Positions 1 to 64,000 of a DNA stretch of 64,000 bases are shown piece by piece; positions within the stretch are counted from its first letter, which is position 1, and each line of letters begins with the position of its first letter. The notes below the pieces were generated by a model. It was not told the origin of the DNA. It made no database searches and saw only the letters and a program-made list of their open reading frames with translations. Origin of the DNA: a virus; IMG/VR virus record IMGVR_UViG_3300050821_008688, positions 1-64,000 of that record; one strand, 5' to 3'. Both the position numbers and the translations under genes were made by a program.

Positions 1-124
1 ATGATGGAACTGGCTCCTACGGGACGCGCGGCCAATTTTATTTTCACTTTTGCGGGCTATCGCGCGGGTTCATTTCCCGCCGCGAAGCCTGAAGATTACA
101 CACCAGCACCCGAGGAGAAAAAAG

Positions 125-742
125 ATGATAGCGGAATACCACAAGATTGAAACGCTGTACGAACGCGGCGAAAACCACAAAGTAATCGTGAGCAACTTCA
201 AGAACCCTGTCTACAAAACGATTAACCCGTGGGTCTGGACTGAGAAAATTGATGGGATGAATCTCGGCATCGGTATTCGGGACGGCCAGTTTAGCATTCG
301 TGGCAAATCCGAAAAGTCAGGGATTCCCGGCGACCTGCTCATGACTATCCGGGGTCTTGGTTTGGAAGAGAAGTTGCACGCGGTCTTCCAGTGCGACGTG
401 GCGCTGTACGCGGAAGGATATGGTGCGGGAATTCAAAAGGGCGGCGCATACCGCAAAGACAAAGGTATTATTCTCTTCGATGTGCTCGTGGATAATAAGT
501 GGTGGCTGAATGACGATAACGTGCGCGATGTAGGCAGCAAACTGGGACTGGACGTGGTGCCGTTGGTCGGCGTCTTCACGTTGGAGTATGCTACCGAATA
601 TGTTCGCGCGGGTTTTTGCTCTCACGCAGCGACAGCGGACCCCAACGCGAAGGCCGAAGGTTTGGTCGGTCGCCCAGTGGAGACGTTGTTTGATAAGAAA
701 GGCGAGCGCATTATCATCAAACTCAAGACGAAGGATTTCTAA
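125..742 (+). CDS. RNA ligase family nucleotidyltransferase
   Basis: The 205-residue protein shows the covalent nucleotidyltransferase motifs of the RNA/DNA ligase superfamily: motif I WTEKIDGMN with the predicted adenylated lysine K41, a motif III-like YAEGYG near residue 95, motif IV AEGLVGRP near 177 and motif V IIIKLKTKDF at the C-terminus. It is short, with only the adenylation domain and no OB-fold, which fits RNA ligase rather than replicative DNA ligase. The start at 125 is preferred over an ATG at 50 because GAGGAGAAAA lies just upstream. Its stop overlaps the next start (TAATG). A likely role is sealing RNA broken by host nucleases; a receiver-like RNA-repair-associated gene sits at 4535. 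Confidence 0.75.
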   Translation: MIAEYHKIETLYERGENHKVIVSNFKNPVYKTINPWVWTEKIDGMNLGIGIRDGQFSIRGKSEKSGIPGDLLMTIRGLGLEEKLHAVFQCDVALYAEGYGAGIQKGGAYRKDKGIILFDVLVDNKWWLNDDNVRDVGSKLGLDVVPLVGVFTLEYATEYVRAGFCSHAATADPNAKAEGLVGRPVETLFDKKGERIIIKLKTKDF

Positions 743-921
743 TGGACCGCAAACTGTTTGAGATTTGGGAAGACAAAGACCTGATTGTCAAGAATCCTCA
801 GTTTCCTTGGCGCGCACAGATGCCGAATCATGTCGCGCGCTTCCCGACCGAGGAGGCGGCGCAGCGATTCGTGGACGCAACGAAGGCGTATCGGAAAAAG
901 AAGGGGCTATCTAATGAGTGA
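742..921 (+). CDS. small hypothetical protein (59 aa)
   Basis: The ATG overlaps the ligase stop codon (TAATG) and the 3' end overlaps the next start, so it is translationally coupled on both sides. The product (MDRKLFEIWEDKDLIVKN...) is basic at its C-terminus and has a pattern like FPTEEAAQRFVDATKAY. No family is recognised with certainty. Confidence 0.6.
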   Translation: MDRKLFEIWEDKDLIVKNPQFPWRAQMPNHVARFPTEEAAQRFVDATKAYRKKKGLSNE

Positions 922-1210
922 TTTTGGCGGCTGCTCCCATCCTGTAGGGCGCAAGGAATACCGTTGTGAATGGTGCGGACAGAAAATTCCGAAGGGCGAA
1001 AAGCATGTCGCGTACGTCGGCATGTGGGAGAATGAGTTTCAAAATTGGCGGATGCATGATGAGTGCTACGCCGATGCTCAGAACAGCGATGAAATGTCAG
1101 ATGGGTTTAGTTCTTATGACCACGAGCGGCCAGTTAAGGCTTCAGTTCAAGCGGCGGAACCCATCCACACAACTCCTCAAACGGGCCACACGGACACTTC
1201 CCGCATTTAG
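914..1210 (+). CDS. small zinc-finger-like protein
   Basis: The 98-residue product carries CSHPVGRKEYRCEWCGQKIPKGEKH followed by MHDECY, a treble-clef-like arrangement of Cys and His (CxxC plus a downstream H/C pair) that probably binds zinc. The start at 914 overlaps the previous gene by 8 nt. The last ~30 residues look less constrained and overlap a possible convergent gene. Confidence 0.55.
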   Translation: MSDFGGCSHPVGRKEYRCEWCGQKIPKGEKHVAYVGMWENEFQNWRMHDECYADAQNSDEMSDGFSSYDHERPVKASVQAAEPIHTTPQTGHTDTSRI

Positions 1211-1322
1211 ATTTGTAGGGCTCCCAGCACATTGAGTAGGCGCAAGTCCATTTCGCGCCGCAAACCTCGCAGATGTGCGGCTGAGTCCATACGAATTCGT
1301 CTTTCCAATCAAAGAAGACCAT
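1134..1322 (-). CDS. possible Cys-rich small protein, antisense
   Basis: A 62-residue minus-strand frame (MVFFDWKDEFVW...) contains CEVCGAKW and CGKCPCG, eight cysteines in zinc-ribbon-like spacing, which is unlikely by chance. No clear ribosome-binding site precedes the ATG and it overlaps the 3' end of the preceding plus-strand gene, so the call is tentative. Confidence 0.3.
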   Translation of the reverse strand: MVFFDWKDEFVWTQPHICEVCGAKWTCAYSMCWEPYKSKCGKCPCGPFEELCGWVPPLELKP

Positions 1323-1347
1323 TTGATTGAATGATACACGAATTTTC

Positions 1348-1376
1348 TTGACAAAGCAATAGAAGAGAAGTATTAT
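1348..1376 (+). promoter_or_regulatory. sigma70-type promoter giving a leaderless endolysin mRNA
   Basis: TTGACA at 1348-1353, a 17-nt spacer and TATTAT at 1371-1376 form a near-consensus sigma70 promoter. Exactly 6 nt separate the -10 hexamer from the ATG at 1383, so the predicted first transcribed base is the A of the start codon. Confidence 0.75.
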
Positions 1377-1382
1377 TCGCTT

Positions 1383-1865
1383 ATGGCTGACATTACTCAG
1401 GCAATTCAAATCACGTTGAAGAACGAGGGTGGGTATGTGAACAATCCGCTGGACTCGGGCGGTGCCACGAATTTTGGCATCCTTCAGCGGGATTGGCCTA
1501 GTGTGAACATAGCGGCTATTACTGCCGAGCAGGCAGCTTCTTGGTATCAGACTACGACGCAGCCGCAGCGGTTTAATAATCCGCTGTACTCACAAATTAA
1601 TTCGCAGGCGATTTTGAACAAACTTTTTGACATGGGCGTGTTATTTGGTGTTGGTAGCGCGGTGATGATGTTGCAACAGGTGTTGCAGGTTACGGCGGAT
1701 GGCGGGTTTGGTCCGGCTACGTTGGCAGCGCTGAATGCCGATGACTCTGATATGACGCTGTCGGCATATAAATCGCGACTGCATCAGCATGAGATTGGTG
1801 TCGGCGAAGCCCATCCTACGGATATTGTGTTTGAAGAGGGCTGGGGAACACGAATCGATAGTTAA
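1383..1865 (+). CDS. endolysin, GH108-type muramidase with C-terminal peptidoglycan-binding domain
   Basis: The 160-residue product begins with the glycosyl hydrolase 108 signature EGGYVNNPLDSGGATNFGI; E15 is the expected catalytic acid. The C-terminal half (about 80-125, FDMGVLFGVGSAVMMLQQ then DGGFGPATLAAL) fits the PG_binding_3 domain that accompanies this family. There is no signal peptide, so release would depend on a holin; single-span membrane proteins encoded at 1987 and 2446 are candidates. No SD precedes the ATG, which matches the leaderless promoter immediately upstream. Confidence 0.9.
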   Translation: MADITQAIQITLKNEGGYVNNPLDSGGATNFGILQRDWPSVNIAAITAEQAASWYQTTTQPQRFNNPLYSQINSQAILNKLFDMGVLFGVGSAVMMLQQVLQVTADGGFGPATLAALNADDSDMTLSAYKSRLHQHEIGVGEAHPTDIVFEEGWGTRIDS

Positions 1866-1890
1866 AGACTTTTTGTTCTATAAGTGTGGG
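1865..1890 (+). promoter_or_regulatory. class II 18-nt element
   Basis: AAGACTTTTTGTTCTATA followed by AGTGTGGG. It is one of eleven plus-strand copies with identical length and no indels, each upstream of a transcription unit. This copy lies directly after the endolysin and about 100 nt before the 1987 gene. Confidence 0.6.
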
Positions 1891-1986
1891 AAACAATTTG
1901 ACCGAGGGACGGCGGGACAAGGCTTTCAAATAGTAGAGCCTATAAAACCAAAGAAATTCCGTCCAACATTTTCGAGGAGAAATAAA

Positions 1987-2148
1987 ATGATTATAGGAAT
2001 TCTTGTTGGAGTTGTAATTGCAGCGGTCGGGTACGCGATTTACAAGCATGTCGGGCTCGCCACGATTGAAGCGGACGTGAAGGCGGCTGTTTCTAATCCA
2101 ACGGCTACGCTCGCGACAATCAAAGCGGAACTTGCAAAATATCTGTAA
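1987..2148 (+). CDS. single-span membrane protein, holin candidate
   Basis: The 53-residue product starts MIIGILVGVVIAAVGYAIY, one clear transmembrane helix, followed by an amphipathic alanine/lysine tail. CGAGGAGAAATAAA supplies the ribosome-binding site. Its position right after the endolysin makes a holin or spanin-like role possible, but nothing else shows this. Confidence 0.6.
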   Translation: MIIGILVGVVIAAVGYAIYKHVGLATIEADVKAAVSNPTATLATIKAELAKYL

Positions 2149-2162
2149 AAGGGGAGGGGTCC

Positions 2163-2438
2163 ATGCTGGACCTTCTTCACAGATTTTACTGCATCTACTG
2201 CCGGATGTATCTCGGCGGCGAGGACGCAGAGAAGCTGACAGCCACGGTCAACTCGCACTTTCAGGCGAAGCATCCGCTGAATTATGATAACTGGAGCGCG
2301 AAGACCATCGCCTGTTCCATCCACTACGTGGCACCAGAAGCCCCTGAAACTGAAGTACGCTCAGAGTACACAGTTCCTAACGGAACGTCAAAGAAAAAAC
2401 TTGAAGAAGAGTACGACCGGAAGTGGCTCGGGAGTTGA
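2163..2438 (+). CDS. small hypothetical protein with Cys/His pairs
   Basis: The 91-residue product has FYCIYCRMYLGG near the N-terminus and SHFQAKH downstream, a CxxC...H...H arrangement reminiscent of a C2H2 finger. The ribosome-binding site AGGGGAGG precedes the ATG. Confidence 0.55.
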   Translation: MLDLLHRFYCIYCRMYLGGEDAEKLTATVNSHFQAKHPLNYDNWSAKTIACSIHYVAPEAPETEVRSEYTVPNGTSKKKLEEEYDRKWLGS

Positions 2439-2445
2439 AAGTCAA

Positions 2446-2556
2446 ATGGTAACGATTCTCATTGTCGTGGGGTTCATTGTCATCGTTCTGGCAGGTATGA
2501 CGGTGGACTATCTTGTGTACGGAAGGAAAAATCGTGGCGACTTCCATCGAAATTGA
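2446..2556 (+). CDS. single-span membrane peptide
   Basis: The 36-residue product (MVTILIVVGFIVIVLAGM then a charged tail YGRKNRGD) is a single transmembrane helix with a basic cytosolic end. It overlaps the start of the next gene. It could belong to the lysis cluster with the 1987 gene. Confidence 0.5.
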   Translation: MVTILIVVGFIVIVLAGMTVDYLVYGRKNRGDFHRN

Positions 2557-2794
2557 ACTAATTAAAGCGGGTACCGCGTTGGCGCGCAGCATCGGCCATG
2601 ACCCGCACAATAACGGTGGACCTGTACACGGATGTCCGAAGGCGTCGCCCATGATTCCGTGTACCTGTGGCGCAGGGCAGCAACAAGCAAAGGCGTTGGA
2701 CGACTGGCAGCATTTGATGGTGGATATTGAGGAAGCAGGGCCGGTAGATGTCCGAAATATGTCAAGTTTTTCGGACAATAAACTTGACACTTAG
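2534..2794 (+). CDS. small hypothetical protein
   Basis: The 86-residue product contains CPKASPMIPCTCGAG, a Cys cluster that may bind metal. A GTG at 2534 is chosen because GGAAGGA lies 6 nt upstream. It overlaps the preceding gene in another frame by 23 nt. Confidence 0.5.
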   Translation: MATSIEIELIKAGTALARSIGHDPHNNGGPVHGCPKASPMIPCTCGAGQQQAKALDDWQHLMVDIEEAGPVDVRNMSSFSDNKLDT

Positions 2795-2813
2795 ACCTGC
2801 ACTTTGATATTCT
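2784..2813 (+). promoter_or_regulatory. putative sigma70-type promoter
   Basis: TTGACA at 2784-2789, an 18-nt spacer and TATTCT at 2808-2813 lie about 50 nt upstream of the GTG at 2862. Confidence 0.45.
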
Positions 2814-2861
2814 GATTTTGGTATCAATGCACTATAGACATCGAAGCGGGGCAGGAGCAGT

Positions 2862-3272
2862 GTGAAACTTTCGTGGAGAGAGCTAAGGATTCTTGGATTC
2901 AAATTTTCATTACCCGCGATTGTAGTAATGGTTCAGCAACTGGACCCGGCGCAGGTTGAACAGTTTCGGCAGTATCGCGCGGAAATGGCGGAATGTGTGA
3001 AGTGTCACAAACTTTTTGATGTGCGCGCCGGTCAATCGTTTTTGGCGCATTTGGAAGAAGACCATAATTTTGAACTGTTCGCTGCGATGAATATCGTATC
3101 GGACGCATACCGGAATTTGTTGGAGACTCACAAGGTTCGTAGGGTAGCGCAGGGGAGGCTTTATGACACGGGGAATATTTGCAGCACTGGTATTGATGCT
3201 GGCATTGTTGTTCGTTCCGAATGCGCAGGCACAGCGGTCGCACGGGGGCAACAGGCAGGCTCAGACTCATAG
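2862..3272 (+). CDS. C2H2 zinc-finger protein
   Basis: The 136-residue product contains CVKCHKLFDVRAG and HLEEDH (C-x2-C then H-x4-H spacing), a single C2H2-type finger at about residues 45-70. The GTG start follows GCAGGAGCAGT. The last ~35 residues overlap the next gene by 110 nt and look less constrained, so the functional protein may end earlier. Confidence 0.55.
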   Translation: MKLSWRELRILGFKFSLPAIVVMVQQLDPAQVEQFRQYRAEMAECVKCHKLFDVRAGQSFLAHLEEDHNFELFAAMNIVSDAYRNLLETHKVRRVAQGRLYDTGNICSTGIDAGIVVRSECAGTAVARGQQAGSDS

Positions 3273-3567
3273 TCAGAGCCACGCTTCGTATGCGGCGCGA
3301 GGGGTTCAGCGGGGTCACGGTCGCAACGAAGGTCACAGAATTGATGGCGAGTATCGCGGTCGGTATTTCGGTCGCGGTAATCAGTGCCGTCTGAACTTCT
3401 ACGGCCAGCCGTCATTTTTGTTCGGCGGCATTTGGTTCGGGATTGACGTGTGGCCGAGTTATTGGTTGGCGACGGATTACGTCTACGTTGACTATTACGA
3501 CGGGGATTATTTCTTAGTGAACAGTCGTTTTGGTCCCGGTGCGCGCATTGCGATTTTGGTAGAGTAA
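3163..3567 (+). CDS. secreted small protein
   Basis: The product has a classical signal peptide (MTRGIFAALVLMLALLF..., cleavage after AQA near residue 23), a His/Gln/Arg-rich linker and a tyrosine/tryptophan-rich C-terminal part (FGIDVWPSYWLATDYVYVDY) resembling small periplasmic proteins of diderm bacteria. A strong SD (GGGGAGG) precedes the ATG. The function is unknown; it would act in the periplasm or at the cell surface. Confidence 0.65.
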   Translation: MTRGIFAALVLMLALLFVPNAQAQRSHGGNRQAQTHSQSHASYAARGVQRGHGRNEGHRIDGEYRGRYFGRGNQCRLNFYGQPSFLFGGIWFGIDVWPSYWLATDYVYVDYYDGDYFLVNSRFGPGARIAILVE

Positions 3568-3635
3568 TGAGCCGGTTGGATTGGTTGACGGTTGCGGCCA
3601 TCTTGATTTTTTTGATTCTGGCGTTCGGGAGGTGA
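3567..3635 (+). CDS. tiny membrane peptide (22 aa)
   Basis: MSRLDWLTVAAILIFLILAF plus two residues forms one hydrophobic helix. Its start overlaps the stop of the secreted protein (TAATG). It is too short for certainty. Confidence 0.4.
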   Translation: MSRLDWLTVAAILIFLILAFGR

Positions 3636-3759
3636 CTTATGCGCCTGTAAATTGAGTTGACAAACTAAGAGAAAAATAAACTACAATGAGCGTTACGGTG
3701 GCGTGGTGGAGGGGAAACCCAAAGAAGCCACGCCACTTTTTGTTTTCGGAGAGAGCAGC

Positions 3760-4353
3760 ATGATACCTGATTTATACAGCGCCGACTACTTCAATCAAAA
3801 ATCTTGGGAACGTGTGAAGAATGCAGTGCCCGCCGATTTTTTGCCTTCGGATGAAGCTGTAGAAAAATATATTCACGATAAGATTGAACCGTTGCTTTCC
3901 CGGTATCGGCAATCAGACCACGACTGGTTCAAAGATTTTTCGCGGCGTCGCGGTGAGTGTATGCACTCTTCCGACCTGATTGACCGTCTGCAAAAACTTA
4001 ACCCGGACATATTCGTGCAGCAACAATACAACTACCCGGATGACTGGGGGCTTTATACCTCTGCGCTTGGGCGCGTTCAATTTTTAACTGGTGTTCCGAA
4101 AGGTTGGCTTACAGAATTTTCATACGCACTCGTGGATGACCGCGATTTGCCGACCGAGGAACGTCGCGGCTGGCGTACTGTGGTGGTCTACTGTCTGGTG
4201 AAGGGTGCAATCACTTGGGAGCAAGTTCTTGCGGAGTTCGGCGAACCGAATGACGGTTTCAACGAGGAGCGTTGGTGTAATGCTACAATGGATTTTCGGC
4301 AAGGGGGAGAGCAAATCTTCCAAAGGAATATCGCCAATGTCTTGGATTCGTAG
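3760..4353 (+). CDS. hypothetical protein (197 aa)
   Basis: The start MIPDLYSADYF is chosen because GGAGAGAGC lies just upstream; an in-frame GTG at 3703 lacks this. The protein is soluble, acidic to neutral, with no recognised domain. The 3' end overlaps the next gene. Confidence 0.6.
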   Translation: MIPDLYSADYFNQKSWERVKNAVPADFLPSDEAVEKYIHDKIEPLLSRYRQSDHDWFKDFSRRRGECMHSSDLIDRLQKLNPDIFVQQQYNYPDDWGLYTSALGRVQFLTGVPKGWLTEFSYALVDDRDLPTEERRGWRTVVVYCLVKGAITWEQVLAEFGEPNDGFNEERWCNATMDFRQGGEQIFQRNIANVLDS

Positions 4354-4534
4354 TCAGGTTGAATATTTTGAAGCCGCGCCGGGGATTTGGTGGTACAAAG
4401 CTTGTGAGGGGCGGTGGTTGCGCGAATCAAATTATGACGAAGTGCATGAGTGGGACACAGGCTGGTGGGGATTTTTTCCGCCGCGTAATCACAGATTTAA
4501 TAATCCGTACGACGCTATGCGAGAGGTGAGTTAA
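4337..4534 (+). CDS. small hypothetical protein (65 aa)
   Basis: A Trp/Tyr-rich soluble protein (APGIWWYKACEGRWL..., DTGWWGFFPP). It overlaps the previous gene by 17 nt and ends directly before the next ATG. The family is not recognised. Confidence 0.55.
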   Translation: MSWIRSQVEYFEAAPGIWWYKACEGRWLRESNYDEVHEWDTGWWGFFPPRNHRFNNPYDAMREVS

Positions 4535-4879
4535 ATGGACCTATGGCTAGATGATTTGCGTGACCCAGAACGTCATCAACATCGAGGTTGGTATTGGGTT
4601 ATGACCGCAGCGGACGCAATCAAGGTGCTGCGTAATGAACGCGTTGAACGCGCGTCGCTGGACCATGACTTGACGTATCAACAGATGGAACGGGGCGGCT
4701 ACTATGCGCGAATTGAAGATGATGGTGTGATGTCTGGATATGATGTGCTTCTGTGGCTTGAAGAAAATCCGCAGTACTGGCCTCCCGAGGGTGTCGCGGT
4801 GCATACTGGAAACCCCGCAGGCGCGCAGCGAATGCAGGCTGCAATTGTCAAGCACTACGGGCGCACTTTTCAATTCTGA
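4535..4879 (+). CDS. cyclic-phosphate-processing receiver-like (cPPRR) protein
   Basis: The 114-residue product matches the receiver-fold family associated with phage RNA repair: an N-terminal acidic pair MDLWLDDLRDP, a strand-end SLDHDL at about 41-46, and the C-terminal VAVHTGNPAGAQRMQAAI. The family is known from gene neighbourhoods to process terminal phosphates on broken RNA together with RNA ligases and kinases; here an RNA ligase is encoded at 125. Catalytic activity is inferred, not shown. Confidence 0.6.
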   Translation: MDLWLDDLRDPERHQHRGWYWVMTAADAIKVLRNERVERASLDHDLTYQQMERGGYYARIEDDGVMSGYDVLLWLEENPQYWPPEGVAVHTGNPAGAQRMQAAIVKHYGRTFQF

Positions 4880-4899
4880 TGAAATCTTGTTACAGGTTT

Positions 4900-4924
4900 G
4901 TGACTATCTCTCCTATAGTGTAGG
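4900..4924 (+). promoter_or_regulatory. class II 18-nt element, degenerate
   Basis: GTGACTATCTCTCCTATA then GTGTAGG. The copy differs from the consensus at the first two bases but keeps GACT, CTAT and the downstream GTGNRGG. It precedes the 4959 gene. Confidence 0.5.
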
Positions 4925-4958
4925 CATCCAGCAGTGTGAGCACTAGAGGAGAAATCAG

Positions 4959-5459
4959 ATGGCATCCGAGAACGATAATAATCGTAGTTCTGCACTCTCA
5001 CCCGAAGCGCTCGCGATGATTCATACCGCGACGGCGGCTGCGGTGCAGGAAGCTATTTCCAGTTTGTTTCAAAATTTCATGCCCGCCTTGAAGGATATGG
5101 CGCTTACCCCAGAGAAGATTCGCGAGGCAAACCGTCCCTATGTGGACCCATTAAAGGCGGCGCGCGATTTGCGTGAGTCTTTGAAGTCAAAGAAAGAGGA
5201 AATTGAAAATCAGAAGCGGTTGGCAGCGTTCCGTGCGTCTTGTTCGCACACGTACAACAACGGCATCACGGCGATTTGCTTGGTTCACAATCAACCCGAC
5301 CATCAGCCGCGCGGAATTTGTGTGTTGTGTTCCGATTGGATTCACCCGAAAGAGTGGCGTATCGGTATTCCGACCGAGAAAGAACCGAACGGCCACGCAT
5401 ATCTTGTGGAGCCTCACAAGGATTATTCGCGCGTCATGACGCTTGAAGTCCGCTCATAA
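4959..5459 (+). CDS. hypothetical protein with C-terminal Cys/His pairs
   Basis: The 166-residue product has a helical N-terminal half with a charged coiled-coil-like stretch (RESLKSKKEEIENQKR), then CSHTY...CLVHNQ and CVLCSDWIHP, a likely zinc site. The ribosome-binding site AGAGGAGA precedes the ATG. The family is not recognised. Confidence 0.6.
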   Translation: MASENDNNRSSALSPEALAMIHTATAAAVQEAISSLFQNFMPALKDMALTPEKIREANRPYVDPLKAARDLRESLKSKKEEIENQKRLAAFRASCSHTYNNGITAICLVHNQPDHQPRGICVLCSDWIHPKEWRIGIPTEKEPNGHAYLVEPHKDYSRVMTLEVRS

Positions 5460-5614
5460 TGTTCATTTGGCGATATGGCGTAGTGAGCGATAAGTGCGAC
5501 CTGACTGATTTAGACCAGTGGATATCTCCGCGCATGCTGAAAGAGGACGCGCCGAAGGCACCTGCGGCATTGCGCGAGGCACTGGAAAAGTTTGTTGCGT
5601 CTTCAAAGTTTTAG
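5459..5614 (+). CDS. small hypothetical protein (51 aa)
   Basis: It begins in a TAATG overlap with the preceding gene. The product MFIWRYGVVSDKCDLTDLDQ... is soluble with an alanine-rich helical C-terminus. Its stop codon lies inside the class II element that follows. Confidence 0.5.
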   Translation: MFIWRYGVVSDKCDLTDLDQWISPRMLKEDAPKAPAALREALEKFVASSKF

Positions 5615-5675
5615 ACTAATCATTCTATAATTGTAGGGGCTAGCATATTGCAGCCGCTCGTCGGGTTCCCCGACG
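5611..5675 (+). promoter_or_regulatory. class II element plus leader hairpin before the virion block
   Basis: TAGACTAATCATTCTATA (5612-5629) is followed by ATTGTAGGGG. Further down the presumed leader, CGTCGGG and CCCGACG (5659-5675) can pair to form a tight hairpin just before the SD AAAGGAAAA of the 5692 gene. The hairpin may stabilise the 5' end of this mRNA. Confidence 0.55.
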
Positions 5676-5691
5676 CCTAAAGGAAAATACA

Positions 5692-6939
5692 ATGACTCTT
5701 GCATCTCGTGGTTACACTTCTAGCGCCCGTGTTTCTGGAGCACCGGGGGCTTACATTTCTATTCGTCCGACCGATTTTGGTAGCATCGGCGGGTCACCAA
5801 ACGCTAACTTGGGTGTTGCTGGCGCTTACGCGATTCTCGCGCAGAGTGGCATCACTAACTCAGGTCTTACCGTAGTTAAGGGTGGAAATATTGGTTCGGC
5901 TCCCACGGCCACGATTACCGGTTTTCCTCCGGGCGTTGTTGTGGCTCCCAACATCATCGATAACGCGGACGCAGCCGCAGCGGAAACGGCGGCGATAGCG
6001 GCGTATGCCACTTATAACGCACTGTCCTTTACGTCTTTGGGCTCTGCGGTCAACATGAGCACCAATACGGGTGGCGGCGGCGGCGCTGGCGTCTATCGTG
6101 CGGGTAATTACAGTTCCACGTCCAGCTTGGATATTCCGGCTACTGTGAACGCGGATGGTAATCCGGGTATCACTCTGGATGCGCAGGGAAATCCTGCCGC
6201 GTTGTTTGTATTCAAGTCAACGGCGTCTACCGTTACGTTGGAAACCGGCGCATCTGTTACGCTGATTAATGGAGCGCAGGCGGATAACGTTATTTGGCTT
6301 GTTGGTTCATCGCTCACCACTGTTGCACCATCAAACATGGTTGGAACCATTCTGGCTCAGGCTTCTATCACTCTCGGTGGCGGAACCTTCGTGGGTCATG
6401 CTTTTGCTGGACTCCAAAATTCGGGGGCTGGCGCGGTGTCCATTTCAACGGCTACTGCCATCACTACGGAAACGACATTCCCCGTAAACATTCAAAATGC
6501 TTTGCCGTTAGTTCCGGCAAACGGCACGGCGGATTATATTTTCGTTATCCCGAATGCTGGGTCGGAATGGAAAGTTCAGAAGTCCGTTCAGTTTATGCGA
6601 CCGAACGGAGTTGCTGAAACACCGGGAATCGCGATTGACGGGCTTGATTGCATTCAACCTCCGTATCCGGGACAGGGAGCGACGGTTGTGGCCGGTACGA
6701 GTCCTGTGTCGTATATGGAACTTAATGGGTACGGGTTTGTTGCTACCACGGGTGGCACCACGGCTGTGACCTTTATTGGGTTCAGCAATTTCAACGTGAC
6801 GAAGGGCGCAACGACTCAGGATGGCACGGTCGTGTGGACTTCTCTCGGAAAGGTGGCGCTTGTTCGTGCGCGCTTTACCAACTCCGGTCTTGTAGCAGCT
6901 TCGCCGGTCGCTCAGGAATACGACCTGTTTGAGTTGTAA
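5692..6939 (+). CDS. virion protein with DUF3494 (ice-binding-like) beta-solenoid domain
   Basis: Residues about 35-265 of 415 follow the DUF3494 pattern closely: LGVAGAYAILAQSGITNSG, ITGFPPGVV, an alanine-rich helix (AETAAIAAYATYNAL), AGVYRAGNYSS, ITLDAQGNPAALFVFK, LINGAQADNVIWLVGSS and GTILAQASITLGGG. The family includes bacterial ice-binding proteins and adhesion-associated beta-helices. Residues 270-415 form a separate beta-rich domain with a DGTVVWTSLG motif also present in the 11761 protein. There is no signal peptide; position and promoter class suggest a virion surface or decoration protein. Ice binding itself is not implied. Confidence 0.8.
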   Translation: MTLASRGYTSSARVSGAPGAYISIRPTDFGSIGGSPNANLGVAGAYAILAQSGITNSGLTVVKGGNIGSAPTATITGFPPGVVVAPNIIDNADAAAAETAAIAAYATYNALSFTSLGSAVNMSTNTGGGGGAGVYRAGNYSSTSSLDIPATVNADGNPGITLDAQGNPAALFVFKSTASTVTLETGASVTLINGAQADNVIWLVGSSLTTVAPSNMVGTILAQASITLGGGTFVGHAFAGLQNSGAGAVSISTATAITTETTFPVNIQNALPLVPANGTADYIFVIPNAGSEWKVQKSVQFMRPNGVAETPGIAIDGLDCIQPPYPGQGATVVAGTSPVSYMELNGYGFVATTGGTTAVTFIGFSNFNVTKGATTQDGTVVWTSLGKVALVRARFTNSGLVAASPVAQEYDLFEL

Positions 6940-6981
6940 TTTTTGTGGTAGAAGTAAAATTTGAAGTTCGGAGGATACACC

Positions 6982-7284
6982 ATGAGTGAACCAAACGCAA
7001 CACCCGCTCCGGCGACAGTCGTAGCGACACCAGCACCAAAGCTGAATGCGATTCAGCTTATCCAGCGAGAAATTATTAGTTTTCAACGACAGCGTGAACA
7101 GCACATGGCAAACGTTCATGCGACCGAAGGCGCAATTCAGGCGGCGCAGCATCTGATAGGTGTGTTGACGGCAGAGGCTGCGAAGGCCGAAGCCTTGGCA
7201 GCGTCCGTGGGCGACACGGTTGCGATAGACGGGCTGAAGGTTGCGGAGAAGGTCGTTGAGGTAACCACGGGGGAGAAGCCCTAA
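6982..7284 (+). CDS. coiled-coil small protein (100 aa)
   Basis: The start at 6982 follows CGGAGGA. The product has a Pro/Ala-rich N-terminus and a long helix (REIISFQRQREQHMANVHA...) that is probably coiled coil. It sits between two virion genes and is followed by a terminator, so it may be a chaperone or minor virion component. Confidence 0.55.
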   Translation: MSEPNATPAPATVVATPAPKLNAIQLIQREIISFQRQREQHMANVHATEGAIQAAQHLIGVLTAEAAKAEALAASVGDTVAIDGLKVAEKVVEVTTGEKP

Positions 7285-7326
7285 AACATCTTCCAGATAG
7301 TGCTGCTCACACTGCTGGATGCTCCG

Positions 7327-7368
7327 AAAGCGGCGGTTCACTCTCACCAGTGGACCGCCGTTTCTATT
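7327..7368 (+). terminator. rho-independent terminator
   Basis: GCGGCGGTTCAC and GTGGACCGCCG pair (one G-T pair) around an 8-nt loop and are followed by TTTCTATTT. It separates the 5692-7284 unit from the next class II element at 7370. Confidence 0.75.
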
Positions 7369-7369
7369 T

Positions 7370-7395
7370 AAGACTATCTTTTCTATAGTGTGGAG
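7370..7395 (+). promoter_or_regulatory. class II 18-nt element
   Basis: AAGACTATCTTTTCTATA followed by GTGTGGAG, directly downstream of the terminator and 14 nt upstream of the ATG at 7401. The tight terminator-element-gene spacing is good evidence that the element is a promoter. Confidence 0.7.
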
Positions 7396-7400
7396 TCAAA

Positions 7401-8870
7401 ATGAATTTCAATCTTGTTCCGAACGTCAACATGACCACAACCGTAAAGGCGATGGCCGACCAACTGAAAATACATACCAAACTCCAGAATTATTTTAACG
7501 TGGGCGGTATTGATGGTCAGCCGATGTTTCGGCTTTGCGATAACGTGATGCAGATGCTTTTGACTCGGCGCATGGCGTGGAAGTTTAATCGCGTTGAAAT
7601 GGGGAGTAACAATCCCGCAGTGAATCCTGCATTTTTCATTGCGCAGCAAGGCTACCAAGATTTTAAGCATGCAGGCGCGACTTGTTTTACGCTTATCAAT
7701 AGCACGACTCCGGGTGGGCAGCTTCCCGCAGGTGGCGCAGGTGTTGACTTGAATCCCGGCGTCTATCAGAACGGAAACGCAAAAATTAACTATGGCACGT
7801 TCAACGGTGGAAATTCATACGGCCCGACCGGTTCATGGCAAACGGCGGGAGTGATTTTCAATCCGGCGAACAACACGGTCACCGTTCAATTTTTGGACCC
7901 GCATCCATTTTTGACGGGAAACATCGGCACGAGCATTTTTCTTATTCAGGGAGTGGTAAATCCCGCGTACAACAGTACGTTCGTATTTAATCAGTTGACT
8001 CAACTCAGCGGATGGATAAACGGCTACACTCTTCTCTCAATTCCAGACAATTTTCACATAGTACTGCAAGGCAACGGCGGTCAGATAAATACCGTGGCGT
8101 CGTTTGCGGTTGCGGGCACGGTAACAACCCTCACGCTCGGGAGCCCTAATCCGCTGCAAGTCTATCCCACGATTTTTAATCAGAGTGAGTTTGGACCCGC
8201 GAATACCAGTGGAGTGGGCTTGGTACCGGGAGACATCATGACGTTTTCAGGTGTTGGAACGAACGCCGGTCTCAACGGTTTGTCGGTGAAGCTACTTTCT
8301 GTGACCGCGACTTCTGTATCGTTCACGACACCAACGGGCGTGACTATCACTCCCGGTAGCGATACAGGAACGATTTACGCTGCGCCCTCGGGTGCGCCGG
8401 GAATTTGGAATTTGGGTTGGATTGAATCCGCAGCCCTCGTGGATATCAATAACCCGAGTTTTCCTTTGCCTGTGAACCCTATTGATGCGGTGCATCGGAT
8501 TGCGCCGGAATATACGTCAACGGGCGATACGCTTTCAATGTCCTGTGAAATAGATTTTGGGAACGGAGTGGTAAAGTTTCGGCTGTCCGAACCTACAAGC
8601 ACGTATCCATTTGCGTTTACCTGTATCTATCAGGCTAAGGCACCGAAGTTCGTGTCACCACAAAGTGTTTTTCAGTGGCCTGATGATTTGTCATACGTTC
8701 TTTTTGAGATGTTGCTGTGGCAGGGAATGCGGTTTGCATACGGCATGACGGCGACTGAGACGCAGACGCAAATGCAGGCGGCGATGGTGGCAGTGCAGAA
8801 CGCGCTGGCGTCCGAAGACCGTGAAGATAATCAGATGGCGTTTACGCCGCAATGGTCGCTCTTTAGATAA
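7401..8870 (+). CDS. virion protein, tail adaptor-like
   Basis: The N-terminus (KLQNYFNVGGIDGQPMFRLC...) and the helical C-terminus (WPDDLSYVLFEMLLWQGMRF, then TQMQAAMVAVQNAL) flank a large Asn/Thr/Gly-rich beta insertion. Helical ends around a beta insert recall head-tail adaptor or tail-tube proteins of podoviruses, but the identity is inferred from position. The insert includes a GLNGLSVKLLSV...DTGTIYA module related to segments of the 11761 and 59770 proteins. Confidence 0.5.
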   Translation: MNFNLVPNVNMTTTVKAMADQLKIHTKLQNYFNVGGIDGQPMFRLCDNVMQMLLTRRMAWKFNRVEMGSNNPAVNPAFFIAQQGYQDFKHAGATCFTLINSTTPGGQLPAGGAGVDLNPGVYQNGNAKINYGTFNGGNSYGPTGSWQTAGVIFNPANNTVTVQFLDPHPFLTGNIGTSIFLIQGVVNPAYNSTFVFNQLTQLSGWINGYTLLSIPDNFHIVLQGNGGQINTVASFAVAGTVTTLTLGSPNPLQVYPTIFNQSEFGPANTSGVGLVPGDIMTFSGVGTNAGLNGLSVKLLSVTATSVSFTTPTGVTITPGSDTGTIYAAPSGAPGIWNLGWIESAALVDINNPSFPLPVNPIDAVHRIAPEYTSTGDTLSMSCEIDFGNGVVKFRLSEPTSTYPFAFTCIYQAKAPKFVSPQSVFQWPDDLSYVLFEMLLWQGMRFAYGMTATETQTQMQAAMVAVQNALASEDREDNQMAFTPQWSLFR

Positions 8871-8880
8871 AGGAACGCTC

Positions 8881-10290
8881 GTGATTACTCTAGTCAATTT
8901 GGGATTGCAAAATGAGTCAAGCATCTTCATTCCGAACGGTAGCATTAGTTTTCAGTTGAATGTTGATGCCACGGTAGTCGCGTCTCCGTTTGGTTTTGTG
9001 AGCGCGGCGGTTCCGGTGGTGTTTCAGTTGGACGCCGACGGGAATATTTTGCCGAACGCTCCGGCGACCGCTGCAATGATTTGGAGCAATGCCGAACTGA
9101 ACCCGCAGAACCAAATCGGGTTGGGTACATACTATCTCGTGACGCTGTATGACCAGAATGGCGCGCGAGTGAATTTGGAGCCAATGTGGTGGCAGTTCAC
9201 AGAGGCGGCGAACGCGACGGTCAATATTAGCGAGATGACACCGTTTGCGACGATAGGAGGTAATGTGATTTTTTATCCAACAGTTAATATAATTCCTGCG
9301 CCGACACTGACGACGCTTGGTGGAGTTTTTGCAAACGCAGGGTCTCCTAATGAGTTTGTGACTGCTATTAACACAAACGGTTCCGTTAGTTTGGCGCAGC
9401 CGTCGTTTGCGAACATTAGTGGTCAACTTACCAACGCGCAGCTTCCAAGTCCGATTATTTTTACGACCATCTCGGCTAGTGGTTTGATAACGGCGCAAGC
9501 CGGATTGCAGGTGGGTGTGGCCGGAACGACCAGCGGTCAGATTACGTTGGAGGGGTCAACATCGGGTGCAGTAACGATTACGGCTCCCGCGATTGCAGGA
9601 ACGGCGGCAAATCCGATTTTGTTTTCAAATGGTATCAATATTCCGGCAGGAACGGCGTTTTCAATTAACACGGATACAGGTTTGTCGCGCGCTTCGGCAG
9701 GCGTGATTGATGTAGGCAACGGGACTCCGGGGAACGCGTCGGGTACAGTTAATGCGGCGGCATTTACGATTGGTGGCGCTTCAATATTTGCGTCTCCGAC
9801 ATTTACAGGAACGGTGACGGCGGCGGCTGTTTCGCTATCAGGAAAAATCACAACGTACGCGGGAATTGCGACGGTCTCAGGCGGTGTGCCGATTATTGTG
9901 GCAAAAGCGTTGCTCACGAATCAATCGGCCACAATCACGGCGACGACAATTTACGCTATTCCTGTCGGTCAAAAAGGTATGTATCGAGTAGCGTATACGG
10001 CAACGATTACGACAGCGGCGGCGGGTTCTGGAAGTTCTTCAATTTTGGGAGATACGAATGGATTTCAAATCACATACACTAACGCAAATGGCGATTCCGT
10101 AGTGAAAACATCCAATCCTACCTCGCCGCAGGTAGGTGCAAGCAATACGGTAGGCGCGGCCATTTCGGGTGTGTGCTATGCATACGCAGCAGCATCTACA
10201 AATCTACAATATGAATTTGGATACTCAAGTGTGGGCACTACGCCGATGGTCTATGACCTTGTGGTTTTTGTGGAGTACCTTGGTATTTAA
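8881..10290 (+). CDS. tail fibre-like protein (469 aa)
   Basis: A GTG at 8881 after AAAGGAACGCTC is preferred over an upstream ATG that overlaps the previous gene by 50 nt. The protein is low in charge, rich in Ala/Thr/Gly/Asn, with beta-repeat character and the segment ASPTFTGTVTAAAVSLSGKI typical of phage fibres. The C-terminal ~100 residues look like a compact receptor-binding or trimerisation domain. Confidence 0.6.
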   Translation: MITLVNLGLQNESSIFIPNGSISFQLNVDATVVASPFGFVSAAVPVVFQLDADGNILPNAPATAAMIWSNAELNPQNQIGLGTYYLVTLYDQNGARVNLEPMWWQFTEAANATVNISEMTPFATIGGNVIFYPTVNIIPAPTLTTLGGVFANAGSPNEFVTAINTNGSVSLAQPSFANISGQLTNAQLPSPIIFTTISASGLITAQAGLQVGVAGTTSGQITLEGSTSGAVTITAPAIAGTAANPILFSNGINIPAGTAFSINTDTGLSRASAGVIDVGNGTPGNASGTVNAAAFTIGGASIFASPTFTGTVTAAAVSLSGKITTYAGIATVSGGVPIIVAKALLTNQSATITATTIYAIPVGQKGMYRVAYTATITTAAAGSGSSSILGDTNGFQITYTNANGDSVVKTSNPTSPQVGASNTVGAAISGVCYAYAAASTNLQYEFGYSSVGTTPMVYDLVVFVEYLGI

Positions 10291-10301
10291 TCGGAGGAAA
10301 T

Positions 10302-11453
10302 ATGGCGGTTCGATATCTTGATGGTGCTATCGTAACATATGATTTGTCTACAAATACTTTTCAGCCGTCTGCGACACTCGTAACGTCGTCTCCGGGGGAA
10401 TTGTCTGTTTACGACCCAATCACTGGTATTTTGGGTCCATCAACGACTCTTCTTTCTCAACTTGCGCTGCTTGCATCTCCTGCGCTTACCGGGACACCGA
10501 CCGCGCCGACCGCCGCCCCACTCAACGATTCCACACAAATTGGAACCACGGCATACACAGACTCTGCCGTTGCTGTGGAGACTGCGCGGGCTGAAGCCGC
10601 AGAGGCACTAAAAGCTCCGCTAGCGTCGCCCGCCTTAACTGGAGTTCCGACTGCTCCAACGGCGTCACTCGGTACGAATACTACTCAGATTGCGACTACG
10701 GCTTTTGTGTTGGCTAACGCAACACCGGAGATGGTGTCTTCAGTATTTGGGCGCATCGGGGCAATCGTGGCGGTTTCAGGCGACTACTCTGTGGCGCAAG
10801 TTACTGGTGCGGCACCGCTGGCATCTCCGGCATTCACTGGGGTACCTACGGCTCCAACAGCTTCAGCGGGAACCAATACAACTCAAATCGCGACGACTGC
10901 GTTTGATACTGCCGCCGTTGCTGTTGAAACGTCTCGCGCGGAGGCCGCTGAAGGCTTGCTCGCTCCGAAAAATTCGCCTACGTTTACGGGAACGGTTTCA
11001 GGAATTACGGCAGCGATGGTGGGGGCGGATGTATCTGGCGCAGCCGCGACTGCTCAGTCTAACGCGGAAACTTTCGCTACATCGGCGGTAAACACAGAAA
11101 CCTCGCGTGCGGAGGGGGTTGAGTCTTCGCTATCTGGGCAGATAACAGCAGAAACTTCTGCGCGCGCGGCTGCTGATGCACTGCGTCCTGAAGTATACAG
11201 TATATCGGGAGCAGCAGCGTCAAATCCAAAAATTGTAACTGGTAGTGCCACTATTGGTGGCGGCGGGACAGTAACAATTACGTTGACGGGAAGCGCGGTG
11301 TTTTCGTCTGCGACTTCGTATTATGCTCTCTGTACGAACATGACTTCAAACGCTGTAAATCATGGAAACTTTGTAACTCAATCAAGCGGAAGTAGTTTTA
11401 TTATTAACGGTGCCAGTGGAGACGTTGTGAACTTCTACGCGATTGGGAACTAA
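10302..11453 (+). CDS. tail fibre protein with PTAPTA repeats
   Basis: Three copies of the phage fibre repeat ASPALTGxPTAPTA-x-NxTQI-TTA lie at about residues 60-95, 110-140 and 175-205, separated by helical VETARAEAAEAL segments (likely trimeric coiled coil). The C-terminal ~100 residues form a distinct beta domain. The SD CGGAGGAAAT precedes the ATG. The same repeat unit occurs in the 60446 protein. Confidence 0.75.
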   Translation: MAVRYLDGAIVTYDLSTNTFQPSATLVTSSPGELSVYDPITGILGPSTTLLSQLALLASPALTGTPTAPTAAPLNDSTQIGTTAYTDSAVAVETARAEAAEALKAPLASPALTGVPTAPTASLGTNTTQIATTAFVLANATPEMVSSVFGRIGAIVAVSGDYSVAQVTGAAPLASPAFTGVPTAPTASAGTNTTQIATTAFDTAAVAVETSRAEAAEGLLAPKNSPTFTGTVSGITAAMVGADVSGAAATAQSNAETFATSAVNTETSRAEGVESSLSGQITAETSARAAADALRPEVYSISGAAASNPKIVTGSATIGGGGTVTITLTGSAVFSSATSYYALCTNMTSNAVNHGNFVTQSSGSSFIINGASGDVVNFYAIGN

Positions 11454-11464
11454 GGGGGTGTGTC

Positions 11465-11716
11465 ATGAGTGAGTTTGCAAAAGAGAACCTGTGTTGCGAG
11501 GATTATGAGGCGATGTGTTGCGCGCAGGCGAAGCAGTTGGAACAGGCGGGCTGGGTGCGCAGCTATGGCCCGGACGGCCCCGGCTGGTGTCCTCCTGACG
11601 GCGGGGAGTGCGTATGCACGTATGACGCGTGGGTGAAGGCAACGGATACGCCGACCGATTTGCATCTCGGTATTGATAAAGAACCGCCAGCCCCGGTGTA
11701 TCACAAGCCGTTTTAA
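11465..11716 (+). CDS. small Cys-rich protein (83 aa)
   Basis: Eight cysteines (ENLCCEDYEAMCCAQAKQ, WCPPDGGECVC) suggest metal binding. The conserved-looking core QLEQAGWVRSYGPDGPGWCPP has the feel of a small phage protein family that I cannot name. The SD GGGGGTGTGTC is imperfect. It ends inside the next class II element. Confidence 0.5.
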   Translation: MSEFAKENLCCEDYEAMCCAQAKQLEQAGWVRSYGPDGPGWCPPDGGECVCTYDAWVKATDTPTDLHLGIDKEPPAPVYHKPF

Positions 11717-11751
11717 GACTTTTTCTTCTATTATTGTAGGGCGTCTGCCCT
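11715..11751 (+). promoter_or_regulatory. class II element with leader hairpin
   Basis: AAGACTTTTTCTTCTATT (11715-11732) then ATTGTAGGG. AGGGC-GTCT-GCCCT (11738-11751) forms a short hairpin at the presumed 5' end of the mRNA. No SD follows; CCTCCAAAAAAC directly precedes the ATG at 11761. Confidence 0.6.
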
Positions 11752-11760
11752 CCAAAAAAC

Positions 11761-14700
11761 ATGGCACGAAAAGTAGGTCCAGCGAGCGACCCTGCTCTTG
11801 CTATAGAATTTTTTCTGAGTGGGTTCTATACCTATCGCTCACAGTTATTTGCCCCGTTCAAGGGTATTGGTGTCAACGTTGTTAGCTTCCATGACCCCGT
11901 GATAGACGGGGCCAATATGGAAGACATTGATTTGTTTGAGTGGCAGCGTCGTCCCGGTTATTCTATTTATTGTTCGCAGCCGCTCGCCAGCAACGAAGTC
12001 GTTAACGAATTTTACAGCATGCGGAATCTGAATGGTCAGGTCATTTCTTTTTTTGATTCTACTACGCGGCTTGCAACTTTTACGCCTACCACAATCACCT
12101 CGGTGATTCCCAAGACTGGAAGTAACGAAGGATTTATCACCAGCGTTGAAAACATGGTGTATTTTTCAGACGGCGTTTCGGTGGATACGCAGAAGTGGGA
12201 TTCTGCACTTCCGTTCTCCTCAATTAATCCATCAACTTGGGGTCTTACTGCACCAACCCTGACTCCCACAATTTTTAGTCAAGGATGCTGGTTGCCGTTT
12301 GTTGGGAAGAATTTGAATAATGCAATTCTTGACCCGAATGGAAACGTAGAGGTCGTCACAAAAGTTTACGGAGCGTCTGGAGTCACAGGAGCAAACCAAC
12401 CGCTATGGCCTACGACCGTATCGTCCACCATTAATGATGGGTCAGTTCAGTGGACGAATATGGGACCGTTGGAAACTTGGCTTCCCGCTACGTTTTTCCC
12501 CGTCCCTGTGGTTGTGTTGGACACGAATGGAAATTTGCAATTGGCGCAAGCGACATCACCAGCGGTTTTGGCATGGAGTGCGGCTACACCATATACGGTA
12601 GGTATTACCGTTTCATTTGCAGGCGAGTATTGGACTTCTTTAGCGGCGAATACGGGCGTCGCGCCATCTGCAAACTATACCGTTACCGCAGGGGGCGTCA
12701 CTCAACCCTACTGGGTTCAGGCTCAAAATCCAAGTCAAACCGGCATATATCCAACAACCCCGTACGTTCCCGCGTGGAATCAGACAGTCGGCGGAACCAC
12801 CACGGATGGAAACTATACGTGGATAAATCTTGGACCGGGAAATCTTGTTGAGTCTTTTGGTACATCGTACGTTTATTGTTTCCGTACCATCTATGGGCAT
12901 TTGACGACCGCATCTCCAGTGAGCCTTAACACGGGAAGTATTTTTGGTCCGGTTGTTGCGACGATTACAGGATTCTCCATTGCTGGGAATACTGTTACAT
13001 TTTTGGGAGTGAACAACTTTATTCCCGGAAATGTCTTCAGTGTTCAGGGGCTAACCACGGGTGTGTATCTTAACAATCAGCCGTTTACTGTGCTAGCTGC
13101 GGGTTTGAGTCCAACTCAGTTCTCCGCCGTGTTTGATTTCCCTAACGTGGGGGCAACAATTGACTCGGGGTCCACGGAAAATTTGATTGCGGCGATTACG
13201 GGAGTCGGAACCACGTCTCCGCTGTGCAATGCTGTTGTAGCTATCAGCGCGACTTCAGTTCTGGATGGGGTGGTAACTGTTTTTTCGGTGAACAACTTCG
13301 TTCCCGGACTTCAAGTAACTTTCGCGGGACTGACTGTTGCAACATTTTTGAATGGACTTCAGTTTGAAATTATTAACGTTGACCCTCTTGGGCAATGGTT
13401 TCAAGTTTTTTTCACAAACGCACTCGGAGTGGTTCCACCCAATCAAAGTCAAACTACTGACACCGGTACCGCGACATTTAACGCTATTGAAATCTACAGA
13501 ACAAGCGATGGCGGCGGCATATATCTTTTCACGGGTGCGGTTACGAATCCTACGGGGTCAACTACTATTCCGTTTGACTCGGGAATCTCCACAGCAGGCG
13601 TCGGAACAGACAACGGTATTCCCGGTACGTTCGTGTGGGTTAATCCGAACAACGTTACGAGCGCGACTTTGTATGCCACAGTGACTGTACCTACTCCGGT
13701 CGGCAGCGGTAGCGGGCGGTTTAGCGCGGTTCAGACGTGTCAAAATATTTCTTCAGGTTTTACTGCTCCGTCGGTGTCTGCGACTTTTCCTGCGAACGTG
13801 ACGGCAGGAAACTCTCTTCTCGTTCATGTGGTGACGTACGACTTGACGAGTTGGACTATCGGCGACAATCAAGGAAACGTCTACGTTCAAATTGCGCAGC
13901 AGGTGGCTCCTAACGACCACGGTGTTGTAACGGATACAGTTTACAAGGTTGCTAATCCAGCGGCAGGGCCGACAACAGTGAAGTTGACCCCAGTATTTAC
14001 GAGCGATAATAACGACTTTTTTGGTTTTCAGGCTGTGGAGTGCAGCGGGCTTAACGGTACGGTAGAAGCACCTGCATCCGTTTTTCAAGCGTCGGGCACA
14101 ACACTCAACTCCGGGACAATTACAACGTCGGCTACAGCTACGGTGGTTTTTAGTTTTATTTGGAGCGACTTGTCAACTAATTCGGGTAACGTAGCTACGC
14201 AGCCTGCGGCATATTTATCTGCGGGAAATCAGACGGTATTTGATGCGGCGGATGGTAACACGTTCCAGCAGATGGCGGTTGCGTATCAGGTTCAGTCGGC
14301 TACTGGAACTTTTTCACCGATATGGGCTACACCTGCGAACAGTAAAGGTATCGGGATTACGATTGCTCTGGACCTATCTTTGTTTGCGCCGTCTGACGGT
14401 TTGAATGCGGAGCAGTTTAATTTTTCTGTTCCTCCGGCGATTGCTGTTGCGGGGATTACGATTGAGTTTGACTCGTTCTTTACTGGTACTCCGGGATTCG
14501 GAATTTTGGATGTCCAGTTGCTCAATGCAGGCAACCCCGTAGGCACTGTTATGCAGGTTGCTCTGACGAATGCAGTTCAAACATACACGTTGGGAGGCCC
14601 GACCAATTTGTGGGGCACGACGTGGACTCCCACTAATTTTAATTCTTCCGCGTGGGGTGTGCAGTTTACCGCGACGCAACTGACGGGCGGAACAAACGCC

Positions 14701-17133
14701 ACGTTTAGTGTGCGCAACGTTCGCGCACGCCTCGTGGGTGGAACGAGTACGACAGGTTGGGTCTTTAATGACTTTACGACGGACGCGAATTTGGATATTT
14801 TGCAGATTGCGCCGCAGAATCATTTGAATGACCCGCCTCCGGGCGCACCGGGGTCATCGGTCAATCAAGTTGTTGGCACACTGACTGCATACTGGCAGGG
14901 TCGTATCTGGATGTGTGTTGGAAACTTCGTTTATTTTGACGCGGGTCCAGACTGCGTAAACGGAGTGCCTGAAGAATCGTGGCCTCCTGCAAATCGGTTC
15001 CAGTTTGTAGGTCCGACGCTTGGTCTTGAACCGACAGCAGATGGTGTTGGATTGCTTGTCTATTTGGCCGACCGCGTGAACGCGATTCTAGGTGGTCCTG
15101 AAACGATTAGTTTCTATGCTACGGACGCGCTTAATAACTTTGGAATCTCAAATCCGAATGCGATTTTCAAAGACGGTTCAACCATCGGACAATTCACAAC
15201 TCAGAAACAATACTTTGAGCTAATTGAGAGTCAGAAAATACAGGTAGGCGAGCACATCGCCGATTATCTGACGGCCAATTTTAGCCCGCTTACCACGTTT
15301 GCGACTATGCATCGCAACGGGCTCGATGTCGGAGTATTTCTCAGCAACGGAGTAGACCGAATTGTGCGCTACGGAAGTAATATCAGCGCGTGGAGTGTTC
15401 CGGCGTTCCCGATTGGCGGCGCTGGCGCGCTGCGGTCCATTGAAACAGCCGTGGGCACGTACAGTCTGATGTTGGGCTCGCCCACTGGCGGTGCTACGGT
15501 GTCTACTTCGCTTACGAACCCGAGCGTAGGCGCGAGTGTTGGAACAGGCGTCGCGTGGCTGACTCCGGGTAATATTACGGCAGGAAATCCTACGAGTTAT
15601 GCGACGGTGACGTTAAGTTCAGCGTCGGTAGTGCCGAGCGAGAACAATGCGACGAACGGATTTACACCGACTGGGGCTACGGCGGTCACAACAATAACTC
15701 CGGTGGTAACACCGATTAATGTGGGCGATACCGCGTTCATGATGTTCTATGTGCAGAACGAGGCGGGTAACTCAGACCAAACCATCATTTCTGGCATCAC
15801 AGATAATTTGGGAAATAACTGGCAGCTTCTTTTTCCTACGCAGAACCCGAGTGCGCATTTGTTTTTTCAGGTATTCTATGCGCGAATGGGAACCGCAGTT
15901 CCTTTGTTGTCAACGCTGACTATCACGGCTGCGGTGGCATTTCATACAGAAGCGGTGGTCAATTATGCGTCTTTTGCGAATTTTACAAATCTTGGCGCGT
16001 TGAATTCTACGCAACAGCGAATCTCAGTGGCATCGACGGACCCGGTGAGTGGTCCTGCAATAACGATTACGCAACAGGAATTTCTGATGTCTTTTGTATT
16101 TGTTTATGAAGGCAACATTCCGTTGACGGGACCAACCGGGTGGACACAGGACAATACTAATTTTGGGCATCCAAATACATCCGTGGTTTCAGATTCAGCC
16201 GCATGGATATTAGAGCCTGCGGGAACATATGCAGACCAGTGGACTAGTGGTGGTAGCGCCGATGCGTGGGGTGCGAATCTTGCGGCATTTATAGTACCGG
16301 CCACTGTGCCTTCTGTTTCGCAAAGTTTGCAAGGTAGCCAGTATCCGCTGAATATTCCTCCTGACGCTATTGTGCAGGGTGTTGAAGTGTCTATCACGGG
16401 AAAAACCACAAACACAGGTATTACTATGAGCGTGACTCCGGCGAATGCGGCGGTTGGCGCAGAGGCGGATGCGTTCAGTTTGACGGCTTCAAATACGACT
16501 CAAGTTTTTGGTGGACCGCTAGACCTGTGGGGTATGTCTGCATGGTTGAATCCCTCCGCGCTTAATGCCGGAACATTTGGTTTTAATGTAGTGGCGTCTG
16601 CTGTTGGAATTTCGGGAACAGTGTCTATTTCAGAAGTTCAAGTCGCGGTTTTTTATACGACACCCGGAAGCTATCTGCGATACCGTGATACTACTACATG
16701 GGCGGATAATGGCCTGACGGGACAGAACAATGGAACTTCGTATTCTGAGTGCTACATCACAGTCGGAAGTATCACACTGTCTCAACCCGGCGCGCCGATG
16801 TTTCCATTGCAGCATGTGGTTGGATATTTTGACGCGGTTGGAACGCTCCACAACGGCGGTTCATCGTGGCCGGATATTTGGATTCTGCCAAATGAAGTTA
16901 GTGACACGAAGGGTATCGGATTTGTGTTTCTGCCGGAAACTCTTCAGGAGCCTCCGGTCGGACAAAATAAGCCGTCAACTTCGCTGTTGGCTTTGCGGTG
17001 GCCGGTGAATATGATGAACAGTGATTTGGCATCACAGTACGTGCATCATCTGCAAGTGAAGATTTCGTTTGACCCGGAGAACGCGCCGAATACTATCAAG
17101 GCGATATCGTTCAAAGAAAACCAGAGCGATTAA
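11761..17133 (+). CDS. giant tail nozzle-like/fibre protein (1790 aa)
   Basis: The largest protein of the window. The N-terminus (ALAIEFFLSGFYTYRSQLF) and a central block near residues 1030-1230 (YWQGRIWMCVGNFVYFDAG, LGLEPTADGVGLLVYLADR) resemble beta-propeller tail-nozzle proteins of podoviruses. Large insertions hold Ig-like beta domains: two copies of a GL(T)TxxxLNGxxF...DTGTA module at about 420-600, a TFPANVTAGNSLLVHVVTY domain at about 665-880 related to the 57433 protein, and DGSVQWTNMG/DGNYTWINLG motifs. The start lacks an SD and follows a hairpin. Structural role is strongly implied, exact identity is inferred. Confidence 0.6.
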   Translation: MARKVGPASDPALAIEFFLSGFYTYRSQLFAPFKGIGVNVVSFHDPVIDGANMEDIDLFEWQRRPGYSIYCSQPLASNEVVNEFYSMRNLNGQVISFFDSTTRLATFTPTTITSVIPKTGSNEGFITSVENMVYFSDGVSVDTQKWDSALPFSSINPSTWGLTAPTLTPTIFSQGCWLPFVGKNLNNAILDPNGNVEVVTKVYGASGVTGANQPLWPTTVSSTINDGSVQWTNMGPLETWLPATFFPVPVVVLDTNGNLQLAQATSPAVLAWSAATPYTVGITVSFAGEYWTSLAANTGVAPSANYTVTAGGVTQPYWVQAQNPSQTGIYPTTPYVPAWNQTVGGTTTDGNYTWINLGPGNLVESFGTSYVYCFRTIYGHLTTASPVSLNTGSIFGPVVATITGFSIAGNTVTFLGVNNFIPGNVFSVQGLTTGVYLNNQPFTVLAAGLSPTQFSAVFDFPNVGATIDSGSTENLIAAITGVGTTSPLCNAVVAISATSVLDGVVTVFSVNNFVPGLQVTFAGLTVATFLNGLQFEIINVDPLGQWFQVFFTNALGVVPPNQSQTTDTGTATFNAIEIYRTSDGGGIYLFTGAVTNPTGSTTIPFDSGISTAGVGTDNGIPGTFVWVNPNNVTSATLYATVTVPTPVGSGSGRFSAVQTCQNISSGFTAPSVSATFPANVTAGNSLLVHVVTYDLTSWTIGDNQGNVYVQIAQQVAPNDHGVVTDTVYKVANPAAGPTTVKLTPVFTSDNNDFFGFQAVECSGLNGTVEAPASVFQASGTTLNSGTITTSATATVVFSFIWSDLSTNSGNVATQPAAYLSAGNQTVFDAADGNTFQQMAVAYQVQSATGTFSPIWATPANSKGIGITIALDLSLFAPSDGLNAEQFNFSVPPAIAVAGITIEFDSFFTGTPGFGILDVQLLNAGNPVGTVMQVALTNAVQTYTLGGPTNLWGTTWTPTNFNSSAWGVQFTATQLTGGTNATFSVRNVRARLVGGTSTTGWVFNDFTTDANLDILQIAPQNHLNDPPPGAPGSSVNQVVGTLTAYWQGRIWMCVGNFVYFDAGPDCVNGVPEESWPPANRFQFVGPTLGLEPTADGVGLLVYLADRVNAILGGPETISFYATDALNNFGISNPNAIFKDGSTIGQFTTQKQYFELIESQKIQVGEHIADYLTANFSPLTTFATMHRNGLDVGVFLSNGVDRIVRYGSNISAWSVPAFPIGGAGALRSIETAVGTYSLMLGSPTGGATVSTSLTNPSVGASVGTGVAWLTPGNITAGNPTSYATVTLSSASVVPSENNATNGFTPTGATAVTTITPVVTPINVGDTAFMMFYVQNEAGNSDQTIISGITDNLGNNWQLLFPTQNPSAHLFFQVFYARMGTAVPLLSTLTITAAVAFHTEAVVNYASFANFTNLGALNSTQQRISVASTDPVSGPAITITQQEFLMSFVFVYEGNIPLTGPTGWTQDNTNFGHPNTSVVSDSAAWILEPAGTYADQWTSGGSADAWGANLAAFIVPATVPSVSQSLQGSQYPLNIPPDAIVQGVEVSITGKTTNTGITMSVTPANAAVGAEADAFSLTASNTTQVFGGPLDLWGMSAWLNPSALNAGTFGFNVVASAVGISGTVSISEVQVAVFYTTPGSYLRYRDTTTWADNGLTGQNNGTSYSECYITVGSITLSQPGAPMFPLQHVVGYFDAVGTLHNGGSSWPDIWILPNEVSDTKGIGFVFLPETLQEPPVGQNKPSTSLLALRWPVNMMNSDLASQYVHHLQVKISFDPENAPNTIKAISFKENQSD

Positions 17134-17144
17134 GGAAAAAATAA

Positions 17145-17627
17145 ATGTCGGATATAGACACAGTCATTGAAGCGACTACTAAGTTTCCGGGAGGAGTCCC
17201 GAGAGACCCGATTGTTTGGCCTGCGCGTCGGCATGTGGATAACCAGATAGAGCAAACGAAAGGTAGCGCGAAGCCTCAAGCTGCGTTTGTGCTCCCGACC
17301 ACACAGCCGAACCAATCAAGTGTGCCGCCTCGTACAACTCCGCAACCGGTATCACACGTTCGTGTGATTCTGCGTCACGGAGTCGGTCAGAAGACGGTGA
17401 CGGTTCAGTTTAATCATCCGATGGGAGACCCATATTTTCAAGGAGCCTCGGTATATCTGAAAAAAGCAAACCAGCAACCGACACTGGTTGCTAGTGGCGC
17501 GAAATCACCGTTGACATTTACGACTCCGAACGACCCTGCGCCGCATGCAGTGTATGTAAGCAGTGATGGTAACTGGGGCTCAACGAACGTTTTAACCAGT
17601 CCGTCGCATCCTGTTCAATTGAGGTAA
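17145..17627 (+). CDS. virion-associated beta protein (160 aa)
   Basis: The N-terminal ~65 residues are Pro/Thr-rich and probably disordered; the remainder (VRVILRHGVGQKTVTVQF...) resembles one fibronectin/Ig-like beta-sandwich. It follows the nozzle-like gene by 11 nt with the SD AAGGAAAAA, so it may be a small virion part. Confidence 0.5.
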   Translation: MSDIDTVIEATTKFPGGVPRDPIVWPARRHVDNQIEQTKGSAKPQAAFVLPTTQPNQSSVPPRTTPQPVSHVRVILRHGVGQKTVTVQFNHPMGDPYFQGASVYLKKANQQPTLVASGAKSPLTFTTPNDPAPHAVYVSSDGNWGSTNVLTSPSHPVQLR

Positions 17628-17630
17628 ATT

Positions 17631-17657
17631 AAGACTTTTCTATCTATTAGTGAGGAG
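17631..17657 (+). promoter_or_regulatory. class II 18-nt element
   Basis: AAGACTTTTCTATCTATT followed by AGTGAGGAG, which also supplies the SD of the 17664 gene. Confidence 0.6.
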
Positions 17658-17663
17658 CATTAT

Positions 17664-18092
17664 ATGAGCGAATGTAAATTTCGTTTGGCGGAACCGAAGG
17701 ATGCAAAGGCGTTCGCTAACTGGGCAGCAACAAACCCTTTAGTAGAGCAGAAAGATTTGCTGGCATGCTTGAAACAGAACAATCCTACGACTGTGTTTTT
17801 TGTGGCCGAAGAGGATGGCATCGCGGTTGCGTTTGCACCGCTATACTGCCAGATGGCTCTGGGGTATTTGGGCTTCAATCCGACGACAGACTCTGAGCAA
17901 CGAAAGCGCGCGCTGAAAGTTTTGATGGACGGAGCGATGGCGTTCGCAGTGCAGATGGGAGTCCGAGAGATAACGACGCTCACAAAGGACAAATACCCCG
18001 TGGCGCGGTGGGCTTCAACTCACGGCTTCGTTAAAGACGAGCGACAGTTGTTTAAGCTGGATATCAATCGGGTAATGGCTAGCGAGGCGTAA
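17664..18092 (+). CDS. GNAT-fold acetyltransferase-like protein
   Basis: The 142-residue product has the strand-helix layout of GNAT proteins (FRLAEPKDAKAFANWAA, VFFVAEEDGIAVAFAPLYC, a helix with EQRKRALKVLMDGAMAFA, then ITTLTKDKYPVARWASTHGF). The canonical acetyl-CoA loop (R/QxxGxG/A) is not clear. Similar small GNAT genes sit beside internal virion proteins in some podoviruses, which matches this position. Confidence 0.6.
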   Translation: MSECKFRLAEPKDAKAFANWAATNPLVEQKDLLACLKQNNPTTVFFVAEEDGIAVAFAPLYCQMALGYLGFNPTTDSEQRKRALKVLMDGAMAFAVQMGVREITTLTKDKYPVARWASTHGFVKDERQLFKLDINRVMASEA

Positions 18093-18093
18093 A

Positions 18094-18726
18094 ATGTGTT
18101 CAGGTAGCGCACAAGTACAACAGACCGACCAAGCATTGCAGAATTCTCAAGCTGCAATGACGAATACCCTGAACCAAGATTATTCCACGACTTTTGGTGA
18201 GCAGCAAAGCGTGTTGAAAAATTTGCAGGCGAAGATGAATTATGAAGCGGCGAACCCGATGGGTTATACGCCGCAACAGTTGGCAGGAGCGACGACTGCG
18301 ATTAATGAAAACACGGCAACCGCTGCGCGACAAGCTATCGGTTCGGCGGCAGCATACGCGGCGTCACACGGTGGCGCAGACGTTGGAAGCGGGGCGGCGG
18401 GTGAAATCGCCGGTCAGATTGGCACAGCGGCTGCGCTAAGTAAGTCGCAGCAACTGTCTTCACTAGCGCAACAGAATCAGGGGATGAAACAACAGAATTT
18501 TTGGAACGCTATCAGCGGTCTTAATAGCGTGGGTAGTGAGTATGGTGGCGCAGGCGGTACCGCGATTGGTGGTGCAGGTAATGCGGCAAACACTTCGGTG
18601 GGCGCAGGTAGCGGTGCTCTCGCGGCAGGCCAGTCCACGATGACGGATATTGGTAGCTTGTTGAGTGGAATTGCGGGGGCGGGCATGGCTGGAGCGGGTA
18701 TTATGAAAGCCATTCCCGGTCTTTAG
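18094..18726 (+). CDS. internal virion-like protein (210 aa)
   Basis: An Ala/Gln/Gly-rich protein with a helical N-terminus (TDQALQNSQAAMTNTLNQDY), a central Gly/Ala stretch and a hydrophobic C-terminus (LLSGIAGAGMAGAGIMKAI). The composition and size fit ejected internal virion proteins such as T7 gp14, which insert into the host envelope. This is by analogy only. Confidence 0.5.
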   Translation: MCSGSAQVQQTDQALQNSQAAMTNTLNQDYSTTFGEQQSVLKNLQAKMNYEAANPMGYTPQQLAGATTAINENTATAARQAIGSAAAYAASHGGADVGSGAAGEIAGQIGTAAALSKSQQLSSLAQQNQGMKQQNFWNAISGLNSVGSEYGGAGGTAIGGAGNAANTSVGAGSGALAAGQSTMTDIGSLLSGIAGAGMAGAGIMKAIPGL

Positions 18727-18805
18727 CTCAATACCGAATAGTCAAGGGGAAGCGTGGACCACGGACCCGAATACTACGGCGCAAATGTCATAAGTGGAGT
18801 TTGAA

Positions 18806-19543
18806 ATGGCTGATAAAGTTAATCTTCAAAAAAGCTATAGCGCGCTCAACGAGAAGTTGGCGAAACAGTTTGACGAGAGTGGCGTCAAACGTTCGTTTAC
18901 GGTGCCGTATATTGATGGACAGGGTATGACCGAGCATGTTCAGGCAGTAGGTGCTGCCGCTGCGCAGGCGGGCGGGCTCACTAAAAATCTTTTGACGACT
19001 ATGCATCATTCGGAGGGAAAAGGTTGGGGCAGTGGTGATGGACACACCGTAGGACATCCTGCCGATTCTTTGCGGAGTACGATTATTCCGAAAGACAACG
19101 AGCACGCGAAAGCGACAATTGATGCCGCGCAAACGCACTTGAACAACATCAAGAAACTGTTGGGGGATGAAGACCCCACGGTGAAGGTTGCTCAAGGCCA
19201 GCTTAATCTGGTGAAAAAGGGAGACGGGGCCGGAATGAATTTACTGGATTTTGGAGTGATGCTTGTACAGGTGATGCACGCGCCTAATCAAGCCGTGGCG
19301 CGAGCGCACAACGACACGAAAAGTAATGGTGCGGGCCATCCGAAACTGCAAGCCCCCGGTAGCGCGCCGCAAGAACCCCCGGAAGGCGGTGCTGGCAGTG
19401 CTGGTGGAGGTGCTGGCGAGCCTCAACCCGCGCAGGAAGGGGCAGAACCAGCGGCAGGAGCCCAACCAGAAGCAGCGGCTGGCGCAGCCGCACCAGAAGC
19501 CCAAGCTGCACCGGGAGCCGCCCCTGCGACTCCACAAGCGTAA
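18806..19543 (+). CDS. virion-associated protein with low-complexity tail
   Basis: The ATG at 18806 follows GTGGAG; a GTG at 18794 is a less likely start. The first ~175 residues are helical and charged; the remainder is Ala/Pro/Glu/Gly-rich and disordered (EPAAGAQPEAAAGAAAPEAQ). It lies in the internal-virion block. The function is unknown. Confidence 0.55.
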   Translation: MADKVNLQKSYSALNEKLAKQFDESGVKRSFTVPYIDGQGMTEHVQAVGAAAAQAGGLTKNLLTTMHHSEGKGWGSGDGHTVGHPADSLRSTIIPKDNEHAKATIDAAQTHLNNIKKLLGDEDPTVKVAQGQLNLVKKGDGAGMNLLDFGVMLVQVMHAPNQAVARAHNDTKSNGAGHPKLQAPGSAPQEPPEGGAGSAGGGAGEPQPAQEGAEPAAGAQPEAAAGAAAPEAQAAPGAAPATPQA

Positions 19544-19555
19544 ATGGAGAGTATT

Positions 19556-21469
19556 ATGGCAGACGTACCAGTTCAGACCACACAATCCGGGATGCCGGGA
19601 ATTCCTGATACCGCCCCTGCAACGACCACGCCCGCGCCTACGCCAGCGCCCGTCGCTAATCCGAACGACCCTGCGGCGGTTCAAGCGCAGATGGCCGCAC
19701 CCTTGGCGGCGGAACAAACCGCATTAGGGAAAGCAACAGATTTGGCGAACACCCCTGCCGCTGTTCCTGTGGCGGGTCCGCACGCGCGATTGGTTTCGAT
19801 GGTTCAAGGTTTAGCTTTGGGCATGGATGCGTTTGGTACGTCACTCGCTACGCGCGGAAAAGAGGGCGGTGTTCGGGAAGTTCAACAGGTTCAGGCAGAG
19901 CAACAGAACCAAAAAATTCAGGCACAGCAGGCCGCCGCCGCGCAGAAAAATACTCAGATTCAACAGCAACTGACCGTGGCGGATACAAACCACAAACTTG
20001 CTCAGAACATTTTGTTTATGCATACGGTTCCAAATGAGATGGCACAGAGCGATATTACGGTGAAGAAAGGAAAATTGGATATCGTTAGTCAGATGCAGGA
20101 TATTCGTGCGAAGGCGTTGCAGGATTTCATGCAGACTGGTGATAAGGCTGCGTATGATGCGACGCTGGCGCAGACTGGTGGTACTTCGGCTGCGACAGGC
20201 GCTACTCCCGCAGGTGGTGCTGCTCCCGCAGGTGCTGCGCCGACTGGTGCGGCTCCAGCAGCTAGTGGAATTCCTCCAGTTGCGGTCGCTGCATGGAAAA
20301 ATTCTGTGGATGCGGCTGCGAGCGCGTATCCTAATGACCCGGCTATTCAAAGCGCGCAGGCGGTGCTAGCCAATCCTCAGTCTACATCGCAACAGATGGC
20401 GCTGGCGGCGAATGGTGCGAAGCAGCGTATGACGGCTTTGGATGCGGGTGTGAAGTCCCGAACGGAACAGGCTGGAGCTACGGAAGCTGAACAAAAAGCT
20501 AATCCGTTGTTCAAGTTTGAATCGGACCCGAAGGCTTTGGTTGACCCCGGCGCGCAGGCGACGTTGCAGGCTTATGTTGACGACCCAAAGAACGCGGGAA
20601 ATATCAACGGTCTTGCTCAGGCAAAGATGCTGATGACGAAAGCAGGTATAGCTCAACAGCATGAGATTGATTTGGCGGGACAGAAAGCACAGGCAACGAA
20701 AAATGCAGAGATGGCTGCTTCAGCGGGCGACCCCAAGGTCGCTGGTCAAATGCTGTACGATGGCGGTCTCACGTTAGCGGACTTGAAATCGCGCGGCTCA
20801 TCGCCGAAGCAAATCACAGACGCTGTGGGACAGGCCCAAGCGATTGCGAAGGAGCACGGCCAAACATATAACGCCAGCGATGAAATTGTGGGTGAGCATA
20901 CTCTTCAACAGCCCACTAACCAAGTTTTCTTCGGCTCTGCTCGTTCTCTTGTGCAGGGTGGCGGCATGCTTGACCAATTGAAAGCGGCGCACGATGCGCT
21001 AGGAGCCACGAAGGTTCCGTCGTTCAATACGATTCAACAGTGGAGAAACTATCAGGCTGGTAGCCCTGAACTGGCGACATATCGCGCCGCAGTTCTTAAC
21101 TCGGCGGATGATGCGGCCAAAGTTATGGGTGGCGGCACTCCTACCGACTCGTTGCGCGACTTGTTTATGCAGACGTTCAACGCGAACATTGGTAATCTTG
21201 GTTTTGATGGCGCAATTAAGCAGACGCGCGACGGCGTACGTTCGCAAGTTACGGGTCGCATCGGCAATAATCGTTATGTTATGCAGCGCGAAGGCGACAC
21301 ACTTCGGGATACGCCAGCGCAGGCGGCTCCTGCGGGAAGTCCTGCTTCTAAGATTCACGCGAGTATGGCAGATTTTCTTCATGAAGTTACTGCCGCGAAG
21401 GGTAAGATTTATTCTGATGACGGTAAGACGTGGTACGATGCGTTAGGTCAACCAGTAACAGGAAAATAA
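19556..21469 (+). CDS. internal virion-like protein (637 aa)
   Basis: The ATG at 19556 has GGAGAG upstream, unlike the in-frame ATG at 19544. The protein is almost entirely helical, rich in Ala/Gln, with a coiled-coil stretch (EVQQVQAEQQNQKIQAQQAA), a Gly/Ala/Pro linker around residues 215-245 and a C-terminal globular part. Size and composition match large internal core proteins ejected by podoviruses. Confidence 0.5.
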   Translation: MADVPVQTTQSGMPGIPDTAPATTTPAPTPAPVANPNDPAAVQAQMAAPLAAEQTALGKATDLANTPAAVPVAGPHARLVSMVQGLALGMDAFGTSLATRGKEGGVREVQQVQAEQQNQKIQAQQAAAAQKNTQIQQQLTVADTNHKLAQNILFMHTVPNEMAQSDITVKKGKLDIVSQMQDIRAKALQDFMQTGDKAAYDATLAQTGGTSAATGATPAGGAAPAGAAPTGAAPAASGIPPVAVAAWKNSVDAAASAYPNDPAIQSAQAVLANPQSTSQQMALAANGAKQRMTALDAGVKSRTEQAGATEAEQKANPLFKFESDPKALVDPGAQATLQAYVDDPKNAGNINGLAQAKMLMTKAGIAQQHEIDLAGQKAQATKNAEMAASAGDPKVAGQMLYDGGLTLADLKSRGSSPKQITDAVGQAQAIAKEHGQTYNASDEIVGEHTLQQPTNQVFFGSARSLVQGGGMLDQLKAAHDALGATKVPSFNTIQQWRNYQAGSPELATYRAAVLNSADDAAKVMGGGTPTDSLRDLFMQTFNANIGNLGFDGAIKQTRDGVRSQVTGRIGNNRYVMQREGDTLRDTPAQAAPAGSPASKIHASMADFLHEVTAAKGKIYSDDGKTWYDALGQPVTGK

Positions 21470-21470
21470 A

Positions 21471-22904
21471 ATGGCGAATGGCGACGCACCCACGATTCAA
21501 CTACCTCCGGGCTACGAGGATGGGAAGCCCACCGCAGGTCCGCTTGCATCTCAATCTCAAACGGCGGCACCGTCTACCAGTGGTCTTACTTTACCTCCGG
21601 GATATGAAGACGGAAAGCCCACTGCGGGTCCACTAGCTACTGCACCGCAACAGCCCGGAATGCTATCGCGGGCTTGGGAAGGCGCAAAGCAGCTTGCCGC
21701 TCCCGTGGTAAATATGTTGAAACCGCCTGAAACTCCTACAGAGCAAGTTCTTCATGCAACGGCAGGTGACCCCGGCTTGATGGCATATCGTGCAGCCAAA
21801 ATGGTTACGGATACCGCAGCCGGAGTGATTAAAGCGGCGGCGACAGAATATCCGCAGGCTGTGAGAGATTATCAGCGCGCGGTAAAAGAATTTCATGCGC
21901 GGGATTATCGGAACGCGGCATCATCGGCGGCGAGTACTGCGGCAGATATTGGAGGCATACTTGAGCCACAGGCAGCTTCAGTTACGCAGGGTGCTCGTGA
22001 GATATCTGAGGGTGCGCGACCCGGTGGGAATATGATTACTCCGCTGGTACGGCAGGGCGGGCAAGCGGTACTGGCGGCAGCGGGTGCGGCTCCAGAGGCT
22101 GCGGGTGAAGCGACGGGTACAGCGGCAGAAGCGGCAGCGAGTGCTCCGGGTGCTATCTCTGATTTGGTCGGCAAGTATAATCCGTTCCGAGAGGGCGGCA
22201 GTCTCCGAGGATTAATCGCCGGTCCTGAAGAGGCAGGCGAAGCCGCTGCGCAACGTATTGCACAGCCGGGAGTCAGAGCCGCCGCCCCTCCTGTGGGGAC
22301 AAGTTTTCGTTCGGGCATTGATGTTCAAACTCCATATACGGCGGCTAAGTCTCTGTATAAAACTGTGGATGATGCGGCTAAAACAGATTTCAAAGGTCTT
22401 TACGATAAATTGGACGCTGCACAAGATGATGCTCGACTCGCAGCATCGGGCTCTCCTGAAGAAGCTAAAGCCCAGTTGAATATCAAAAATACTCAAGATG
22501 CTATTGACGATGCAAAAAAAGTCGCGGCTCAGTCAGGGGTGCCTGATGTTGATGCAACGTTAAAGGCGGCGGATGCCAAGTACGCGGAGACTCAGGCTAA
22601 TAAAGATTTCAACGCCAAGTTTTTTGGAAGAAGTGTTGAAGGGAATATAGCTCACGGCGCGCCAGAAACAATCGACGTGGACAAAGCGATTAAAACTGTA
22701 GAGGATATGGATAAGCCTAATCGGTATGGGCCATCACGTATGCAGCAAACATCTTTGGGAAAAGCAGGGACGGCCAAGTTGAAGCAAACCTTATATGATG
22801 CACGGAAGGCGGGCATCAAAGCGGTGAGTGACCGAACGTTGCGGAACAAAATACTAGCGTGGGGAATTCCCGTTGCGGGTGTTCTCTACGAAGCTACGAA
22901 ATAA
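21471..22904 (+). CDS. internal virion-like protein (477 aa)
   Basis: The N-terminus contains two copies of LPPGYEDGKPTAGPLA within 60 residues, then a long Ala-rich helical protein ending with a hydrophobic stretch (ILAWGIPVAGVLYEATK). It starts 2 nt after the previous stop. It is the last gene of the rightward virion block and its 3' end overlaps the convergent 22894 gene by 11 nt. Confidence 0.5.
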   Translation: MANGDAPTIQLPPGYEDGKPTAGPLASQSQTAAPSTSGLTLPPGYEDGKPTAGPLATAPQQPGMLSRAWEGAKQLAAPVVNMLKPPETPTEQVLHATAGDPGLMAYRAAKMVTDTAAGVIKAAATEYPQAVRDYQRAVKEFHARDYRNAASSAASTAADIGGILEPQAASVTQGAREISEGARPGGNMITPLVRQGGQAVLAAAGAAPEAAGEATGTAAEAAASAPGAISDLVGKYNPFREGGSLRGLIAGPEEAGEAAAQRIAQPGVRAAAPPVGTSFRSGIDVQTPYTAAKSLYKTVDDAAKTDFKGLYDKLDAAQDDARLAASGSPEEAKAQLNIKNTQDAIDDAKKVAAQSGVPDVDATLKAADAKYAETQANKDFNAKFFGRSVEGNIAHGAPETIDVDKAIKTVEDMDKPNRYGPSRMQQTSLGKAGTAKLKQTLYDARKAGIKAVSDRTLRNKILAWGIPVAGVLYEATK

Positions 22905-23097
22905 ATACTCGCATTAAACAGTAAAAGCAAATTATTGTAAAAAATCCAGTAAGCGGTCCTCCCAATAAAAAAGCCCCTCCGATTATACTGAGAATTAGTA
23001 GCATTGTGCAGACCAGTATTATCCATCCAATGAAATCCGCGATTCGGTTTGCTTTTTGTTGTTCGGGAGACGGCGTGTACGTGAAGGCGTTGGACAT
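22894..23097 (-). CDS. two-span membrane protein (67 aa)
   Basis: Two hydrophobic helices (GWIILVCTMLLILSIIGGAF and GFFTIICFYCLMRVF) follow a polar N-terminus. The SD CAGGAGAAAC is strong. It is expressed from the operator-bearing promoter at 23122-23165. Confidence 0.65.
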   Translation of the reverse strand: MSNAFTYTPSPEQQKANRIADFIGWIILVCTMLLILSIIGGAFLLGGPLTGFFTIICFYCLMRVFIS

Positions 23098-23121
23098 TTT
23101 GTTTCTCCTGACTGCACGTAC

Positions 23122-23165
23122 AGGGTACCGCTAGATGTGTGTGGTGTCAATGGTACGAAAGTACT
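23122..23165 (-). promoter_or_regulatory. class I promoter with RGTAC-N4-GTACY operator
   Basis: Read on the minus strand: operator AGTACTTTCGTACC (23152-23165), 1 nt, TTGACA (23145-23150), 17 nt, TACCCT (23122-23127). The geometry is identical to eight other sites in the window. Confidence 0.75.
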
Positions 23166-23499
23166 ACTGGCCGCAGTTGTCGGCTATGAAAAATAGGGGC
23201 TCAGGTTCGTTGGGCAGCGATGCGGCGTCGGCTTTATCATCTGGCGGGTTTTGATTTTCCTCGGGCGGCACAATAGCAGCTTCGTATATGTTGTTTGCAA
23301 GCATTACGGCTTCTTCCAACGATGTCGGAGTCAATCGGTTAACGAAACGCCGAGTCACCTGAAAAGCGGTGCCGTTAATCGTGGTACAGAGAATCGGTGC
23401 GGCTGCGTGCTCCGGGTCGTTAGTGTCACCTATGACGAAGATGAAGACCGGAAATCGGCTGGCGTCACCGTAGGTATTCCATTTCATCCAAGTGTTCAT
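23164..23499 (-). CDS. hypothetical protein (111 aa)
   Basis: A soluble protein (MNTWMKWNTYGDASRFPVFI...) with an acidic, disordered C-terminus. Its start overlaps the preceding gene's stop (ATGA). The family is not recognised. Confidence 0.55.
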   Translation of the reverse strand: MNTWMKWNTYGDASRFPVFIFVIGDTNDPEHAAAPILCTTINGTAFQVTRRFVNRLTPTSLEEAVMLANNIYEAAIVPPEENQNPPDDKADAASLPNEPEPLFFIADNCGQ

Positions 23500-23741
23500 T
23501 GCAGTGGTAGAACCGGCACTTCGTATGCGTTCCCTCGCTCTATTGCCATCTCTACAATTCGTGTAGCTTTTTGAAAAAGGGTAACGATGTCGCTGGCGTC
23601 ATTGCGCATTGTTCCGAGTCCGAGATGAGGTTCGGTGCAGTAGACCAGTCCGACCACGGCGCAGTTGTGCTTCGTCATGTCGCGAATAAATTGCGCCATC
23701 AGGTCGATTACTTCGTCGGGCAGCTTGTTGTCTTCAGCCAT
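23496..23741 (-). CDS. hypothetical protein (81 aa)
   Basis: The start MAEDNKLPDEV is chosen because GGAGG lies 5 nt upstream. It is a soluble helical protein (LMAQFIRDMTKHNCAVVGLVY). The coupled overlap with both neighbours suggests one transcription unit. Confidence 0.55.
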   Translation of the reverse strand: MAEDNKLPDEVIDLMAQFIRDMTKHNCAVVGLVYCTEPHLGLGTMRNDASDIVTLFQKATRIVEMAIERGNAYEVPVLPLQ

Positions 23742-23959
23742 CATATCCTCCGCGCGAGATACCGAATCAGAATGACCATCAAATAGATTAGAGCCGCGAC
23801 GGTGACCCACTGGCACGCCAGATGGATGTAGTCAACGATGTCAAATGTCCCGGACGCCATCGTCACCACGTCGCGTGAGAAGTACACCGTTAACAAAAAC
23901 AGCAGTCCGTTGAACGGTAAGAGGAACATCACTGCGAGTGCTGCGAAAATTGCTTTCAT
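23741..23959 (-). CDS. two-span membrane protein (72 aa)
   Basis: Two transmembrane helices (MKAIFAALAVMFLLPFNGLL and WVTVAALIYLMVILIRYL) with a short periplasmic loop. It overlaps the next upstream gene (ATGA). Confidence 0.55.
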   Translation of the reverse strand: MKAIFAALAVMFLLPFNGLLFLLTVYFSRDVVTMASGTFDIVDYIHLACQWVTVAALIYLMVILIRYLARRI

Positions 23960-24123
23960 GCTCGTTTCTCCCCTTCGCGGATTAGGCGAACTTGTAGTCG
24001 ATGCCCTCGTTGGTCGGGTAGCGGGTCGTATATTCGCATCGCTTTAATTACAGCGCCGCCTTGAACCACCTCTGTATCGGGGTGGTATTTTTTCAAGCCG
24101 CGAATGAGTTGTGCGACAGTCAT
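23956..24123 (-). CDS. small hypothetical protein (55 aa)
   Basis: MTVAQLIRGLKKYHPDTEVV... with a basic C-terminus. It starts exactly at the stop of the preceding gene. The layout (LIRGLKKYPPDTEV-like) is common among small phage proteins of unknown role. Confidence 0.55.
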   Translation of the reverse strand: MTVAQLIRGLKKYHPDTEVVQGGAVIKAMRIYDPLPDQRGHRLQVRLIREGEKRA

Positions 24124-24308
24124 TAGAATCCAAATTCCTCTCGGGTCTCTCCGGGCCACAGGTCTCCGGGTTGCGGGTCTTGCATGTAGCCTTCGCACTC
24201 GAAATCGCAGAGCGAGTTCGCCATTTCCAATGGTGCAGACCGACCGATTGGTTTTTTTCGCCGATGGCAAACAACGCAGTCTACTGCTTTTCCTACTTCT
24301 CTGGTCAT
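24123..24308 (-). CDS. small zinc-binding protein (61 aa)
   Basis: CVVCHRRKKP and CDFECEGY supply two Cys pairs. The SD CTAGGAGCC precedes the ATG. Confidence 0.55.
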   Translation of the reverse strand: MTREVGKAVDCVVCHRRKKPIGRSAPLEMANSLCDFECEGYMQDPQPGDLWPGETREEFGF

Positions 24309-24330
24309 AAGGCTCCTAGAAATTCTTTCA

Positions 24331-24459
24331 TTACCATGCGTTGCCGCACTTCGTGCAGATGATATAGTCGAAGACGACGAGGCTGTGTTTGCCGCCCTTG
24401 GGGCATGGACCGCCTTGGTCATCCTTCGTCAAGCGTGCAACTTTTTTCTTAGGCTTCAT
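24331..24459 (-). CDS. small zinc-ribbon protein (42 aa)
   Basis: The product MKPKKKVARLTKDDQGGPCP... ends with YIICTKCGNAW, a zinc-knuckle-like CxxC with an upstream Cys. The SD CTAGGAGCCAC is identical in style to the neighbouring gene. Confidence 0.55.
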   Translation of the reverse strand: MKPKKKVARLTKDDQGGPCPKGGKHSLVVFDYIICTKCGNAW

Positions 24460-24466
24460 GTGGCTC

Positions 24467-25519
24467 CTAGAAGTTGTCCCTTAAGTACTGGTTCAATTTA
24501 TCTAGCCTGTAGGTAGTATCTCGCAACTGCACGTTTAATGCAAGCGAATCCGCATTGAGTTGGTTGCGGAAGATGAGGGCCAGAGATGTGTCGGACCCAG
24601 AGATAGCCGTGGAGGTATCTGCGATTTTTTGGCGCTCAACTTTTAATCGGCGTAGTTCCTCGGACTGGACAGCGACTAGGTCGCTCACGATTTTGTGATA
24701 GACCTGAATGCTCTGCATTACGTCGCCGACCTGTGCTTGTTTCCAGTCGCCGTACGCTTCTTCAGATTTGTTGTAGTGTTGTGATGCCGTGTGGCTCCCG
24801 AGATTATACGTGACGGTGAAGCCCGCGTATGGGCTCCCAGTTGGCACTGCGAACGGCAGCAGCGGTTTCTCTACGCCAGCGGTTACTTGGAAATCCCAGT
24901 TGTTCAGCTTCAAAAGTTTATCTTGAGCCTTCTGGGTTTCAACGTTCGTCGCAAATTCTGCATCGGCCAGTTCGGTTAGAGACTCAGTAGAGAGTGGAGG
25001 CACGAAAATATTCGCAAGTGCCACTCGGGTGGTTTGACGTTCTGTTTCTAGCGCGAGTTTTTGTTTGCTGAGTAAATAGATGGACTGTTTTGGAATATTG
25101 TGAGCCTCCAAAATTTTTGTGTTTGCGGCGATTAACGTGTCATTCTCCGCAATCGCCGCGTTGATTAGGGTCAATTTATATCGTAATGCGTCTAATTCCA
25201 GAGCCTGCATATCAAATGTGATACGTTCTTGGACGGTGATGGAGTCTTTGTAGAGTTGGCACTGCTTTTTGCCAATGGCGATAGTCAGACTGCCTTCGCG
25301 GATGTGATTGACAGAGTCAGTGAGCCCCAAAAATAGTTGCGGCGGCGTGCCTTGGGCTGGCGTGACTCCCGCCGTGGCGACTGGCGCGCGAAGCGTAGCG
25401 CCTTGGGCTTGGGACGACTCTTCAATATAACGGCAGTACGCCGTGGTGTCTTGCGCGGATTGGCCCCAGATAGCCATTGACCACATAAGCCATGTAAAAA
25501 GAATCGCTAGGTATTTCAT
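24467..25519 (-). CDS. TolC-like outer-membrane channel candidate of the polysaccharide cassette
   Basis: The 350-residue protein has a signal peptide (MKYLAILFTWLMWSMAIWGQ), then long amphipathic helices with heptad character, a beta-hairpin-like segment GSPYAGFTVTYNLG followed by ASQHYNKSEEAYGDW, and further long helices. Helix, strand, helix repetition is the layout of TolC-family outer-membrane factors, although it is shorter than the usual 420-480 residues. It overlaps the dehydrogenase stop by 4 nt (ATGA), so it is the last cassette gene. Its role would be to carry the polymer across the outer membrane together with the 26252 protein. Family assignment needs a structure model. Confidence 0.5.
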   Translation of the reverse strand: MKYLAILFTWLMWSMAIWGQSAQDTTAYCRYIEESSQAQGATLRAPVATAGVTPAQGTPPQLFLGLTDSVNHIREGSLTIAIGKKQCQLYKDSITVQERITFDMQALELDALRYKLTLINAAIAENDTLIAANTKILEAHNIPKQSIYLLSKQKLALETERQTTRVALANIFVPPLSTESLTELADAEFATNVETQKAQDKLLKLNNWDFQVTAGVEKPLLPFAVPTGSPYAGFTVTYNLGSHTASQHYNKSEEAYGDWKQAQVGDVMQSIQVYHKIVSDLVAVQSEELRRLKVERQKIADTSTAISGSDTSLALIFRNQLNADSLALNVQLRDTTYRLDKLNQYLRDNF

Positions 25520-26238
25520 GATTTCTCCTGTTGGTCATCAACGTTGAGAATGAAATCTGCGACACGGCCATGCAGAAGTTTGGCGTTCGGTATTACGCAA
25601 TGCCCGCCAATCTTGCCGGGGAAATGTTCAAGGACCGGGCGAGCTACTGAAGACATGCCGAGTGCGGCATATCCGTCATTGTATGTGTAGTTTGATAGTT
25701 TGTAAACTACATCGAAATCCAGACCGTTTTCTTCGCAGTATCTGTGGACTTCTTTTTCAAATGCGATGCACATACCGTAGTATGTAGTGCTCCACAGTTT
25801 CAAGGCTTCGGTCGTGCTAGCCTTGGGAGTAGCGAATGTTTTGATGCCGATTGACAGAAAAATCTCAGCGGCTTCTTTGGCACGCGGGCCACCAAAAAAT
25901 TTTACGAACGTCGTTATACCCTTTGCGAGATTTGGGTGAACGCCGCGAATTGGAGAGTGAACTACGCGATTTGAAGCGATACGGCAGCATGTTCCCATTG
26001 GAACTGTTGAGTGAACGATGACCAGTCCCTCGTCAGTCAAATAATGCAGTAAATATGCCCGCACGTTTTCAATGAAATGTTCGGAGTATGGAATACAGAT
26101 GTGGATAACATCTGCTCTGATGTCTGTGGAACTGTCCATATCAATGCCAACTACTTTGAGGCCACGGTCTCGAAGAACGGAATAAACTGCGCTGCCCACT
26201 TGTCCGTTGCAACCAACGACTAGATGCTGTTGTAACAT
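25516..26238 (-). CDS. compact UDP-glucose/GDP-mannose dehydrogenase family protein
   Basis: The 240-residue protein has an N-terminal Rossmann motif GCNGQVGS (9-16), the family signature HSTVPMGT (77-83), the central helix TTEALKLWSTTYYGMCIAFE (142-161) with a following NGLDFD (171-176), and GGHC (211-214) whose C214 matches the catalytic cysteine of this family. It ends soon after, so the C-terminal UDP-binding domain of normal 400-450 residue enzymes is missing. The expected reaction is two-step NAD-dependent oxidation of a UDP-hexose to UDP-uronate. SD GGGAGGATTC fixes the start. It would feed uronic acid units to the 27264 synthase. Confidence 0.75.
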   Translation of the reverse strand: MLQQHLVVGCNGQVGSAVYSVLRDRGLKVVGIDMDSSTDIRADVIHICIPYSEHFIENVRAYLLHYLTDEGLVIVHSTVPMGTCCRIASNRVVHSPIRGVHPNLAKGITTFVKFFGGPRAKEAAEIFLSIGIKTFATPKASTTEALKLWSTTYYGMCIAFEKEVHRYCEENGLDFDVVYKLSNYTYNDGYAALGMSSVARPVLEHFPGKIGGHCVIPNAKLLHGRVADFILNVDDQQEKS

Positions 26239-26251
26239 TTGAATCCTCCCT

Positions 26252-27277
26252 TTAGAATATCCACAACGGTCGTCCGAAAAATAAGACTTTGGCTTTGCCA
26301 TCTTCTGGATTGTAGAGCGAAATTTCTGCGAGTGTGCCGCGAACGTCATCTTTGAACAGCGGATTCGCTCCGTGAACCTCGGCGGGAAACAAACGAACGA
26401 TGCGGCCCGCTTTGGAGCAAGCTACTATTCCAATCTTGCAGGAGTACAACGGAGCGTTCGGTTGCACGGCGGTGCCGTATGGCACAAACAGAAAAGTTTT
26501 GGATGGCCCAGACAATACGGCATAGACGGGACTGTCCTGTGCTGTCTGAAGGGCGTTGTCTAGGGCGCGAATTTGGTCGGTCTCGGCTTTGAGTGTCGCA
26601 GAACTGGCGCAAATTGTAATGTTGAGTTGAGAGATTTCGTCCAGTAATTCGGCGCGTTTGGTCAAAGTTTCCAGCATTTTTGTATTCGTCGGGTTGTGTT
26701 CCACAATTTGGTCGCGCAATAAAATCTCAGTGATGCGGTTGTCAGTGAATCCGTTTCTGGCTTGAGTCAGTGCCAGCTTCGCAGTTTCCGCGTCGCTCTT
26801 AGTCATTAGTCCCGTGGTCATGTCTGTATCAATTTCGCTGCGCAATGCTGCAACACTTGAGTCATCCGTGGTGTCTATATCGGATTGTTTCTGTTGGTCA
26901 AGAGAGGCAAGCGCGCGACCGCTCTCTTTAATGGCTTGGTCTTCGCGTGCGATAGCCGGGTCAGTTTTGTCGGCGACGGTTTGAAGTGCTAGTCGGTGAA
27001 TTTTCATCTCAAGAATCAGGTTGGTGAGACGTGCGGTATCAATAGCGAGAGCGTCCCGCTGTGCGTTGGAAGTCAGTACTTTGCCCAGCATGTCGAGGCT
27101 GGCCGCGTCTGAGGCTGAGAGCGTGACTGGCGCGCCCCAAGAGGATGCGGTGAGATAGTAAATGATGACTGCGCCATACGAGACCATGCCTCCAAGAATG
27201 CCATAAAGAATTGAGAGGCCAACTAAGCGGTAGAGTGTTAGAACCAAACTTGTCGCGCTTAATCTAAACTGAATCAT
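26252..27277 (-). CDS. membrane-fusion (HlyD-like) protein of the polysaccharide cassette
   Basis: The 341-residue protein has one N-terminal transmembrane helix (about 15-42), a long charged coiled-coil region (about 60-240) and a beta-rich C-terminal part (VYAVLSGPSKTFLFVPYGTA..., about 250-341). Such a helix, hairpin and barrel order is that of periplasmic adaptor proteins, and single-span HlyD-like partners accompany several processive glycosyltransferases. It overlaps the synthase gene by 14 nt, and so is co-translated with it. It would bridge the inner-membrane synthase and the TolC-like protein. Confidence 0.6.
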   Translation of the reverse strand: MIQFRLSATSLVLTLYRLVGLSILYGILGGMVSYGAVIIYYLTASSWGAPVTLSASDAASLDMLGKVLTSNAQRDALAIDTARLTNLILEMKIHRLALQTVADKTDPAIAREDQAIKESGRALASLDQQKQSDIDTTDDSSVAALRSEIDTDMTTGLMTKSDAETAKLALTQARNGFTDNRITEILLRDQIVEHNPTNTKMLETLTKRAELLDEISQLNITICASSATLKAETDQIRALDNALQTAQDSPVYAVLSGPSKTFLFVPYGTAVQPNAPLYSCKIGIVACSKAGRIVRLFPAEVHGANPLFKDDVRGTLAEISLYNPEDGKAKVLFFGRPLWIF

Positions 27278-28484
27278 TTGATTTCCTCACTTTCGGTTTT
27301 AGAGTTCTGTTGCCCCAGTCGCCGGAGTCTAAAGTGAAAATAGCCAAAGGCGCGAGCAACAGCGAATTAACAATCCACCATGTAGAATATACCAGCAACT
27401 TCAGCGGATGTCTAACAGATTGTGACGGGGTGAACTTTCGCACCAAGCAAAATACTAGAAATCCGTATCCGAAGAAAATGAGCGCGCGGTTCGGGTCTAG
27501 CCACGCGCCGGGATATCCTGCAAACAGAAGCGCGATTTGCAGAATTGAAATGAATAGCACCAGCGGCGTTAGGATGTAGACATACAGCGATTTCACGCCC
27601 AGTTTGTGAATGTGCGTGTGGACGTGGCGAACTGAAAAGAAAAAATCCCGAATTGTGGTACGTCTCCAGCGTAGTTGTTGTCCCCAATATTTTGTGAAAG
27701 TGTTTGGGACGGCGGTATAGCAAACGGCTTTCTCGTCCATGTAGGTACCCCAGCCATTCAGAAGCAGGCAGTGTGTGATGAATCGGTCTTCGCCGTCTTT
27801 GACTTGAACGCCGAACCAATTTCGGCTTTCTAGTTCTGGCCGTAGTTGTTCAAAGGCTTCGCGTCGTAGAGCGAAAGCGTAGCCGCCGATTACGCCGACC
27901 ATTCGCATCGCATTCTCAGGTTGCTTGTAGAGTTGGAACCCGAGAAAATAAATGAAGACTTGAAACGCGGTCAGCGCGTTGTCATTTGGATTGCGAACAA
28001 TCGCGGGCGCACCGACACCACCCAAACGTTTGTCTCCCAGACACGCCATTAATTCACGAATGCACGTTGGTCCCAGTGTCGTGTCGGAGTCTACAATCAT
28101 GACTATTTCGGAATCCGAGTGCGCCAGCGCGTTCAGAATGGTTTGGGTTTTACCAAGGTTTGGATTGTTGTAGAAGGCGCGCACATTTGGAAAATCTACA
28201 GCGGCTTTTGCTAGCCACTCCGCTGTGTCGTCTCCGCTGCAATCGTCGGTCACAATCATATCAATCTTGCCGGGATAATCACTGTGGGAAATACTCTCCA
28301 CTGTAGAATAGACTGCGCGGCCTTCGTTGAAAGCAGGCAACAGAATGGAGAGGGAGGGAGTATAGGAATAATCCTTGATGACTCCAACGTTCGGATGGGA
28401 AATACGCATAATCGCGCCGACCAAGTAGCGAGCGATTCCTACAATTAGCGCGATGATGGTCATCATCACCAAAAAAATCGGCAT
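27264..28484 (-). CDS. processive family 2 glycosyltransferase (HAS/NodC type)
   Basis: The 406-residue membrane protein has an N-terminal span, a GT-A domain with DDCSGDD (80-86), DSDT (132-135), GGYAFALRREA (200-210), GEDR (231-234) and QQLRW (269-273), followed by three to four spans and a WGNR motif (390-393). These residues bind UDP-sugar and the growing polymer in hyaluronan, chitin and cellulose synthases; GEDR, QQLRW and the terminal WGxR resemble hyaluronan synthase most. The enzyme would polymerise and translocate a beta-linked polysaccharide across the inner membrane. An adjacent dehydrogenase gene points to a uronate-containing product. No cyclic-di-GMP PilZ domain is present. Confidence 0.9.
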   Translation of the reverse strand: MPIFLVMMTIIALIVGIARYLVGAIMRISHPNVGVIKDYSYTPSLSILLPAFNEGRAVYSTVESISHSDYPGKIDMIVTDDCSGDDTAEWLAKAAVDFPNVRAFYNNPNLGKTQTILNALAHSDSEIVMIVDSDTTLGPTCIRELMACLGDKRLGGVGAPAIVRNPNDNALTAFQVFIYFLGFQLYKQPENAMRMVGVIGGYAFALRREAFEQLRPELESRNWFGVQVKDGEDRFITHCLLLNGWGTYMDEKAVCYTAVPNTFTKYWGQQLRWRRTTIRDFFFSVRHVHTHIHKLGVKSLYVYILTPLVLFISILQIALLFAGYPGAWLDPNRALIFFGYGFLVFCLVRKFTPSQSVRHPLKLLVYSTWWIVNSLLLAPLAIFTLDSGDWGNRTLKPKVRKSNDSV

Positions 28485-28720
28485 TAGTGTCTCGCCCTTT
28501 CTAGCTGTTTATTTCCACGCGATGTAGGGTGGTTGTCTTCGTGGTCCCAACCGCTGAAGCAGGTGTCGCAAACTCCGCGTTCCCGTTCCTCAGAGCGAAA
28601 TAGCGGAGCCCCGCAGGGTCCAACCTCGGTGACCGTCATGCGGCTGGTCTCTTTGCCGGTGTACATATCAATAGTGCCGTAGTCAATTGTTTTGCTTCGC
28701 TCAACTATGCAGGTGCTCAT
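28484..28720 (-). CDS. small Cys-containing protein heading the cassette
   Basis: The 78-residue product contains CGAPLF and CDTCFSGW. It starts after CAGGGAGAATTGAGAC and its stop touches the synthase start. It lies upstream of the cassette, so it may be co-transcribed, but its function is unknown. A lone TTGACA on the minus strand (28751-28756) may be part of its promoter. Confidence 0.55.
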   Translation of the reverse strand: MSTCIVERSKTIDYGTIDMYTGKETSRMTVTEVGPCGAPLFRSEERERGVCDTCFSGWDHEDNHPTSRGNKQLERARH

Positions 28721-28765
28721 GTCTCAATTCTCCCTGAAAGTGGGTATCGGTGTCAAGGGCAATTT

Positions 28766-28793
28766 AAGACTTTTTGTCCTATTGGTAGAGAGG
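28766..28793 (+). promoter_or_regulatory. class II element between divergent genes
   Basis: AAGACTTTTTGTCCTATT followed by GGTAGAGAGG, 18 nt upstream of the GTG at 28802. It is the only class II copy inside the mostly leftward 23-33 kb region and it drives a single gene. Confidence 0.6.
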
Positions 28794-28801
28794 AAAATCC
28801 C

Positions 28802-29077
28802 GTGGAAGAACGCCGCCAGCACGACCGTTCGGAAGAGATTTTGCAGGCTATTCGTGATACACGTAAAGATGTTAACGACCATCGTCAAGAGGCGACTCTG
28901 GCTATTGGTAATTTGCGTACAGAAGTTGCTACGTTTAGAAGCAATATTGAAGTCCGAGTGAAAGCGACGGAAGACTATCAAAAAACGGATGAAAAATGGG
29001 CGCGTATCCATCACCTGTTACTTCCGCTTTACGCGATTGGACACGGTATCGCGGCTCACTTTGGCATTAGGATTTAA
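28802..29077 (+). CDS. coiled-coil protein with hydrophobic C-terminus (91 aa)
   Basis: A GTG start follows AGAGAGGAAAATCCC. The N-terminal two thirds are a charged helix (RSEEILQAIRDTRKDVNDHR), the end (HHLLLPLYAIGHGIAAHFG) could associate with membranes. It may be a spanin- or holin-like product given its late-type promoter, but this is unproven. Confidence 0.55.
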   Translation: MEERRQHDRSEEILQAIRDTRKDVNDHRQEATLAIGNLRTEVATFRSNIEVRVKATEDYQKTDEKWARIHHLLLPLYAIGHGIAAHFGIRI

Positions 29078-30359
29078 TTCCATAGAACGTTCGTGCGTAT
29101 AGTGGGGCTTTGGGTATCACTCGTACCGCAGTTGGGTCAGCCGTTACTGAGAACTTCCGCCCGCTTGGAAATTTCACTTCTACTATCACATTTGGATTTC
29201 CTGTCTTCATCACAGTGCCGCAGTATTTCGCCGCCTCGCCTGTTAAAATTTCCACGAAATCGCCAATCCGAACGCGCGCCGTTTTCTGCGCGGAGACAGA
29301 AGCCATCATTTTTAGTACATCTGCGTGTGGGACCGTTACCGCACTGACAAACTCCCCGGCGTCGTTGTAGGTTGCGGCCATCTCTGTGATGCCGCGTATG
29401 TGAGTCAGAGAGTTTAGTGCTGTCGGATTTATGCTGCGCGCTAGGATGTATCCGAATTCAAGTTCACCATTGGCGTCTGTCGGTGCGAAAATTTGCGCAG
29501 CGGTTTTGCTGAACATTTTTTGCCCGTAGCGTTGAAGCGTTGGCAGGATTGTGTTGATACGATGCTCGCTGCTAGTCTCAAACATATTCCACGAAGTATT
29601 GCGGAGCGCCGAGGTATCGCCGAACGAAAGCAGCGGCAGTTTATCAGACGGTGGTGCTTTGAAACGGCGAAGATGAACCCGCTGTAGTCGTGCTCGGCAA
29701 CTGCTACTGAGACCGCTGCGAGTCAGTGAGGCTTGGTGAGTCAGGCTGCGAAGATAGCAGCCGACCGCTAGAGCGCGAATGTCTTTTGATGCGAGCAGCT
29801 TTTTAATAGCGGGGCGGAATATTTTGCGAATCGCGGAGCGCGGAGCCTTCACAGTGTCTGCAACAAAAGCGTAACTCTGTTTCTGCGCGTACAAGAGAAT
29901 CAGGTCCGTCAAGCTGCCGTATTGCGTGTACTCTAAATTTGCCAGATACAAAATAGGACGTAGAATGCTGGCGTCTGGGTTTGTGCCGAGAACGATAAGC
30001 GCGCCGATTGCTTGCTCAATGAGGCGCAACTGTTGCCATACCCGCGTCTGAATCTCTCCGTGGGTTCTGGCAATAAAACTTTGGGATTTGCCCAGAAGGT
30101 AGTACGACAAAAACATTTCTTGCCACTCAACGCGGAGTTTTGCGAGGAGGGGGAAAAGTTTTTCGGGGTATTCTTGAGCGAACGCTCGGAAGTCAATCAG
30201 GCTGGTATTTTCGGGAATGGTTTCTGTAGAAATTAGCTCACCGTGTTTGTCTTTGCGATTGAACGCGGCTTCACTCGCTGCGTCTTCAATGCCCTCCCAG
30301 TAGGCCGGGTTGTTGTGTGGCGTATATGGTTCTAAATTGGTAGAATTATCAAAGGGCAT
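29067..30359 (-). CDS. transcription regulator candidate: sigma-region-4-like HTH plus KOW domain
   Basis: The 430-residue protein has a helix-turn-helix region at about 78-118 (EMFLSYYLLGKSQSFIARTH then TRVWQQLRLIEQAIG) that reads like a sigma region 4 or related HTH, a central helical part with basic patches, and at about 361-415 a KOW/SH3-like domain (VRIGDFVEILTGEAAKYCGT...). KOW domains occur in NusG-type factors that contact RNA polymerase or ribosomes. The gene has its own leaderless promoter whose -10 is covered by an operator, consistent with autoregulation. Candidates for its target are the class II elements or the RGTAC dyads. Function is inferred. Confidence 0.5.
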   Translation of the reverse strand: MPFDNSTNLEPYTPHNNPAYWEGIEDAASEAAFNRKDKHGELISTETIPENTSLIDFRAFAQEYPEKLFPLLAKLRVEWQEMFLSYYLLGKSQSFIARTHGEIQTRVWQQLRLIEQAIGALIVLGTNPDASILRPILYLANLEYTQYGSLTDLILLYAQKQSYAFVADTVKAPRSAIRKIFRPAIKKLLASKDIRALAVGCYLRSLTHQASLTRSGLSSSCRARLQRVHLRRFKAPPSDKLPLLSFGDTSALRNTSWNMFETSSEHRINTILPTLQRYGQKMFSKTAAQIFAPTDANGELEFGYILARSINPTALNSLTHIRGITEMAATYNDAGEFVSAVTVPHADVLKMMASVSAQKTARVRIGDFVEILTGEAAKYCGTVMKTGNPNVIVEVKFPSGRKFSVTADPTAVRVIPKAPLYARTFYGIKS

Positions 30360-30365
30360 ACCTGC

Positions 30366-30394
30366 ATAGTACTTTGGTACCAGCGGGATGTCAA
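30366..30394 (-). promoter_or_regulatory. leaderless sigma70-type promoter with operator over the -10
   Basis: Minus strand: TTGACA (30389-30394), 17 nt, TACTAT (30366-30371), 6 nt, then the ATG at 30359. The dyad GGTACCAAAGTACT (30368-30381) lies over the spacer and -10, unlike the nine others, so a bound protein would repress here. Confidence 0.75.
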
Positions 30395-30579
30395 GAAGAT
30401 TTCGGGTCGTCGCTCAAACCGAGGAAATCTAGCCCAGCGGCTAGCGAGTCACGATAGGCTTTTAGGCATCGTTGGCCTGTCGCGGTCAAGTCGGATTCTT
30501 CGATGGAGCCGTCTGCGATTTCCAATTCCAGTTCCTGCCCTTCTTCAATGTCAGTGCCCGCGCGCATCCAGTTATCCAT
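30391..30579 (-). CDS. small acidic protein (62 aa)
   Basis: MDNWMRAGTDIEEGQELELE... is soluble and acidic. The SD ATCGGAGGTAATC precedes the ATG, 2 nt after the stop of the lytic transglycosylase gene. No family is recognised. Confidence 0.55.
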   Translation of the reverse strand: MDNWMRAGTDIEEGQELELEIADGSIEESDLTATGQRCLKAYRDSLAAGLDFLGLSDDPKSS

Positions 30580-30581
30580 GA

Positions 30582-31097
30582 TTACCTCCGATTAGCTGCG
30601 AACAAAACGTGCGCACCGTACCTGCCATCATCACCGGTTCCGTTGTACCTGTGGAGCCCTTCGCGTAATCCGCGCGGGCGAATATAATCTGCCAAAATTT
30701 TGGTGCCGATGCGGATGTTGGCTTCGGGATTTTCCAGTTCATGCCGGTTATGTCGCCACACTCGGGGATTAACCTGCATGAGCCCGATAGCGCCTTCCGT
30801 ACTTACGGCTAGCGGTCGGCAGGATGACTCTATCACAATTACGGCGGCGACGACGCGCGGCCAGATACCGTTATCCACGGCGGCGTGCCCAGCAGGCGAG
30901 GCGTAGGCGTCAGAGCAGCCGTTAGCTACCAGAACGCTTGCTGCCGCCTCTGTAGCTGCCCCGTATTCAATCTGTAGGGGTGCCAAAGCCGTTGTGTGGG
31001 CGGGTTCTGGCGTGGGTCCGGGCATATTTGCCACCTGTAGGACTAGCGCGAGGGTTGCGATGCTTACAACGACCGCGAGTGCTGTTAGGTATCTCAT
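30582..31097 (-). CDS. lytic transglycosylase, SLT family
   Basis: The 171-residue protein has an N-terminal hydrophobic signal or anchor (about 3-24) and a soluble-lytic-transglycosylase domain: catalytic E90 in VIVIESSCRP, GAIGLMQVNP (102-111), and LHRYNGTG near 149-155. It would cleave peptidoglycan between MurNAc and GlcNAc in the periplasm, helping either DNA entry, lysis or export through the cell wall. No SD; the mRNA should start at the ATG. Confidence 0.85.
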   Translation of the reverse strand: MRYLTALAVVVSIATLALVLQVANMPGPTPEPAHTTALAPLQIEYGAATEAAASVLVANGCSDAYASPAGHAAVDNGIWPRVVAAVIVIESSCRPLAVSTEGAIGLMQVNPRVWRHNRHELENPEANIRIGTKILADYIRPRGLREGLHRYNGTGDDGRYGAHVLFAANRR

Positions 31098-31363
31098 GAC
31101 TTTAGTGTGCCTTCCGAGTCCGAAGGGGTCAATAGTACCGAAGTACCGGTCGCGAGGTATCGCCCCGGTTTCGTGAGAATCGCCATCATAGGGATGGCGC
31201 GGCCTGCACTACTCTCCACAACAGGGATGCAGCGGCGTTCAATCTGGCGAACGTGGTGCTGTGTGCTGGCATCAAAAATTTGCAGTTCGGCCAGCGTTAC
31301 GGGCGGATAGATTTGCCGCATGAGAGATTCCCAGAGCGTCGGGGTTTCGTAATACAGCTTCAC
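31094..31363 (-). CDS. hypothetical protein (89 aa)
   Basis: A GTG at 31363 overlaps the preceding stop (GTGA) with GGAAGAAGA upstream, so it is coupled. The product MKLYYETPTLWESLMRQIYP... is a small soluble protein with a beta-rich end. Its 3' end contains the promoter and operator of the transglycosylase gene. Confidence 0.55.
   Translation of the reverse strand: MKLYYETPTLWESLMRQIYPPVTLAELQIFDASTQHHVRQIERRCIPVVESSAGRAIPMMAILTKPGRYLATGTSVLLTPSDSEGTLKS
31104..31147 (-). promoter_or_regulatory. class I leaderless promoter with operator
   Basis: Minus strand: operator GGTACTTCGGTACT (31134-31147), 1 nt, TTGACC (31127-31132), 17 nt, CACACT (31104-31109), 6 nt, ATG at 31097. Confidence 0.7.
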
Positions 31364-31599
31364 GATATCTTCTTCCAATCGCCGCAGGTTGGACACTTGG
31401 CGAAAGCGGTTTCGCAACAGCCCATCGCTACGGCTACCTCTTCGGGATTCGCGGTCTCGCATGCGTAGTCCCGCACATATCCGAGACTCGTGTGGATTAA
31501 ACGGGCAAATTCTTTTTGGTTTGTGGTAGCGGCGATGGTTCGAGCCTGAACCCCTAAATGAAAAGTGAGTGTTCCGAATACTTTCAATTTGTGATTCAC
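31360..31599 (-). CDS. hypothetical protein with C-terminal CxxC (79 aa)
   Basis: The GTG start follows TGGAGGCACC. It ends with CCETAFAKCPTCGDWKKIS, a zinc-ribbon-like tail. The N-terminal part (VQARTIAATTNQKEFARLIH) appears helical, conceivably DNA binding. Confidence 0.55.
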   Translation of the reverse strand: MNHKLKVFGTLTFHLGVQARTIAATTNQKEFARLIHTSLGYVRDYACETANPEEVAVAMGCCETAFAKCPTCGDWKKIS

Positions 31600-31610
31600 G
31601 GTGCCTCCAG

Positions 31611-31645
31611 AAAAAAACCTCGGAACTTATTTCTAAGTCCCGAGG
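31611..31645 (-). terminator. rho-independent terminator/attenuator
   Basis: On the minus strand CCTCGG-ACTT and AAGT-CCGAGG pair (with small internal mismatches) and are followed by seven T. It ends the 32581-31657 unit, yet the SD of the next gene (31599) follows at once with no promoter between, so it may act as an attenuator. Confidence 0.8.
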
Positions 31646-31656
31646 CTTTAGAACAG

Positions 31657-32424
31657 TTAGAAACCAACTTCTGCTTCGGTCACCTCCTCAGACTTCGCCG
31701 CTTTTTTGTCGCGCTCGAAGTCATCGTGAACGTTGCCCTGATGGTCAGGGTCGCCATCCGGGAAATAAACCGGGGTGATGCCGCGCTTCTCAGCCGCCTT
31801 TGCTTCGTCGGACCCGCGCTGAGATTCGTTCAGGATTAATTCAACACGTTGCGGGAGCCACACGTAGAAAATTCCGGGCTTGTAAACGGTGATACGCTTG
31901 CCCGTTTCTACTCCAGTGTTTGGGTCTAGCTCAGGCACGCTACCAGTTATGGATTTGCTGTGCGCCAGTAGAACCCAAGTCTCACCGACCTTGAATCCTT
32001 GTGGGATAGCTTTGATGCGGCGAGAGAATCCAAGATTGACGCCTTCCTTTACGAAATCGGCAGGCGTCTTGTAGAATTTCTCGCCAACCCACAAAAGTCC
32101 TGCGCGTCCCATTGATTCGGGATGTTCGCATAGTGGGCAGTACATCTTGCTCAGTGTATCGCGGCACGGTTCGTAAACATTTGAAACACCGCCGTTGTCT
32201 GCGTTGGTGTGGCCGAGTACTTTGTCCGTTACGTGCGGGCCATTGAAAAACTTTGCAACGTCAACCCACGTCCAACCGCGTGCCTGTTTGATTCCTTGAC
32301 CGCAGCAAGTGCAGACGGTCAACTCAAACGGTAGACGGTCGCAAGGAATTCCGACGCCACCGCCGACCATGTACAGCCCGCCAACTTTTCTGTATCCACA
32401 TCCGCGTTTTGCTTCGTGTGCCAT
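31657..32424 (-). CDS. conserved-type phage protein with zinc-binding Cys pairs (255 aa)
   Basis: The product begins MAHEAKRGCGYRKVGGLYMV and has CDRLPFELTVCTCCGQGIK at about 28-46 and CPLCEHPE near 96-103, suggesting one or two zinc ribbons. The layout recalls a family of uncharacterised phage proteins; I cannot name a function. The C-terminus is charged. Its start overlaps the end of the 32426 gene unit (TAACATG). Confidence 0.65.
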   Translation of the reverse strand: MAHEAKRGCGYRKVGGLYMVGGGVGIPCDRLPFELTVCTCCGQGIKQARGWTWVDVAKFFNGPHVTDKVLGHTNADNGGVSNVYEPCRDTLSKMYCPLCEHPESMGRAGLLWVGEKFYKTPADFVKEGVNLGFSRRIKAIPQGFKVGETWVLLAHSKSITGSVPELDPNTGVETGKRITVYKPGIFYVWLPQRVELILNESQRGSDEAKAAEKRGITPVYFPDGDPDHQGNVHDDFERDKKAAKSEEVTEAEVGF

Positions 32425-32425
32425 G

Positions 32426-32581
32426 TTACGCCTTGCGCGCGTCCAAGTAGCGCGACTTGTCTGGATTTACTGGTGAAAACGTGCCTTCAATTTGCAACTT
32501 CTGACCGCAGTCCGCGCACTCACCAAAGACGGTGTTGCTGTGGGTGCAGGGCTGCTTGGGGAACTGAATTAGGTTTTTCAT
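32426..32581 (-). CDS. small zinc-ribbon protein (51 aa)
   Basis: CTHSNTVFGECADCGQK provides four metal ligands. The SD TCGGAGGCACC precedes the ATG; the operator-type promoter at 32600-32643 is directly upstream. Confidence 0.6.
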   Translation of the reverse strand: MKNLIQFPKQPCTHSNTVFGECADCGQKLQIEGTFSPVNPDKSRYLDARKA

Positions 32582-32599
32582 GGTGCCTCCGATGTTTCA

Positions 32600-32643
32600 A
32601 GGATACAAAAAGTGATGGTGAAAGTCAATGGTACCGATGTACT
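32600..32643 (-). promoter_or_regulatory. class I promoter with operator
   Basis: Minus strand: AGTACATCGGTACC (32630-32643), 1 nt, TTGACT (32623-32628), 17 nt, TATCCT (32600-32605). An SD-led leader follows. Confidence 0.7.
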
Positions 32644-32655
32644 AGAAACTGCGCT

Positions 32656-33003
32656 TTAGAATCCAAAATCGTAGTATTCGTCCCGCACGCCAACGCGAAC
32701 GATGGTGCCACCGCGCAGCGCATCGCCGCGAATTACATATGTGCCGTTTTTTCGCAGTGTGGCGGTTTTGATTTCTCCCTGCGGACTCGGCGCGTAGGTG
32801 TAGTCTTGACTTTCAGACATTCCGTTTTTGTCGATGCGGGTGACTTTATCTCGCTGGATGGTGATTTGCTTGCCGTCCACAGCGATGATGGTGTAGGCGC
32901 TGCGGTCGCTGTGGTAAAGAATGGTGGCCCCCATGCCGACTTGGGGGATTGCTGGACGGATAGTTTCGGCGATGCGATTCATTAGGTTTCCGTAAACTCT
33001 CAT
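32656..33003 (-). CDS. conserved-type phage protein of unknown function (115 aa)
   Basis: A beta-rich protein with the segments PQVGMGATILYHSDRSAYTI, RIDKNGMSESQDYTY and a final RVGVRDEYYDFGF. This pattern is familiar from many phage genomes as an uncharacterised family. The SD TCAGGAGGCATCA precedes the ATG. Confidence 0.65.
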   Translation of the reverse strand: MRVYGNLMNRIAETIRPAIPQVGMGATILYHSDRSAYTIIAVDGKQITIQRDKVTRIDKNGMSESQDYTYAPSPQGEIKTATLRKNGTYVIRGDALRGGTIVRVGVRDEYYDFGF

Positions 33004-33027
33004 TGATGCCTCCTGATTACAAAGTGA

Positions 33028-33071
33028 TGATAGCCCGAAACGGGGTTTGGCGTCAATAGTACTAAAGTACC
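33028..33071 (-). promoter_or_regulatory. class I promoter with operator, leftward
   Basis: Minus strand: GGTACTTTAGTACT (33058-33071), 1 nt, TTGACG (33051-33056), 17 nt, CTATCA (33028-33033). The same operator lies 11 nt upstream of the rightward promoter at 33083, so one protein could control both. Confidence 0.7.
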
Positions 33072-33082
33072 AAAGATTTCAC

Positions 33083-33111
33083 TTGACACTTTAACAGGTA
33101 AGTGGTTTAAT
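33083..33111 (+). promoter_or_regulatory. leaderless sigma70-type promoter, rightward
   Basis: TTGACA (33083-33088), 17 nt, TTTAAT (33106-33111), then 6 nt to the ATG at 33118. An ATG at 33112 would lie upstream of the transcription start, which decides for 33118. Confidence 0.7.
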
Positions 33112-33117
33112 ATGAGT

Positions 33118-33552
33118 ATGAAAGATAGACACAAAGATACAGAGAAGCGGCGAACGTATGTCGCGAAGTACCGAAAGGAACATAAAAGTCAGAGGCGGGA
33201 GTACATTCAAAATCGAATCGCGCGCGGCATCTGTATAGACTGCGGTCACGCATCTCGCAGCGCCAGATGCATCATTTGTCTAGCGAAACATCACCAAGGT
33301 TTGACGGGAAAAGAACTACAAAAAGCAGTCAAAGCGTGGGAAAAGTTTGATGGCAGGTGTCAGTGTTGTGGAACACGAATTCCCGGAGGTACGGGGTATT
33401 TCTGTACCGACCACGACCATAAAAACAAACGCTTCAGGGGAATTATATGCCATAATTGCAACGTGGCTCTAGGTTTCATGGGTGATAGTGAGCAGCGGAT
33501 TTTGTGTCTCTTAATATATCTGAGAAAGTTCTTGACATCCGGGAATGAGTAA
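33118..33552 (+). CDS. recombination endonuclease VII-type HNH nuclease
   Basis: The 144-residue protein ends with the endonuclease VII signature: two Cys pairs (CQCCG and CHNC) around TDHDHKNKRFRGIICHNCNV, then ALGFMGDSEQRILCLLIYL. The DHDH histidines are the catalytic metal ligands. An N-terminal CIDCG...CIICL adds a second zinc site. Such enzymes resolve branched DNA in T4 or act as free-standing homing nucleases. Leaderless start as judged from the promoter. Confidence 0.85.
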   Translation: MKDRHKDTEKRRTYVAKYRKEHKSQRREYIQNRIARGICIDCGHASRSARCIICLAKHHQGLTGKELQKAVKAWEKFDGRCQCCGTRIPGGTGYFCTDHDHKNKRFRGIICHNCNVALGFMGDSEQRILCLLIYLRKFLTSGNE

Positions 33553-33821
33553 AGGTAGAATCAGAACGCCAATGAAGTGAGAAGTCAGCGGTGAGGTTCC
33601 ATCGGCTGAGAGTTGGTGGAAACTTAAAAAATGCCAACAGCAATATGGCAAAGCGGTTTGCGGTACCGGATATGTGGTTTGACGCGGGCGTAAGCTCACG
33701 GCAGACTGCATCGCGTCGGGCGTCACTGCCTGTCGCACTGGCAGCGTAATCGCTAAAACGGACGGGCGGCGTGCTAAGTAGCGGCTTAGAGTGCGCCGCC
33801 AGTTCGGTTACGGGAGTCTAT
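33553..33821 (+). ncRNA. structured intergenic region, possible regulatory RNA
   Basis: No convincing gene lies here. Three helices can form: GACGCG (33681-33686) with CGCGTC (33712-33717), CTGCC (33726-33730) with GGCAG (33740-33744), and a long hairpin GGCGGCG plus CTAAG (33765-33778) with CTTAG plus CGCCGCC (33785-33800), which lacks a T-tract. The last helix ends 22 nt before the ATG of the protease gene. I do not recognise a riboswitch or intron class. Confidence 0.35.
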
Positions 33822-34598
33822 ATGAGATTTGTTTTAGCACTGGTTTTAGGTTTCCTCCTCTTTGGCGCAGGTTTAACTCGCGCCCAAATTCAACCCGCAC
33901 AAGGATTCGATAAGACCGCAATGGACGCGACGTTTGCGCTCTATGCGCGAGGGATTAGCGAAAAAACTGGTAAGATGCAGCAAATTTTTGTGTGTAGTGC
34001 GTTCGTGTTCAAGCGGGATGCTACTGGTTATTTTCTTTTGAGTATGGGTCATTGTGTGTACGATATGCCGTCCGAGGTTACCTTTGTGGTGTCCGAACAA
34101 ATAGGCGGCCCATTTTTGTCTGTAGTGCCGGTATCCGCGCGACTGAACGGTTCGGAAGAATATTCTGAATTTCATTTGACGACCACGAAGATATATCCTG
34201 TACTGGAAGTGGGAGATGATTCTAGCGAATATATTGGTAGCATCGTGCTGACTCCTAATTTTGCATTCGGTATCGGTAAACAGTTAGCGCGTGGAGTTGT
34301 AGCAAGTCAGAGGCTGTCGCGCACTGATGAATGCCATGACTGTGATGGAGAATTTTTGGTTCATGAGACTGCGGGAGAGGGTGCGTCGGGTTCCCCAGTT
34401 ATTTCAGCGACTACACACAAAGTAGTGGGCGTGTTGGAAGGGGAATGGCAGGGTCAAAACGGTGAGTTCGGAGGATTTTTCGTGGAGCCTATCGCTACCA
34501 TTCAGCATTCGCTCACACTGCCTAATCAGTATAATGAACTGCACCGAACGCAGCCGTTAGATTTTCGTAAAATATTCGGAGCACCAAATGCAAACTAA
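33822..34598 (+). CDS. secreted trypsin-like serine protease
   Basis: The 258-residue protein has a signal peptide (MRFVLALVLGFLLFGAGLTR), the catalytic histidine in SMGHC (H77), a candidate aspartate at D132 or D133, and the serine loop GEGASGSPVI (S189), the S1 family triad layout. Start at 33822 follows CGGGAGTC. It would act in the periplasm or outside the cell. Phage-encoded secreted proteases are uncommon; possible targets are surface proteins or competitors' receptor-binding proteins. Confidence 0.75.
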   Translation: MRFVLALVLGFLLFGAGLTRAQIQPAQGFDKTAMDATFALYARGISEKTGKMQQIFVCSAFVFKRDATGYFLLSMGHCVYDMPSEVTFVVSEQIGGPFLSVVPVSARLNGSEEYSEFHLTTTKIYPVLEVGDDSSEYIGSIVLTPNFAFGIGKQLARGVVASQRLSRTDECHDCDGEFLVHETAGEGASGSPVISATTHKVVGVLEGEWQGQNGEFGGFFVEPIATIQHSLTLPNQYNELHRTQPLDFRKIFGAPNAN

Positions 34599-34821
34599 TC
34601 CGCGCGGCCAGTGGACCGACCATGACGGTTCAAATCACTTGAGCCGGTCGCAGTACAATTCAATGGACCGCGTGCTGACTATTGAGTTCAAAAACGGATA
34701 CGTCTACCATGTCCACGGATTCTCGCCTGAAGACCATCAGGCTTTTCTTGGTGCGCCATCGCAAGGTCAGCACTATCACAACTTCATTAAAGACAACTAC
34801 AAAATTACGCGGGTGAAGTGA
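34588..34821 (+). CDS. KTSC domain protein (77 aa)
   Basis: The product matches the small KTSC fold: SRSQYNSMDRVLTIEFKNGY, then VYHVHGFSPEDHQAFL, then GQHYHNFIKDNYKITRV. The family is common in phages and has no firm function; RNA or protein binding has been proposed. It overlaps the protease gene by 11 nt. Confidence 0.75.
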   Translation: MQTNPRGQWTDHDGSNHLSRSQYNSMDRVLTIEFKNGYVYHVHGFSPEDHQAFLGAPSQGQHYHNFIKDNYKITRVK

Positions 34822-34823
34822 AA

Positions 34824-35087
34824 ATGAGAGACGAACAAATCAAATACATGGCGAATCGTTTTCTTGCGTGGCGCTTGCCTGAGAATTTTCAGCCTGACGG
34901 TGGCATTAGTTTTAAGCCGATACGTAATGAAGGCACGCCATATGTGGGAAAGAACGAACCTGTTGGAACCAATCTGTTCGATGCCATACAAGCAGAAGAG
35001 ATGGTTCGCTATATGGTTGATGGGATGCCGAGCGATTCAACTATACAATTCCCAAAAAATTCTCTTGACAACGATTCCAAGGCGTGA
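34824..35087 (+). CDS. hypothetical protein (87 aa)
   Basis: MRDEQIKYMANRFLAWRLPE... resembles small phage proteins of the pattern MANRFLxWxLPxxFxPDGGI. A GTG at 34818 (GTGA overlap) is an alternative start. Function unknown. Confidence 0.6.
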   Translation: MRDEQIKYMANRFLAWRLPENFQPDGGISFKPIRNEGTPYVGKNEPVGTNLFDAIQAEEMVRYMVDGMPSDSTIQFPKNSLDNDSKA

Positions 35088-35371
35088 GTAAATCAGTCAG
35101 GCTCGACTCGGCTAGAGTTTACACGCTTCTAGGGCGTCCCTTAATTCTAGCCGCAGCGGCCTTTGGAGCATCCATGTTGGGCAGATGGGATTTGATTAGC
35201 TACGAGCTATCACCCGAAGAAGAATCCGTCCGGGTTGCGCGTGCGACTAAGCTAGCAATGGTGCGGGCCATTGCCCGTGGAGAACTAAATCCAGCGACTG
35301 TGTTATTTCCTACGCATAATGAAACCGATATTCAAATCTTGTTTGAGGAGCGACCATGCATCCCTTTTTAA
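35084..35371 (+). CDS. hypothetical protein (95 aa)
   Basis: A GTG start overlaps the previous stop (GTGA). The N-terminal part contains a weak hydrophobic stretch (PLILAAAAFGASML), the rest is soluble. No family is recognised. Confidence 0.5.
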   Translation: MSKSVRLDSARVYTLLGRPLILAAAAFGASMLGRWDLISYELSPEEESVRVARATKLAMVRAIARGELNPATVLFPTHNETDIQILFEERPCIPF

Positions 35372-35688
35372 TCGCGATTGTTCTTGCCTTTATTGTGATT
35401 TGTTTTATTGCCATCTTTTTTACCTACATCGGACAGAAGCCGGATGTCATCAAGGGCGAGATAGACCAAATCCCGTTTGTTGCGCCACAAGGCGGGCTGA
35501 CTCAGCGGGAAGTTGAATATCTCACGGAGTTGATTTGTCCCGATTGTGGTGGTGAAGAATTTCTCACGGGGCCGCAAGGCGGGCTTAGTCAAAATGTGAT
35601 GTGCGGAAAATGCGACGCGAAATTTAATCTTGCGCCGTTTGATAACGGGTGGCTAGGCAAGCCGTTCATCGCGGAGCGAATCAAGTGA
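35356..35688 (+). CDS. membrane-anchored zinc-ribbon protein (110 aa)
   Basis: One N-terminal transmembrane helix (FLIAIVLAFIVICFIAIFF) is followed by a cytosolic zinc ribbon (CPDCGGEEFL and CGKCDAKF). A repeated GPQGGLSQ/APQGGLTQ motif flanks the ribbon. The SD GAGGAGCGACC is strong. Confidence 0.65.
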   Translation: MHPFLIAIVLAFIVICFIAIFFTYIGQKPDVIKGEIDQIPFVAPQGGLTQREVEYLTELICPDCGGEEFLTGPQGGLSQNVMCGKCDAKFNLAPFDNGWLGKPFIAERIK

Positions 35689-35960
35689 GCAATCTTACCG
35701 AACTACGTTTTCGTGTACAGACCTTAGCGGTACTGCTGGATAAACCATATCCGGGACTGGCATCGTGGCGCACTGCATACGAAGCCGCGTCGCGTAGCAT
35801 CTTAGACTTCTACGGCATCAACGTTGAGAGAATTAAAGCTGAGACTTGGACGCTAGCGGTGGAACAAACCATCGGTGATATGGAGCGGCGTAAATCTCGA
35901 CGGTCGTTGTTTGACGCGCAGCCAAATATTGTAGGGGCTCCAACTAAATTAGATTTGTAG
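35685..35960 (+). CDS. hypothetical protein (91 aa)
   Basis: A GTG start overlaps the previous stop (GTGA). The protein is helical (LRFRVQTLAVLLDKPYPGLA) and basic towards its end. Unknown function. Confidence 0.55.
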   Translation: MSNLTELRFRVQTLAVLLDKPYPGLASWRTAYEAASRSILDFYGINVERIKAETWTLAVEQTIGDMERRKSRRSLFDAQPNIVGAPTKLDL

Positions 35961-35969
35961 GAGGAAATC

Positions 35970-36230
35970 ATGGGTGCGTTTATTTTGGGATTGCTTGTCG
36001 GGGGCGGGCTGGCGTGGGTAGTGTCGCTGTTTGTTCGTACTCACGACGCATGGTTATTGCGTCAAGCTGTGTTTTATGGTCCGTATACGTGTTTGGAGTG
36101 CGGGCGAATGATTTGTGAGTCGTCGTTTGAAGATGGTAGGAAAGCGTACGACTACCCTGAAGACGGCCCCATCTACCCCAACACGCGATGGAACCGTCAC
36201 GAGTGTGCGGCGACGGACTACAATTACTAG
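35970..36230 (+). CDS. membrane-anchored Cys-containing protein (86 aa)
   Basis: An N-terminal transmembrane helix (MGAFILGLLVGGGLAWVVSLF) precedes CLECGRMIC and HEC, a possible zinc site. The SD GTAGGAGGAAATC is strong. It is convergent with the recombinase gene, overlapping it by 4 nt. Confidence 0.6.
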   Translation: MGAFILGLLVGGGLAWVVSLFVRTHDAWLLRQAVFYGPYTCLECGRMICESSFEDGRKAYDYPEDGPIYPNTRWNRHECAATDYNY

Positions 36231-36790
36231 GCGAACGTGATGGCGTTGACCACGGTCTGCGCGCGACTCGTGTCATTTTCCTTGAGGTAACAGAGCGCAG
36301 TGGCGGGAGACCGGTGTTGCAAGAAACCGGAGACCGCGCCGAGTCTCTGGGTCTCGTCAAATATCTTCATCGCGATTGAGTGTCGGAAGACGTGAGAGTG
36401 ACCGAAATCGCTGTGGAGCCCCGCCGCGTCGCAATAAACTTTCAGACGGTCGTTGAAATTCTGCCGATGGCTGGTGCTGAACAACAGATTCGTGCGCCGA
36501 GTCGCGGCCAGCCTGACCAGTGGCGTCATATCAAAGGCTGGGTCCGCGTCAAAGTGCAAATCCTTGAAGGCTTTGCTACCGCCCTTGCGCGCGTGAATCT
36601 TGACCACGAGACGACCGTCAGCTTCAAAAATATCCTCACCCTTGAGGCTGAGAATCTGAGAGATGCGAGCGCCGGTAAAATAGCCGAGGAGCGCAATCAG
36701 GTGGTCGTTTTTGCTGGCGTCGCTGGTCTTGCTCGCCTCGTGAATCGTGCGAAATAACTTGCTCAGGTCTTTGGTTTCGAGGTATTCCAT
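36227..36790 (-). CDS. minimal tyrosine recombinase (integrase-like)
   Basis: The 187-residue protein is a bare catalytic domain: GARISQILSLK with R42, a basic loop ARKGGSK (K69/K73), HVFRH with H133 and R136, LQHRSP with H159 and the nucleophile Y168 in ALCYLK. The N-terminal arm-binding and core-binding domains of integrases are absent. It could act in integration, dimer resolution or DNA inversion. It starts in a TAATG overlap with the gene upstream. No attachment site could be identified by eye. Confidence 0.85.
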   Translation of the reverse strand: MEYLETKDLSKLFRTIHEASKTSDASKNDHLIALLGYFTGARISQILSLKGEDIFEADGRLVVKIHARKGGSKAFKDLHFDADPAFDMTPLVRLAATRRTNLLFSTSHRQNFNDRLKVYCDAAGLHSDFGHSHVFRHSIAMKIFDETQRLGAVSGFLQHRSPATALCYLKENDTSRAQTVVNAITFA

Positions 36791-37044
36791 TAGCGCACCG
36801 CCTCGTTGAATTCCTCGTTGTCCAGTTCTTCGGTGAGGGAGCCGACGTAAGGGTCTAGCACAGGTTTCGGTGCCAAAATTTGCCCCATGAGTTCGTTGTA
36901 GAGTTTGGCCCATTTGTTGGTGTCAGAAAAAACCACGAATTTGGAATCGGTCGGGATGCCTTCAAATTCGCAGGCGCGAGCCCAGACCAAAGAAACAGAT
37001 TGATAAACCGTGATGTGTTTTGTGGTCATTGTCGTGTTCTCCAT
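36790..37044 (-). CDS. hypothetical protein, leaderless (84 aa)
   Basis: The start MENTTMTTKHITVYQ is fixed by the promoter, which places the transcription start on this ATG. The first eight codons nearly equal those of the 45095 gene (MENTIMTT), while the rest differs. It precedes the recombinase and is translationally coupled to it, so it might be a recombination directionality factor or partner; this is only context. Confidence 0.6.
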   Translation of the reverse strand: MENTTMTTKHITVYQSVSLVWARACEFEGIPTDSKFVVFSDTNKWAKLYNELMGQILAPKPVLDPYVGSLTEELDNEEFNEAVR

Positions 37045-37050
37045 GACTCC

Positions 37051-37094
37051 ATTATCACTTTTGGGTTGGATTTTGTCCATAGTACGGAAGTACC
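37051..37094 (-). promoter_or_regulatory. class I leaderless promoter with operator for the recombinase operon
   Basis: Minus strand: GGTACTTCCGTACT (37081-37094), 1 nt, TGGACA (37074-37079), 17 nt, GATAAT (37051-37056), 6 nt, ATG at 37044. Confidence 0.75.
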
Positions 37095-37117
37095 GAAAAT
37101 CCTTAGTACGAGGCACT

Positions 37118-37132
37118 GTGTAAATTTTACAC
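37118..37132. promoter_or_regulatory. TGTAAATTTTACA-type palindrome
   Basis: GTGTAAATTTTACAC, a 15-nt dyad identical in core to the cluster at 45.9-46.6 kb. It lies between the recombinase-operon operator and the stop of the 37293 gene. Confidence 0.6.
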
Positions 37133-37134
37133 GG

Positions 37135-37293
37135 TTACCGCAGATGTTCCTTGCGCACAAAGTCCAGCATAGTCTCGGCGACCCGAATCTCTTCCTCCGT
37201 GGCCTGCGGGTTCCTGATAATCGCGTCTAGGCGTCGCGCCTCGCGGTTCCATTGCTCAATGAGCCAATCCTGATTTTGCTGAACGTCGCTCAT
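37135..37293 (-). CDS. small hypothetical protein (52 aa)
   Basis: MSDVQQNQDWLIEQWNREAR... is a charged helical protein ending EMLDFVRKEHLR-like. It begins in an ATGA overlap with the gene upstream. Confidence 0.5.
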   Translation of the reverse strand: MSDVQQNQDWLIEQWNREARRLDAIIRNPQATEEEIRVAETMLDFVRKEHLR

Positions 37294-37484
37294 GATTGCG
37301 CTGCTTTCGCCGCATAGACTTCGCGAATGAATTCCGCGACGCCTGCACGGTATCCGCGAGAATAATTATCATCGGGCGTTTCGGGTTGCAGCATCTGCAT
37401 AACTTTGAGGCAGCGGCCTGCGCGCGCGTCTTCGAGCCCGTGCCACTTGCCGCTTTCGTGGGTGGTCATTGGTGTGTCGCTCAC
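37290..37484 (-). CDS. small hypothetical protein (64 aa)
   Basis: A GTG start overlaps the DUF2958 stop (GTGA). The product contains WHGLEDARAGR and DNYSRGYRAGVAEFI, a repeat-like GxxxARxG/GYRAGV pattern seen in small phage proteins. Unknown function. Confidence 0.55.
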   Translation of the reverse strand: MSDTPMTTHESGKWHGLEDARAGRCLKVMQMLQPETPDDNYSRGYRAGVAEFIREVYAAKAAQS

Positions 37485-37819
37485 GATTGCACCGCCTTAC
37501 GAACGGTCGGCGGATAAGTGGTGGTGTCCAGAACCATTCCATCAAAGTACATATCGCGTTCAATTCCCAGACCGAGGCGGCCTTTGTAATTCGCCAATTC
37601 GGATAGGAGAAAATTTCCCAGTTCGGCTTCGTGGCCTTCAACGAGCCCGAAGAACAGCCAATCGCCGTCTTCTTGCAGTTCGCCTTCCGTGGCGTACCAT
37701 GTCCAGTTTCCGGTTGGATTGAAAAACTTCACGATGATTGGGCGGGTCTTGAGACCATCGGTTGAGCCGAGCGGTGATTTCTTCAACTTTGCGATTATCG
37801 CGGCAGTGAGTAGCTTCAT
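37481..37819 (-). CDS. DUF2958 protein (112 aa)
   Basis: The protein matches DUF2958 along its length: IIVKFFNPTGNWTWYATEGE, GDWLFFGLVEGHEAELGNFL, LSELANYKGRLGLGIERDMY. The family is common on plasmids and phages, often in anti-restriction-like or conjugative regions, without a known activity. SD CAGGAGGCAAC precedes the ATG. Confidence 0.8.
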   Translation of the reverse strand: MKLLTAAIIAKLKKSPLGSTDGLKTRPIIVKFFNPTGNWTWYATEGELQEDGDWLFFGLVEGHEAELGNFLLSELANYKGRLGLGIERDMYFDGMVLDTTTYPPTVRKAVQS

Positions 37820-37844
37820 TGGTGTTGCCTCCTGTACTGTGATG

Positions 37845-37888
37845 ATAGTATGCGGAGCCGCCGCCCCGGTCAATAGTACTAAAGTACC
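37845..37888 (-). promoter_or_regulatory. class I promoter with operator
   Basis: Minus strand: GGTACTTTAGTACT (37875-37888), 1 nt, TTGACC (37868-37873), 17 nt, TACTAT (37845-37850). A leader with SD leads to the DUF2958 gene. Confidence 0.75.
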
Positions 37889-37893
37889 GACTT

Positions 37894-38031
37894 TCAGTCG
37901 GGATTTGCGTTGGTGATTTTGTCGAGTATAGCGACGCGCGCCTCCGCGCGGGTCTTTCCCGTTTGTATCATGACGCGAGTGACCCAGTCTTTTAGAGCCT
38001 TGCCTGCAACGTGTTCCCATCGAGTTTTCAT
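37894..38031 (-). CDS. small basic protein (45 aa)
   Basis: MKTRWEHVAGKALKDWVTRV... is helical and basic. The SD TAGGAGACACC precedes the ATG. Its end abuts the operator at 37875. Confidence 0.5.
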   Translation of the reverse strand: MKTRWEHVAGKALKDWVTRVMIQTGKTRAEARVAILDKITNANPD

Positions 38032-38039
38032 GGTGTCTC

Positions 38040-38267
38040 CTAGACAATCGCTTTGACGTTCAGGTCTCCCGGTTCGTTGCGAAGCCCGAAAGCCTTCTCC
38101 AGTTCATACATCAGCGTATGAAACCCGCCAGTATCGCCACAGTTCGGGCATCCGCCGTGGTCATTGTTGTAGCCTGCATTGCTCAAGCCAGCGTCAAATA
38201 TTTTGCGTTGGACCTTGAACACCTCAGCTATCTTTCGTTTTTCTTTCAGACTGAATGAAGTTTTCAT
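38040..38267 (-). CDS. zinc-binding small protein (75 aa)
   Basis: A basic helix (SLKEKRKIAEVFKVQRKIF) precedes GGCPNCGDTGGFH. The SD TGGAGGCACT precedes the ATG. Confidence 0.6.
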   Translation of the reverse strand: MKTSFSLKEKRKIAEVFKVQRKIFDAGLSNAGYNNDHGGCPNCGDTGGFHTLMYELEKAFGLRNEPGDLNVKAIV

Positions 38268-38277
38268 AGTGCCTCCA

Positions 38278-38448
38278 TTATTTTTTCAGATTTAATTCTT
38301 CGAGCAGGTAGTCCGCTAGACTTATCCAGTTGTCGGAGAGGTACGAGCCGACTCCGCTGTATTCCGCATAGTCCGCTTTTGTGTTCGCCAACTCAGTGAC
38401 GAACGCGAGCAACTTTTGCGCCTGCTCTTGCGTTATGGGTTCGGCCAT
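38278..38448 (-). CDS. small acidic protein (56 aa)
   Basis: MAEPITQEQAQKLLAFVTEL... is helical and ends ADYLLEELNLKK. The SD CGAGGAGGATACG is strong. The same frame is open upstream to 38493 and, past a single TAG, to an ATG at 38574. Confidence 0.6.
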   Translation of the reverse strand: MAEPITQEQAQKLLAFVTELANTKADYAEYSGVGSYLSDNWISLADYLLEELNLKK

Positions 38449-38471
38449 CGTATCCTCCTCGAAAATTTTGC

Positions 38472-38587
38472 GGGCTCTTTTTCGCTGATGAGCCTATGTA
38501 GAGTCGGCACCTTGCGGTGGGCAACTCCTCACATAGCCAGCGATGGAGCCCTTACGACGGCGCGTCTTACCCATTAGGCCGCGCGCC
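38472..38587 (-). ncRNA. nested hairpins in the 38.5 kb leader region
   Basis: Complementary pairs are nested: GGGCTC (38472-38477) with GAGCCC (38546-38551); CGCTG (38483-38487) with CAGCG (38538-38542); CTATGT (38494-38499) with ACATAG (38531-38536); GAGT with ACTC; CACC-TTGC-GGTG at the tip (38508-38519). A second stem GGCGCG/CGCGCC spans 38559-38587. The structure contains the TAG of the short ORF. Whether it works as RNA or only reflects codon choice is open. Confidence 0.35.
38494..38574 (-). CDS. short basic ORF ended by an in-frame TAG (26 aa)
   Basis: MGKTRRRKGSIAGYVRSCPP then six residues and TAG. The start overlaps the stop of the upstream ORF (TAATG). After the TAG the frame stays coding-like (AHQRKRARKIFEED) and runs straight into the 38448 gene, so this may be a protein interrupted by an amber codon. 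Confidence 0.35.
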   Translation of the reverse strand: MGKTRRRKGSIAGYVRSCPPQGADST

Positions 38588-38723
38588 GAAGATTGGTGGC
38601 TTCTACGTTGCCCGGTGGAACAATCCACTGTGGAGTCTTGTGTTGCTGCGACCTTACCGGGTGAGAGCAGGATTTCCGTCCCGCGTCTCCACTCTTTTGA
38701 CCCGTCTTATTCGCATTCTCCAT
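38574..38723 (-). CDS. possible small protein (49 aa)
   Basis: MENANKTGQKSGDAGRKSCS... ending PPGNVEATNLRRAA, with its stop in a TAATG overlap with the next ORF. No good SD precedes the ATG, but the coupling and the coding-like C-terminus support it. Confidence 0.35.
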   Translation of the reverse strand: MENANKTGQKSGDAGRKSCSHPVRSQQHKTPQWIVPPGNVEATNLRRAA

Positions 38724-38760
38724 CGCGGGGCGATTCGTCGTAGTGATAGCGCCACCGATG

Positions 38761-38958
38761 TTAAGAAACTTTTTTGATGAGCCCGTTTTCCATTGTGACT
38801 TCGGCGAACCAGTTGCGCTTGTATGGCGACGGCCCGACCACACAGAACTTGCCGTCTGTTTTGAATTCAGGGCCGAATGCGCTGGTTTCCTCGTAGCGCA
38901 ACGGCAGGCCGACCGCCGCTTTCAGGGCTTTCTTGGTCGCGTAATTGGCTCCCATCAT
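38761..38958 (-). CDS. hypothetical protein (65 aa)
   Basis: The start MMGANYATKKALKAAV follows CAGGAGGCACACGACA. The product is soluble with a beta-rich end (FCVVGPSPYKRNWFAEVTME). Unknown function. Confidence 0.6.
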   Translation of the reverse strand: MMGANYATKKALKAAVGLPLRYEETSAFGPEFKTDGKFCVVGPSPYKRNWFAEVTMENGLIKKVS

Positions 38959-39049
38959 TGTCGTGTGCCTCCTGAGATATTGTGGCGGTCGCCGAGGGCA
39001 AGTAGCACTACATTGACTACCGCATCTTCTCTGGTTTCCGCCACAACCC

Positions 39050-39093
39050 ATTATCACTTTTCCTGAGATTCCTGTCTATAGTACTTTAGTACC
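39050..39093 (-). promoter_or_regulatory. class I promoter with operator, leftward
   Basis: Minus strand: GGTACTAAAGTACT (39080-39093), 1 nt, TAGACA (39073-39078), 17 nt, GATAAT (39050-39055), then a leader of ~85 nt to the SD of the 38958 gene. The operator also lies 10 nt upstream of a rightward promoter. Confidence 0.7.
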
Positions 39094-39103
39094 GATTTTT
39101 TGC

Positions 39104-39131
39104 TTGACAAGGAAACTCACGGGTGTACACT
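39104..39131 (+). promoter_or_regulatory. leaderless sigma70-type promoter, rightward
   Basis: TTGACA (39104-39109), 16 nt, TACACT (39126-39131), 6 nt, ATG at 39138. Confidence 0.7.
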
Positions 39132-39137
39132 CAGTTC

Positions 39138-40469
39138 ATGTCAACGTTTTCCATCTCAGGCACTATCTCTCCTGCGTCCTTTGTGAATCCTGCCACTACC
39201 ATCGTGACATGGAATATGGGTTTTCCTCACTGGGGGAATGTGTCGCCTGCGGCTGACGGTACATACACGATTCCTAATTTGGCTCCCGGAACCTATATCA
39301 TTCAGGTAACCGGTTCAAATTTTTTGTCTCCCGCACAAACAGTGATTGTGAGCAATGCCAACGTGACTGGAATAAATTTTGTTTGTACGGCTGCTCCGAA
39401 TATAGGAGTTTTCACGCCAATTTTTTCGGATTCTTTTCAGCGAGCGAATGAAACTCCACTTGGTAGCACAGTAGGACATCAGCAGTGGTCACCGCCGAAC
39501 GGCAGTCCGGGGCTTATTACTTCAACGTATCCTGAAATTTTGAACGACCAAGCGATAAGCGAACTTAATGGTACGCTTGACGGAACGGCGGTGTATCTGG
39601 ATGTTGCTCCATATCCTGTGCTGCCTGCGGACCAGTTCTGTCAGTGGACATTCAAAACTCTGAAAAACGGAAATGCGTGGATATATGTTCGCAGCACACT
39701 GCCCGGTACGGGGTCAGGCAACAACGCACTTGAAGTTAATTGGAGTTTTTTTGCGATAAACGGAGCCGGTGTTCGTGGATGGGGATTTGCACCGGAAGAC
39801 GACAATTCCGGTAATATTCCATACAACTTTGTTCCATTTCAGCCGTGGCCTGTTAGCGAAGGTGATACTTGGGCTGTTGGGATTGCGGGACAAGGCGTCA
39901 ACAGCGTTGCATATGTTTTTGTGAATGGCGTGTGTATATGGCAAGGGTCTCTAGCACCGAATCCAGATTTGAATAAGATGTTGCCGAATGGCACCGTTGG
40001 AATTCAAATAAATCCCTACTCTACTCCGCCATTGGCGAGCGATATAGGCATAATCAATTTTGTGTCTGGGGCTTTTTCTGTGACTTCTCCCTCAGTTCCG
40101 AGCGGGATTCGCGGTATTCTTTCGTTTAGCAAACGCACTACGACCGCCGTTACAGTTTTTGCGTGTCTGGGTGCAGCAACAAAAGCATTTCATCTCGCTA
40201 ACACCCCGAGCATAATGAATTCGCTGCATCTTGAACACGTGGAGCTATTCAGTTTGTATCGCCGAGTTTGTCACCAAGATAAAATGAATCAGGCTGCGGA
40301 TTTGGATGCCACTATCGCGAAAATCGTCACCGTGGTCGGGCAACTGAATGCGACGGTACAATTAATCACGCCGACGTTTCGGAATGCTGTAGAAGTACAA
40401 GAAGTTCAAATTGTGATTGCGAATGCAGCGCAGACTATGAATCTAGTTGTACTCGCGGAGACTCCATGA
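39138..40469 (+). CDS. CarboxypepD-regulatory plus LamG-like multidomain protein (443 aa)
   Basis: Residues 1-80 form a carboxypeptidase-regulatory-like beta domain (FSISGTISPASF..., DGTYTIPNLAPGTYIIQVTG). Residues about 95-310 resemble a concanavalin/LamG-like jelly roll (FSDSFQRANETPLGS, WTFKTLKNGNAWIYVRS, YVFVNGVCIWQG). The C-terminal ~120 residues are helical. There is no signal peptide. Such domains bind carbohydrate or protein surfaces, so a virion decoration or host-surface role is plausible, but the promoter is class I, unlike virion genes. The start is set by the leaderless promoter. Confidence 0.6.
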   Translation: MSTFSISGTISPASFVNPATTIVTWNMGFPHWGNVSPAADGTYTIPNLAPGTYIIQVTGSNFLSPAQTVIVSNANVTGINFVCTAAPNIGVFTPIFSDSFQRANETPLGSTVGHQQWSPPNGSPGLITSTYPEILNDQAISELNGTLDGTAVYLDVAPYPVLPADQFCQWTFKTLKNGNAWIYVRSTLPGTGSGNNALEVNWSFFAINGAGVRGWGFAPEDDNSGNIPYNFVPFQPWPVSEGDTWAVGIAGQGVNSVAYVFVNGVCIWQGSLAPNPDLNKMLPNGTVGIQINPYSTPPLASDIGIINFVSGAFSVTSPSVPSGIRGILSFSKRTTTAVTVFACLGAATKAFHLANTPSIMNSLHLEHVELFSLYRRVCHQDKMNQAADLDATIAKIVTVVGQLNATVQLITPTFRNAVEVQEVQIVIANAAQTMNLVVLAETP

Positions 40470-40720
40470 AAATTATAAGGAAAGAAGCAGGTGATGAGCA
40501 CACGGTGCCTTACGAGGTATTTTGCGAGGAGCACAACACGCAATTTCCTTTCAAAATTAGTTTCTTCGCACTATCTGCGGCTCCTAGTCCAAGAGCATTG
40601 ATTGAGGAGATTGCAAGTCAGGTGTTGCGGAGTTGTTGTTCTGGATGTAGAGGATTGGACGCGCCGTTGCCACCGACACGCTGGCCGAACGCGGGGGAAC
40701 CGGGAGGAGCCGAACTGTGA
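40466..40720 (+). CDS. small Cys-containing protein (84 aa)
   Basis: Overlaps the preceding stop (ATGA). It has VFCEEHN and LRSCCSGCRG, a possible zinc site. Unknown function. Confidence 0.5.
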   Translation: MKIIRKEAGDEHTVPYEVFCEEHNTQFPFKISFFALSAAPSPRALIEEIASQVLRSCCSGCRGLDAPLPPTRWPNAGEPGGAEL

Positions 40721-40917
40721 AAGACCCACTGATTGATAATTATCGGATGCAGGCTGCGAGACACTATGTTGAAGATTGTTTAGTTTTTATAGACGGTTCT
40801 ATTGAAGCGGGCATAAGGCGTATTGGTACGGATGGATTTGAAAAAATAGTACGGGATGTTTATAAAGCAATGCCGGGGAGAGCAAATGAGCATAGCAAGA
40901 TTTGCATCCAAGATTGA
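40717..40917 (+). CDS. small hypothetical protein (66 aa)
   Basis: A GTG start overlaps the previous stop (GTGA). MKDPLIDNYRMQAARHYVED... is helical. It overlaps the next gene by 32 nt. Confidence 0.5.
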   Translation: MKDPLIDNYRMQAARHYVEDCLVFIDGSIEAGIRRIGTDGFEKIVRDVYKAMPGRANEHSKICIQD

Positions 40918-41041
40918 AGCCACGAAAGCCCACTGGTTTTCTCGCAGACACGAAACCGGTGGCCCAAACTCTGACGCGCGCGAAAAGTACAAAGCAGAAC
41001 AGCAAGCAAAGCGCGACCGCGCCACAGGTCCGAGGGTCTAA
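40886..41041 (+). CDS. small basic protein (51 aa)
   Basis: MSIARFASKIEATKAHWFSR... is highly charged. GGGGAGAGCAA provides the SD. Its stop overlaps the next start (TAATG). Confidence 0.5.
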   Translation: MSIARFASKIEATKAHWFSRRHETGGPNSDAREKYKAEQQAKRDRATGPRV

Positions 41042-41307
41042 TGTTCAAACGAAAAGAACCAATCAAACTCGACATAAGCCTCGGTCAGTTTCCACACTGC
41101 GACCAGCGTATTCTTCACGCGCCTAGAGAATGCCAGTACTGCGATAAACATCAGGATTGGCAAGCGCTGCGCGTTGCATGGGGCATCGCTTTTACTGACT
41201 ACGAGCCTGAAGGAACTGAGCTACCGTGCCCTGCCGATTATGCGCGCAGTGACAAACACAAATTGTGGGGCGGTAATATAGCTAAACCAGCGGAGCCCAA
41301 ATCATGA
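41041..41307 (+). CDS. Cys/His-containing protein (88 aa)
   Basis: FPHCDQRILHAPRECQYCDKH gives a CxxH...CxxC...H pattern that would bind zinc. Coupled to both neighbours by overlap. Confidence 0.55.
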   Translation: MFKRKEPIKLDISLGQFPHCDQRILHAPRECQYCDKHQDWQALRVAWGIAFTDYEPEGTELPCPADYARSDKHKLWGGNIAKPAEPKS

Positions 41308-41471
41308 AATACATTTACAAGGTTGAGTGCGATGGTGACTCGCTGTACATTCTCGCGGAGAGCCAAGAGTCGGCGAGACAGCGCCTGCACGCAATCTGTG
41401 GCCGGGTGCCTGAGTATTTGGTGAAATGGACTATTGTTACGGCGCTGCCGAAAGGCGAGGAGTTTCTATGA
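41304..41471 (+). CDS. small hypothetical protein (55 aa)
   Basis: MKYIYKVECDGDSLYILAES... with a beta-helix-beta look (YIYKVE, then AESQESARQRLHA). It resembles the small paralogue family encoded at 46603-48234 in its A-E-S-x-x-x-A helix. It overlaps both neighbours (ATGA). Confidence 0.5.
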   Translation: MKYIYKVECDGDSLYILAESQESARQRLHAICGRVPEYLVKWTIVTALPKGEEFL

Positions 41472-41734
41472 AATATGTTTCGCAGTCAGGCACCGTTGTG
41501 GAAGCGCACAAGATTAAAGCATTCGGGAACGACGCGATTGGACCCTACGTGGTTTTTGAAAACGGAGAGCATCATTCGCGTCCCCTTGTGCATGGATTCA
41601 TTCCAAGCGTTGGCGACTACTTTGTGCAAGATGCGCCACACACTGTGGACACAGTTCCGGCTTATGTTGAAGCGGGTGCCACGGCCATCATTGCGGCTGC
41701 AATTTTCAATAAGCTGTATACACCACAGGAATAG
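41468..41734 (+). CDS. hypothetical protein (88 aa)
   Basis: MKYVSQSGTVVEAHKIKAFG... is beta-rich with VEAHKI and PLVHGFIPSVGDYFV segments, typical of a small phage protein family with an SH3-like feel. Function unknown. Confidence 0.55.
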   Translation: MKYVSQSGTVVEAHKIKAFGNDAIGPYVVFENGEHHSRPLVHGFIPSVGDYFVQDAPHTVDTVPAYVEAGATAIIAAAIFNKLYTPQE

Positions 41735-41744
41735 GAGGATTCAA

Positions 41745-42047
41745 ATGGACTTGAAAGATTTTCGTACGGCAATAATTACGAGTACTGAACAGCTAAGCTT
41801 GTTGCAGGCGGTGAACGAGGGCTATGAATTTTTGGCGGAACACATTTTCGCTGAGGTAGCTCCGAGCCCCCAGCGTACGATTGCGCTGCATCGGCTGCTT
41901 GAATCAAAAATGAACTTGGTCCACGGTATTACGCATCCGCCGCAGTACCTTGCACCTGTGGATGTGTTGAAACCGCGCCGAGATGCGAATTACGAATTCG
42001 GAGAATTAAGAAAGTCAGCGGAGTACTCTAAGAATGAGAGTCGGTGA
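41745..42047 (+). CDS. Acb2/Tad1-hairpin-like protein, possible signalling-nucleotide sponge
   Basis: The 100-residue product contains SPQRTIALHRLLESKMNLVH at about residues 45-64, preceded by the helix EGYEFLAEHIFAEV. This resembles the Acb2/Tad1 helical hairpin (SREKSLALTKLEEAVMWAN-like), whose members sequester cyclic-nucleotide signals and so block CBASS or Thoeris defence. The match is by eye and divergent. SD ATAGGAGGATTC fixes the start. Confidence 0.4.
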   Translation: MDLKDFRTAIITSTEQLSLLQAVNEGYEFLAEHIFAEVAPSPQRTIALHRLLESKMNLVHGITHPPQYLAPVDVLKPRRDANYEFGELRKSAEYSKNESR

Positions 42048-42223
42048 TGCGCCGCCTCTGTGTGTTCTACTACAAGGCGGCAGAGTGGCAAGGTAAGCCT
42101 GTTCAGTGGATTGTATGTACAAAATGCCGTGCGAAGATTCGCCACTGTCAGTTGACCAGTTTGTTGAAAGATGCAGCGCGACGCGCACAGTTCGCGGACA
42201 GCCAATATGGGAGTGAAAAATGA
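42047..42223 (+). CDS. small Cys-containing protein (58 aa)
   Basis: MRRLCVFYYKAAEWQGKPVQ... with CTKCRAKIRHC, a possible zinc site. Starts one base into the previous stop (TGATG). Confidence 0.5.
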   Translation: MRRLCVFYYKAAEWQGKPVQWIVCTKCRAKIRHCQLTSLLKDAARRAQFADSQYGSEK

Positions 42224-42411
42224 TAATTGATGACTACACGTTTTCGTATCTGATTAAGCGGGTTCTGGGCTCTGGTGTGTCAGTGAACGAATTAGCAGAA
42301 ACGCTGGGTGTGAGCGGATACACCGTGCAGTGGTGGGCAGGTGGGAGAAGTTTACCGCACCCAGCGATGCGCCAAGGGATTCGAGAAGCAATCGATTCAA
42401 TATACGGATAG
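42220..42411 (+). CDS. small helix-turn-helix protein (63 aa)
   Basis: Residues about 18-45 read as a helix-turn-helix (VSVNELAETLGVSGYTVQWW followed by AGGRSLPHPA), like Xre-type DNA-binding domains but without a dimerisation domain. It could be a repressor or activator and is a candidate binder of one of the dyads. It overlaps the previous gene (ATGA). Confidence 0.6.
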   Translation: MIIDDYTFSYLIKRVLGSGVSVNELAETLGVSGYTVQWWAGGRSLPHPAMRQGIREAIDSIYG

Positions 42412-42420
42412 GGAGAAATC

Positions 42421-42630
42421 ATGAGCAGACAATCAGTACGAGAAGAGAAGCATGAAATGCGTGTGATGCGAGTACTCAGCAAAGCGGTGCATGCGATGCA
42501 AAAGCTGACTGCACACGCACGCGTGGTTGACACGTTTCCAAACACGACCAAAGAAGCGTGTATTGAACTGATGAATGTAGAAGCCCGTACGCGAATCCGA
42601 TTTGCCATGAAAGATTCAGAGGCGGTCTAA
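42421..42630 (+). CDS. small basic helical protein (69 aa)
   Basis: MSRQSVREEKHEMRVMRVLS... is charged and helical. SD TAGGGAGAAATC. Unknown function. Confidence 0.5.
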   Translation: MSRQSVREEKHEMRVMRVLSKAVHAMQKLTAHARVVDTFPNTTKEACIELMNVEARTRIRFAMKDSEAV

Positions 42631-42638
42631 ACATATCA

Positions 42639-42726
42639 GGACTACGTCCTGCTGCTTCATTGCAGGCTAGCGATGATGCTCAACGGCGCGCGGATGGGTT
42701 CCAGCACCTCCTTTCCTGTCCGCGCG
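42639..42726 (+). ncRNA. structured leader with anti-Shine-Dalgarno loop
   Basis: CAGGAC-TAC-GTCCTG (from 42639) forms a small hairpin. Further on CGCGCGGA (42687-42694) pairs with TCCGCGCG (42719-42726), and the 24-nt loop contains CACCTCCTTTC (42705-42715), which equals the 3' end of 16S rRNA. The region lies between two genes on the same strand. Confidence 0.4.
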
Positions 42727-42745
42727 ACGAGCGAGGCGAAAAAGT

Positions 42746-42988
42746 ATGGCTGAAGAATTCATGACGCCGGATGGATTGCGTGCGGCGGTCAAGCAACTGA
42801 TGGGCGAGGCGCGTGGAGCAGGCGAGTTCCAAGTGGGCTTGGCGCGACAAATGGAAGAGAAATATCTTTGGCGTCACGGGCGTGCGTGGATGGTGTGGCG
42901 CGTCCAGTACCTTGATGGTGAGTGGTCACCGTGGCATGTGCGAGCTACAGCATTACCGGAGGTTCCGTTCGTGGAGATGAAACCGTGA
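42746..42988 (+). CDS. hypothetical protein (80 aa)
   Basis: MAEEFMTPDGLRAAVKQLMG... with a C-terminal WMVWRVQYLDGEWSPWHVRA beta segment. It follows the structured leader, whose loop could pair with SD sequences. Confidence 0.55.
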   Translation: MAEEFMTPDGLRAAVKQLMGEARGAGEFQVGLARQMEEKYLWRHGRAWMVWRVQYLDGEWSPWHVRATALPEVPFVEMKP

Positions 42989-43179
42989 TTAGAGAATTCG
43001 CATCTATCGAATTGAAATGCGATAACGCGCCATGCAATGCCGTTGTGTATGTAACCGAAGCCAGTCTTGAATTGTGCAACGAGAAGTTGCTTCATATGGG
43101 CTGGCGTATTTGGAGTCAGCGAGAACAAATTCTGTGTCCGATGTGTGTAGCGAGGAGAAAATGGTTATCGGAATCGTAG
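42985..43179 (+). CDS. small zinc-binding protein (64 aa)
   Basis: A GTG start overlaps the previous stop (GTGA). It has CDNAPCNAVVYV and CPMCVARRKW, two Cys pairs around a helix and a GWRIW strand. Confidence 0.55.
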   Translation: MIREFASIELKCDNAPCNAVVYVTEASLELCNEKLLHMGWRIWSQREQILCPMCVARRKWLSES

Positions 43180-43595
43180 GTGCAGAGGCTGCAAAATTCA
43201 CGCCGTTCACTGAGATGCAAGCGAAAGCGATTATTCGCGCGCTGCTATCAGGTCCGTACGTCACCGGCTATTCAAGCGGCCACTGTCATCTTGGCGGTGT
43301 GGATATTTGGACTGAAGAGATTGGAAACGAATTGGGATTGAAGCCGTTTATTTATCCACCAAAAACTTTGTCATGGGCCGATGGATACAAGCCGCGCAAT
43401 CTGCAAATCGTAGCAGCCAGCAATGAAGTCCACTGTATCACTGTGGAAAAGCTACCCGTAGGGTACAAAGGCATGGAGTTTGATAGTTGCTATCACTGTA
43501 AAGGGCGTAACCGAGAGCACTGCAAAAGTGGGGGATGCTGGACCGCTTGGAAGGCAGCAGCCGTTGGAAAGCCTGCGTACTGGCACATCATATAG
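43161..43595 (+). CDS. DprA/LOG-like (SLOG) Rossmann protein (144 aa)
   Basis: The protein opens with VIGIVGAEAAKF, has a glycine loop YSSGHCHLGGVDIWTEEIGN and LKPFIYPPKTLSW, then YKPRNLQIVAASNEVHCI. Those elements match SLOG/DprA-type nucleotide-binding folds. A C-terminal CYHCKG...HCKSGGCW likely binds zinc. SLOG proteins occur in DNA uptake, nucleotide processing and as sensors of cyclic nucleotides in defence; which applies here is unknown. SD GAGGAGAAA. Confidence 0.6.
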   Translation: MVIGIVGAEAAKFTPFTEMQAKAIIRALLSGPYVTGYSSGHCHLGGVDIWTEEIGNELGLKPFIYPPKTLSWADGYKPRNLQIVAASNEVHCITVEKLPVGYKGMEFDSCYHCKGRNREHCKSGGCWTAWKAAAVGKPAYWHII

Positions 43596-43644
43596 GAGGA
43601 TTTATTTTAGTTCTAACAGTTTGCAAACGGTCAGTCAGACCGGT

Positions 43645-43761
43645 ATGAAGGTGGGGAGCCGCGAGGCATACCATTCTTCTTATGACTATCTCGGTGAGCA
43701 ATTCCGAGCGCAGCGCAAGTCAGGCGAGAGAGATGGCATCTTAGGCGTGTTTCGGTTCTAG
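43645..43761 (+). CDS. possible small protein (38 aa)
   Basis: MKVGSREAYHSSYDYLGEQF... The strong SD AGGAGGA at 43594 is not followed by a standard start codon in this frame, so either the start codon was lost or translation starts at an internal ATG. It overlaps the convergent gene at its end. Confidence 0.3.
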   Translation: MKVGSREAYHSSYDYLGEQFRAQRKSGERDGILGVFRF

Positions 43762-44091
43762 TTTTGGTTCGATTTGAAAAGCAGCACGGATGCGTTTGTT
43801 CTTTTTGCAGTTCAAAACCTCACGGTCTCGCACCACACAAAAATGATTGCTGCAATGGATGAAGAATTCGCCCTCGGGAAATGCCAGTAAGAACTGACGC
43901 ATTGTTGTTGGTGTAGGATGGATGCGACGCACGGTGCGATGTTCATGAATTCGAGTAAGTAAATCTGAAAGATGCATGCCATATTTTGGGCTGGCTTTCA
44001 AGTCATCGGTCGGCACGTTCAGATTGTCCAGAGCTATGAGCCCGCAGTTGTAGCTGTTGCCTGCCATGCCGTTTTGACTGTCTTGATTCAT
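43741..44091 (-). CDS. putative cysteine-peptidase-like protein (116 aa)
   Basis: The protein has NSYNCGLIALDNL near the N-terminus and EFFIHCSNHFCVVRDREVLN near residue 80-100. A Cys at the start of a helix and a His in a beta strand recall papain-like or Ulp-like folds. The pairing is suggestive only. The start MNQDSQNG follows AGAGGTGG. Confidence 0.4.
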   Translation of the reverse strand: MNQDSQNGMAGNSYNCGLIALDNLNVPTDDLKASPKYGMHLSDLLTRIHEHRTVRRIHPTPTTMRQFLLAFPEGEFFIHCSNHFCVVRDREVLNCKKNKRIRAAFQIEPKLEPKHA

Positions 44092-44095
44092 GATG

Positions 44096-44305
44096 TTAGT
44101 CCACCTCTTGGGCTTCGTACGCGCCGGGGAGAATCTGAATCGCTGCGAGCCCGTTCGCAACGCGTATCGGGTTTGCCCAAGCTACGCAGTCGGCGCAGAT
44201 GGGCTTGCGAAAGCCGTTGACCGTGACGCTAGGCACTAAATTAGGATTGAACGAAAACAGTTTGTGGCATCGCATGCACTCGCCTGTAGCCAGCATGAAT
44301 CCCAT
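44096..44305 (-). CDS. zinc-binding small phage protein (69 aa)
   Basis: CMRCHKLFSFNPNLVPSVTV then CADCVAWANP and a final GAYEAQEVD. The combination CxxCxxLFSFNPxxVPS with a second CxxC is a recurrent small phage protein type of unknown function. Confidence 0.65.
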   Translation of the reverse strand: MGFMLATGECMRCHKLFSFNPNLVPSVTVNGFRKPICADCVAWANPIRVANGLAAIQILPGAYEAQEVD

Positions 44306-44306
44306 T

Positions 44307-44468
44307 TTATAATCCTTCCATCACAATTCGCGAAGCATAGCGGTAGACCTTCAGTTCTAGCGCCGCTGCGTATTTTTCAACCAGTCGTCTCGCGGCCTCG
44401 GCTGCCTTGTAGTCTTCCTCTCCAGCACAATAGTGAAACAATTCAATGTGGTCTAGTAGGATTTGCAT
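44307..44468 (-). CDS. small helical protein (53 aa)
   Basis: MQILLDHIELFHYCAGEEDY... is a helical protein with an Ala-rich centre. SD GGAGGCACGCTG. Coupled to the gene upstream by overlap. Confidence 0.5.
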   Translation of the reverse strand: MQILLDHIELFHYCAGEEDYKAAEAARRLVEKYAAALELKVYRYASRIVMEGL

Positions 44469-44629
44469 CAGCGTGCCTCCACGGTCTGAGTGTGTTTCTG
44501 GTTCTTGAAATACGTAAGCCACTTCGGAGTGGCGTGCAGCCGTGCTTCTTCTCGCTTCCATTTCAAAGTAGCGGCGCGGTCAAAGCCTGAGATGCTGGAA
44601 CCGCAGGTGCATCGGGCTTCGTAGCGCAT
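44468..44629 (-). CDS. small basic protein (53 aa)
   Basis: MRYEARCTCGSSISGFDRAA... with one CxC pair and a basic helix. The stop overlaps the next start (TGATG). Unknown function. Confidence 0.5.
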   Translation of the reverse strand: MRYEARCTCGSSISGFDRAATLKWKREEARLHATPKWLTYFKNQKHTQTVEAR

Positions 44630-44630
44630 G

Positions 44631-45095
44631 TTAGCTCACATCCGCAGGCAACAGGTTAGCGTCGGCAGGAACCAGGAATACATCGTAGGTCTTGTGCTTG
44701 GTTTCCACGATGAACACCAGTTCGTTGCTCGGTAGGCGATAGACGGTATGCGTCGGGCTGTAGGCATACGGCGAAGTAATCGCCGCGACGCGTGGGATTG
44801 CGTAGTTTGTGTCAGCCAACGTCGCGAGAAAGCGCGCGTGACCGACGTGTGAGGTAATGCGCTTGATGCGCTTCGGCATGGGTTCGCGGCCAATGAGTTG
44901 AAAGCGGATATCGGCATCGCGATAACCGGGGCGTTCACGATTCACTTTCACTGCCTGTTCAGCGAAGGCTTGCGCCTCTTCGTATGTGCCGAACCATGAA
45001 GAGTGATGTTCGCGAATGCCGCCGAGCAGCCAGCCGTTGTTATGCAGCAGAGTGATAACCGCTTTGTATTGGGTTGTCATTATCGTGTTCTCCAT
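44631..45095 (-). CDS. hypothetical protein, leaderless (154 aa)
   Basis: The start MENTIMTT sits at the predicted transcription start. A helix-strand domain (WFGTYEEAQAFAEQAVKVNR) resembles the small paralogues at 46603-48234; the remainder (PRVAAITSPYAYSPTHTVYR) is beta-rich. Its first codons are nearly identical to those of the 37044 gene, which points to a copied promoter and start region. Confidence 0.6.
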   Translation of the reverse strand: MENTIMTTQYKAVITLLHNNGWLLGGIREHHSSWFGTYEEAQAFAEQAVKVNRERPGYRDADIRFQLIGREPMPKRIKRITSHVGHARFLATLADTNYAIPRVAAITSPYAYSPTHTVYRLPSNELVFIVETKHKTYDVFLVPADANLLPADVS

Positions 45096-45101
45096 GTCAA
45101 G

Positions 45102-45145
45102 AGTATAGCGATTATCACATTTCAGTGCAATGGTACTTTAGTACT
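45102..45145 (-). promoter_or_regulatory. class I leaderless promoter with operator
   Basis: Minus strand: AGTACTAAAGTACC (45132-45145), 1 nt, TTGCAC (45125-45130), 17 nt, TATACT (45102-45107), 6 nt, ATG at 45095. The operator also contains the stop codon of the 45278 gene. Confidence 0.7.
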
Positions 45146-45278
45146 GTTTTTTAGTCGCTTCGCAGATGGGATATCGCAGGTGGCAGTTAGGATTGGCGTT
45201 GCGATTTTCGTGTCTGGGTACGCGACCTGTTTTCGTGAGCCGCACTCGCACTCCGCAGCGCGGGCAGTGAACAGTCAT
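45138..45278 (-). CDS. small zinc-ribbon protein (46 aa)
   Basis: MTVHCPRCGVRVRLTKTGRV... with CPRCG and a later C-x7-C pair, like a short Zn ribbon. It starts in an ATGA-type overlap with the gene upstream. Confidence 0.55.
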   Translation of the reverse strand: MTVHCPRCGVRVRLTKTGRVPRHENRNANPNCHLRYPICEATKKQY

Positions 45279-45409
45279 GACTTCCCCCGTGGCTTTTGGC
45301 CGACGCGGATGTGTTGCTGAGTGTCGCGCAGTTGTGTGCCGCGCCAGCCCGCGAGACCGCGATAGACCGTCGTGCCTTGAATCTTAGTGGTGATGAATAC
45401 TGGCTTCAT
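45275..45409 (-). CDS. small basic protein, leaderless (44 aa)
   Basis: MKPVFITTKIQGTTVYRGLA... is a basic beta-like peptide. The ATG lies exactly 6 nt after the -10 hexamer of the class I promoter upstream, and no SD is present. Confidence 0.55.
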   Translation of the reverse strand: MKPVFITTKIQGTTVYRGLAGWRGTQLRDTQQHIRVGQKPRGKS

Positions 45410-45415
45410 GTAGAC

Positions 45416-45459
45416 AGGATACCAATCATCACATTTCAGGTCAATAGTACTTTGGTACC
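45416..45459 (-). promoter_or_regulatory. class I leaderless promoter with operator
   Basis: Minus strand: GGTACCAAAGTACT (45446-45459), 1 nt, TTGACC (45439-45444), 17 nt, TATCCT (45416-45421), 6 nt, ATG at 45409. Confidence 0.75.
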
Positions 45460-46420
45460 GAATTGTGATGGTAGTGAACGATATTCACGGGCAGTGATTG
45501 AAATTCATGGCGCAAGGCGCGCTTGCACTCCGCAAGGCTCGGTCGAGGCATATTAGTCGAGCAGCATTTCAAAGCGACCGCGACCCGCCAGTTATGTGGG
45601 TCAGTTCGTACAGGTATACGCTGTGAGGCACAGGAAGGTATAGTAGAGAGGTAGAGGCCGAGAGAGTAGCAGAGTGGCACAATCATACTGTGTGCGCGGT
45701 AGCTGGCTTCTAAGGCGATGCTCGCTACACAGACTATCAGTAGTGAGCAGCGCGAGGTATATCACCAGATTAGAGGCTTTCACCGTTTGCTGAAACACAC
45801 CATCACACTGTGTTCGTGATTACTCATGCGAACGCATGCGGCGTGTTATCACATTTGATGGAGACGAACGTGTGTGGCGTTGGGCGCAATTTTGATGCCA
45901 AACTATTTTTATTTTGCGTTGAGGTGTGTAAATTTTACATACTGTGTAATTTTTACATAGTAAATTTTACATAGTGCGCGCCGCCGAGCACGTTTGATGC
46001 CAATCACCGTGTAATTTTTACATAGTCGGTCAAAGTGATAGTGGCGATGTCGCCAATACACGTCGCGTATCTCGTGTGCTGTCAATGAATTATTCCAAAT
46101 TGGTATTTTCGCATAGTCAGGCGCGCAGCTAAGTGCTGCGTTATCATGCAGCGCGCGCTCGGATGGCGAGATTGTGCTGACCGCGCGCATCGCAATGTCC
46201 ATCACTCGCGCGCCCCACGCAACTAATTGATTGCGCGATAGTTAAAACATTTTCGTTTGGCCCTGTTCGTGCGTGCGCACATTTTTTCGCAATGGCCCTA
46301 AAATTGCGAGGACCCTTTGGCACTCCACATGCGGGCAAAAACGCCCCACGGAGGTCGCCTGCCAGCCGAGCCTAACTACACCCCCCTAACAGAGTTTATT
46401 TAATCTGCTTACGATTTCGC
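45460..46420. other. large non-coding region, candidate origin or control region
   Basis: About 1 kb without a convincing gene on either strand, in a genome otherwise almost without gaps. It contains a hairpin CATGCG-AA-CGCATG (45825-45838), a TGTAAATTTTACA palindrome cluster (45927-46022) in AT-rich sequence, and GC-alternating blocks (GCGCGCGC-like). This pattern is common at replication origins or regulatory hubs. No initiator gene is adjacent. Confidence 0.45.
45927..46022. repeat. cluster of four TGTAAATTTTACA-type palindromes
   Basis: Copies at 45927-45939, 45945-45957, 45959-45974 (left arm incomplete) and 46010-46022, several followed by TAG. The first three lie within 50 bp, a spacing of about 16-18 nt. 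Confidence 0.7.
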
Positions 46421-46450
46421 TTGACAAGTTCTAGGCGCTCGCGGTATCCT
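46421..46450 (+). promoter_or_regulatory. sigma70-type promoter of the small-protein array
   Basis: TTGACA (46421-46426), 18 nt, TATCCT (46445-46450). No RGTAC operator is present; instead two TGTAAA-type palindromes lie in the leader before the 46603 gene. Confidence 0.6.
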
Positions 46451-46521
46451 ACAAAAGTTCCAAGGTCTGGGTTCTCAGGTGATTTCAAAAGCCCCCGAAG
46501 TCGGACATTAGAACGGACATC

Positions 46522-46591
46522 GTGTAAAATTTACACGGTGCGCCGTAAGTGTCGTTCAGGCGGGCCTTGGGACTATGTAAATTTTACATAG
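46522..46591. promoter_or_regulatory. two palindromes in the leader of the small-protein array
   Basis: GTGTAAAATTTACAC (46522-46536) and CTATGTAAATTTTACATAG (46573-46591). The second is a 19-nt dyad ending 11 nt before the ATG at 46603, where a bound protein or RNA hairpin could block expression. Confidence 0.65.
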
Positions 46592-46602
46592 TGGGAGCAT
46601 CC

Positions 46603-46806
46603 ATGAGCGTTCCAAAAGTGATAGTCAAAATCAAAAAGCGATTCGGTATCTTCGTTCAGGACACCAACCCTCCCTATCGGTCGCATGTCTATCCCCGAGC
46701 CTACACCAGCCGCGCCCATGCGAAGCGTGCGATACTTGATTCTATCGTCTACGAAGTGCGCCCACTTTCTCTGGCGCGTCCATTTTCTCTTCGAGGTGAA
46801 AAGTGA
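46603..46806 (+). CDS. small protein of the tandem paralogue array (67 aa)
   Basis: RFGIFVQDTNPPYRSHVYPR, then YTSRAHAKRAILDS and YEVRPL: a strand, a helix and a final strand. The GTGGGAGCATCC SD follows the palindrome. First member of the array of related genes. Confidence 0.6.
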   Translation: MSVPKVIVKIKKRFGIFVQDTNPPYRSHVYPRAYTSRAHAKRAILDSIVYEVRPLSLARPFSLRGEK

Positions 46807-46994
46807 TAATCAAGAAAGCGAAACAAGTTTGGGTCATCTGGTATAAAATCGAGTCCGGTGGCTTTCGGTCTTTGAATGAGGGAACCACGGACACGTACGA
46901 GACCAAGGCCGCAGCCGAGGAAGCGTTGAAGAAGTATCTCGCCACGTATCCACCTGTGCTTCCCGGCTCTCGGTACGACGTACGCCCGCTTTGA
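46803..46994 (+). CDS. small array paralogue (63 aa)
   Basis: A GTG start overlaps the previous stop (GTGA). VWVIWYKIESGGFRSLNEGT, YETKAAAEEALKKYL and YDVRPL repeat the strand-helix-strand pattern of its neighbours. Confidence 0.6.
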   Translation: MIIKKAKQVWVIWYKIESGGFRSLNEGTTDTYETKAAAEEALKKYLATYPPVLPGSRYDVRPL

Positions 46995-47019
46995 AGTGAA
47001 AAGTGAGGAGAGAAAAATT

Positions 47020-47232
47020 ATGAGCAAACGAAAAGTCATACGAAAAGCGCGGTCGCATCGGTTTGGTGTCTTCGTTAATGACGGCCACGGTACTGGCGTA
47101 CGGTCGTATTCTCTGCCGAAGGTCTATGGTAGCGCAGTGAGAGCGCAGATAGCTGCGGAGGCCAAAAGTCTCGCGCTGATAGAGAGAGTGGATATGTTTG
47201 TTGTCCGCGAACTGCGGCAGGGAGAAAAATAA
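47020..47232 (+). CDS. small array paralogue (70 aa)
   Basis: HRFGVFVNDGHGTGVRSYSL, a helix (SAVRAQIAAEAKSLAL) and DMFVVREL. The N-terminus is closely similar to that of the 46603 gene (RFGIFV/RFGVFV). SD GGAGAGAAAA. Confidence 0.6.
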   Translation: MSKRKVIRKARSHRFGVFVNDGHGTGVRSYSLPKVYGSAVRAQIAAEAKSLALIERVDMFVVRELRQGEK

Positions 47233-47414
47233 TGGTAGAGCGAATCATTCTTCGCAGTGGTAGAAGTATTGAAGACCCAACTGATTCGGCACCGATAACC
47301 TTGACTATGACGGGCGGCACTCCGGTTTTTCTGGCCGCGATTGGCTGGCCCGTTAGATTAGCGATTTGGGTTTTGCGGCGCTATGTTCGGAGGATAACCG
47401 AAAATGAAAATTAA
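47232..47414 (+). CDS. small membrane-associated protein (60 aa)
   Basis: Starts in a TAATG overlap. A moderately hydrophobic segment (PVFLAAIGWPVRLAIWVLRR) may span or attach to the membrane. It is not an array paralogue. Confidence 0.5.
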   Translation: MVERIILRSGRSIEDPTDSAPITLTMTGGTPVFLAAIGWPVRLAIWVLRRYVRRITENEN

Positions 47415-47592
47415 AATTAGAAAAGCAATCACGCGCTATCGCGTCGCATTGGGAAATCTGGGCTGGTCGGCAGACCTTCCTGACTTTTACAAGTCGCGGT
47501 TGGCTGCTACTCGTGCGGTCACGAAACATCTGAAAGAAATCCACGGGACGGCAGCGGAGATGTGCTATAGTGTTGAGAGGGTGATACTGTGA
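47404..47592 (+). CDS. small array paralogue (62 aa)
   Basis: RYRVALGNLGWSADLPDFYK, a helix with AATRAVTKHLKEI and CYSVERVIL. Overlaps both neighbours. Confidence 0.6.
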   Translation: MKIKIRKAITRYRVALGNLGWSADLPDFYKSRLAATRAVTKHLKEIHGTAAEMCYSVERVIL

Positions 47593-47837
47593 AGGGCGGC
47601 GCGCAGTTCTACAATTCGGAAATCGTGAAGGGATACCAGACGTACGTTATTGGAACAAAAGCGTGTATGTTTTTGGATGAGCGAAAGCTACCGTCGTCGT
47701 TCCGTATTCGGTGGCGTGTGCTGGACATTGATGAGTTTTATTACGCCTTGCGTTTTGAGGCGGTTGAGACTAAGATGGGTTTCACGAAAGAGAACGGCGT
47801 GTTCCAATGCCGATTCGCAATGAAGGCGGTGTCATGA
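47589..47837 (+). CDS. hypothetical protein (82 aa)
   Basis: A GTG start overlaps the previous stop (GTGA). It has FRIRWRVLDIDEFYYALRFE and is only loosely like the array proteins. It ends in a TGATG overlap. Confidence 0.5.
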   Translation: MKGGAQFYNSEIVKGYQTYVIGTKACMFLDERKLPSSFRIRWRVLDIDEFYYALRFEAVETKMGFTKENGVFQCRFAMKAVS

Positions 47838-48037
47838 TGGCTAAGAAGTATGTTATCACGTTCAATGCGGCGTGTATGTTTGGTCAGGTTGAGCGAAAGC
47901 GTTCTGGAAGTATTCCCTATGAGTTTGATACGCGCGCCGAGGCTGAAGTTGCGCTTACAAATTCGCTTCGGTTGCATCCTCTTCGGGTTTGCACGCCGGA
48001 ACAAATAGACTACCAAGTAGTGGAGGTGAGCGAATGA
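47834..48037 (+). CDS. small array paralogue (67 aa)
   Basis: KYVITFNAACMFGQVERKRS, then FDTRAEAEVALTNSL and IDYQVVEVSE. The TRAEAE helix start is identical in the next gene. A start at 47837 is equally possible. Confidence 0.6.
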   Translation: MMAKKYVITFNAACMFGQVERKRSGSIPYEFDTRAEAEVALTNSLRLHPLRVCTPEQIDYQVVEVSE

Positions 48038-48234
48038 GCGCCAAAAAGAAAGCGAAGAAGTTGCCGGTGCGTTATCAGGTTGTGTACGAATCGGATGCGA
48101 CGAGAAAGACAGAGCCATCCACAAATTATCCCGGAAAGTTTAAGACGCGCGCCGAAGCCGAGCAGCTTCTTAATGGACTTGATGAGTGGTTTCGCGAGTC
48201 AATGGGCTACCGAGTTCAAGAGGTGCGCGCGTGA
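48034..48234 (+). CDS. small array paralogue (66 aa)
   Basis: RYQVVYESDATRKTEPSTNY, then FKTRAEAEQLLNGL and YRVQEVRA. It is the closest relative of its upstream neighbour (shared TRAEAE and YxVxEV). Overlaps neighbours by ATGA and GTGA. Confidence 0.6.
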   Translation: MSAKKKAKKLPVRYQVVYESDATRKTEPSTNYPGKFKTRAEAEQLLNGLDEWFRESMGYRVQEVRA

Positions 48235-48308
48235 TGATTCTTATCGCGCTCGGGATTGCGGTGTCGTGCTGGATATATGTGCATCATCCGCCAACGAGGT
48301 TCCGATGA
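48231..48308 (+). CDS. tiny membrane peptide (25 aa)
   Basis: MMILIALGIAVSCWIYVHHP plus five residues. It overlaps both neighbours (GTGA, ATGA), which supports real translation. Confidence 0.45.
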   Translation: MMILIALGIAVSCWIYVHHPPTRFR

Positions 48309-48397
48309 AAATTCTTTTGATTCTTTTGATTCTCGTGGTTCTGTGGCTTTTGAGTGGTCCAGACAACGACGACGATGATGATGGCGGTTGGGCATGA
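48305..48397 (+). CDS. tiny membrane peptide with Asp-rich tail (30 aa)
   Basis: MKILLILLILVVLWLLSGPD followed by an Asp-rich, Gly-containing tail. One hydrophobic helix with an acidic end; coupled by ATGA overlaps on both sides. Confidence 0.45.
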   Translation: MKILLILLILVVLWLLSGPDNDDDDDGGWA

Positions 48398-48465
48398 TTT
48401 ACGTGGCGATTCATTTTTTGATTGTTCTTGAATTGATTCGTGAGACGAAGGGGATGAAGATATGA
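48394..48465 (+). CDS. tiny membrane-associated peptide (23 aa)
   Basis: MIYVAIHFLIVLELIRETKG plus MKI. Third of three overlapping tiny hydrophobic ORFs; coupling supports translation but the function is unknown. Confidence 0.4.
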   Translation: MIYVAIHFLIVLELIRETKGMKI

Positions 48466-49589
48466 CCGAGAGCGAGTACCGACTGAGCGATGACCCGAAC
48501 AGATTTATTGATGGCTGTCCATGCATCGCCTGTGAGCGCGGGCGTGAGCATGAACGTGAGTGGAAATTGGCGATTGAAAAAGAAACCGCCGCCGCAACAG
48601 AAGCTCTTGCGCCCGCACTAGCTGGTGAACCGCGCGGCTATTGCGCCAAGTCTACCCATCCACATCCGAAGTACACGCTATGTGTAGACTGGAATCCATG
48701 CACTACGCGAGGAACTTGTTTTCTTCTTGACACTCCGCACACGCGATGCGGCAATTTTGATTGGAAGCCGGTGCTTTCAATGTCGTATCCGAAAGACGCC
48801 GTAGAAAAATTGAAGTTAGCTATTGCTCCGACGTACGGAACGTGCGACGAGTCAAAAGTTCCGCACACGAATTGTGGCGGGAATACGAACTGGACGCCGT
48901 CGCCGCAGTACACGGTGCCGACCGGGGCGGATGGCGATGACTTGCCGAAAAAAATCGGCGGGCAGACGCAAATATTCGTTCCGAAGCCCGTGCTGGGAAC
49001 TTGCGACTTGGACGTAAAGACAGCGGGACCGCATCCGCAATCGGTGTGCTGTTTGAACTGGAAGCCGCTGTCTGGGATTTTGACCGAGGCAGAAAACAGA
49101 GCAGTCGTTCTTGGAACAGTGCCGATGCTTTCAGAGAAGCGGCCTGCACCAGACCAATGCGCCGACGAAACGCCGTATACCACTTTTATTTTGCCTCCTG
49201 CACTGTGTGATGAGATTGTTGAGCAGCCCGTAATGCCGATTTACGACGCCGCCACTGGACAACTCAAAGTCGATGACCCGTGGATAGAGGGGACTCCACT
49301 TGAGCGGGAGATAGACCAATTTTCTATGATTAATTTTCCGTATCTCCGCTTTGATAGTTTCTTAGTCAAACAGTTAGCAAAATTTGTTCAGCGTAAGATT
49401 GATAAGGCTACCGAAGACGAGCGTCGTCTCCATGCGCCGAAACTACCCGGACAGTACAGATACCTTGTTGATGATGCTGATATTATTCCAGCGCCTGTGC
49501 CGGTCACCAGACTGTTGGGGCGGTGTGACAACGGAGTTTTCCCGCATGTGAAAAATAACGATTGCAAAAATTGGGTGCCTATGCGATAG
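48462..49589 (+). CDS. Cys/His/Trp repeat protein (375 aa)
   Basis: The protein holds five copies of a motif close to GxC-x(4-9)-PH-x(2-6)-C-x(1-5)-W-x-P: CAKSTHPHPKYTLCVDWNP, GTCFLLDTPHTRCGNFDWKP, CDESKVPHTNCGGNTNWTP, a longer one ending CCLNWKP, and CDNGVFPHVKNNDCKNWVP at the C-terminus. An extra CPCIACERG lies near residue 20. Two Cys and one His per unit suggest metal binding. The helical region at about 280-330 is unrelated. I know no characterised family. Start in an ATGA overlap; it ends the array operon. Confidence 0.6.
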   Translation: MTESEYRLSDDPNRFIDGCPCIACERGREHEREWKLAIEKETAAATEALAPALAGEPRGYCAKSTHPHPKYTLCVDWNPCTTRGTCFLLDTPHTRCGNFDWKPVLSMSYPKDAVEKLKLAIAPTYGTCDESKVPHTNCGGNTNWTPSPQYTVPTGADGDDLPKKIGGQTQIFVPKPVLGTCDLDVKTAGPHPQSVCCLNWKPLSGILTEAENRAVVLGTVPMLSEKRPAPDQCADETPYTTFILPPALCDEIVEQPVMPIYDAATGQLKVDDPWIEGTPLEREIDQFSMINFPYLRFDSFLVKQLAKFVQRKIDKATEDERRLHAPKLPGQYRYLVDDADIIPAPVPVTRLLGRCDNGVFPHVKNNDCKNWVPMR

Positions 49590-49614
49590 TAGACTTTCTG
49601 TTCTATATTAGGAG
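49589..49614 (+). promoter_or_regulatory. class II 18-nt element
   Basis: TAGACTTTCTGTTCTATA at 49590-49607, then TTAGGAGC, which doubles as the SD of the 49620 gene. The first bases overlap the stop of the repeat protein. Confidence 0.6.
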
Positions 49615-49619
49615 CATCT

Positions 49620-50078
49620 ATGAGCGAACGCTTGCAGCCCACGTATTTCGTGAAGCATATTGACAACTCGTATTCTATCGCGGAACCGCAACCTGTCTAC
49701 GTCCCCGCAAGTGAGACCGTCACTTGGCAGAATATGGGTCCAGTTGGCTGGTCGGAAGACCCGAGTCGTGTCGGTACTCCGGGACGATTGATTAGTCAAC
49801 TTCGATTCATCGTGGACCAAGCGCCGATGCTGAATGTTCCCACGGGTCAGGATGCTTTGGCGCGTCTGAACAATTCAGTGGTGCCGTACATCTATATGAA
49901 TCCGAAGACGTGGGAGTCGCTTTCCGAGCCACTGTTTAATGTGGGCCAAGCGCGACCGAAGCTGGTGTACTACCGTCTCTCGTTCAAGTGTCCGACGAAA
50001 TTTGTGCCTCTCGATTTGATACCCGAGGGCCGAATGCTTTGCACGTCAAACAAAATTCCGGGGGTGGAGGGGTTGTGA
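49620..50078 (+). CDS. hypothetical protein (152 aa)
   Basis: A soluble protein (MSERLQPTYFVKHIDNSYSI...) with ETVTWQNMGPVGWSEDPSRV near the middle. No known domain. First gene of a late-type unit that runs to GroES and TerS. Confidence 0.5.
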   Translation: MSERLQPTYFVKHIDNSYSIAEPQPVYVPASETVTWQNMGPVGWSEDPSRVGTPGRLISQLRFIVDQAPMLNVPTGQDALARLNNSVVPYIYMNPKTWESLSEPLFNVGQARPKLVYYRLSFKCPTKFVPLDLIPEGRMLCTSNKIPGVEGL

Positions 50079-50263
50079 TGAAGCATTGTCCTACAGATTG
50101 TCCGTGTCGTTTTCCACGTAGCCGAACACTGACGGGGCAGGACCACATTCGGATGGAGTACAATCATTTTGATGAGACCGGTGAGCCGCGATACCCGCAG
50201 ACGGAAACCACCCCGCCGCAGGGCGAGGTTCATTGGTTAGACTGGCACGAATCGGAGGAATGA
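50078..50263 (+). CDS. small protein with Cys/His motif (61 aa)
   Basis: MKHCPTDCPCRFPRSRTLTG... with CPTDCPC near the start. Begins in a TGATG overlap. Unknown function. Confidence 0.5.
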   Translation: MKHCPTDCPCRFPRSRTLTGQDHIRMEYNHFDETGEPRYPQTETTPPQGEVHWLDWHESEE

Positions 50264-50433
50264 TGAAAGAGACACATGCAATTTTCGTGCGGGGCCGCGC
50301 ATATAATGTGTACGAGTGCGCGGGCTATGTGAAGGCAAGCATGGACGGAATTTTCGGCTGGTCCTCCGTGTGGGCTGAAGACGAATTTCATTTGTTGATG
50401 CGAATCGTGACGGCGCTGGACGGCGAGCAATGA
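50263..50433 (+). CDS. small hypothetical protein (56 aa)
   Basis: MKETHAIFVRGRAYNVYECA... The ATG at 50263 has GGAGGA 4 nt upstream; the adjacent ATG at 50260 is too close. It has a beta-helix layout. Confidence 0.5.
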   Translation: MKETHAIFVRGRAYNVYECAGYVKASMDGIFGWSSVWAEDEFHLLMRIVTALDGEQ

Positions 50434-50660
50434 AAATTGTAAAGTATGGCAAGGTTATTCTTGAACAGGGCACGGTGCCTCGCATTGAGGGCTGGCTGAT
50501 GATGCCGGAGATAGAAGACCCACCCGACGCTTCGCCGGAGCAACTGGTTGCAGCGGTTGCTGCGGAGTGGGCGCTGAAACATTTGCAGGCGGTGTACAGC
50601 GGAGCCGTGCTAGACGGGCTGATTCAGGCGGGAAAGAAAATCAAAAAGGAACCGTCATGA
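50430..50660 (+). CDS. small hypothetical protein (76 aa)
   Basis: MKIVKYGKVILEQGTVPRIE... with a helical end (EQLVAAVAAEWALKHLQAVY). Coupled by ATGA at both ends. Confidence 0.5.
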   Translation: MKIVKYGKVILEQGTVPRIEGWLMMPEIEDPPDASPEQLVAAVAAEWALKHLQAVYSGAVLDGLIQAGKKIKKEPS

Positions 50661-50887
50661 CACCCGATGATGGTCTCAGAGGCTTGGGGCTTTGCTTCGC
50701 AATTCTGGGAACCCAAAAAGAATTGGCGGAAGCGGTGACAGCAGACAATTGGAAAGAGCGGTGCGTTCTTTCAATTCGGTTGAAACGGTTGGAGGGAGAA
50801 TTAGATGCGCTACGTCGTGAGATTGAACCCACACTCGTACAATCCGCTCACGAAGAAAGTCATGGTAAACAAACTGTGGGAAGTTGA
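50657..50887 (+). CDS. small helical protein (76 aa)
   Basis: MTPDDGLRGLGLCFAILGTQ... with a coiled-coil-like RLKRLEGELDALRREIE. Its last 83 nt overlap the next gene in another frame. Confidence 0.45.
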   Translation: MTPDDGLRGLGLCFAILGTQKELAEAVTADNWKERCVLSIRLKRLEGELDALRREIEPTLVQSAHEESHGKQTVGS

Positions 50888-51083
50888 GCAGCGCGCGGAC
50901 AAAGATAGCGAGAGAGTAATTTGGCATTGTGCGAACGTGCGGATTGGCGTGAACCCGATTGAGTATTTTTTTACGGTTCCGAAAAAGAACGAGCCCCCGT
51001 GGGAGTTGCATTACCAAGGAACGTGTTATACGGACGGGCAGGATAACGCGATTGTGATTTTGGGGGTGCCTGATGTCAATTAG
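50805..51083 (+). CDS. hypothetical protein (92 aa)
   Basis: MRYVVRLNPHSYNPLTKKVM... is beta-rich. The SD TTGGAGGGAGAATTAG within the previous gene is strong, so both overlapping frames may be translated. Confidence 0.55.
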   Translation: MRYVVRLNPHSYNPLTKKVMVNKLWEVEQRADKDSERVIWHCANVRIGVNPIEYFFTVPKKNEPPWELHYQGTCYTDGQDNAIVILGVPDVN

Positions 51084-51318
51084 TTTGAAACCAATCTATC
51101 AGATGTTCGCGCCGGTTGACGGTTTCGCGGAGTTTGTAGTTTTGGTGTCGCTCACGGCGATTATCGTGCTGGCCTTCATGCATATTCTCACGGATGCTTT
51201 TGCTATGGCGCTCACAGCCGTTGGTGGTCTCGGAGTTGTTCACGATAATTGCGCTGCGTATTTGGCGAGTCGCGCGGAAAGATTCTCGCATCCAGAGGGA
51301 GACCATGAAGGTCACTGA
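51073..51318 (+). CDS. two-span membrane protein (81 aa)
   Basis: Two hydrophobic stretches (FVVLVSLTAIIVLAFMHIL and FAMALTAVGGLGVVHDNCAA) and a charged tail. Holin-like size, but far from the endolysin. Confidence 0.5.
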   Translation: MSISLKPIYQMFAPVDGFAEFVVLVSLTAIIVLAFMHILTDAFAMALTAVGGLGVVHDNCAAYLASRAERFSHPEGDHEGH

Positions 51319-51613
51319 TAAAAATGAAACGTTGCAGCCACCAAAGGGTTTTGAGGCGTACGATGTACGAGCCGATGGCGCATATCTTCGGCTAGAGTAC
51401 AGCCAAACCAAATACGTTCCTGACCCCACGGATAAATGCATGGGGCAGAGGATGGACGGTTGGACTACGGTGGTAATTTATTTGAACGACCAAGGGCGCG
51501 AAGTTCTTCGCACTGAGGTGTACACTAGAATGGCGTTACCACTGCCGGATGCGATTCCAAAGCCGTGGTACTTTAAGTTTGCTGATATGATTTTAGATGC
51601 ATTTAACGCATAG
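51305..51613 (+). CDS. hypothetical protein (102 aa)
   Basis: The start follows GAGGGAGACC. MKVTDKNETLQPPKGFEAYD... appears beta-rich. No known domain. Confidence 0.5.
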   Translation: MKVTDKNETLQPPKGFEAYDVRADGAYLRLEYSQTKYVPDPTDKCMGQRMDGWTTVVIYLNDQGREVLRTEVYTRMALPLPDAIPKPWYFKFADMILDAFNA

Positions 51614-51621
51614 GAGGCTTT

Positions 51622-51924
51622 ATGAGTCAGGAAGAAATCAGTCGTAAAGTAAGACGGACGTGCGAAGGTTGCGGGAAGGCAGTTGAATACGAGTTTATTG
51701 GAGCAACCGATGCTGCGCTTGTCGAAATGATGAGTTGGTACACGATAGTTCGGCAGTTTCTGATTAACGGTCGGCCAGAAAAACTCATGGTGCAGGCGTG
51801 TTCTATTACCTGTGTTCCAGCGGCGGCGCTAAAGTTGGAAGCAGTTCCGTCCGGGTTAGATGAGCCCGCCGACCAGATTGATTTGTCTACGTTGCAGGTC
51901 AATCCAGACCCAACGGTAAACTAA
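51622..51924 (+). CDS. zinc-finger-like protein (100 aa)
   Basis: CEGCGKAVEYEF and CSITCVPAAALKL give two Cys pairs around a helical core. The stop overlaps the GroEL start (TAATG). Confidence 0.55.
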   Translation: MSQEEISRKVRRTCEGCGKAVEYEFIGATDAALVEMMSWYTIVRQFLINGRPEKLMVQACSITCVPAAALKLEAVPSGLDEPADQIDLSTLQVNPDPTVN

Positions 51925-53513
51925 TGAGCAAAACTATCCAACATGGCGATACAGCACGTCAGTCAATTCTCCGGGGTGTTGATTTCCTCGCGGACGCGGT
52001 GAAGATTACTGAAGGTCCGCGCGGGCGCAATTGTATTTTGGGCCAGCGTGCGTTAGGACAAAGCCCGAAAGTTACGCGTGATGGTGTGACAGTTTCAAAT
52101 TACGCGGACCCGATGGACACGACTGAACAACTCGGAGCCGACCTTGTGCGCGAGGCCGCGCAGAAGACCGACAACTCCGTGGGAGATGGTACGACCGCAG
52201 CAATCGTTCTCGCGCAGGCAATGATTCACGCCGGTTTTGATTTGATAAAAGATGGCGCAAATCCGATGGCGATGGAGCGCGGAATTCACAAAGCGACCGA
52301 GGCTGTAATTGCGCGTCTTCAAAAGATGGCGGTGGAAGTTTCGGGCGAAAAAGTTTTTCAAGTCGCAACTGTGTCGGCCCACGGGGATGCGGAGATTGGT
52401 AAACTCGTTGCGACTGCGGTTGAAAAGGCGGGTAAGGATGGAGTGGTTACCGCCGAGCCGTCGTCAACGTCGGACACGTACATTGAGACGGTCGCAGGAA
52501 TTGAGCTAGAAAAGTCCAGTCTGATATCGGCGGCGTTCATTACAAACCCGGAAGAAATGAAAGCTGAGTTACCTGACTGCCGAATTCTTTTGTGGGAGGG
52601 AGTGATTGGGACAGCGAAATCATTGGTTCCGATTCTTGAGCAGGTTCATAAAACTTCAACGCCGCTGCTTATCATCGCGGGCGGATACGAGCAGGAAGCC
52701 TTGGCGTGCATCATCAACAATAAATTGAAACTGCATCTGCCGCTGATTGCCGTTCGCATGGAAGCGTATGGAGAGAGCCGAAAAAATCTGATGGCTGATA
52801 TATCAACACTGATTGGTGGCACGGAGTACACTGAAGACAAGGGGATGAAAATAGAAAACGTAAAAATTGAAAATCTAGGTTCGGCGCGTAAAGTCGTTAC
52901 GAGTATGTCAAAGACTCAAATCATCGGCGGCAAAGGTAGTCAGACTGAACTGGCTGGACGCGTTCAGCATCTTCGCGAAGCTATAGATATATCTGAACCG
53001 GTGCTAAAGCCGAGCCTCAAACGACGGCTGGCGGCGTTGCTGGGCGGCATCACGATTATCAAAGTCGGCGGCGTCACCGTCACCGAGATGGAAGAGAAGA
53101 AAGACCGAGTGGTTGATGCAATGTCGGCGGCGAAGGCCGCAGTTGAATCGGGAGTCGTGGCTGGTGGCGGAATGGCACTGTTGGAAGCCTCGCATATTCC
53201 TGTACTCAATGTTCCGAGCGGCGAAGAAGCGAAAGGTGTACAAGTGGTGCGTGTTGCGTGTCAGGCTATCGTCAAACAAATCGCGGAGAACGCGGGCGTC
53301 AGCGGCACGCTAATATTGGACCAACTGATGGCGACACCGGATTTGGGATTCAATGCGATGACTGGTGAGTTTGAAAATCTCGTCAATGCTGGAATTATTG
53401 ACCCGGTTAAGGTCGTGGTGGAATCGCTTCGGAATGCATCCGCTGTTGCGTGCAGTATTCTTACGATGGGCGCAACGGTCGCAGAGAAGTCCACGGAGAA
53501 AATCGATGGCTAA
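51924..53513 (+). CDS. groEL: GroEL-family chaperonin (Cpn60)
   Basis: The 529-residue protein aligns along the whole GroEL chain: VGDGTTAAIVLAQ with the ATP-site aspartate, DAEIGKLVATAVEKAGKDG, an apical domain with LLIIAGGYEQEALA, GGITIIKVGG, KDRVVDAMSAAKAAVESGVV with the catalytic D of the VxDA motif, and GVVAGGGMALLE. The C-terminus ends EKSTEKIDG and lacks the GGM tail. It should form a ring that folds phage proteins, perhaps the capsid, which GroEL supports in many phages. It overlaps the GroES gene by 8 nt. Confidence 0.95.
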   Translation: MSKTIQHGDTARQSILRGVDFLADAVKITEGPRGRNCILGQRALGQSPKVTRDGVTVSNYADPMDTTEQLGADLVREAAQKTDNSVGDGTTAAIVLAQAMIHAGFDLIKDGANPMAMERGIHKATEAVIARLQKMAVEVSGEKVFQVATVSAHGDAEIGKLVATAVEKAGKDGVVTAEPSSTSDTYIETVAGIELEKSSLISAAFITNPEEMKAELPDCRILLWEGVIGTAKSLVPILEQVHKTSTPLLIIAGGYEQEALACIINNKLKLHLPLIAVRMEAYGESRKNLMADISTLIGGTEYTEDKGMKIENVKIENLGSARKVVTSMSKTQIIGGKGSQTELAGRVQHLREAIDISEPVLKPSLKRRLAALLGGITIIKVGGVTVTEMEEKKDRVVDAMSAAKAAVESGVVAGGGMALLEASHIPVLNVPSGEEAKGVQVVRVACQAIVKQIAENAGVSGTLILDQLMATPDLGFNAMTGEFENLVNAGIIDPVKVVVESLRNASAVACSILTMGATVAEKSTEKIDG

Positions 53514-53835
53514 GTCAGTTTTGGAACCGGCAACAGACCATGTTATCGTGGTTGATGAACCGCGCTCGGTAACCATTGGTGGGATTGAACTGCCCGACAA
53601 TGTGAAAGGTCTGGAGCTATTTTACGGCACCGTAGTGTTTGTTGGTCCTGCTGTAAATAAAATAATGACTCAAGTTCGGGATGTGGTGTGTTATGGTCCC
53701 TACGCCGGAAAGATGGCAGTCATCAACGGCACAGAGTTTCGGATTTTGAAAGAGAGCCAGATTGAAGCATATGTGCGGCCAGTAGAGGAGGAGACGTATC
53801 CTGCTGGTGGCAGTGGAACGGATTTGACGGAGTGA
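53506..53835 (+). CDS. groES: GroES-family co-chaperonin (Cpn10)
   Basis: The 109-residue protein begins MAKSVLEPATDHVIVVDEPR and carries a mobile-loop-like SVTIGGIELPDN with the GGIxL docking motif, then GTVVFVGPAVN, VRDVVCYGPYAGKMAVINGT and EFRILKESQIEAYV, the order of Cpn10. It is followed by a disordered acidic tail (GGSGTDLTE). Start inside the GroEL 3' end suggests coupled, roughly balanced synthesis. It would cap the phage or host GroEL ring. Confidence 0.85.
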   Translation: MAKSVLEPATDHVIVVDEPRSVTIGGIELPDNVKGLELFYGTVVFVGPAVNKIMTQVRDVVCYGPYAGKMAVINGTEFRILKESQIEAYVRPVEEETYPAGGSGTDLTE

Positions 53836-53838
53836 TGT

Positions 53839-54354
53839 ATGGAAGAACTAACGAAGAGAATGTCGGTGGAGGATTTGAAAAAGACGCCTGAGTTCCAACA
53901 CTTGACTCAGAAGCAGCGGCTATTTGTGGCAACATACTGCGCGGGCGGGCTGTTGGATGGGAACTATGACCCTATTGCGGCGACACGAACGGCGTACAAC
54001 TGCAAGAACTACGAGTCTGCGCGCTGCATGTCGTATCCCATCATGCAGAACATCCGAATCGTGGCCGTGCTGAATTTGCACTTTGGTCGGACGCCTATTG
54101 AGGATTTCATCGTGCTGCTTGACCGGGCCATCAACAATAAGAAACTGACCAACGCTCAGCTGGGCGCGCTGCGACTGAAATCCGATTTGCTGCGTCGCCC
54201 ATCCGCAATTCCTAACCGCGCCAACGTGGGAGTTTTACCAGAAGACGTGCGCGCCGCAGAAAAGAAAAAAAAATCAAAAAAACCCAGAGAAAGCCAGCCT
54301 CCTGATATCGGTGAGTACGTCAAGCAAGCTCAAAGCCTGAAAGTTCAAAAATAA
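53839..54354 (+). CDS. terminase small subunit-like protein
   Basis: The 171-residue protein contains LTQKQRLFVATYCAGG followed by DPIAATRTAYNCKNYESARC and NIRIVAVLNLHFG, the Terminase_2-like pattern (LTxKQxxFVxxY, then an Ala-rich helix with AY). The C-terminus is basic (EKKKKSKKPRES) as expected for DNA binding. TerL is 6.6 kb downstream, so it is not adjacent as usual. It would recognise the packaging site. Confidence 0.7.
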   Translation: MEELTKRMSVEDLKKTPEFQHLTQKQRLFVATYCAGGLLDGNYDPIAATRTAYNCKNYESARCMSYPIMQNIRIVAVLNLHFGRTPIEDFIVLLDRAINNKKLTNAQLGALRLKSDLLRRPSAIPNRANVGVLPEDVRAAEKKKKSKKPRESQPPDIGEYVKQAQSLKVQK

Positions 54355-54380
54355 GACTTTTCTTTCTATAGGTGAAGAGG
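54353..54380 (+). promoter_or_regulatory. class II 18-nt element
   Basis: AAGACTTTTCTTTCTATA then GGTGAAGAGG, overlapping the TerS stop and just before the ATG at 54387. Confidence 0.65.
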
Positions 54381-54386
54381 CCATCT

Positions 54387-54647
54387 ATGCCCGATTCGCC
54401 TATTTCCGTCCACGAGTCGGAGACTAAACAGCGCCTCTTAGACTATCAGATGGAGTTGTCTGTTTGGCCCGATTTGGAGACAATCATTATGGCTGCTAAG
54501 ATGGGGAAGGCTCAAGCGTTCCACGAAGTATTCCACAACAAACCAAAGACAGTTGATACCAGCAAGTCTGCGACGGGCCAGCGTAAACAAATGATTGCGA
54601 TTGCTCTCTCAAAGGCTGGTCTATCAAAGCCCGGAAAAGGGAAATAA
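54387..54647 (+). CDS. small hypothetical protein (86 aa)
   Basis: MPDSPISVHESETKQRLLDY... is helical and basic, with a C-terminal AIALSKAGLSKPGKGK. This lysine/glycine-rich end resembles those of the 58504 and 58750 proteins, so the three may share a role in the virion. Confidence 0.5.
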   Translation: MPDSPISVHESETKQRLLDYQMELSVWPDLETIIMAAKMGKAQAFHEVFHNKPKTVDTSKSATGQRKQMIAIALSKAGLSKPGKGK

Positions 54648-54650
54648 TTT

Positions 54651-56432
54651 ATGGCGAATTCAATCATCATAGGCCAAGGTGGAAGCGGTGTAGGTGGCGG
54701 GTCTAGTACAAACCTATCAGTCGGCCCGAATGGTGGGACCGGGCCTACCAGTTCAACTCAAATTGGAGATGTCGTTGCTGGAGTTTTCACGCCGTTTGGT
54801 CCTAGCAATCCTATACCGATTTCAGGAACCATTACAGCATCTAACCCATCGGTCGGTGCGACAGGAAGTGCCGCGCCCGCATTTGCGACTGAGATAGGTG
54901 TCATCAACGCTGGTGGTCTTCTAGAAGGCGCGAGCGCGTCAAATCCTGTTCGCATTGACCCGACTGGTACCACGGTTCAGCCGGTGAGCGGAACCATCAC
55001 GGCGCTTCAAGGTACTTCGCCTTGGGTCGTGAGTGGAACGGTTACAGCCACTATAGCAACTCCTACGGATTGGGGCACGGCTCCTGCGACTTCGGTTTTG
55101 GTTCCTGCGGTTAATGCTGAACTTTTTGCAGGACAGGTTCTTCTTGCAGCCGCACCTGCGAGTACGGTTGCAACTGCGGTGCAAACTTCTCTTGTCGTGC
55201 AGGTTTCTCCAAATCAGCCGTCCGCGCTTTTTGCTGGAACCGTTCCGGGTACGCCGCCGCTCAATACTATTTTGACGGGCATGATTTATAATTCTTCTGC
55301 TCCGGCTCCAACTGCGGGACAGACTCTTCCGCTACAATCTGACGTAGTCGGAAATTTGAAGGTCACCGTAGCTACTTCTCCGAGTACGCCGCTTAATGAT
55401 AATATCGCCGAGTGGGGTAGTGTTGCAGTCGCTGCCGCCACGAACACAATGACAGTGGGAACCGAGAGTGCTCCCGTTGTCCGACCGATTCAAGCAAAAC
55501 ACTGTGTTATCTTGACCACTACACCCCTTGCGGCGAACGGAGTATTCACATCCGCATCAGGTACAGGTCCGAGCGGGTGGTTTGATACGGAGGTTACTGG
55601 TGACACTTTCGTATTTGCTCGCGCATTATCCAACGTTGGCAGCGCCAATCCCGGTTTCGCGATTCAAGTTTCTGACGACCCGACAAATGCAGGACTAACT
55701 CAAGCGTTGGCTCAAGTAACGACATCAGCAAACGTCGTTGGTACTGTCAATTGTAGTATTCCGACTCGCTATTGGAGAATTGTTTATACTAACGGCGCGA
55801 CTCTGCAAACCACTTTTGAACTCGCCGTGGTGAGTGGCCCGATGGGTGCCGCGCTTCTTGGACAAGGTATAGTAACGGCAGCGGGAGCTACATATAATCT
55901 TACTCCGGTATGGGCGGTTCAAAATAACACTGTTGGTGACGCGAGTACAGCTAATGGATGGGAAAATTCATCTGGTCTAGCGTCGGCGGCTGCGGTAGCG
56001 GTTGGATACACCACTGGTCCGCAGTCAGCGGGTGCTAACTATTCTGCTGCAAGAACTCCGAATATTTTTCACACTGCCTCGGTTCCTGCTACGGCTTCTG
56101 GCAACACCGCAGTATGGACTCCAACATCCGGCAAGAAATTTCGTCTAATGCGATTTCAAATTACAGCGACGGATTTATCGGCGACAGCGGCGGCGCTCCT
56201 CACCATATCGTTTCAAGACGCAACTACAGCAATTGGTATTGGAACGTACGATGTGTGGATACCTGCGACTGCGAGTCTCGCGTCGGGTATTACTACAGTG
56301 TCTGCATGGGTTGATATAGGTAATGGTTATCTTTCAACCACTATAAACAACGTACTAAATGCAAATATTAGCGCCACACTCTCGGGCGCGACCGGAACGT
56401 TTCGTGTAAACGTTTGCGGGACAGAGGAATAA
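54651..56432 (+). CDS. fibre-like beta-repeat virion protein (593 aa)
   Basis: The N-terminal third has Gly/Ser/Thr-rich repeats with TVQPVSGTITALQGTSPWVV and VSGTVTATI, a common phage virion repeat. The central and C-terminal parts are beta-rich with GVFTSASGTGPSGWFDTEVT. The absence of charge and long Thr/Ala runs fit an exposed virion protein. Same QPVSGT repeat in the next gene. Confidence 0.55.
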   Translation: MANSIIIGQGGSGVGGGSSTNLSVGPNGGTGPTSSTQIGDVVAGVFTPFGPSNPIPISGTITASNPSVGATGSAAPAFATEIGVINAGGLLEGASASNPVRIDPTGTTVQPVSGTITALQGTSPWVVSGTVTATIATPTDWGTAPATSVLVPAVNAELFAGQVLLAAAPASTVATAVQTSLVVQVSPNQPSALFAGTVPGTPPLNTILTGMIYNSSAPAPTAGQTLPLQSDVVGNLKVTVATSPSTPLNDNIAEWGSVAVAAATNTMTVGTESAPVVRPIQAKHCVILTTTPLAANGVFTSASGTGPSGWFDTEVTGDTFVFARALSNVGSANPGFAIQVSDDPTNAGLTQALAQVTTSANVVGTVNCSIPTRYWRIVYTNGATLQTTFELAVVSGPMGAALLGQGIVTAAGATYNLTPVWAVQNNTVGDASTANGWENSSGLASAAAVAVGYTTGPQSAGANYSAARTPNIFHTASVPATASGNTAVWTPTSGKKFRLMRFQITATDLSATAAALLTISFQDATTAIGIGTYDVWIPATASLASGITTVSAWVDIGNGYLSTTINNVLNANISATLSGATGTFRVNVCGTEE

Positions 56433-56433
56433 A

Positions 56434-57423
56434 ATGGCAAACACTGTTATAAATTATGCTACTTTTCTCATTCAGGGTGACGGGTCGTCGCTAACCGCGA
56501 CCATTCCTCTCGGCTACACCCCTACATCTGCTGTTCTTATAGATGCTGCAAATAATTTGGGTGTGGATGTCTCGGCGAATATTTCTAACATCACGATAAG
56601 CGGCACAAATCTTCTTGTCAATTTTGTGGCCGCTTTCTCGTATCTCGCAACGCTACTGATAAATATTCAGCCGATTGAAGTTTCTGCGGTTGTGGTGCAA
56701 CCGGTCAGCGGTACAATTTCTGTTTCAAATTTTCCTGCGACGCAGCCAGTATCTGGGACAATCGCAGCCACGCAATCGGGAACGTGGAACATTGGCACGA
56801 TTACGACTGTGACTACGGTGGCCGCAGTGACCGCGATTACGAATGCGCTTCCTGCGGGCGCAAACACGATTGGCAAAGTGGATTTACTTGGTAACGCAGG
56901 CGCTATACTTGATGGTGTGATTACGGCGGCTACGGCTCCGGCGAACGGACTCGTTGGTTTGTCTGTGTATGAATCTACCGCGCCTTCTCTGACAACCGGG
57001 CAATCTGTTGCACAGCAATGTGATTATGCAGGAAGTGTTTTTGTTAAGCCTGTTCGTCGGAGTCAATCGGCTCAAGCGAACGGAACAATAGCATCCACGA
57101 CAGCCGCCACCATGTTGGCTGCGCAAGGCAGCGGTATTTTTGCCGACCTTGCTAGTCTCGTGCTGACTGTAACCGCCGTCAGTACGGCGGCAATCATCAC
57201 GGTGAACATTTCAGACGGCACGAACACATATAAATTTGCGACGGCACCGAACCAAAGCGGTACAGGTACTAGTGCCGAACAGGTGGGATTTGCTCCGTTC
57301 ACTATGAATTGGAACATTCCAATTCCCGCAACGACCGCTAACGTCGCTTGGACCATAGCACTGAGCGCGGCGGATTGCACTGTGGCATATGTAGCAACTT
57401 TCACTTTGCAGAAGGCAAGTTAA
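56434..57423 (+). CDS. fibre-like beta-repeat virion protein (329 aa)
   Basis: Starts 1 nt after the previous stop. It contains VVVQPVSGTISVSNFPATQP and SGTIAATQSGTWNIGTITTV, a repeat shared with the 54651 protein, and a C-terminal beta domain (LTVTAVSTAAIITVNISDGT). Probably a partner of that protein. Confidence 0.55.
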   Translation: MANTVINYATFLIQGDGSSLTATIPLGYTPTSAVLIDAANNLGVDVSANISNITISGTNLLVNFVAAFSYLATLLINIQPIEVSAVVVQPVSGTISVSNFPATQPVSGTIAATQSGTWNIGTITTVTTVAAVTAITNALPAGANTIGKVDLLGNAGAILDGVITAATAPANGLVGLSVYESTAPSLTTGQSVAQQCDYAGSVFVKPVRRSQSAQANGTIASTTAATMLAAQGSGIFADLASLVLTVTAVSTAAIITVNISDGTNTYKFATAPNQSGTGTSAEQVGFAPFTMNWNIPIPATTANVAWTIALSAADCTVAYVATFTLQKAS

Positions 57424-57432
57424 GGTGCGCTG

Positions 57433-58149
57433 ATGGCTCCAGCCTTCGTTCAGGCGTGCGTAAATACGAATACCGGTATAGCGACAGCGACCGCTACGTT
57501 TGGTAGTAACGTTACAGCCGGAAACTTGCTTGTTGTCTTGGCGTGCTCTACTCAAGCCACGACTCCGGCGTCTTCTTTTTCTCTCTCGGATACGCTCGCC
57601 AACAAATGGAACCCTGTTTGGCCTACGCCACAGAATCCATCTGGTGGCTCTATCGCGAAATTTATTCAGGGGTGGTGGACGATAAACACAACTACGGGAG
57701 CCGACACTGTTACCAACGTGACGAACCAGACTTTGTTTGGCACCAACATTTTATATGCCGCCGAGTTCTCTTTGGGATTTTCCTTGGCGGGAGTGGACCA
57801 AATGTTAGCCGCTGCGGGAGCCGGTTCTTCTTCTGTGGACCCGCTGAGTTTTACTACTACGCGGAATAATGAAATTGTTTTTGTTTTTGGTTTTACCAAC
57901 CCAACAATAAGTTGGAGCGGGGTCACGGTTAACTCACCGTTTGTGTTTGCGGCGTCCACGGGCGCTTTTGATGGTTTTTGTGCGTACGCTATCGCTCCCA
58001 CAGCGGGAGCGTATGGATTCGGCGGCACGTATACCGGGTCAGGTTCTGGCGCGAACACTAACGCATCGGCGGGATTTTCAATTGGTCCAGCTACTATTCC
58101 CGGTACGGCACAGGGACCATCTTTGATGCAGTTTGGACTTGGAATGTAG
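57433..58149 (+). CDS. beta-sandwich virion protein (238 aa)
   Basis: The whole protein equals one type of domain also present in the 11761 protein (FGSNVTAGNLLVVLACST here against FPANVTAGNSLLVHVVTY there). It is a Ser/Thr/Gly-rich predicted jelly roll. Likely a minor virion or decoration protein. Confidence 0.55.
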   Translation: MAPAFVQACVNTNTGIATATATFGSNVTAGNLLVVLACSTQATTPASSFSLSDTLANKWNPVWPTPQNPSGGSIAKFIQGWWTINTTTGADTVTNVTNQTLFGTNILYAAEFSLGFSLAGVDQMLAAAGAGSSSVDPLSFTTTRNNEIVFVFGFTNPTISWSGVTVNSPFVFAASTGAFDGFCAYAIAPTAGAYGFGGTYTGSGSGANTNASAGFSIGPATIPGTAQGPSLMQFGLGM

Positions 58150-58161
58150 ATGGAGGATGCT

Positions 58162-58470
58162 ATGAGCATTGAACTGATTTTACTTTTTGGGATTGCGCTA
58201 CTGGCGTCGGGAAATCTCTACGCATCTATATCGCTCTTGCTGCGGAAGTCTGCGATTGTACCGCACGCGACTGTATCGCAGCCGCAACCGGTTCCCGCGT
58301 CACTGCTCGCTTCTTTGTCTGCACTAACACAGCCTGCGGGGAAAAATACTATCCTTACGAGCGCGCCGCCCGCGCTGGCTGCAAATACAAGAGAGTGTGC
58401 GGTATGTTACCGAGTAGTGGCCCGATATAACGCAAATGGGGTTTGTGCTAACTGCGCTCCACCGAAATAA
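58162..58470 (+). CDS. membrane-anchored small protein with zinc motif (102 aa)
   Basis: An N-terminal hydrophobic helix (IELILLFGIALLASGNLYAS) is followed by a Pro/Ala-rich linker and a C-terminal CAVCYRVVARYNANGVCANC. The ATG at 58162 has GATGGAGGA upstream and is preferred to one at 58150. Confidence 0.55.
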   Translation: MSIELILLFGIALLASGNLYASISLLLRKSAIVPHATVSQPQPVPASLLASLSALTQPAGKNTILTSAPPALAANTRECAVCYRVVARYNANGVCANCAPPK

Positions 58471-58495
58471 GACTTTCTGTTCTATAGGTGAGAGG
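58469..58495 (+). promoter_or_regulatory. class II 18-nt element
   Basis: AAGACTTTCTGTTCTATA followed by GGTGAGAGG, 8 nt before the ATG at 58504. Confidence 0.65.
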
Positions 58496-58503
58496 CTACT
58501 TCT

Positions 58504-58746
58504 ATGGCTGTTCTGTCGTCTGCGACTCGTAAAGCGATGCCGAAAAAGCAGTTTGCGCTTCCCGGAAAACGGGAGGGCGGGAAAGGTGGCTATCCAATCC
58601 CAGACGCGACCCACGGGCGTAACGCATTAGCGCGCGTAGCGCAGCACGGTACTCCCTCGGAGAAGGCTACGGTACGCGCAAAGGTACACGCGAAGTTCCC
58701 CGGCATCGGTGGGTTGTCTAAACCGGGCGCAAAAGCAGGAAAATAA
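58504..58746 (+). CDS. small basic protein, DUF6582-like (80 aa)
   Basis: The segments KKQFALPGKREGGKGGYPIP, HGRNALARVAQHGTPSEKAT and VRAKVHAKFPGI match a small protein family found in phage and bacterial genomes. It is strongly basic and would bind DNA or virion components. Confidence 0.6.
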   Translation: MAVLSSATRKAMPKKQFALPGKREGGKGGYPIPDATHGRNALARVAQHGTPSEKATVRAKVHAKFPGIGGLSKPGAKAGK

Positions 58747-58749
58747 TCC

Positions 58750-58869
58750 ATGCTGAAGGTGAAGATTAAAGCCGAGGGCACGGAAGCGAAAAAGATTTTG
58801 ATGAAGTCGGGAATCAAAGGTTTGAACAAACCGGCTTCTAAGGGAAAAAAAGATGGCAACGGAAGATGA
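58750..58869 (+). CDS. tiny basic protein (39 aa)
   Basis: MLKVKIKAEGTEAKKILMKS... is Lys/Gly-rich, with a C-terminal NKPASKGKKDG like those of its neighbours. It overlaps the next gene by 17 nt. Confidence 0.45.
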   Translation: MLKVKIKAEGTEAKKILMKSGIKGLNKPASKGKKDGNGR

Positions 58870-59419
58870 TGGCGGGGTCACAAAAGCAGTTAGTGGCGCG
58901 AAAGCTGCGCTAACGCAAGCGCGCGCAAAATTTCCGCAGCCAAAAGCGGTTCCGTCTGCGACGCCGCGCATCGCGTCGCCCACGATGACGCCTGTGGCGA
59001 AACCAAGTCTTGGTGATGAGTTGAAATCAAAGTCAACCAACATAGACCAGTATATACAGTCCGTTCCGAAAATGCATACTGGTGGGCCGGTTAAGGTATC
59101 CGGTATTTATCATCTGAAGGCGGATGAACACGTTCTTACGGCCAAAGATGCGAAGAGTTTGAAAGACGCGCACGGCAAAGCAAAAACAATTCTTTCAATG
59201 ACTCAGGGATTGAAATCTTTGCATCGCGCGGGAGCGATGCCGCCTCCAGCGCCGTCAAATACTGAAGGTTCGCTGTCAACCGATAAGACGGAAAATAATT
59301 CAATGTCTATTGAGACGCCGAAGCCCGTACCGCCGAAGGGTAGCGTTGAACCGAAACCAAAAAGTAATCCCTCGGGATACCCTGTGGAAACACCGGGACA
59401 TCGCGAGGAAAAGGCTTAA
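58853..59419 (+). CDS. Pro/Lys/Ser-rich protein (188 aa)
   Basis: Largely disordered, with a compact central segment MHTGGPVKVSGIYHLKADEH, then VLTAKDAKSLKDAHGKAK. The GGPVxxxGxYxLxxxEHVLT unit recurs in phage tail and virion proteins. Function unknown. Confidence 0.5.
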   Translation: MATEDDGGVTKAVSGAKAALTQARAKFPQPKAVPSATPRIASPTMTPVAKPSLGDELKSKSTNIDQYIQSVPKMHTGGPVKVSGIYHLKADEHVLTAKDAKSLKDAHGKAKTILSMTQGLKSLHRAGAMPPPAPSNTEGSLSTDKTENNSMSIETPKPVPPKGSVEPKPKSNPSGYPVETPGHREEKA

Positions 59420-59437
59420 TTTTAGAGGAGTACCACA

Positions 59438-59758
59438 ATGATTATGGCAAAAGGAAATTCTGGCGCGAACAAAGCACCTCAACCGAAGCACGTTTCGGTT
59501 TTTAAGGGAATTAAGGGTCTGGTCGCCTCGGGTCCGGGAATGACAAAGGCAGTGAAGCACGGTGTGATTCGTCCCGAGAGCAACCCTGTCCACATTGACG
59601 CGGGGAACCTGAAGAAATCCACGAGTGTGTCGGCGACTCCTGCGGGCGCTCCGAAGAAAATTACAACGAGCGGTCATAAGGGCGTGCTTGTTCCGCATAA
59701 TCCCGAGCCTGCAATTCGCCGGGACTCTGCGAGCGTCGTGAAACCGTTTAAGAACTAA
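59438..59758 (+). CDS. small basic protein (106 aa)
   Basis: MIMAKGNSGANKAPQPKHVS... is Lys/Pro/Gly-rich and disordered. An ATG at 59444 is an equally good start. SD AGAGGAGTACC. Its HGVIRPESNPVHIDAGNLKK segment is compact. Confidence 0.5.
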   Translation: MIMAKGNSGANKAPQPKHVSVFKGIKGLVASGPGMTKAVKHGVIRPESNPVHIDAGNLKKSTSVSATPAGAPKKITTSGHKGVLVPHNPEPAIRRDSASVVKPFKN

Positions 59759-59769
59759 GGGAGAGTCAA

Positions 59770-60432
59770 ATGGGAATTCCACGTACAATCGGTGCTGTAG
59801 CTGTGGGGGCTTTGCCTCCTACTCCCGTGTATCATGGGCCGATTATTCCGGCTGTCAGTTTTTCAATTCTTAACGGTATCGCCACGATTGTGCTTAACGT
59901 GGCGGGGTTGACGCCGCCCGCTTTTCCAACGAACGGCTATAATGGGCCGAACGGTTACCCGCTCCCGCTAAACTTGGGGAATAACGGGCAGTTTGATATT
60001 CACGGCGGCATTAACGTCGCGAACGCGGGCAGCGGTGGTCCTGCGGGCGGGCAGCAAGTCACTCTGTGGGGTTTCACGACTGCGACATATTTCAATGGTA
60101 GAACCGTCACAGTTCTTGATTGTAACCCTGCATTAAATTCATTCCGATTTTATTTCAATAACGCGAACGTTGCGTCAACAGCGGATGCAGGCAATACCGC
60201 GACTTCGCCGTTCCAGCACTATCGTGTAGTTCGGCTTGAATGCAGTCAGACTCTCGGCACCGATATTATTTATGTCGGCGACTTGAACGTTTCCTCGACG
60301 CGATATTTTGCGGCGCTTTCTTTGGCGGGTCAGTTCTCAATTGAAGTGGCGAGCGAGAATATTCCTGCCGACCGAATCTGGATAACGGGCACGGGTCCAA
60401 CAGACTCAGTACAAGTGTCGTTGATTTATTAA
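59770..60432 (+). CDS. beta-rich virion protein (220 aa)
   Basis: It has QVTLWGFTTATYFNGRTVTV followed by LDCNPALNSFRFYFNN and ADAGNTAT, the same module found in the 11761 and 7401 proteins, then a C-terminal beta domain ending DSVQVSLIY. Likely a minor virion part. Confidence 0.5.
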   Translation: MGIPRTIGAVAVGALPPTPVYHGPIIPAVSFSILNGIATIVLNVAGLTPPAFPTNGYNGPNGYPLPLNLGNNGQFDIHGGINVANAGSGGPAGGQQVTLWGFTTATYFNGRTVTVLDCNPALNSFRFYFNNANVASTADAGNTATSPFQHYRVVRLECSQTLGTDIIYVGDLNVSSTRYFAALSLAGQFSIEVASENIPADRIWITGTGPTDSVQVSLIY

Positions 60433-60445
60433 TTGAGGAGAGTTC

Positions 60446-60919
60446 ATGGCGGTAATCGGCGGAACAGAGATTATAGAAACTCGGGGAAGCGGCGGCGCGC
60501 CTCTTAATTCTCCCGCGTTCACCGGAACACCAACCGCACCGACTGCGGCTCCGGGAACTAACACTACTCAAATTGCAACCACGGCCTTTGTCACGGCGGC
60601 AGTTTTAGTAGAAACGAATCGTGCGGAAGCAGCGGAAGCCGCACTTCCACAGCGAATCGCTAGCGGTACCGCCGCATTGGGAACAACCGCTATCCCGGCC
60701 AATACCGCAGAAGCCACGGTCACCGTTGCGGCTGCGGGAGTTCTTGCTACGGACTCTATTGAGTGGGCATTTAATGCTGCGCCGGGAACGGGATATGTTA
60801 CGGGTCTATATGTTTTAGCGTACGTTACCGCAGGCAATGTGAACTTCGTTGTTGTGAACCCGACTGCGGGGGCGCTAACACCTGCGGCGGCAACTTTGAA
60901 CTGGCGCGTAATCCGCTAA
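60446..60919 (+). CDS. short tail fibre-like protein (157 aa)
   Basis: One copy of the fibre repeat NSPAFTGTPTAPTAAPGTNT-TQIATTAFV and the following VETNRAEAAEAAL helix match the 10302 protein almost exactly; the C-terminal ~80 residues form a beta domain. A mini-fibre built from the same parts. Confidence 0.6.
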   Translation: MAVIGGTEIIETRGSGGAPLNSPAFTGTPTAPTAAPGTNTTQIATTAFVTAAVLVETNRAEAAEAALPQRIASGTAALGTTAIPANTAEATVTVAAAGVLATDSIEWAFNAAPGTGYVTGLYVLAYVTAGNVNFVVVNPTAGALTPAAATLNWRVIR

Positions 60920-60941
60920 AATTACTCGGGGGAGCAGCCTC

Positions 60942-62849
60942 GTGAATCGTAATCACCTTCAAGACTATATAAAATCTGTTGACCTGACAAATTTCCCTCG
61001 CGGGTTCATGACGTGGTTTAATCAGGCAAAAAAAGATACCCCAGAGAAAATTGAACAGTGGTATAAAGACCGCTACGAGTGTTTGTGTGACCCGATAGCT
61101 TTGGGCGGGTATGCTCCGGTAACACAGACAGACCCGGATGCGCCTGAAGAATGGGTACCAATTCTTGGAATGGACTTTCAAGAAAATCCACATAGGCTTC
61201 TGTTCAGCCAGTTTGTTCAGACGAAGCCGGGAGAGGGCGTTGTATTGTCTAACTTGGACACGACGGTCAAAAAGAGAATGATTCTATGGCAGCGCGGCGT
61301 ATTCAAAACCAGCGCAGTCCGCGTAGACATTGTTCAGAAAATTTTAAACTACCCCAACATTCGTATTTGCTTCCTCACGGGTGGCGACCAACTTGCCAAG
61401 CGGCAACTCGCGACAATCAAACAATTTTTTGAGAAGCCGACCCCGCGTTTCAAATTTCTCTTTCCCGAATTTTGTCTGAAGAGTGTACAGACTAAGAAAG
61501 CAATAGGTATAGATAGCGACGGCGAGCCCGTACGCGCGTGGGAAGACCGGCTCTGCAAAATGGGTACCGCCCACGAGTTCACGGTACCTGCGCGTACTAA
61601 TACGACGTTCCCGGAACCTACGTTTGCTATCTCCACGGCGAAATCAGTAAAGGCGGGCTCTCACTACGACATAATTTACATTGACGACCTTGTGAACGAG
61701 ACGAACTATCGTAGTGTGCCTGCACTAGAGAAATGCTATCAGGACTATATAGACATTTGCCCGCTGCTCACGGTGACGGGCTACATGATTTTGACGGGTA
61801 CTCGATATAGTTTTGGTGATACCTACGAGCGCATTCAGGAGTTAGCCAAACAAGAAGAGACGGAGACGGGTAAAACTATTTGGAAGTTTTCAATTCGAGA
61901 CTGCTGGAGTCTTGGTTGCGCGAACTGCTCGCACACGGATGTCTACCACGACAGAGGTATCAACATTCTTGAGCCTCCATGCACTGTGGAGGGTTGTAAG
62001 TGTATCGGATTTGCTCCGAATGGTGTGAAAGGGGTTTTATTTCCAGAAGCGATAACACATGATGGAAATCCAATTGGCGATACGGTAGAGTCGCTAGAAG
62101 CCAAACGCCGTGAATTGGGCGCTGAATTTTTTGCGAATCAGTACGAAAATAATCCAATTGCTTCGGGTACACAGACGTTCACTCAGGAGATAATTGACGT
62201 TCAAACGCTTCATCATCTCTCGCAGTTTCCGCAGCCTAATCAGTCTTTTGTTTTCGCGGTTGGTGACCTTGCGTACGTTGGAGAAGAGGGGCGAGATTTT
62301 TCGGTAATTTATCTGTGTCGCCTGTTTCAAGGACAAATTTTTGTTTATGACTGCATGTTCGGTAATTGGGACTCAGGCAAAGTGTCTGACATTACGATGG
62401 ATATTTTACTGAAACACCGGCCTAACATCATCTACTACGAAAAATTCAACGGGTGGGAGTCGTACAACAACAACATCACGGCGAAAGCGGCAGCGATGGG
62501 CATTCAGAAGGTGCCTATTGAGTGGGTAAAAATCTCGCACGTAAAGAACGCCAAGCTGATTCGCATCGGGTCCATCAAAGGTGTGCTTACAAACCACCGG
62601 CTCTGGTTGTATGCAGGGATGTTGGGGTTCGCTAAACTGGTTCAGCAACTTTTGAAATGGCCTAAACTCGGGCGTCACGACGATTTTGGAGACTGTTTGG
62701 GGCAGGTTGTAGCTGCGCCGACCGGCTATCAGCTTACCGTTCCGCCTACACAAGTGGCCGTATCAAACTGGTTGCGCAAACTCAATCAGGCAGCCCCCGT
62801 GGACGACTCATACACCGACAACGGCTGTGGAACTGGCATTATTTGTTGA
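60942..62849 (+). CDS. terL: terminase large subunit
   Basis: The 635-residue protein has an atypical Walker A WQRGVFKTSA (116-125), a Walker B YDIIYIDDLVNE near 243-254, and an RNase H-like nuclease with FAVGDLAYVGEEGRDFSVIY (about 435-455) and LGRHDDFGDCLGQ (about 580-592) supplying acidic residues. It pumps DNA into the prohead and cuts it. A GTG start at 60942 follows GGGGGAGCAGC. A zinc-like insertion CANCSHTDVYHDRG...CTVEGCKC near residues 327-360 is notable. Confidence 0.9.
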   Translation: MNRNHLQDYIKSVDLTNFPRGFMTWFNQAKKDTPEKIEQWYKDRYECLCDPIALGGYAPVTQTDPDAPEEWVPILGMDFQENPHRLLFSQFVQTKPGEGVVLSNLDTTVKKRMILWQRGVFKTSAVRVDIVQKILNYPNIRICFLTGGDQLAKRQLATIKQFFEKPTPRFKFLFPEFCLKSVQTKKAIGIDSDGEPVRAWEDRLCKMGTAHEFTVPARTNTTFPEPTFAISTAKSVKAGSHYDIIYIDDLVNETNYRSVPALEKCYQDYIDICPLLTVTGYMILTGTRYSFGDTYERIQELAKQEETETGKTIWKFSIRDCWSLGCANCSHTDVYHDRGINILEPPCTVEGCKCIGFAPNGVKGVLFPEAITHDGNPIGDTVESLEAKRRELGAEFFANQYENNPIASGTQTFTQEIIDVQTLHHLSQFPQPNQSFVFAVGDLAYVGEEGRDFSVIYLCRLFQGQIFVYDCMFGNWDSGKVSDITMDILLKHRPNIIYYEKFNGWESYNNNITAKAAAMGIQKVPIEWVKISHVKNAKLIRIGSIKGVLTNHRLWLYAGMLGFAKLVQQLLKWPKLGRHDDFGDCLGQVVAAPTGYQLTVPPTQVAVSNWLRKLNQAAPVDDSYTDNGCGTGIIC

Positions 62850-62853
62850 TTTT

Positions 62854-62879
62854 AAGACTTTTTGTTCTATAGACGAGAG
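62854..62879 (+). promoter_or_regulatory. class II 18-nt element
   Basis: AAGACTTTTTGTTCTATA then GACGAGAG, 6 nt before the ATG at 62885. It is identical over 18 nt to the element at 1865. Confidence 0.7.
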
Positions 62880-62884
62880 CAACT

Positions 62885-64000
62885 ATGTCCGATAAAGACG
62901 CTATCACTACTGTCCATTTCAAGGATGAAGGGCAAATCCGTATCCTAGACCTTCCCGGAGCCGTAGATTACGGGATATTTGCGCTTCCAATTGGTCCTAC
63001 TGAGGTTGGATTTGCTGACCAACCGCGTGATGACGTGTCAATGTTGAAGGAAGCGAATCTCAACCGAGAGGAATCGGAAAGTTTTATCGCAACTCGTGGT
63101 TTAATCGGACGCTGGAACACCGCTGAACTTATGCTTCGCGCGTGGGTTGAGCCGATTAAGTGGAAAGGTAGCGAACAGTTTCGGTCTCACCTCGGAATTC
63201 CGCTTGTCGCGGAACAATTTTACAGTATTCACAGTGTTGTGAACCAGACTTTGTTTGGCGGCTATCGAGTTTTCAAAATTGACGCTACTTCTGGCACGCC
63301 ACTAGAGTGCGCGCTGGCGCAGGAAGCTATTTTGAAAGCTGAATTGCGAACCTGCGGCTTTAAAGGTGTGTCTGCGAAGTCCGAGATGCGGGAAATTACA
63401 TACGACGGAATTTTTTACGGTTTCGGCGTCGCGATGATTGGTTGGAAAACAATCAAGCAGAACATCATCAAGAAAGTTCAGAAACTGCACACACAAACAA
63501 CGACCATTAATGGTATTTTAATTCAAGTTCCAGACCCAGACCAAGACACTATCGATGACGTGGAAGATAAAGTCATCGGCATTCAAGAATTTAACTCTCC
63601 AGTTTTGGAGCATGTGCCTCTTCGTCGCGCGCGCTACGCACCAGACCTTCGCCGAGGAGACCCGCGCTGCGCAGAATGGTTCGGACGCATCATTTATCCG
63701 ACCGGATACGACCTTGACGCGCTCCGCAACACTGTGGGATGGAAAATTCCGGCTCGTCCAGACCTTGTAAAGTTGACGACACCGCAAATGCAGGATGAAG
63801 CCGCTACAAATCCGCTGGAAACTCTCGGGTCTAACACTGGGAACCCGATTTTTCAGCAAACAACGACTCCACAGAAGGCGTATCCTGAAAATTATACCGA
63901 ACGCACCGCGCACGACCCGCTGATGCGGAAATTTGAGGTGTTTGACTACTGGACTGCGGTTCGGCACTGTGTGATTTTGAATAAACAGTACGTTTTGCTA
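62885..64000 (+). CDS. portal protein-like, truncated by the window edge
   Basis: The frame is open for 372 codons to the last base. The product MSDKDAITTVHFKDEGQIRI... follows TerL directly, as portals usually do. Segments VAEQFYSIHSVVNQTLFGGY, EMREITYDGIFYGFGVAMIGW and VFDYWTAVRHCVIL are helix-rich in the manner of portal proteins of podoviruses. The call rests mostly on position. Confidence 0.6.
   Translation, partial: MSDKDAITTVHFKDEGQIRILDLPGAVDYGIFALPIGPTEVGFADQPRDDVSMLKEANLNREESESFIATRGLIGRWNTAELMLRAWVEPIKWKGSEQFRSHLGIPLVAEQFYSIHSVVNQTLFGGYRVFKIDATSGTPLECALAQEAILKAELRTCGFKGVSAKSEMREITYDGIFYGFGVAMIGWKTIKQNIIKKVQKLHTQTTTINGILIQVPDPDQDTIDDVEDKVIGIQEFNSPVLEHVPLRRARYAPDLRRGDPRCAEWFGRIIYPTGYDLDALRNTVGWKIPARPDLVKLTTPQMQDEAATNPLETLGSNTGNPIFQQTTTPQKAYPENYTERTAHDPLMRKFEVFDYWTAVRHCVILNKQYVLL

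Follow-up and report, generated by a model that had tools for sequence, protein, structure and literature searches.

Organization of the Cassette

Four intact and closely coupled ORFs are located on the minus strand at 24467–28484 of the window, namely the 64,000-nt stretch analyzed here, which represents the first 64 kb of the 99,668-bp virus record IMGVR_UViG_3300050821_008688. As listed in Table 1, they encode a predicted NodC/hyaluronan synthase (HAS)-type glycosyltransferase (GT), a putative periplasmic adaptor, a short NDP-sugar-dehydrogenase-like protein and a protein that models as a TolC-fold outer-membrane channel. An earlier reading of the letters alone (the sequence-only reading) had described four overlapping or near-touching minus-strand genes with phage-type genes on both sides, and all four ORFs as well as the flanking phage-type genes were found in place.

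Table 1. Features of the cassette and of its surroundings, with positions in the window.
Feature	Position	Strand	Details
78-aa ORF, probable first gene of the operon	28484..28720	-	End overlaps GT start; RBS AGGGAGAA; based on sequence and RBS context
Predicted NodC/HAS-type GT	27264..28484	-	406 aa
Putative periplasmic adaptor (membrane-fusion-like)	26252..27277	-	341 aa
Short NDP-sugar-dehydrogenase-like protein	25516..26238	-	240 aa; start set by RBS
Predicted TolC-fold outer-membrane channel protein	24467..25519	-	350 aa; N-terminal signal-like segment
Left boundary, final gene of the virion-type module on the plus strand	21471..22904	+	Positional counterpart in sister phages
Right boundary, phage gene next to the same site in cassette-free sister phages	29067..30359	-	51–56% identical, 6 sister phages
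Tyrosine recombinase (phage integrase family)	36227..36913	-	PF00589, E 7.4e-14, over cut-off

The GT and adaptor genes overlap by 14 nt, and the dehydrogenase-like and channel genes by 4 nt. The dehydrogenase-like gene, which sits between those of the adaptor and the channel, most likely begins at 26238 rather than at the longer ORF start 26349, because a strong ribosome-binding site (RBS; AAAGGGAGGATTCAA-ATG) stands in front of the former, 13 nt past the adaptor stop. The 78-aa ORF had no family match in the Pfam search. With this ORF included, the translation order is 78-aa ORF, GT, adaptor, dehydrogenase-like protein and channel, with RBSs at the starts and successive genes overlapping or nearly touching. 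A perfect TTGACA box at 28756 was considered as a promoter and dropped, given that its -10 match falls inside the RBS. Chance was excluded as an explanation of the arrangement because all four proteins have full-length homologues and three of the genes also stand side by side in bacteria and two further phages.

The Phage Genome and Its Probable Host

The 99,668-bp record carries 97 identical bases at both of its ends, and this terminal repeat indicates a complete phage genome. Matches to TerL (E 1.5e-43), a major head protein (E 2e-15), a DNA polymerase (E 7e-91) and a DNA-transfer protein (E 3e-168) were found in it, GroEL is also encoded, and the family search gave no match to anti-phage defence families. 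The tyrosine recombinase suggests that a temperate life style, and with it lysogenic conversion, is possible for the window phage. Among named phages, its TerL and capsid are nearest to those of Tunturiibacter phage Tunturi_3. The host is probably a member of the soil Acidobacteriota, because the Tunturi phages are the nearest isolated phage relatives, the nearest cellular relatives of the GT, adaptor and channel are acidobacterial, and the short dehydrogenase family, which was sought within that phylum alone, is acidobacterial as well.

The Glycosyltransferase and the Dehydrogenase-Like Protein

Based on its sequence, the GT is assigned to the processive GT2 enzymes of the NodC/hyaluronan-synthase type, as the sequence-only reading had proposed. 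The motifs DDCS (position 80), DSDT (132), GEDR (231), QQLRW (269) and WGNR (390), of which the last four had been quoted in that reading, were all present, and the residues of the first four are invariant throughout the family. Together with hydrophobic segments at 1–29, 295–329 and 334–352, that is, one N-terminal and several C-terminal membrane segments, they supply the D, DxD, ED and Q(Q/R)xRW motifs and the flanking membrane segments of a processive GT2. The protein matched Pfam GT2 (4.9e-22) and, in NCBIfam, NodC (9.8e-36; 123.5 bits vs. a cut-off of 550) and PgaC (1.2e-27; 96.9 vs. 422 bits); since both scores lie far under the curated equivalog cut-offs, the GT was not taken as a NodC or PgaC equivalog. 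The best PDB match of the GT family profile was to hyaluronan synthases (1.5e-28), with matches to hyaluronan synthase structures such as 7sp6-7spa, which are of Chlorella virus origin.

For the protein with the GGHC motif, which was found as quoted, an active UDP-sugar dehydrogenase and thus a polymer with uronic acid had been proposed. In agreement with this, a residue map showed that the Rossmann glycines, Lys 147 and Cys 214 are kept, and the Burkholderiales operons described below carry a full-length gene of the UDP-glucose dehydrogenase (UGDH) family. However, the 240-aa protein consists of a Rossmann domain and a central domain with the Lys and GGHC, ends after the GGHC region and is without the UDP-binding C-terminal domain; its TIGR03026 match (2.6e-11) was below the cut-off. 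Compared with UGDHs, SPER is changed to SPIR, ENT to STT and VDP to PNA, and the Glu, Asn and Asp of canonical UGDHs are thereby replaced by Ile, Thr and Asn; these three positions, like Lys 147 and Cys 214, are those of catalytic residues in UGDH. Moreover, the gene is absent from both jumbo-phage copies of the cassette and has no counterpart beside the acidobacterial operons. On this evidence, an active UDP-sugar dehydrogenase appears unlikely.

Intact short homologues of the dehydrogenase-like protein (33–38% identity, E down to 7e-32) were found in 10 of 150 genomes of one acidobacterial family, an eleventh genome giving one weak match, and the loss of the Glu, Asn and Asp residues is common to this short family. 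A decayed UGDH was ruled out by these intact homologues with the same kind of substitutions, and since the residue loss is a family trait, the phage protein is probably functional. In the eight loci examined, the short homologues lie mostly inside exopolysaccharide-type clusters. Several of their loci adjoin genes for a DegT aminotransferase, a Gfo/Idh oxidoreductase and a hexapeptide transferase, which recalls the Wbp pathway. Judged by its residues and domains, the 240-aa protein should not be called a UDP-glucose dehydrogenase, and its absence from the jumbo-phage copies and from beside the acidobacterial operons marks the gene as an optional addition rather than a core part. The sequence-only interpretation was thus upheld for three of the four genes (GT, channel and, less firmly, adaptor) and given up for an ordinary UDP-sugar dehydrogenase.

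The Predicted Channel and the Putative Adaptor

The channel model, which was built on seven sequences (pLDDT 75.8), showed the secondary structure H-E-E-H-H-H-E-E-H-H, in which helices and strand pairs follow one another as in TolC, with the two repeats of a beta-hairpin and long helices of a TolC/OEP protomer. Each of the 38 PDB matches at E<=1e-3 (best 1.8e-9) was to a channel of the TolC/OprM family or to a model of one, in line with the TolC-like protein read from the sequence, with modest whole-chain TM-scores of 0.3–0.45. No Pfam or PHROG match was found for the channel, and the Pfam OEP model matched neither the phage channel nor its bacterial homologues. None of the BFVD viral proteins matched the channel model at E<=1e-3, and a phage-encoded TolC fold seems to be new to BFVD. 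The channel is about 32–36% identical to the acidobacterial operon copies.

For the second export protein, a periplasmic adaptor resembling EmrA is the most likely identity, judging from a model with a membrane span at the N-terminus, a long coiled-coil hairpin and a C-terminal beta domain, in which overall confidence was weak (pLDDT 69, pTM 0.41) and that of the beta part low. EmrA was the best PDB fold for this model (E 2.6e-3), so that the single-span membrane-fusion-like protein of the sequence-only reading did not turn out to be unlike HlyD, on weaker evidence than was obtained for the GT and the channel. The adaptor had no match to Pfam HlyD, and the sequence profiles of adaptor and channel gave coiled-coil noise or nothing against PDB. 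When the adaptor profile was run on 396 Acidobacteriota genomes, its sole weak match outside the family (E 1.7e-4, one genome) was a true HlyD/EmrA protein adjoining OEP and MFS genes. The Acidobacteriota operon copies, which adjoin a GT and a channel, are about 35–40% identical to the phage adaptor.

It was also considered that the GT, adaptor and channel might export a non-polymer, such as a glycolipid, a short oligosaccharide or a lipo-oligosaccharide, with a GT product as short as the chito-oligosaccharides made by NodC. NodC is the closest named match of the GT, and the channel, at 350 residues, is shorter than a typical TolC of about 430; on the other side, the GT family profile best fits the hyaluronan synthases in PDB across the membrane part, and several copies have a GH16 polysaccharide hydrolase beside the GT. 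A short product is accordingly rated as rather improbable, and a polymer is preferred.

Counterpart Operons in Bacteria

Starting from the nearest plasmid match of the GT (Paraburkholderia PGU19), we reached an operon in which every part has a homologue, and a genome scan added seven further Burkholderiales loci, one of which is a short contig. The order of GT, adaptor, channel and the full-length UGDH-family gene varies among these loci, and GH16 is often present as well. Five loci were found in Acidobacteriota (one ended by the contig end), with GT, adaptor and channel in that order on one strand. The window cassette thus shares with the bacterial operons three homologous genes that are adjacent in one operon on the same strand; the Burkholderiales copies add a full-length UGDH-family gene where the window phage has the short dehydrogenase-like protein, and the acidobacterial copies have neither an adjoining dehydrogenase nor the short protein. 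With the adaptor profile, the trio was detected in 2 of 399 Burkholderiales genomes, the seed genome included; within one acidobacterial family, 5 of 200 genomes carried it, and it is rare in both groups. No description of such an operon was found in the literature (open-access papers only), and the trio is apparently an undescribed bacterial operon.

Between the phage and the bacterial copies (Acidobacteriota and Burkholderiales), identity ranged over 34–44% for the GT, about 24–38% for the adaptor and about 16–34% for the channel, and the window phage genes were 32–44% identical to their closest cellular copies, which are those of Acidobacteriota. In the trees, the phage and acidobacterial copies were split from the Burkholderiales with support of 100/100 for the GT, 81/89 for the adaptor and 85/92 for the channel, the last computed without locus L195 of the acidobacterial and Burkholderiales set. 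By identity and in the trees, Acidobacteriota are therefore the closest cellular relatives of the phage trio.

The Trio in Other Phages

An alignment including acidobacterial GTs led to two viral contigs (332 and 463 kb) of a single metagenome, both of which carry GT, adaptor and channel together. The 332-kb contig is a jumbo myovirus, as its matches to tail sheath, phage DNA polymerase and helicase show. Of 270 ORFs sampled, 96 are common to it and the 463-kb contig, tail sheath among them, at 53% mean identity; their DNA polymerase is nearest to that of Tunturiibacter jumbo phage Tunturi_5. In both, the trio stands at the same syntenic place, beside a UvrD-type helicase gene and a PP2C gene, and the copies have diverged to 41–51% identity with intact ORFs, which implies long retention under selection. 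GH16 polysaccharide hydrolases are encoded beside the GT in several trio copies, and in the 463-kb contig GH16 lies directly upstream (Pfam 7.9e-18). The four-gene order that was to be looked for in other phages was recovered in part, namely as GT, adaptor and channel, the dehydrogenase-like gene being missing there. Carriage of the trio by phages thus recurs, and the window phage is not close kin of the jumbo phages in core genes. In the GT tree, the window GT and the 332-kb copy were sisters (50% identity, support 100/98, to be read with long-branch caution), compared with 42–44% identity of the window GT to Acidobacteriota; an exchange between phages, or an unsampled donor common to both, would account for this.

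Nothing was found by megablast of 9 kb against phage records or by single-protein scans of viral contigs with GT, channel and dehydrogenase; the jumbo phages surfaced only once acidobacterial GTs were part of the alignment. By peptide pattern, the adaptor and channel alignments turned up no viral relative. These negative scans are weak evidence of absence, because the adaptor profile did pick up both jumbo copies directly. GT matches in Listeria, Enterococcus, Staphylococcus and Acinetobacter “phage” records were set aside, most being unannotated or bacterial-looking and the annotated ones inspected being without the cassette. In the literature, no phage was found described with a set for polymer synthesis and trans-envelope export.

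Insertion Site in Sister Phages

By means of the capsid, 57 sister-phage loci were found, many of them fragments and four nearly whole. None of the 57 contained the cassette (the capsid positive control worked), which is present in one of five near-complete phages of the clade. The distance from the last virion-type gene to the 29067 homologue is about 0.8–2.2 kb in the four near-whole sister phages vs. 6.2 kb in the window, where the gap holds the cassette and small ORFs. The cassette is a swappable moron beside virion genes, a typical moron site.

Its presence in only one of the five phages would also suit a relic, that is, bacterial genes carried by accident and free of selection in the window phage. 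This is very unlikely, given that the ORFs are all intact, have RBSs and are tightly coupled although they diverge strongly from their relatives, and that the trio recurs independently in jumbo phages. A chimeric assembly with host DNA in the phage contig, conceivable for a metagenomic record with bacterial homologues, is hardly credible, because the GC content of the cassette (0.496) fits the phage genome (0.511) and not the bacterial loci (0.57–0.69), no sampled bacterium is nearer than about 45% identity, the insert lies between near-neighbour genes of sister phages, and two other phages carry the trio.

Discussion

Taken together, the cassette is quite probably a phage-borne, synthase-dependent polysaccharide synthesis-and-export unit whose genes were taken up from the gene pool of Acidobacteriota. 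At the inner membrane, the GT would polymerise a nucleotide sugar and thread the chain across, like hyaluronan synthase and NodC-type enzymes; the single-span adaptor would bridge the periplasm and dock on the TolC-like channel, through which the polymer would leave the cell. The short dehydrogenase-like protein would have an accessory role, perhaps in making or diverting a precursor. If expressed in the lysogen or late in infection, the polymer may coat the cell or seed aggregation, and the phage would gain most likely through a block of superinfection or protection of the producing cell. From sequence, a virus-made surface polymer in the infected or lysogenic cell is the most likely role, within which superinfection block, lysogen protection and matrix formation cannot be told apart.

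Parts of this unit resemble known systems. Alginate (Alg8/Alg44/AlgE), PNAG (PgaABCD) and mixed-linkage glucan (BgsBA) systems combine a processive GT2 with trans-envelope partners; the window cassette differs in a TolC-type outer-membrane exit, not one of the AlgE/PgaA type, and in an adaptor without a Pfam PilZ match, unlike the Alg44 adaptors with their PilZ c-di-GMP domain. Chlorovirus PBCV-1 likewise encodes a HAS-like synthase, but it is a eukaryotic virus with hyaluronan synthase and a real UGDH, and it has no adaptor or outer-membrane channel. The phage O-antigen conversion genes (GtrB type) are also phage-borne glycosyltransferases that alter the host surface, and the window GT weakly matches PHROG 841 (1.4e-11); however, Gtr modifies an existing polymer, whereas the window phage encodes what appears to be a whole synthesis and export route. 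The Tunturi phages of Acidobacteriota are the nearest isolated phages by capsid, TerL and polymerase, and no such cassette was found in them by GT and adaptor searches. Glycosyltransferase AMGs are listed for these phages in a paper whose main text does not mention exopolysaccharide, TolC or efflux (PMC11924767).

That the trio recurs in two phage types unrelated to each other suggests it is favoured by selection. A wider reading, tentative and about as open to doubt as to belief, is that Acidobacteriota phages repeatedly acquire and keep a self-contained polysaccharide synthase with its own trans-envelope exit channel, giving a virus-made capsule against competing phages or a matrix. Phages are known to alter the sugars on the host surface by means of one to three gtr genes; with a synthase, an adaptor and an outer-membrane channel, a phage would make an entirely new surface polymer. 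The analysis also brings to light a bacterial export operon that is rare and apparently undescribed and whose TolC-like channel is short, and it would tie soil phages to exopolysaccharide, which influences how soil aggregates and retains water.

Genes around the phage and bacterial cassettes

Within the window, the stretch from 19.5 to 51.9 kb forms a large hypervariable accessory region, which is bounded by the virion module and the GroEL gene. The core genes beyond it share ∼65–80% DNA identity among sister phages, and the chaperonin is also kept in these relatives. When the Ser/Gly/Asn-rich protein of the first jumbo-phage cassette locus (L211) was searched against Pfam (this copy only), no match was obtained.

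Other genes of the window and of the two jumbo-phage cassette loci (L211, L212)
Feature	Location	Remarks
GH108 endolysin	window 1383-1865	
SLT transglycosylase	window 30582-31097	
GroEL chaperonin, full-length, phage-encoded	window 51924-53513	PHROG 5725, E 1.6e-120
Ser/Gly/Asn-rich protein, ∼500 aa, secreted-looking	L211:12671-14227	directly after channel gene
Ser/Gly/Asn-rich protein, ∼500 aa, secreted-looking	L212:12577-14085	directly after channel gene

Short UGDH-like proteins (∼250–290 aa) that carry GGHCVMPN and lack the UDP-binding domain make up a family conserved across the acidobacterial loci L203-L210, most of which are exopolysaccharide-type clusters. In two acidobacterial genomes, a frame break in the adaptor gene (L186, ∼9295) and the merging of GH16 and the glycosyltransferase into one ORF (L195, 8847-9935) are possibly assembly errors. 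The CAKLQF/CAKLQH records titled 'Acinetobacter phage MD-2021a', are phage-collection contigs with ordinary bacterial genes (pgaABCD, photolyase); they probably represent pieces of bacterial genomes that were deposited under a phage name.

Directly upstream of the Burkholderiales operon, an EAL-domain gene was located in L108 (2276-3595; Pfam, 4.9e-33), and similar genes occupy the same position in L109 and L110. This placement hints that the bacterial version of the operon may be under c-di-GMP control.
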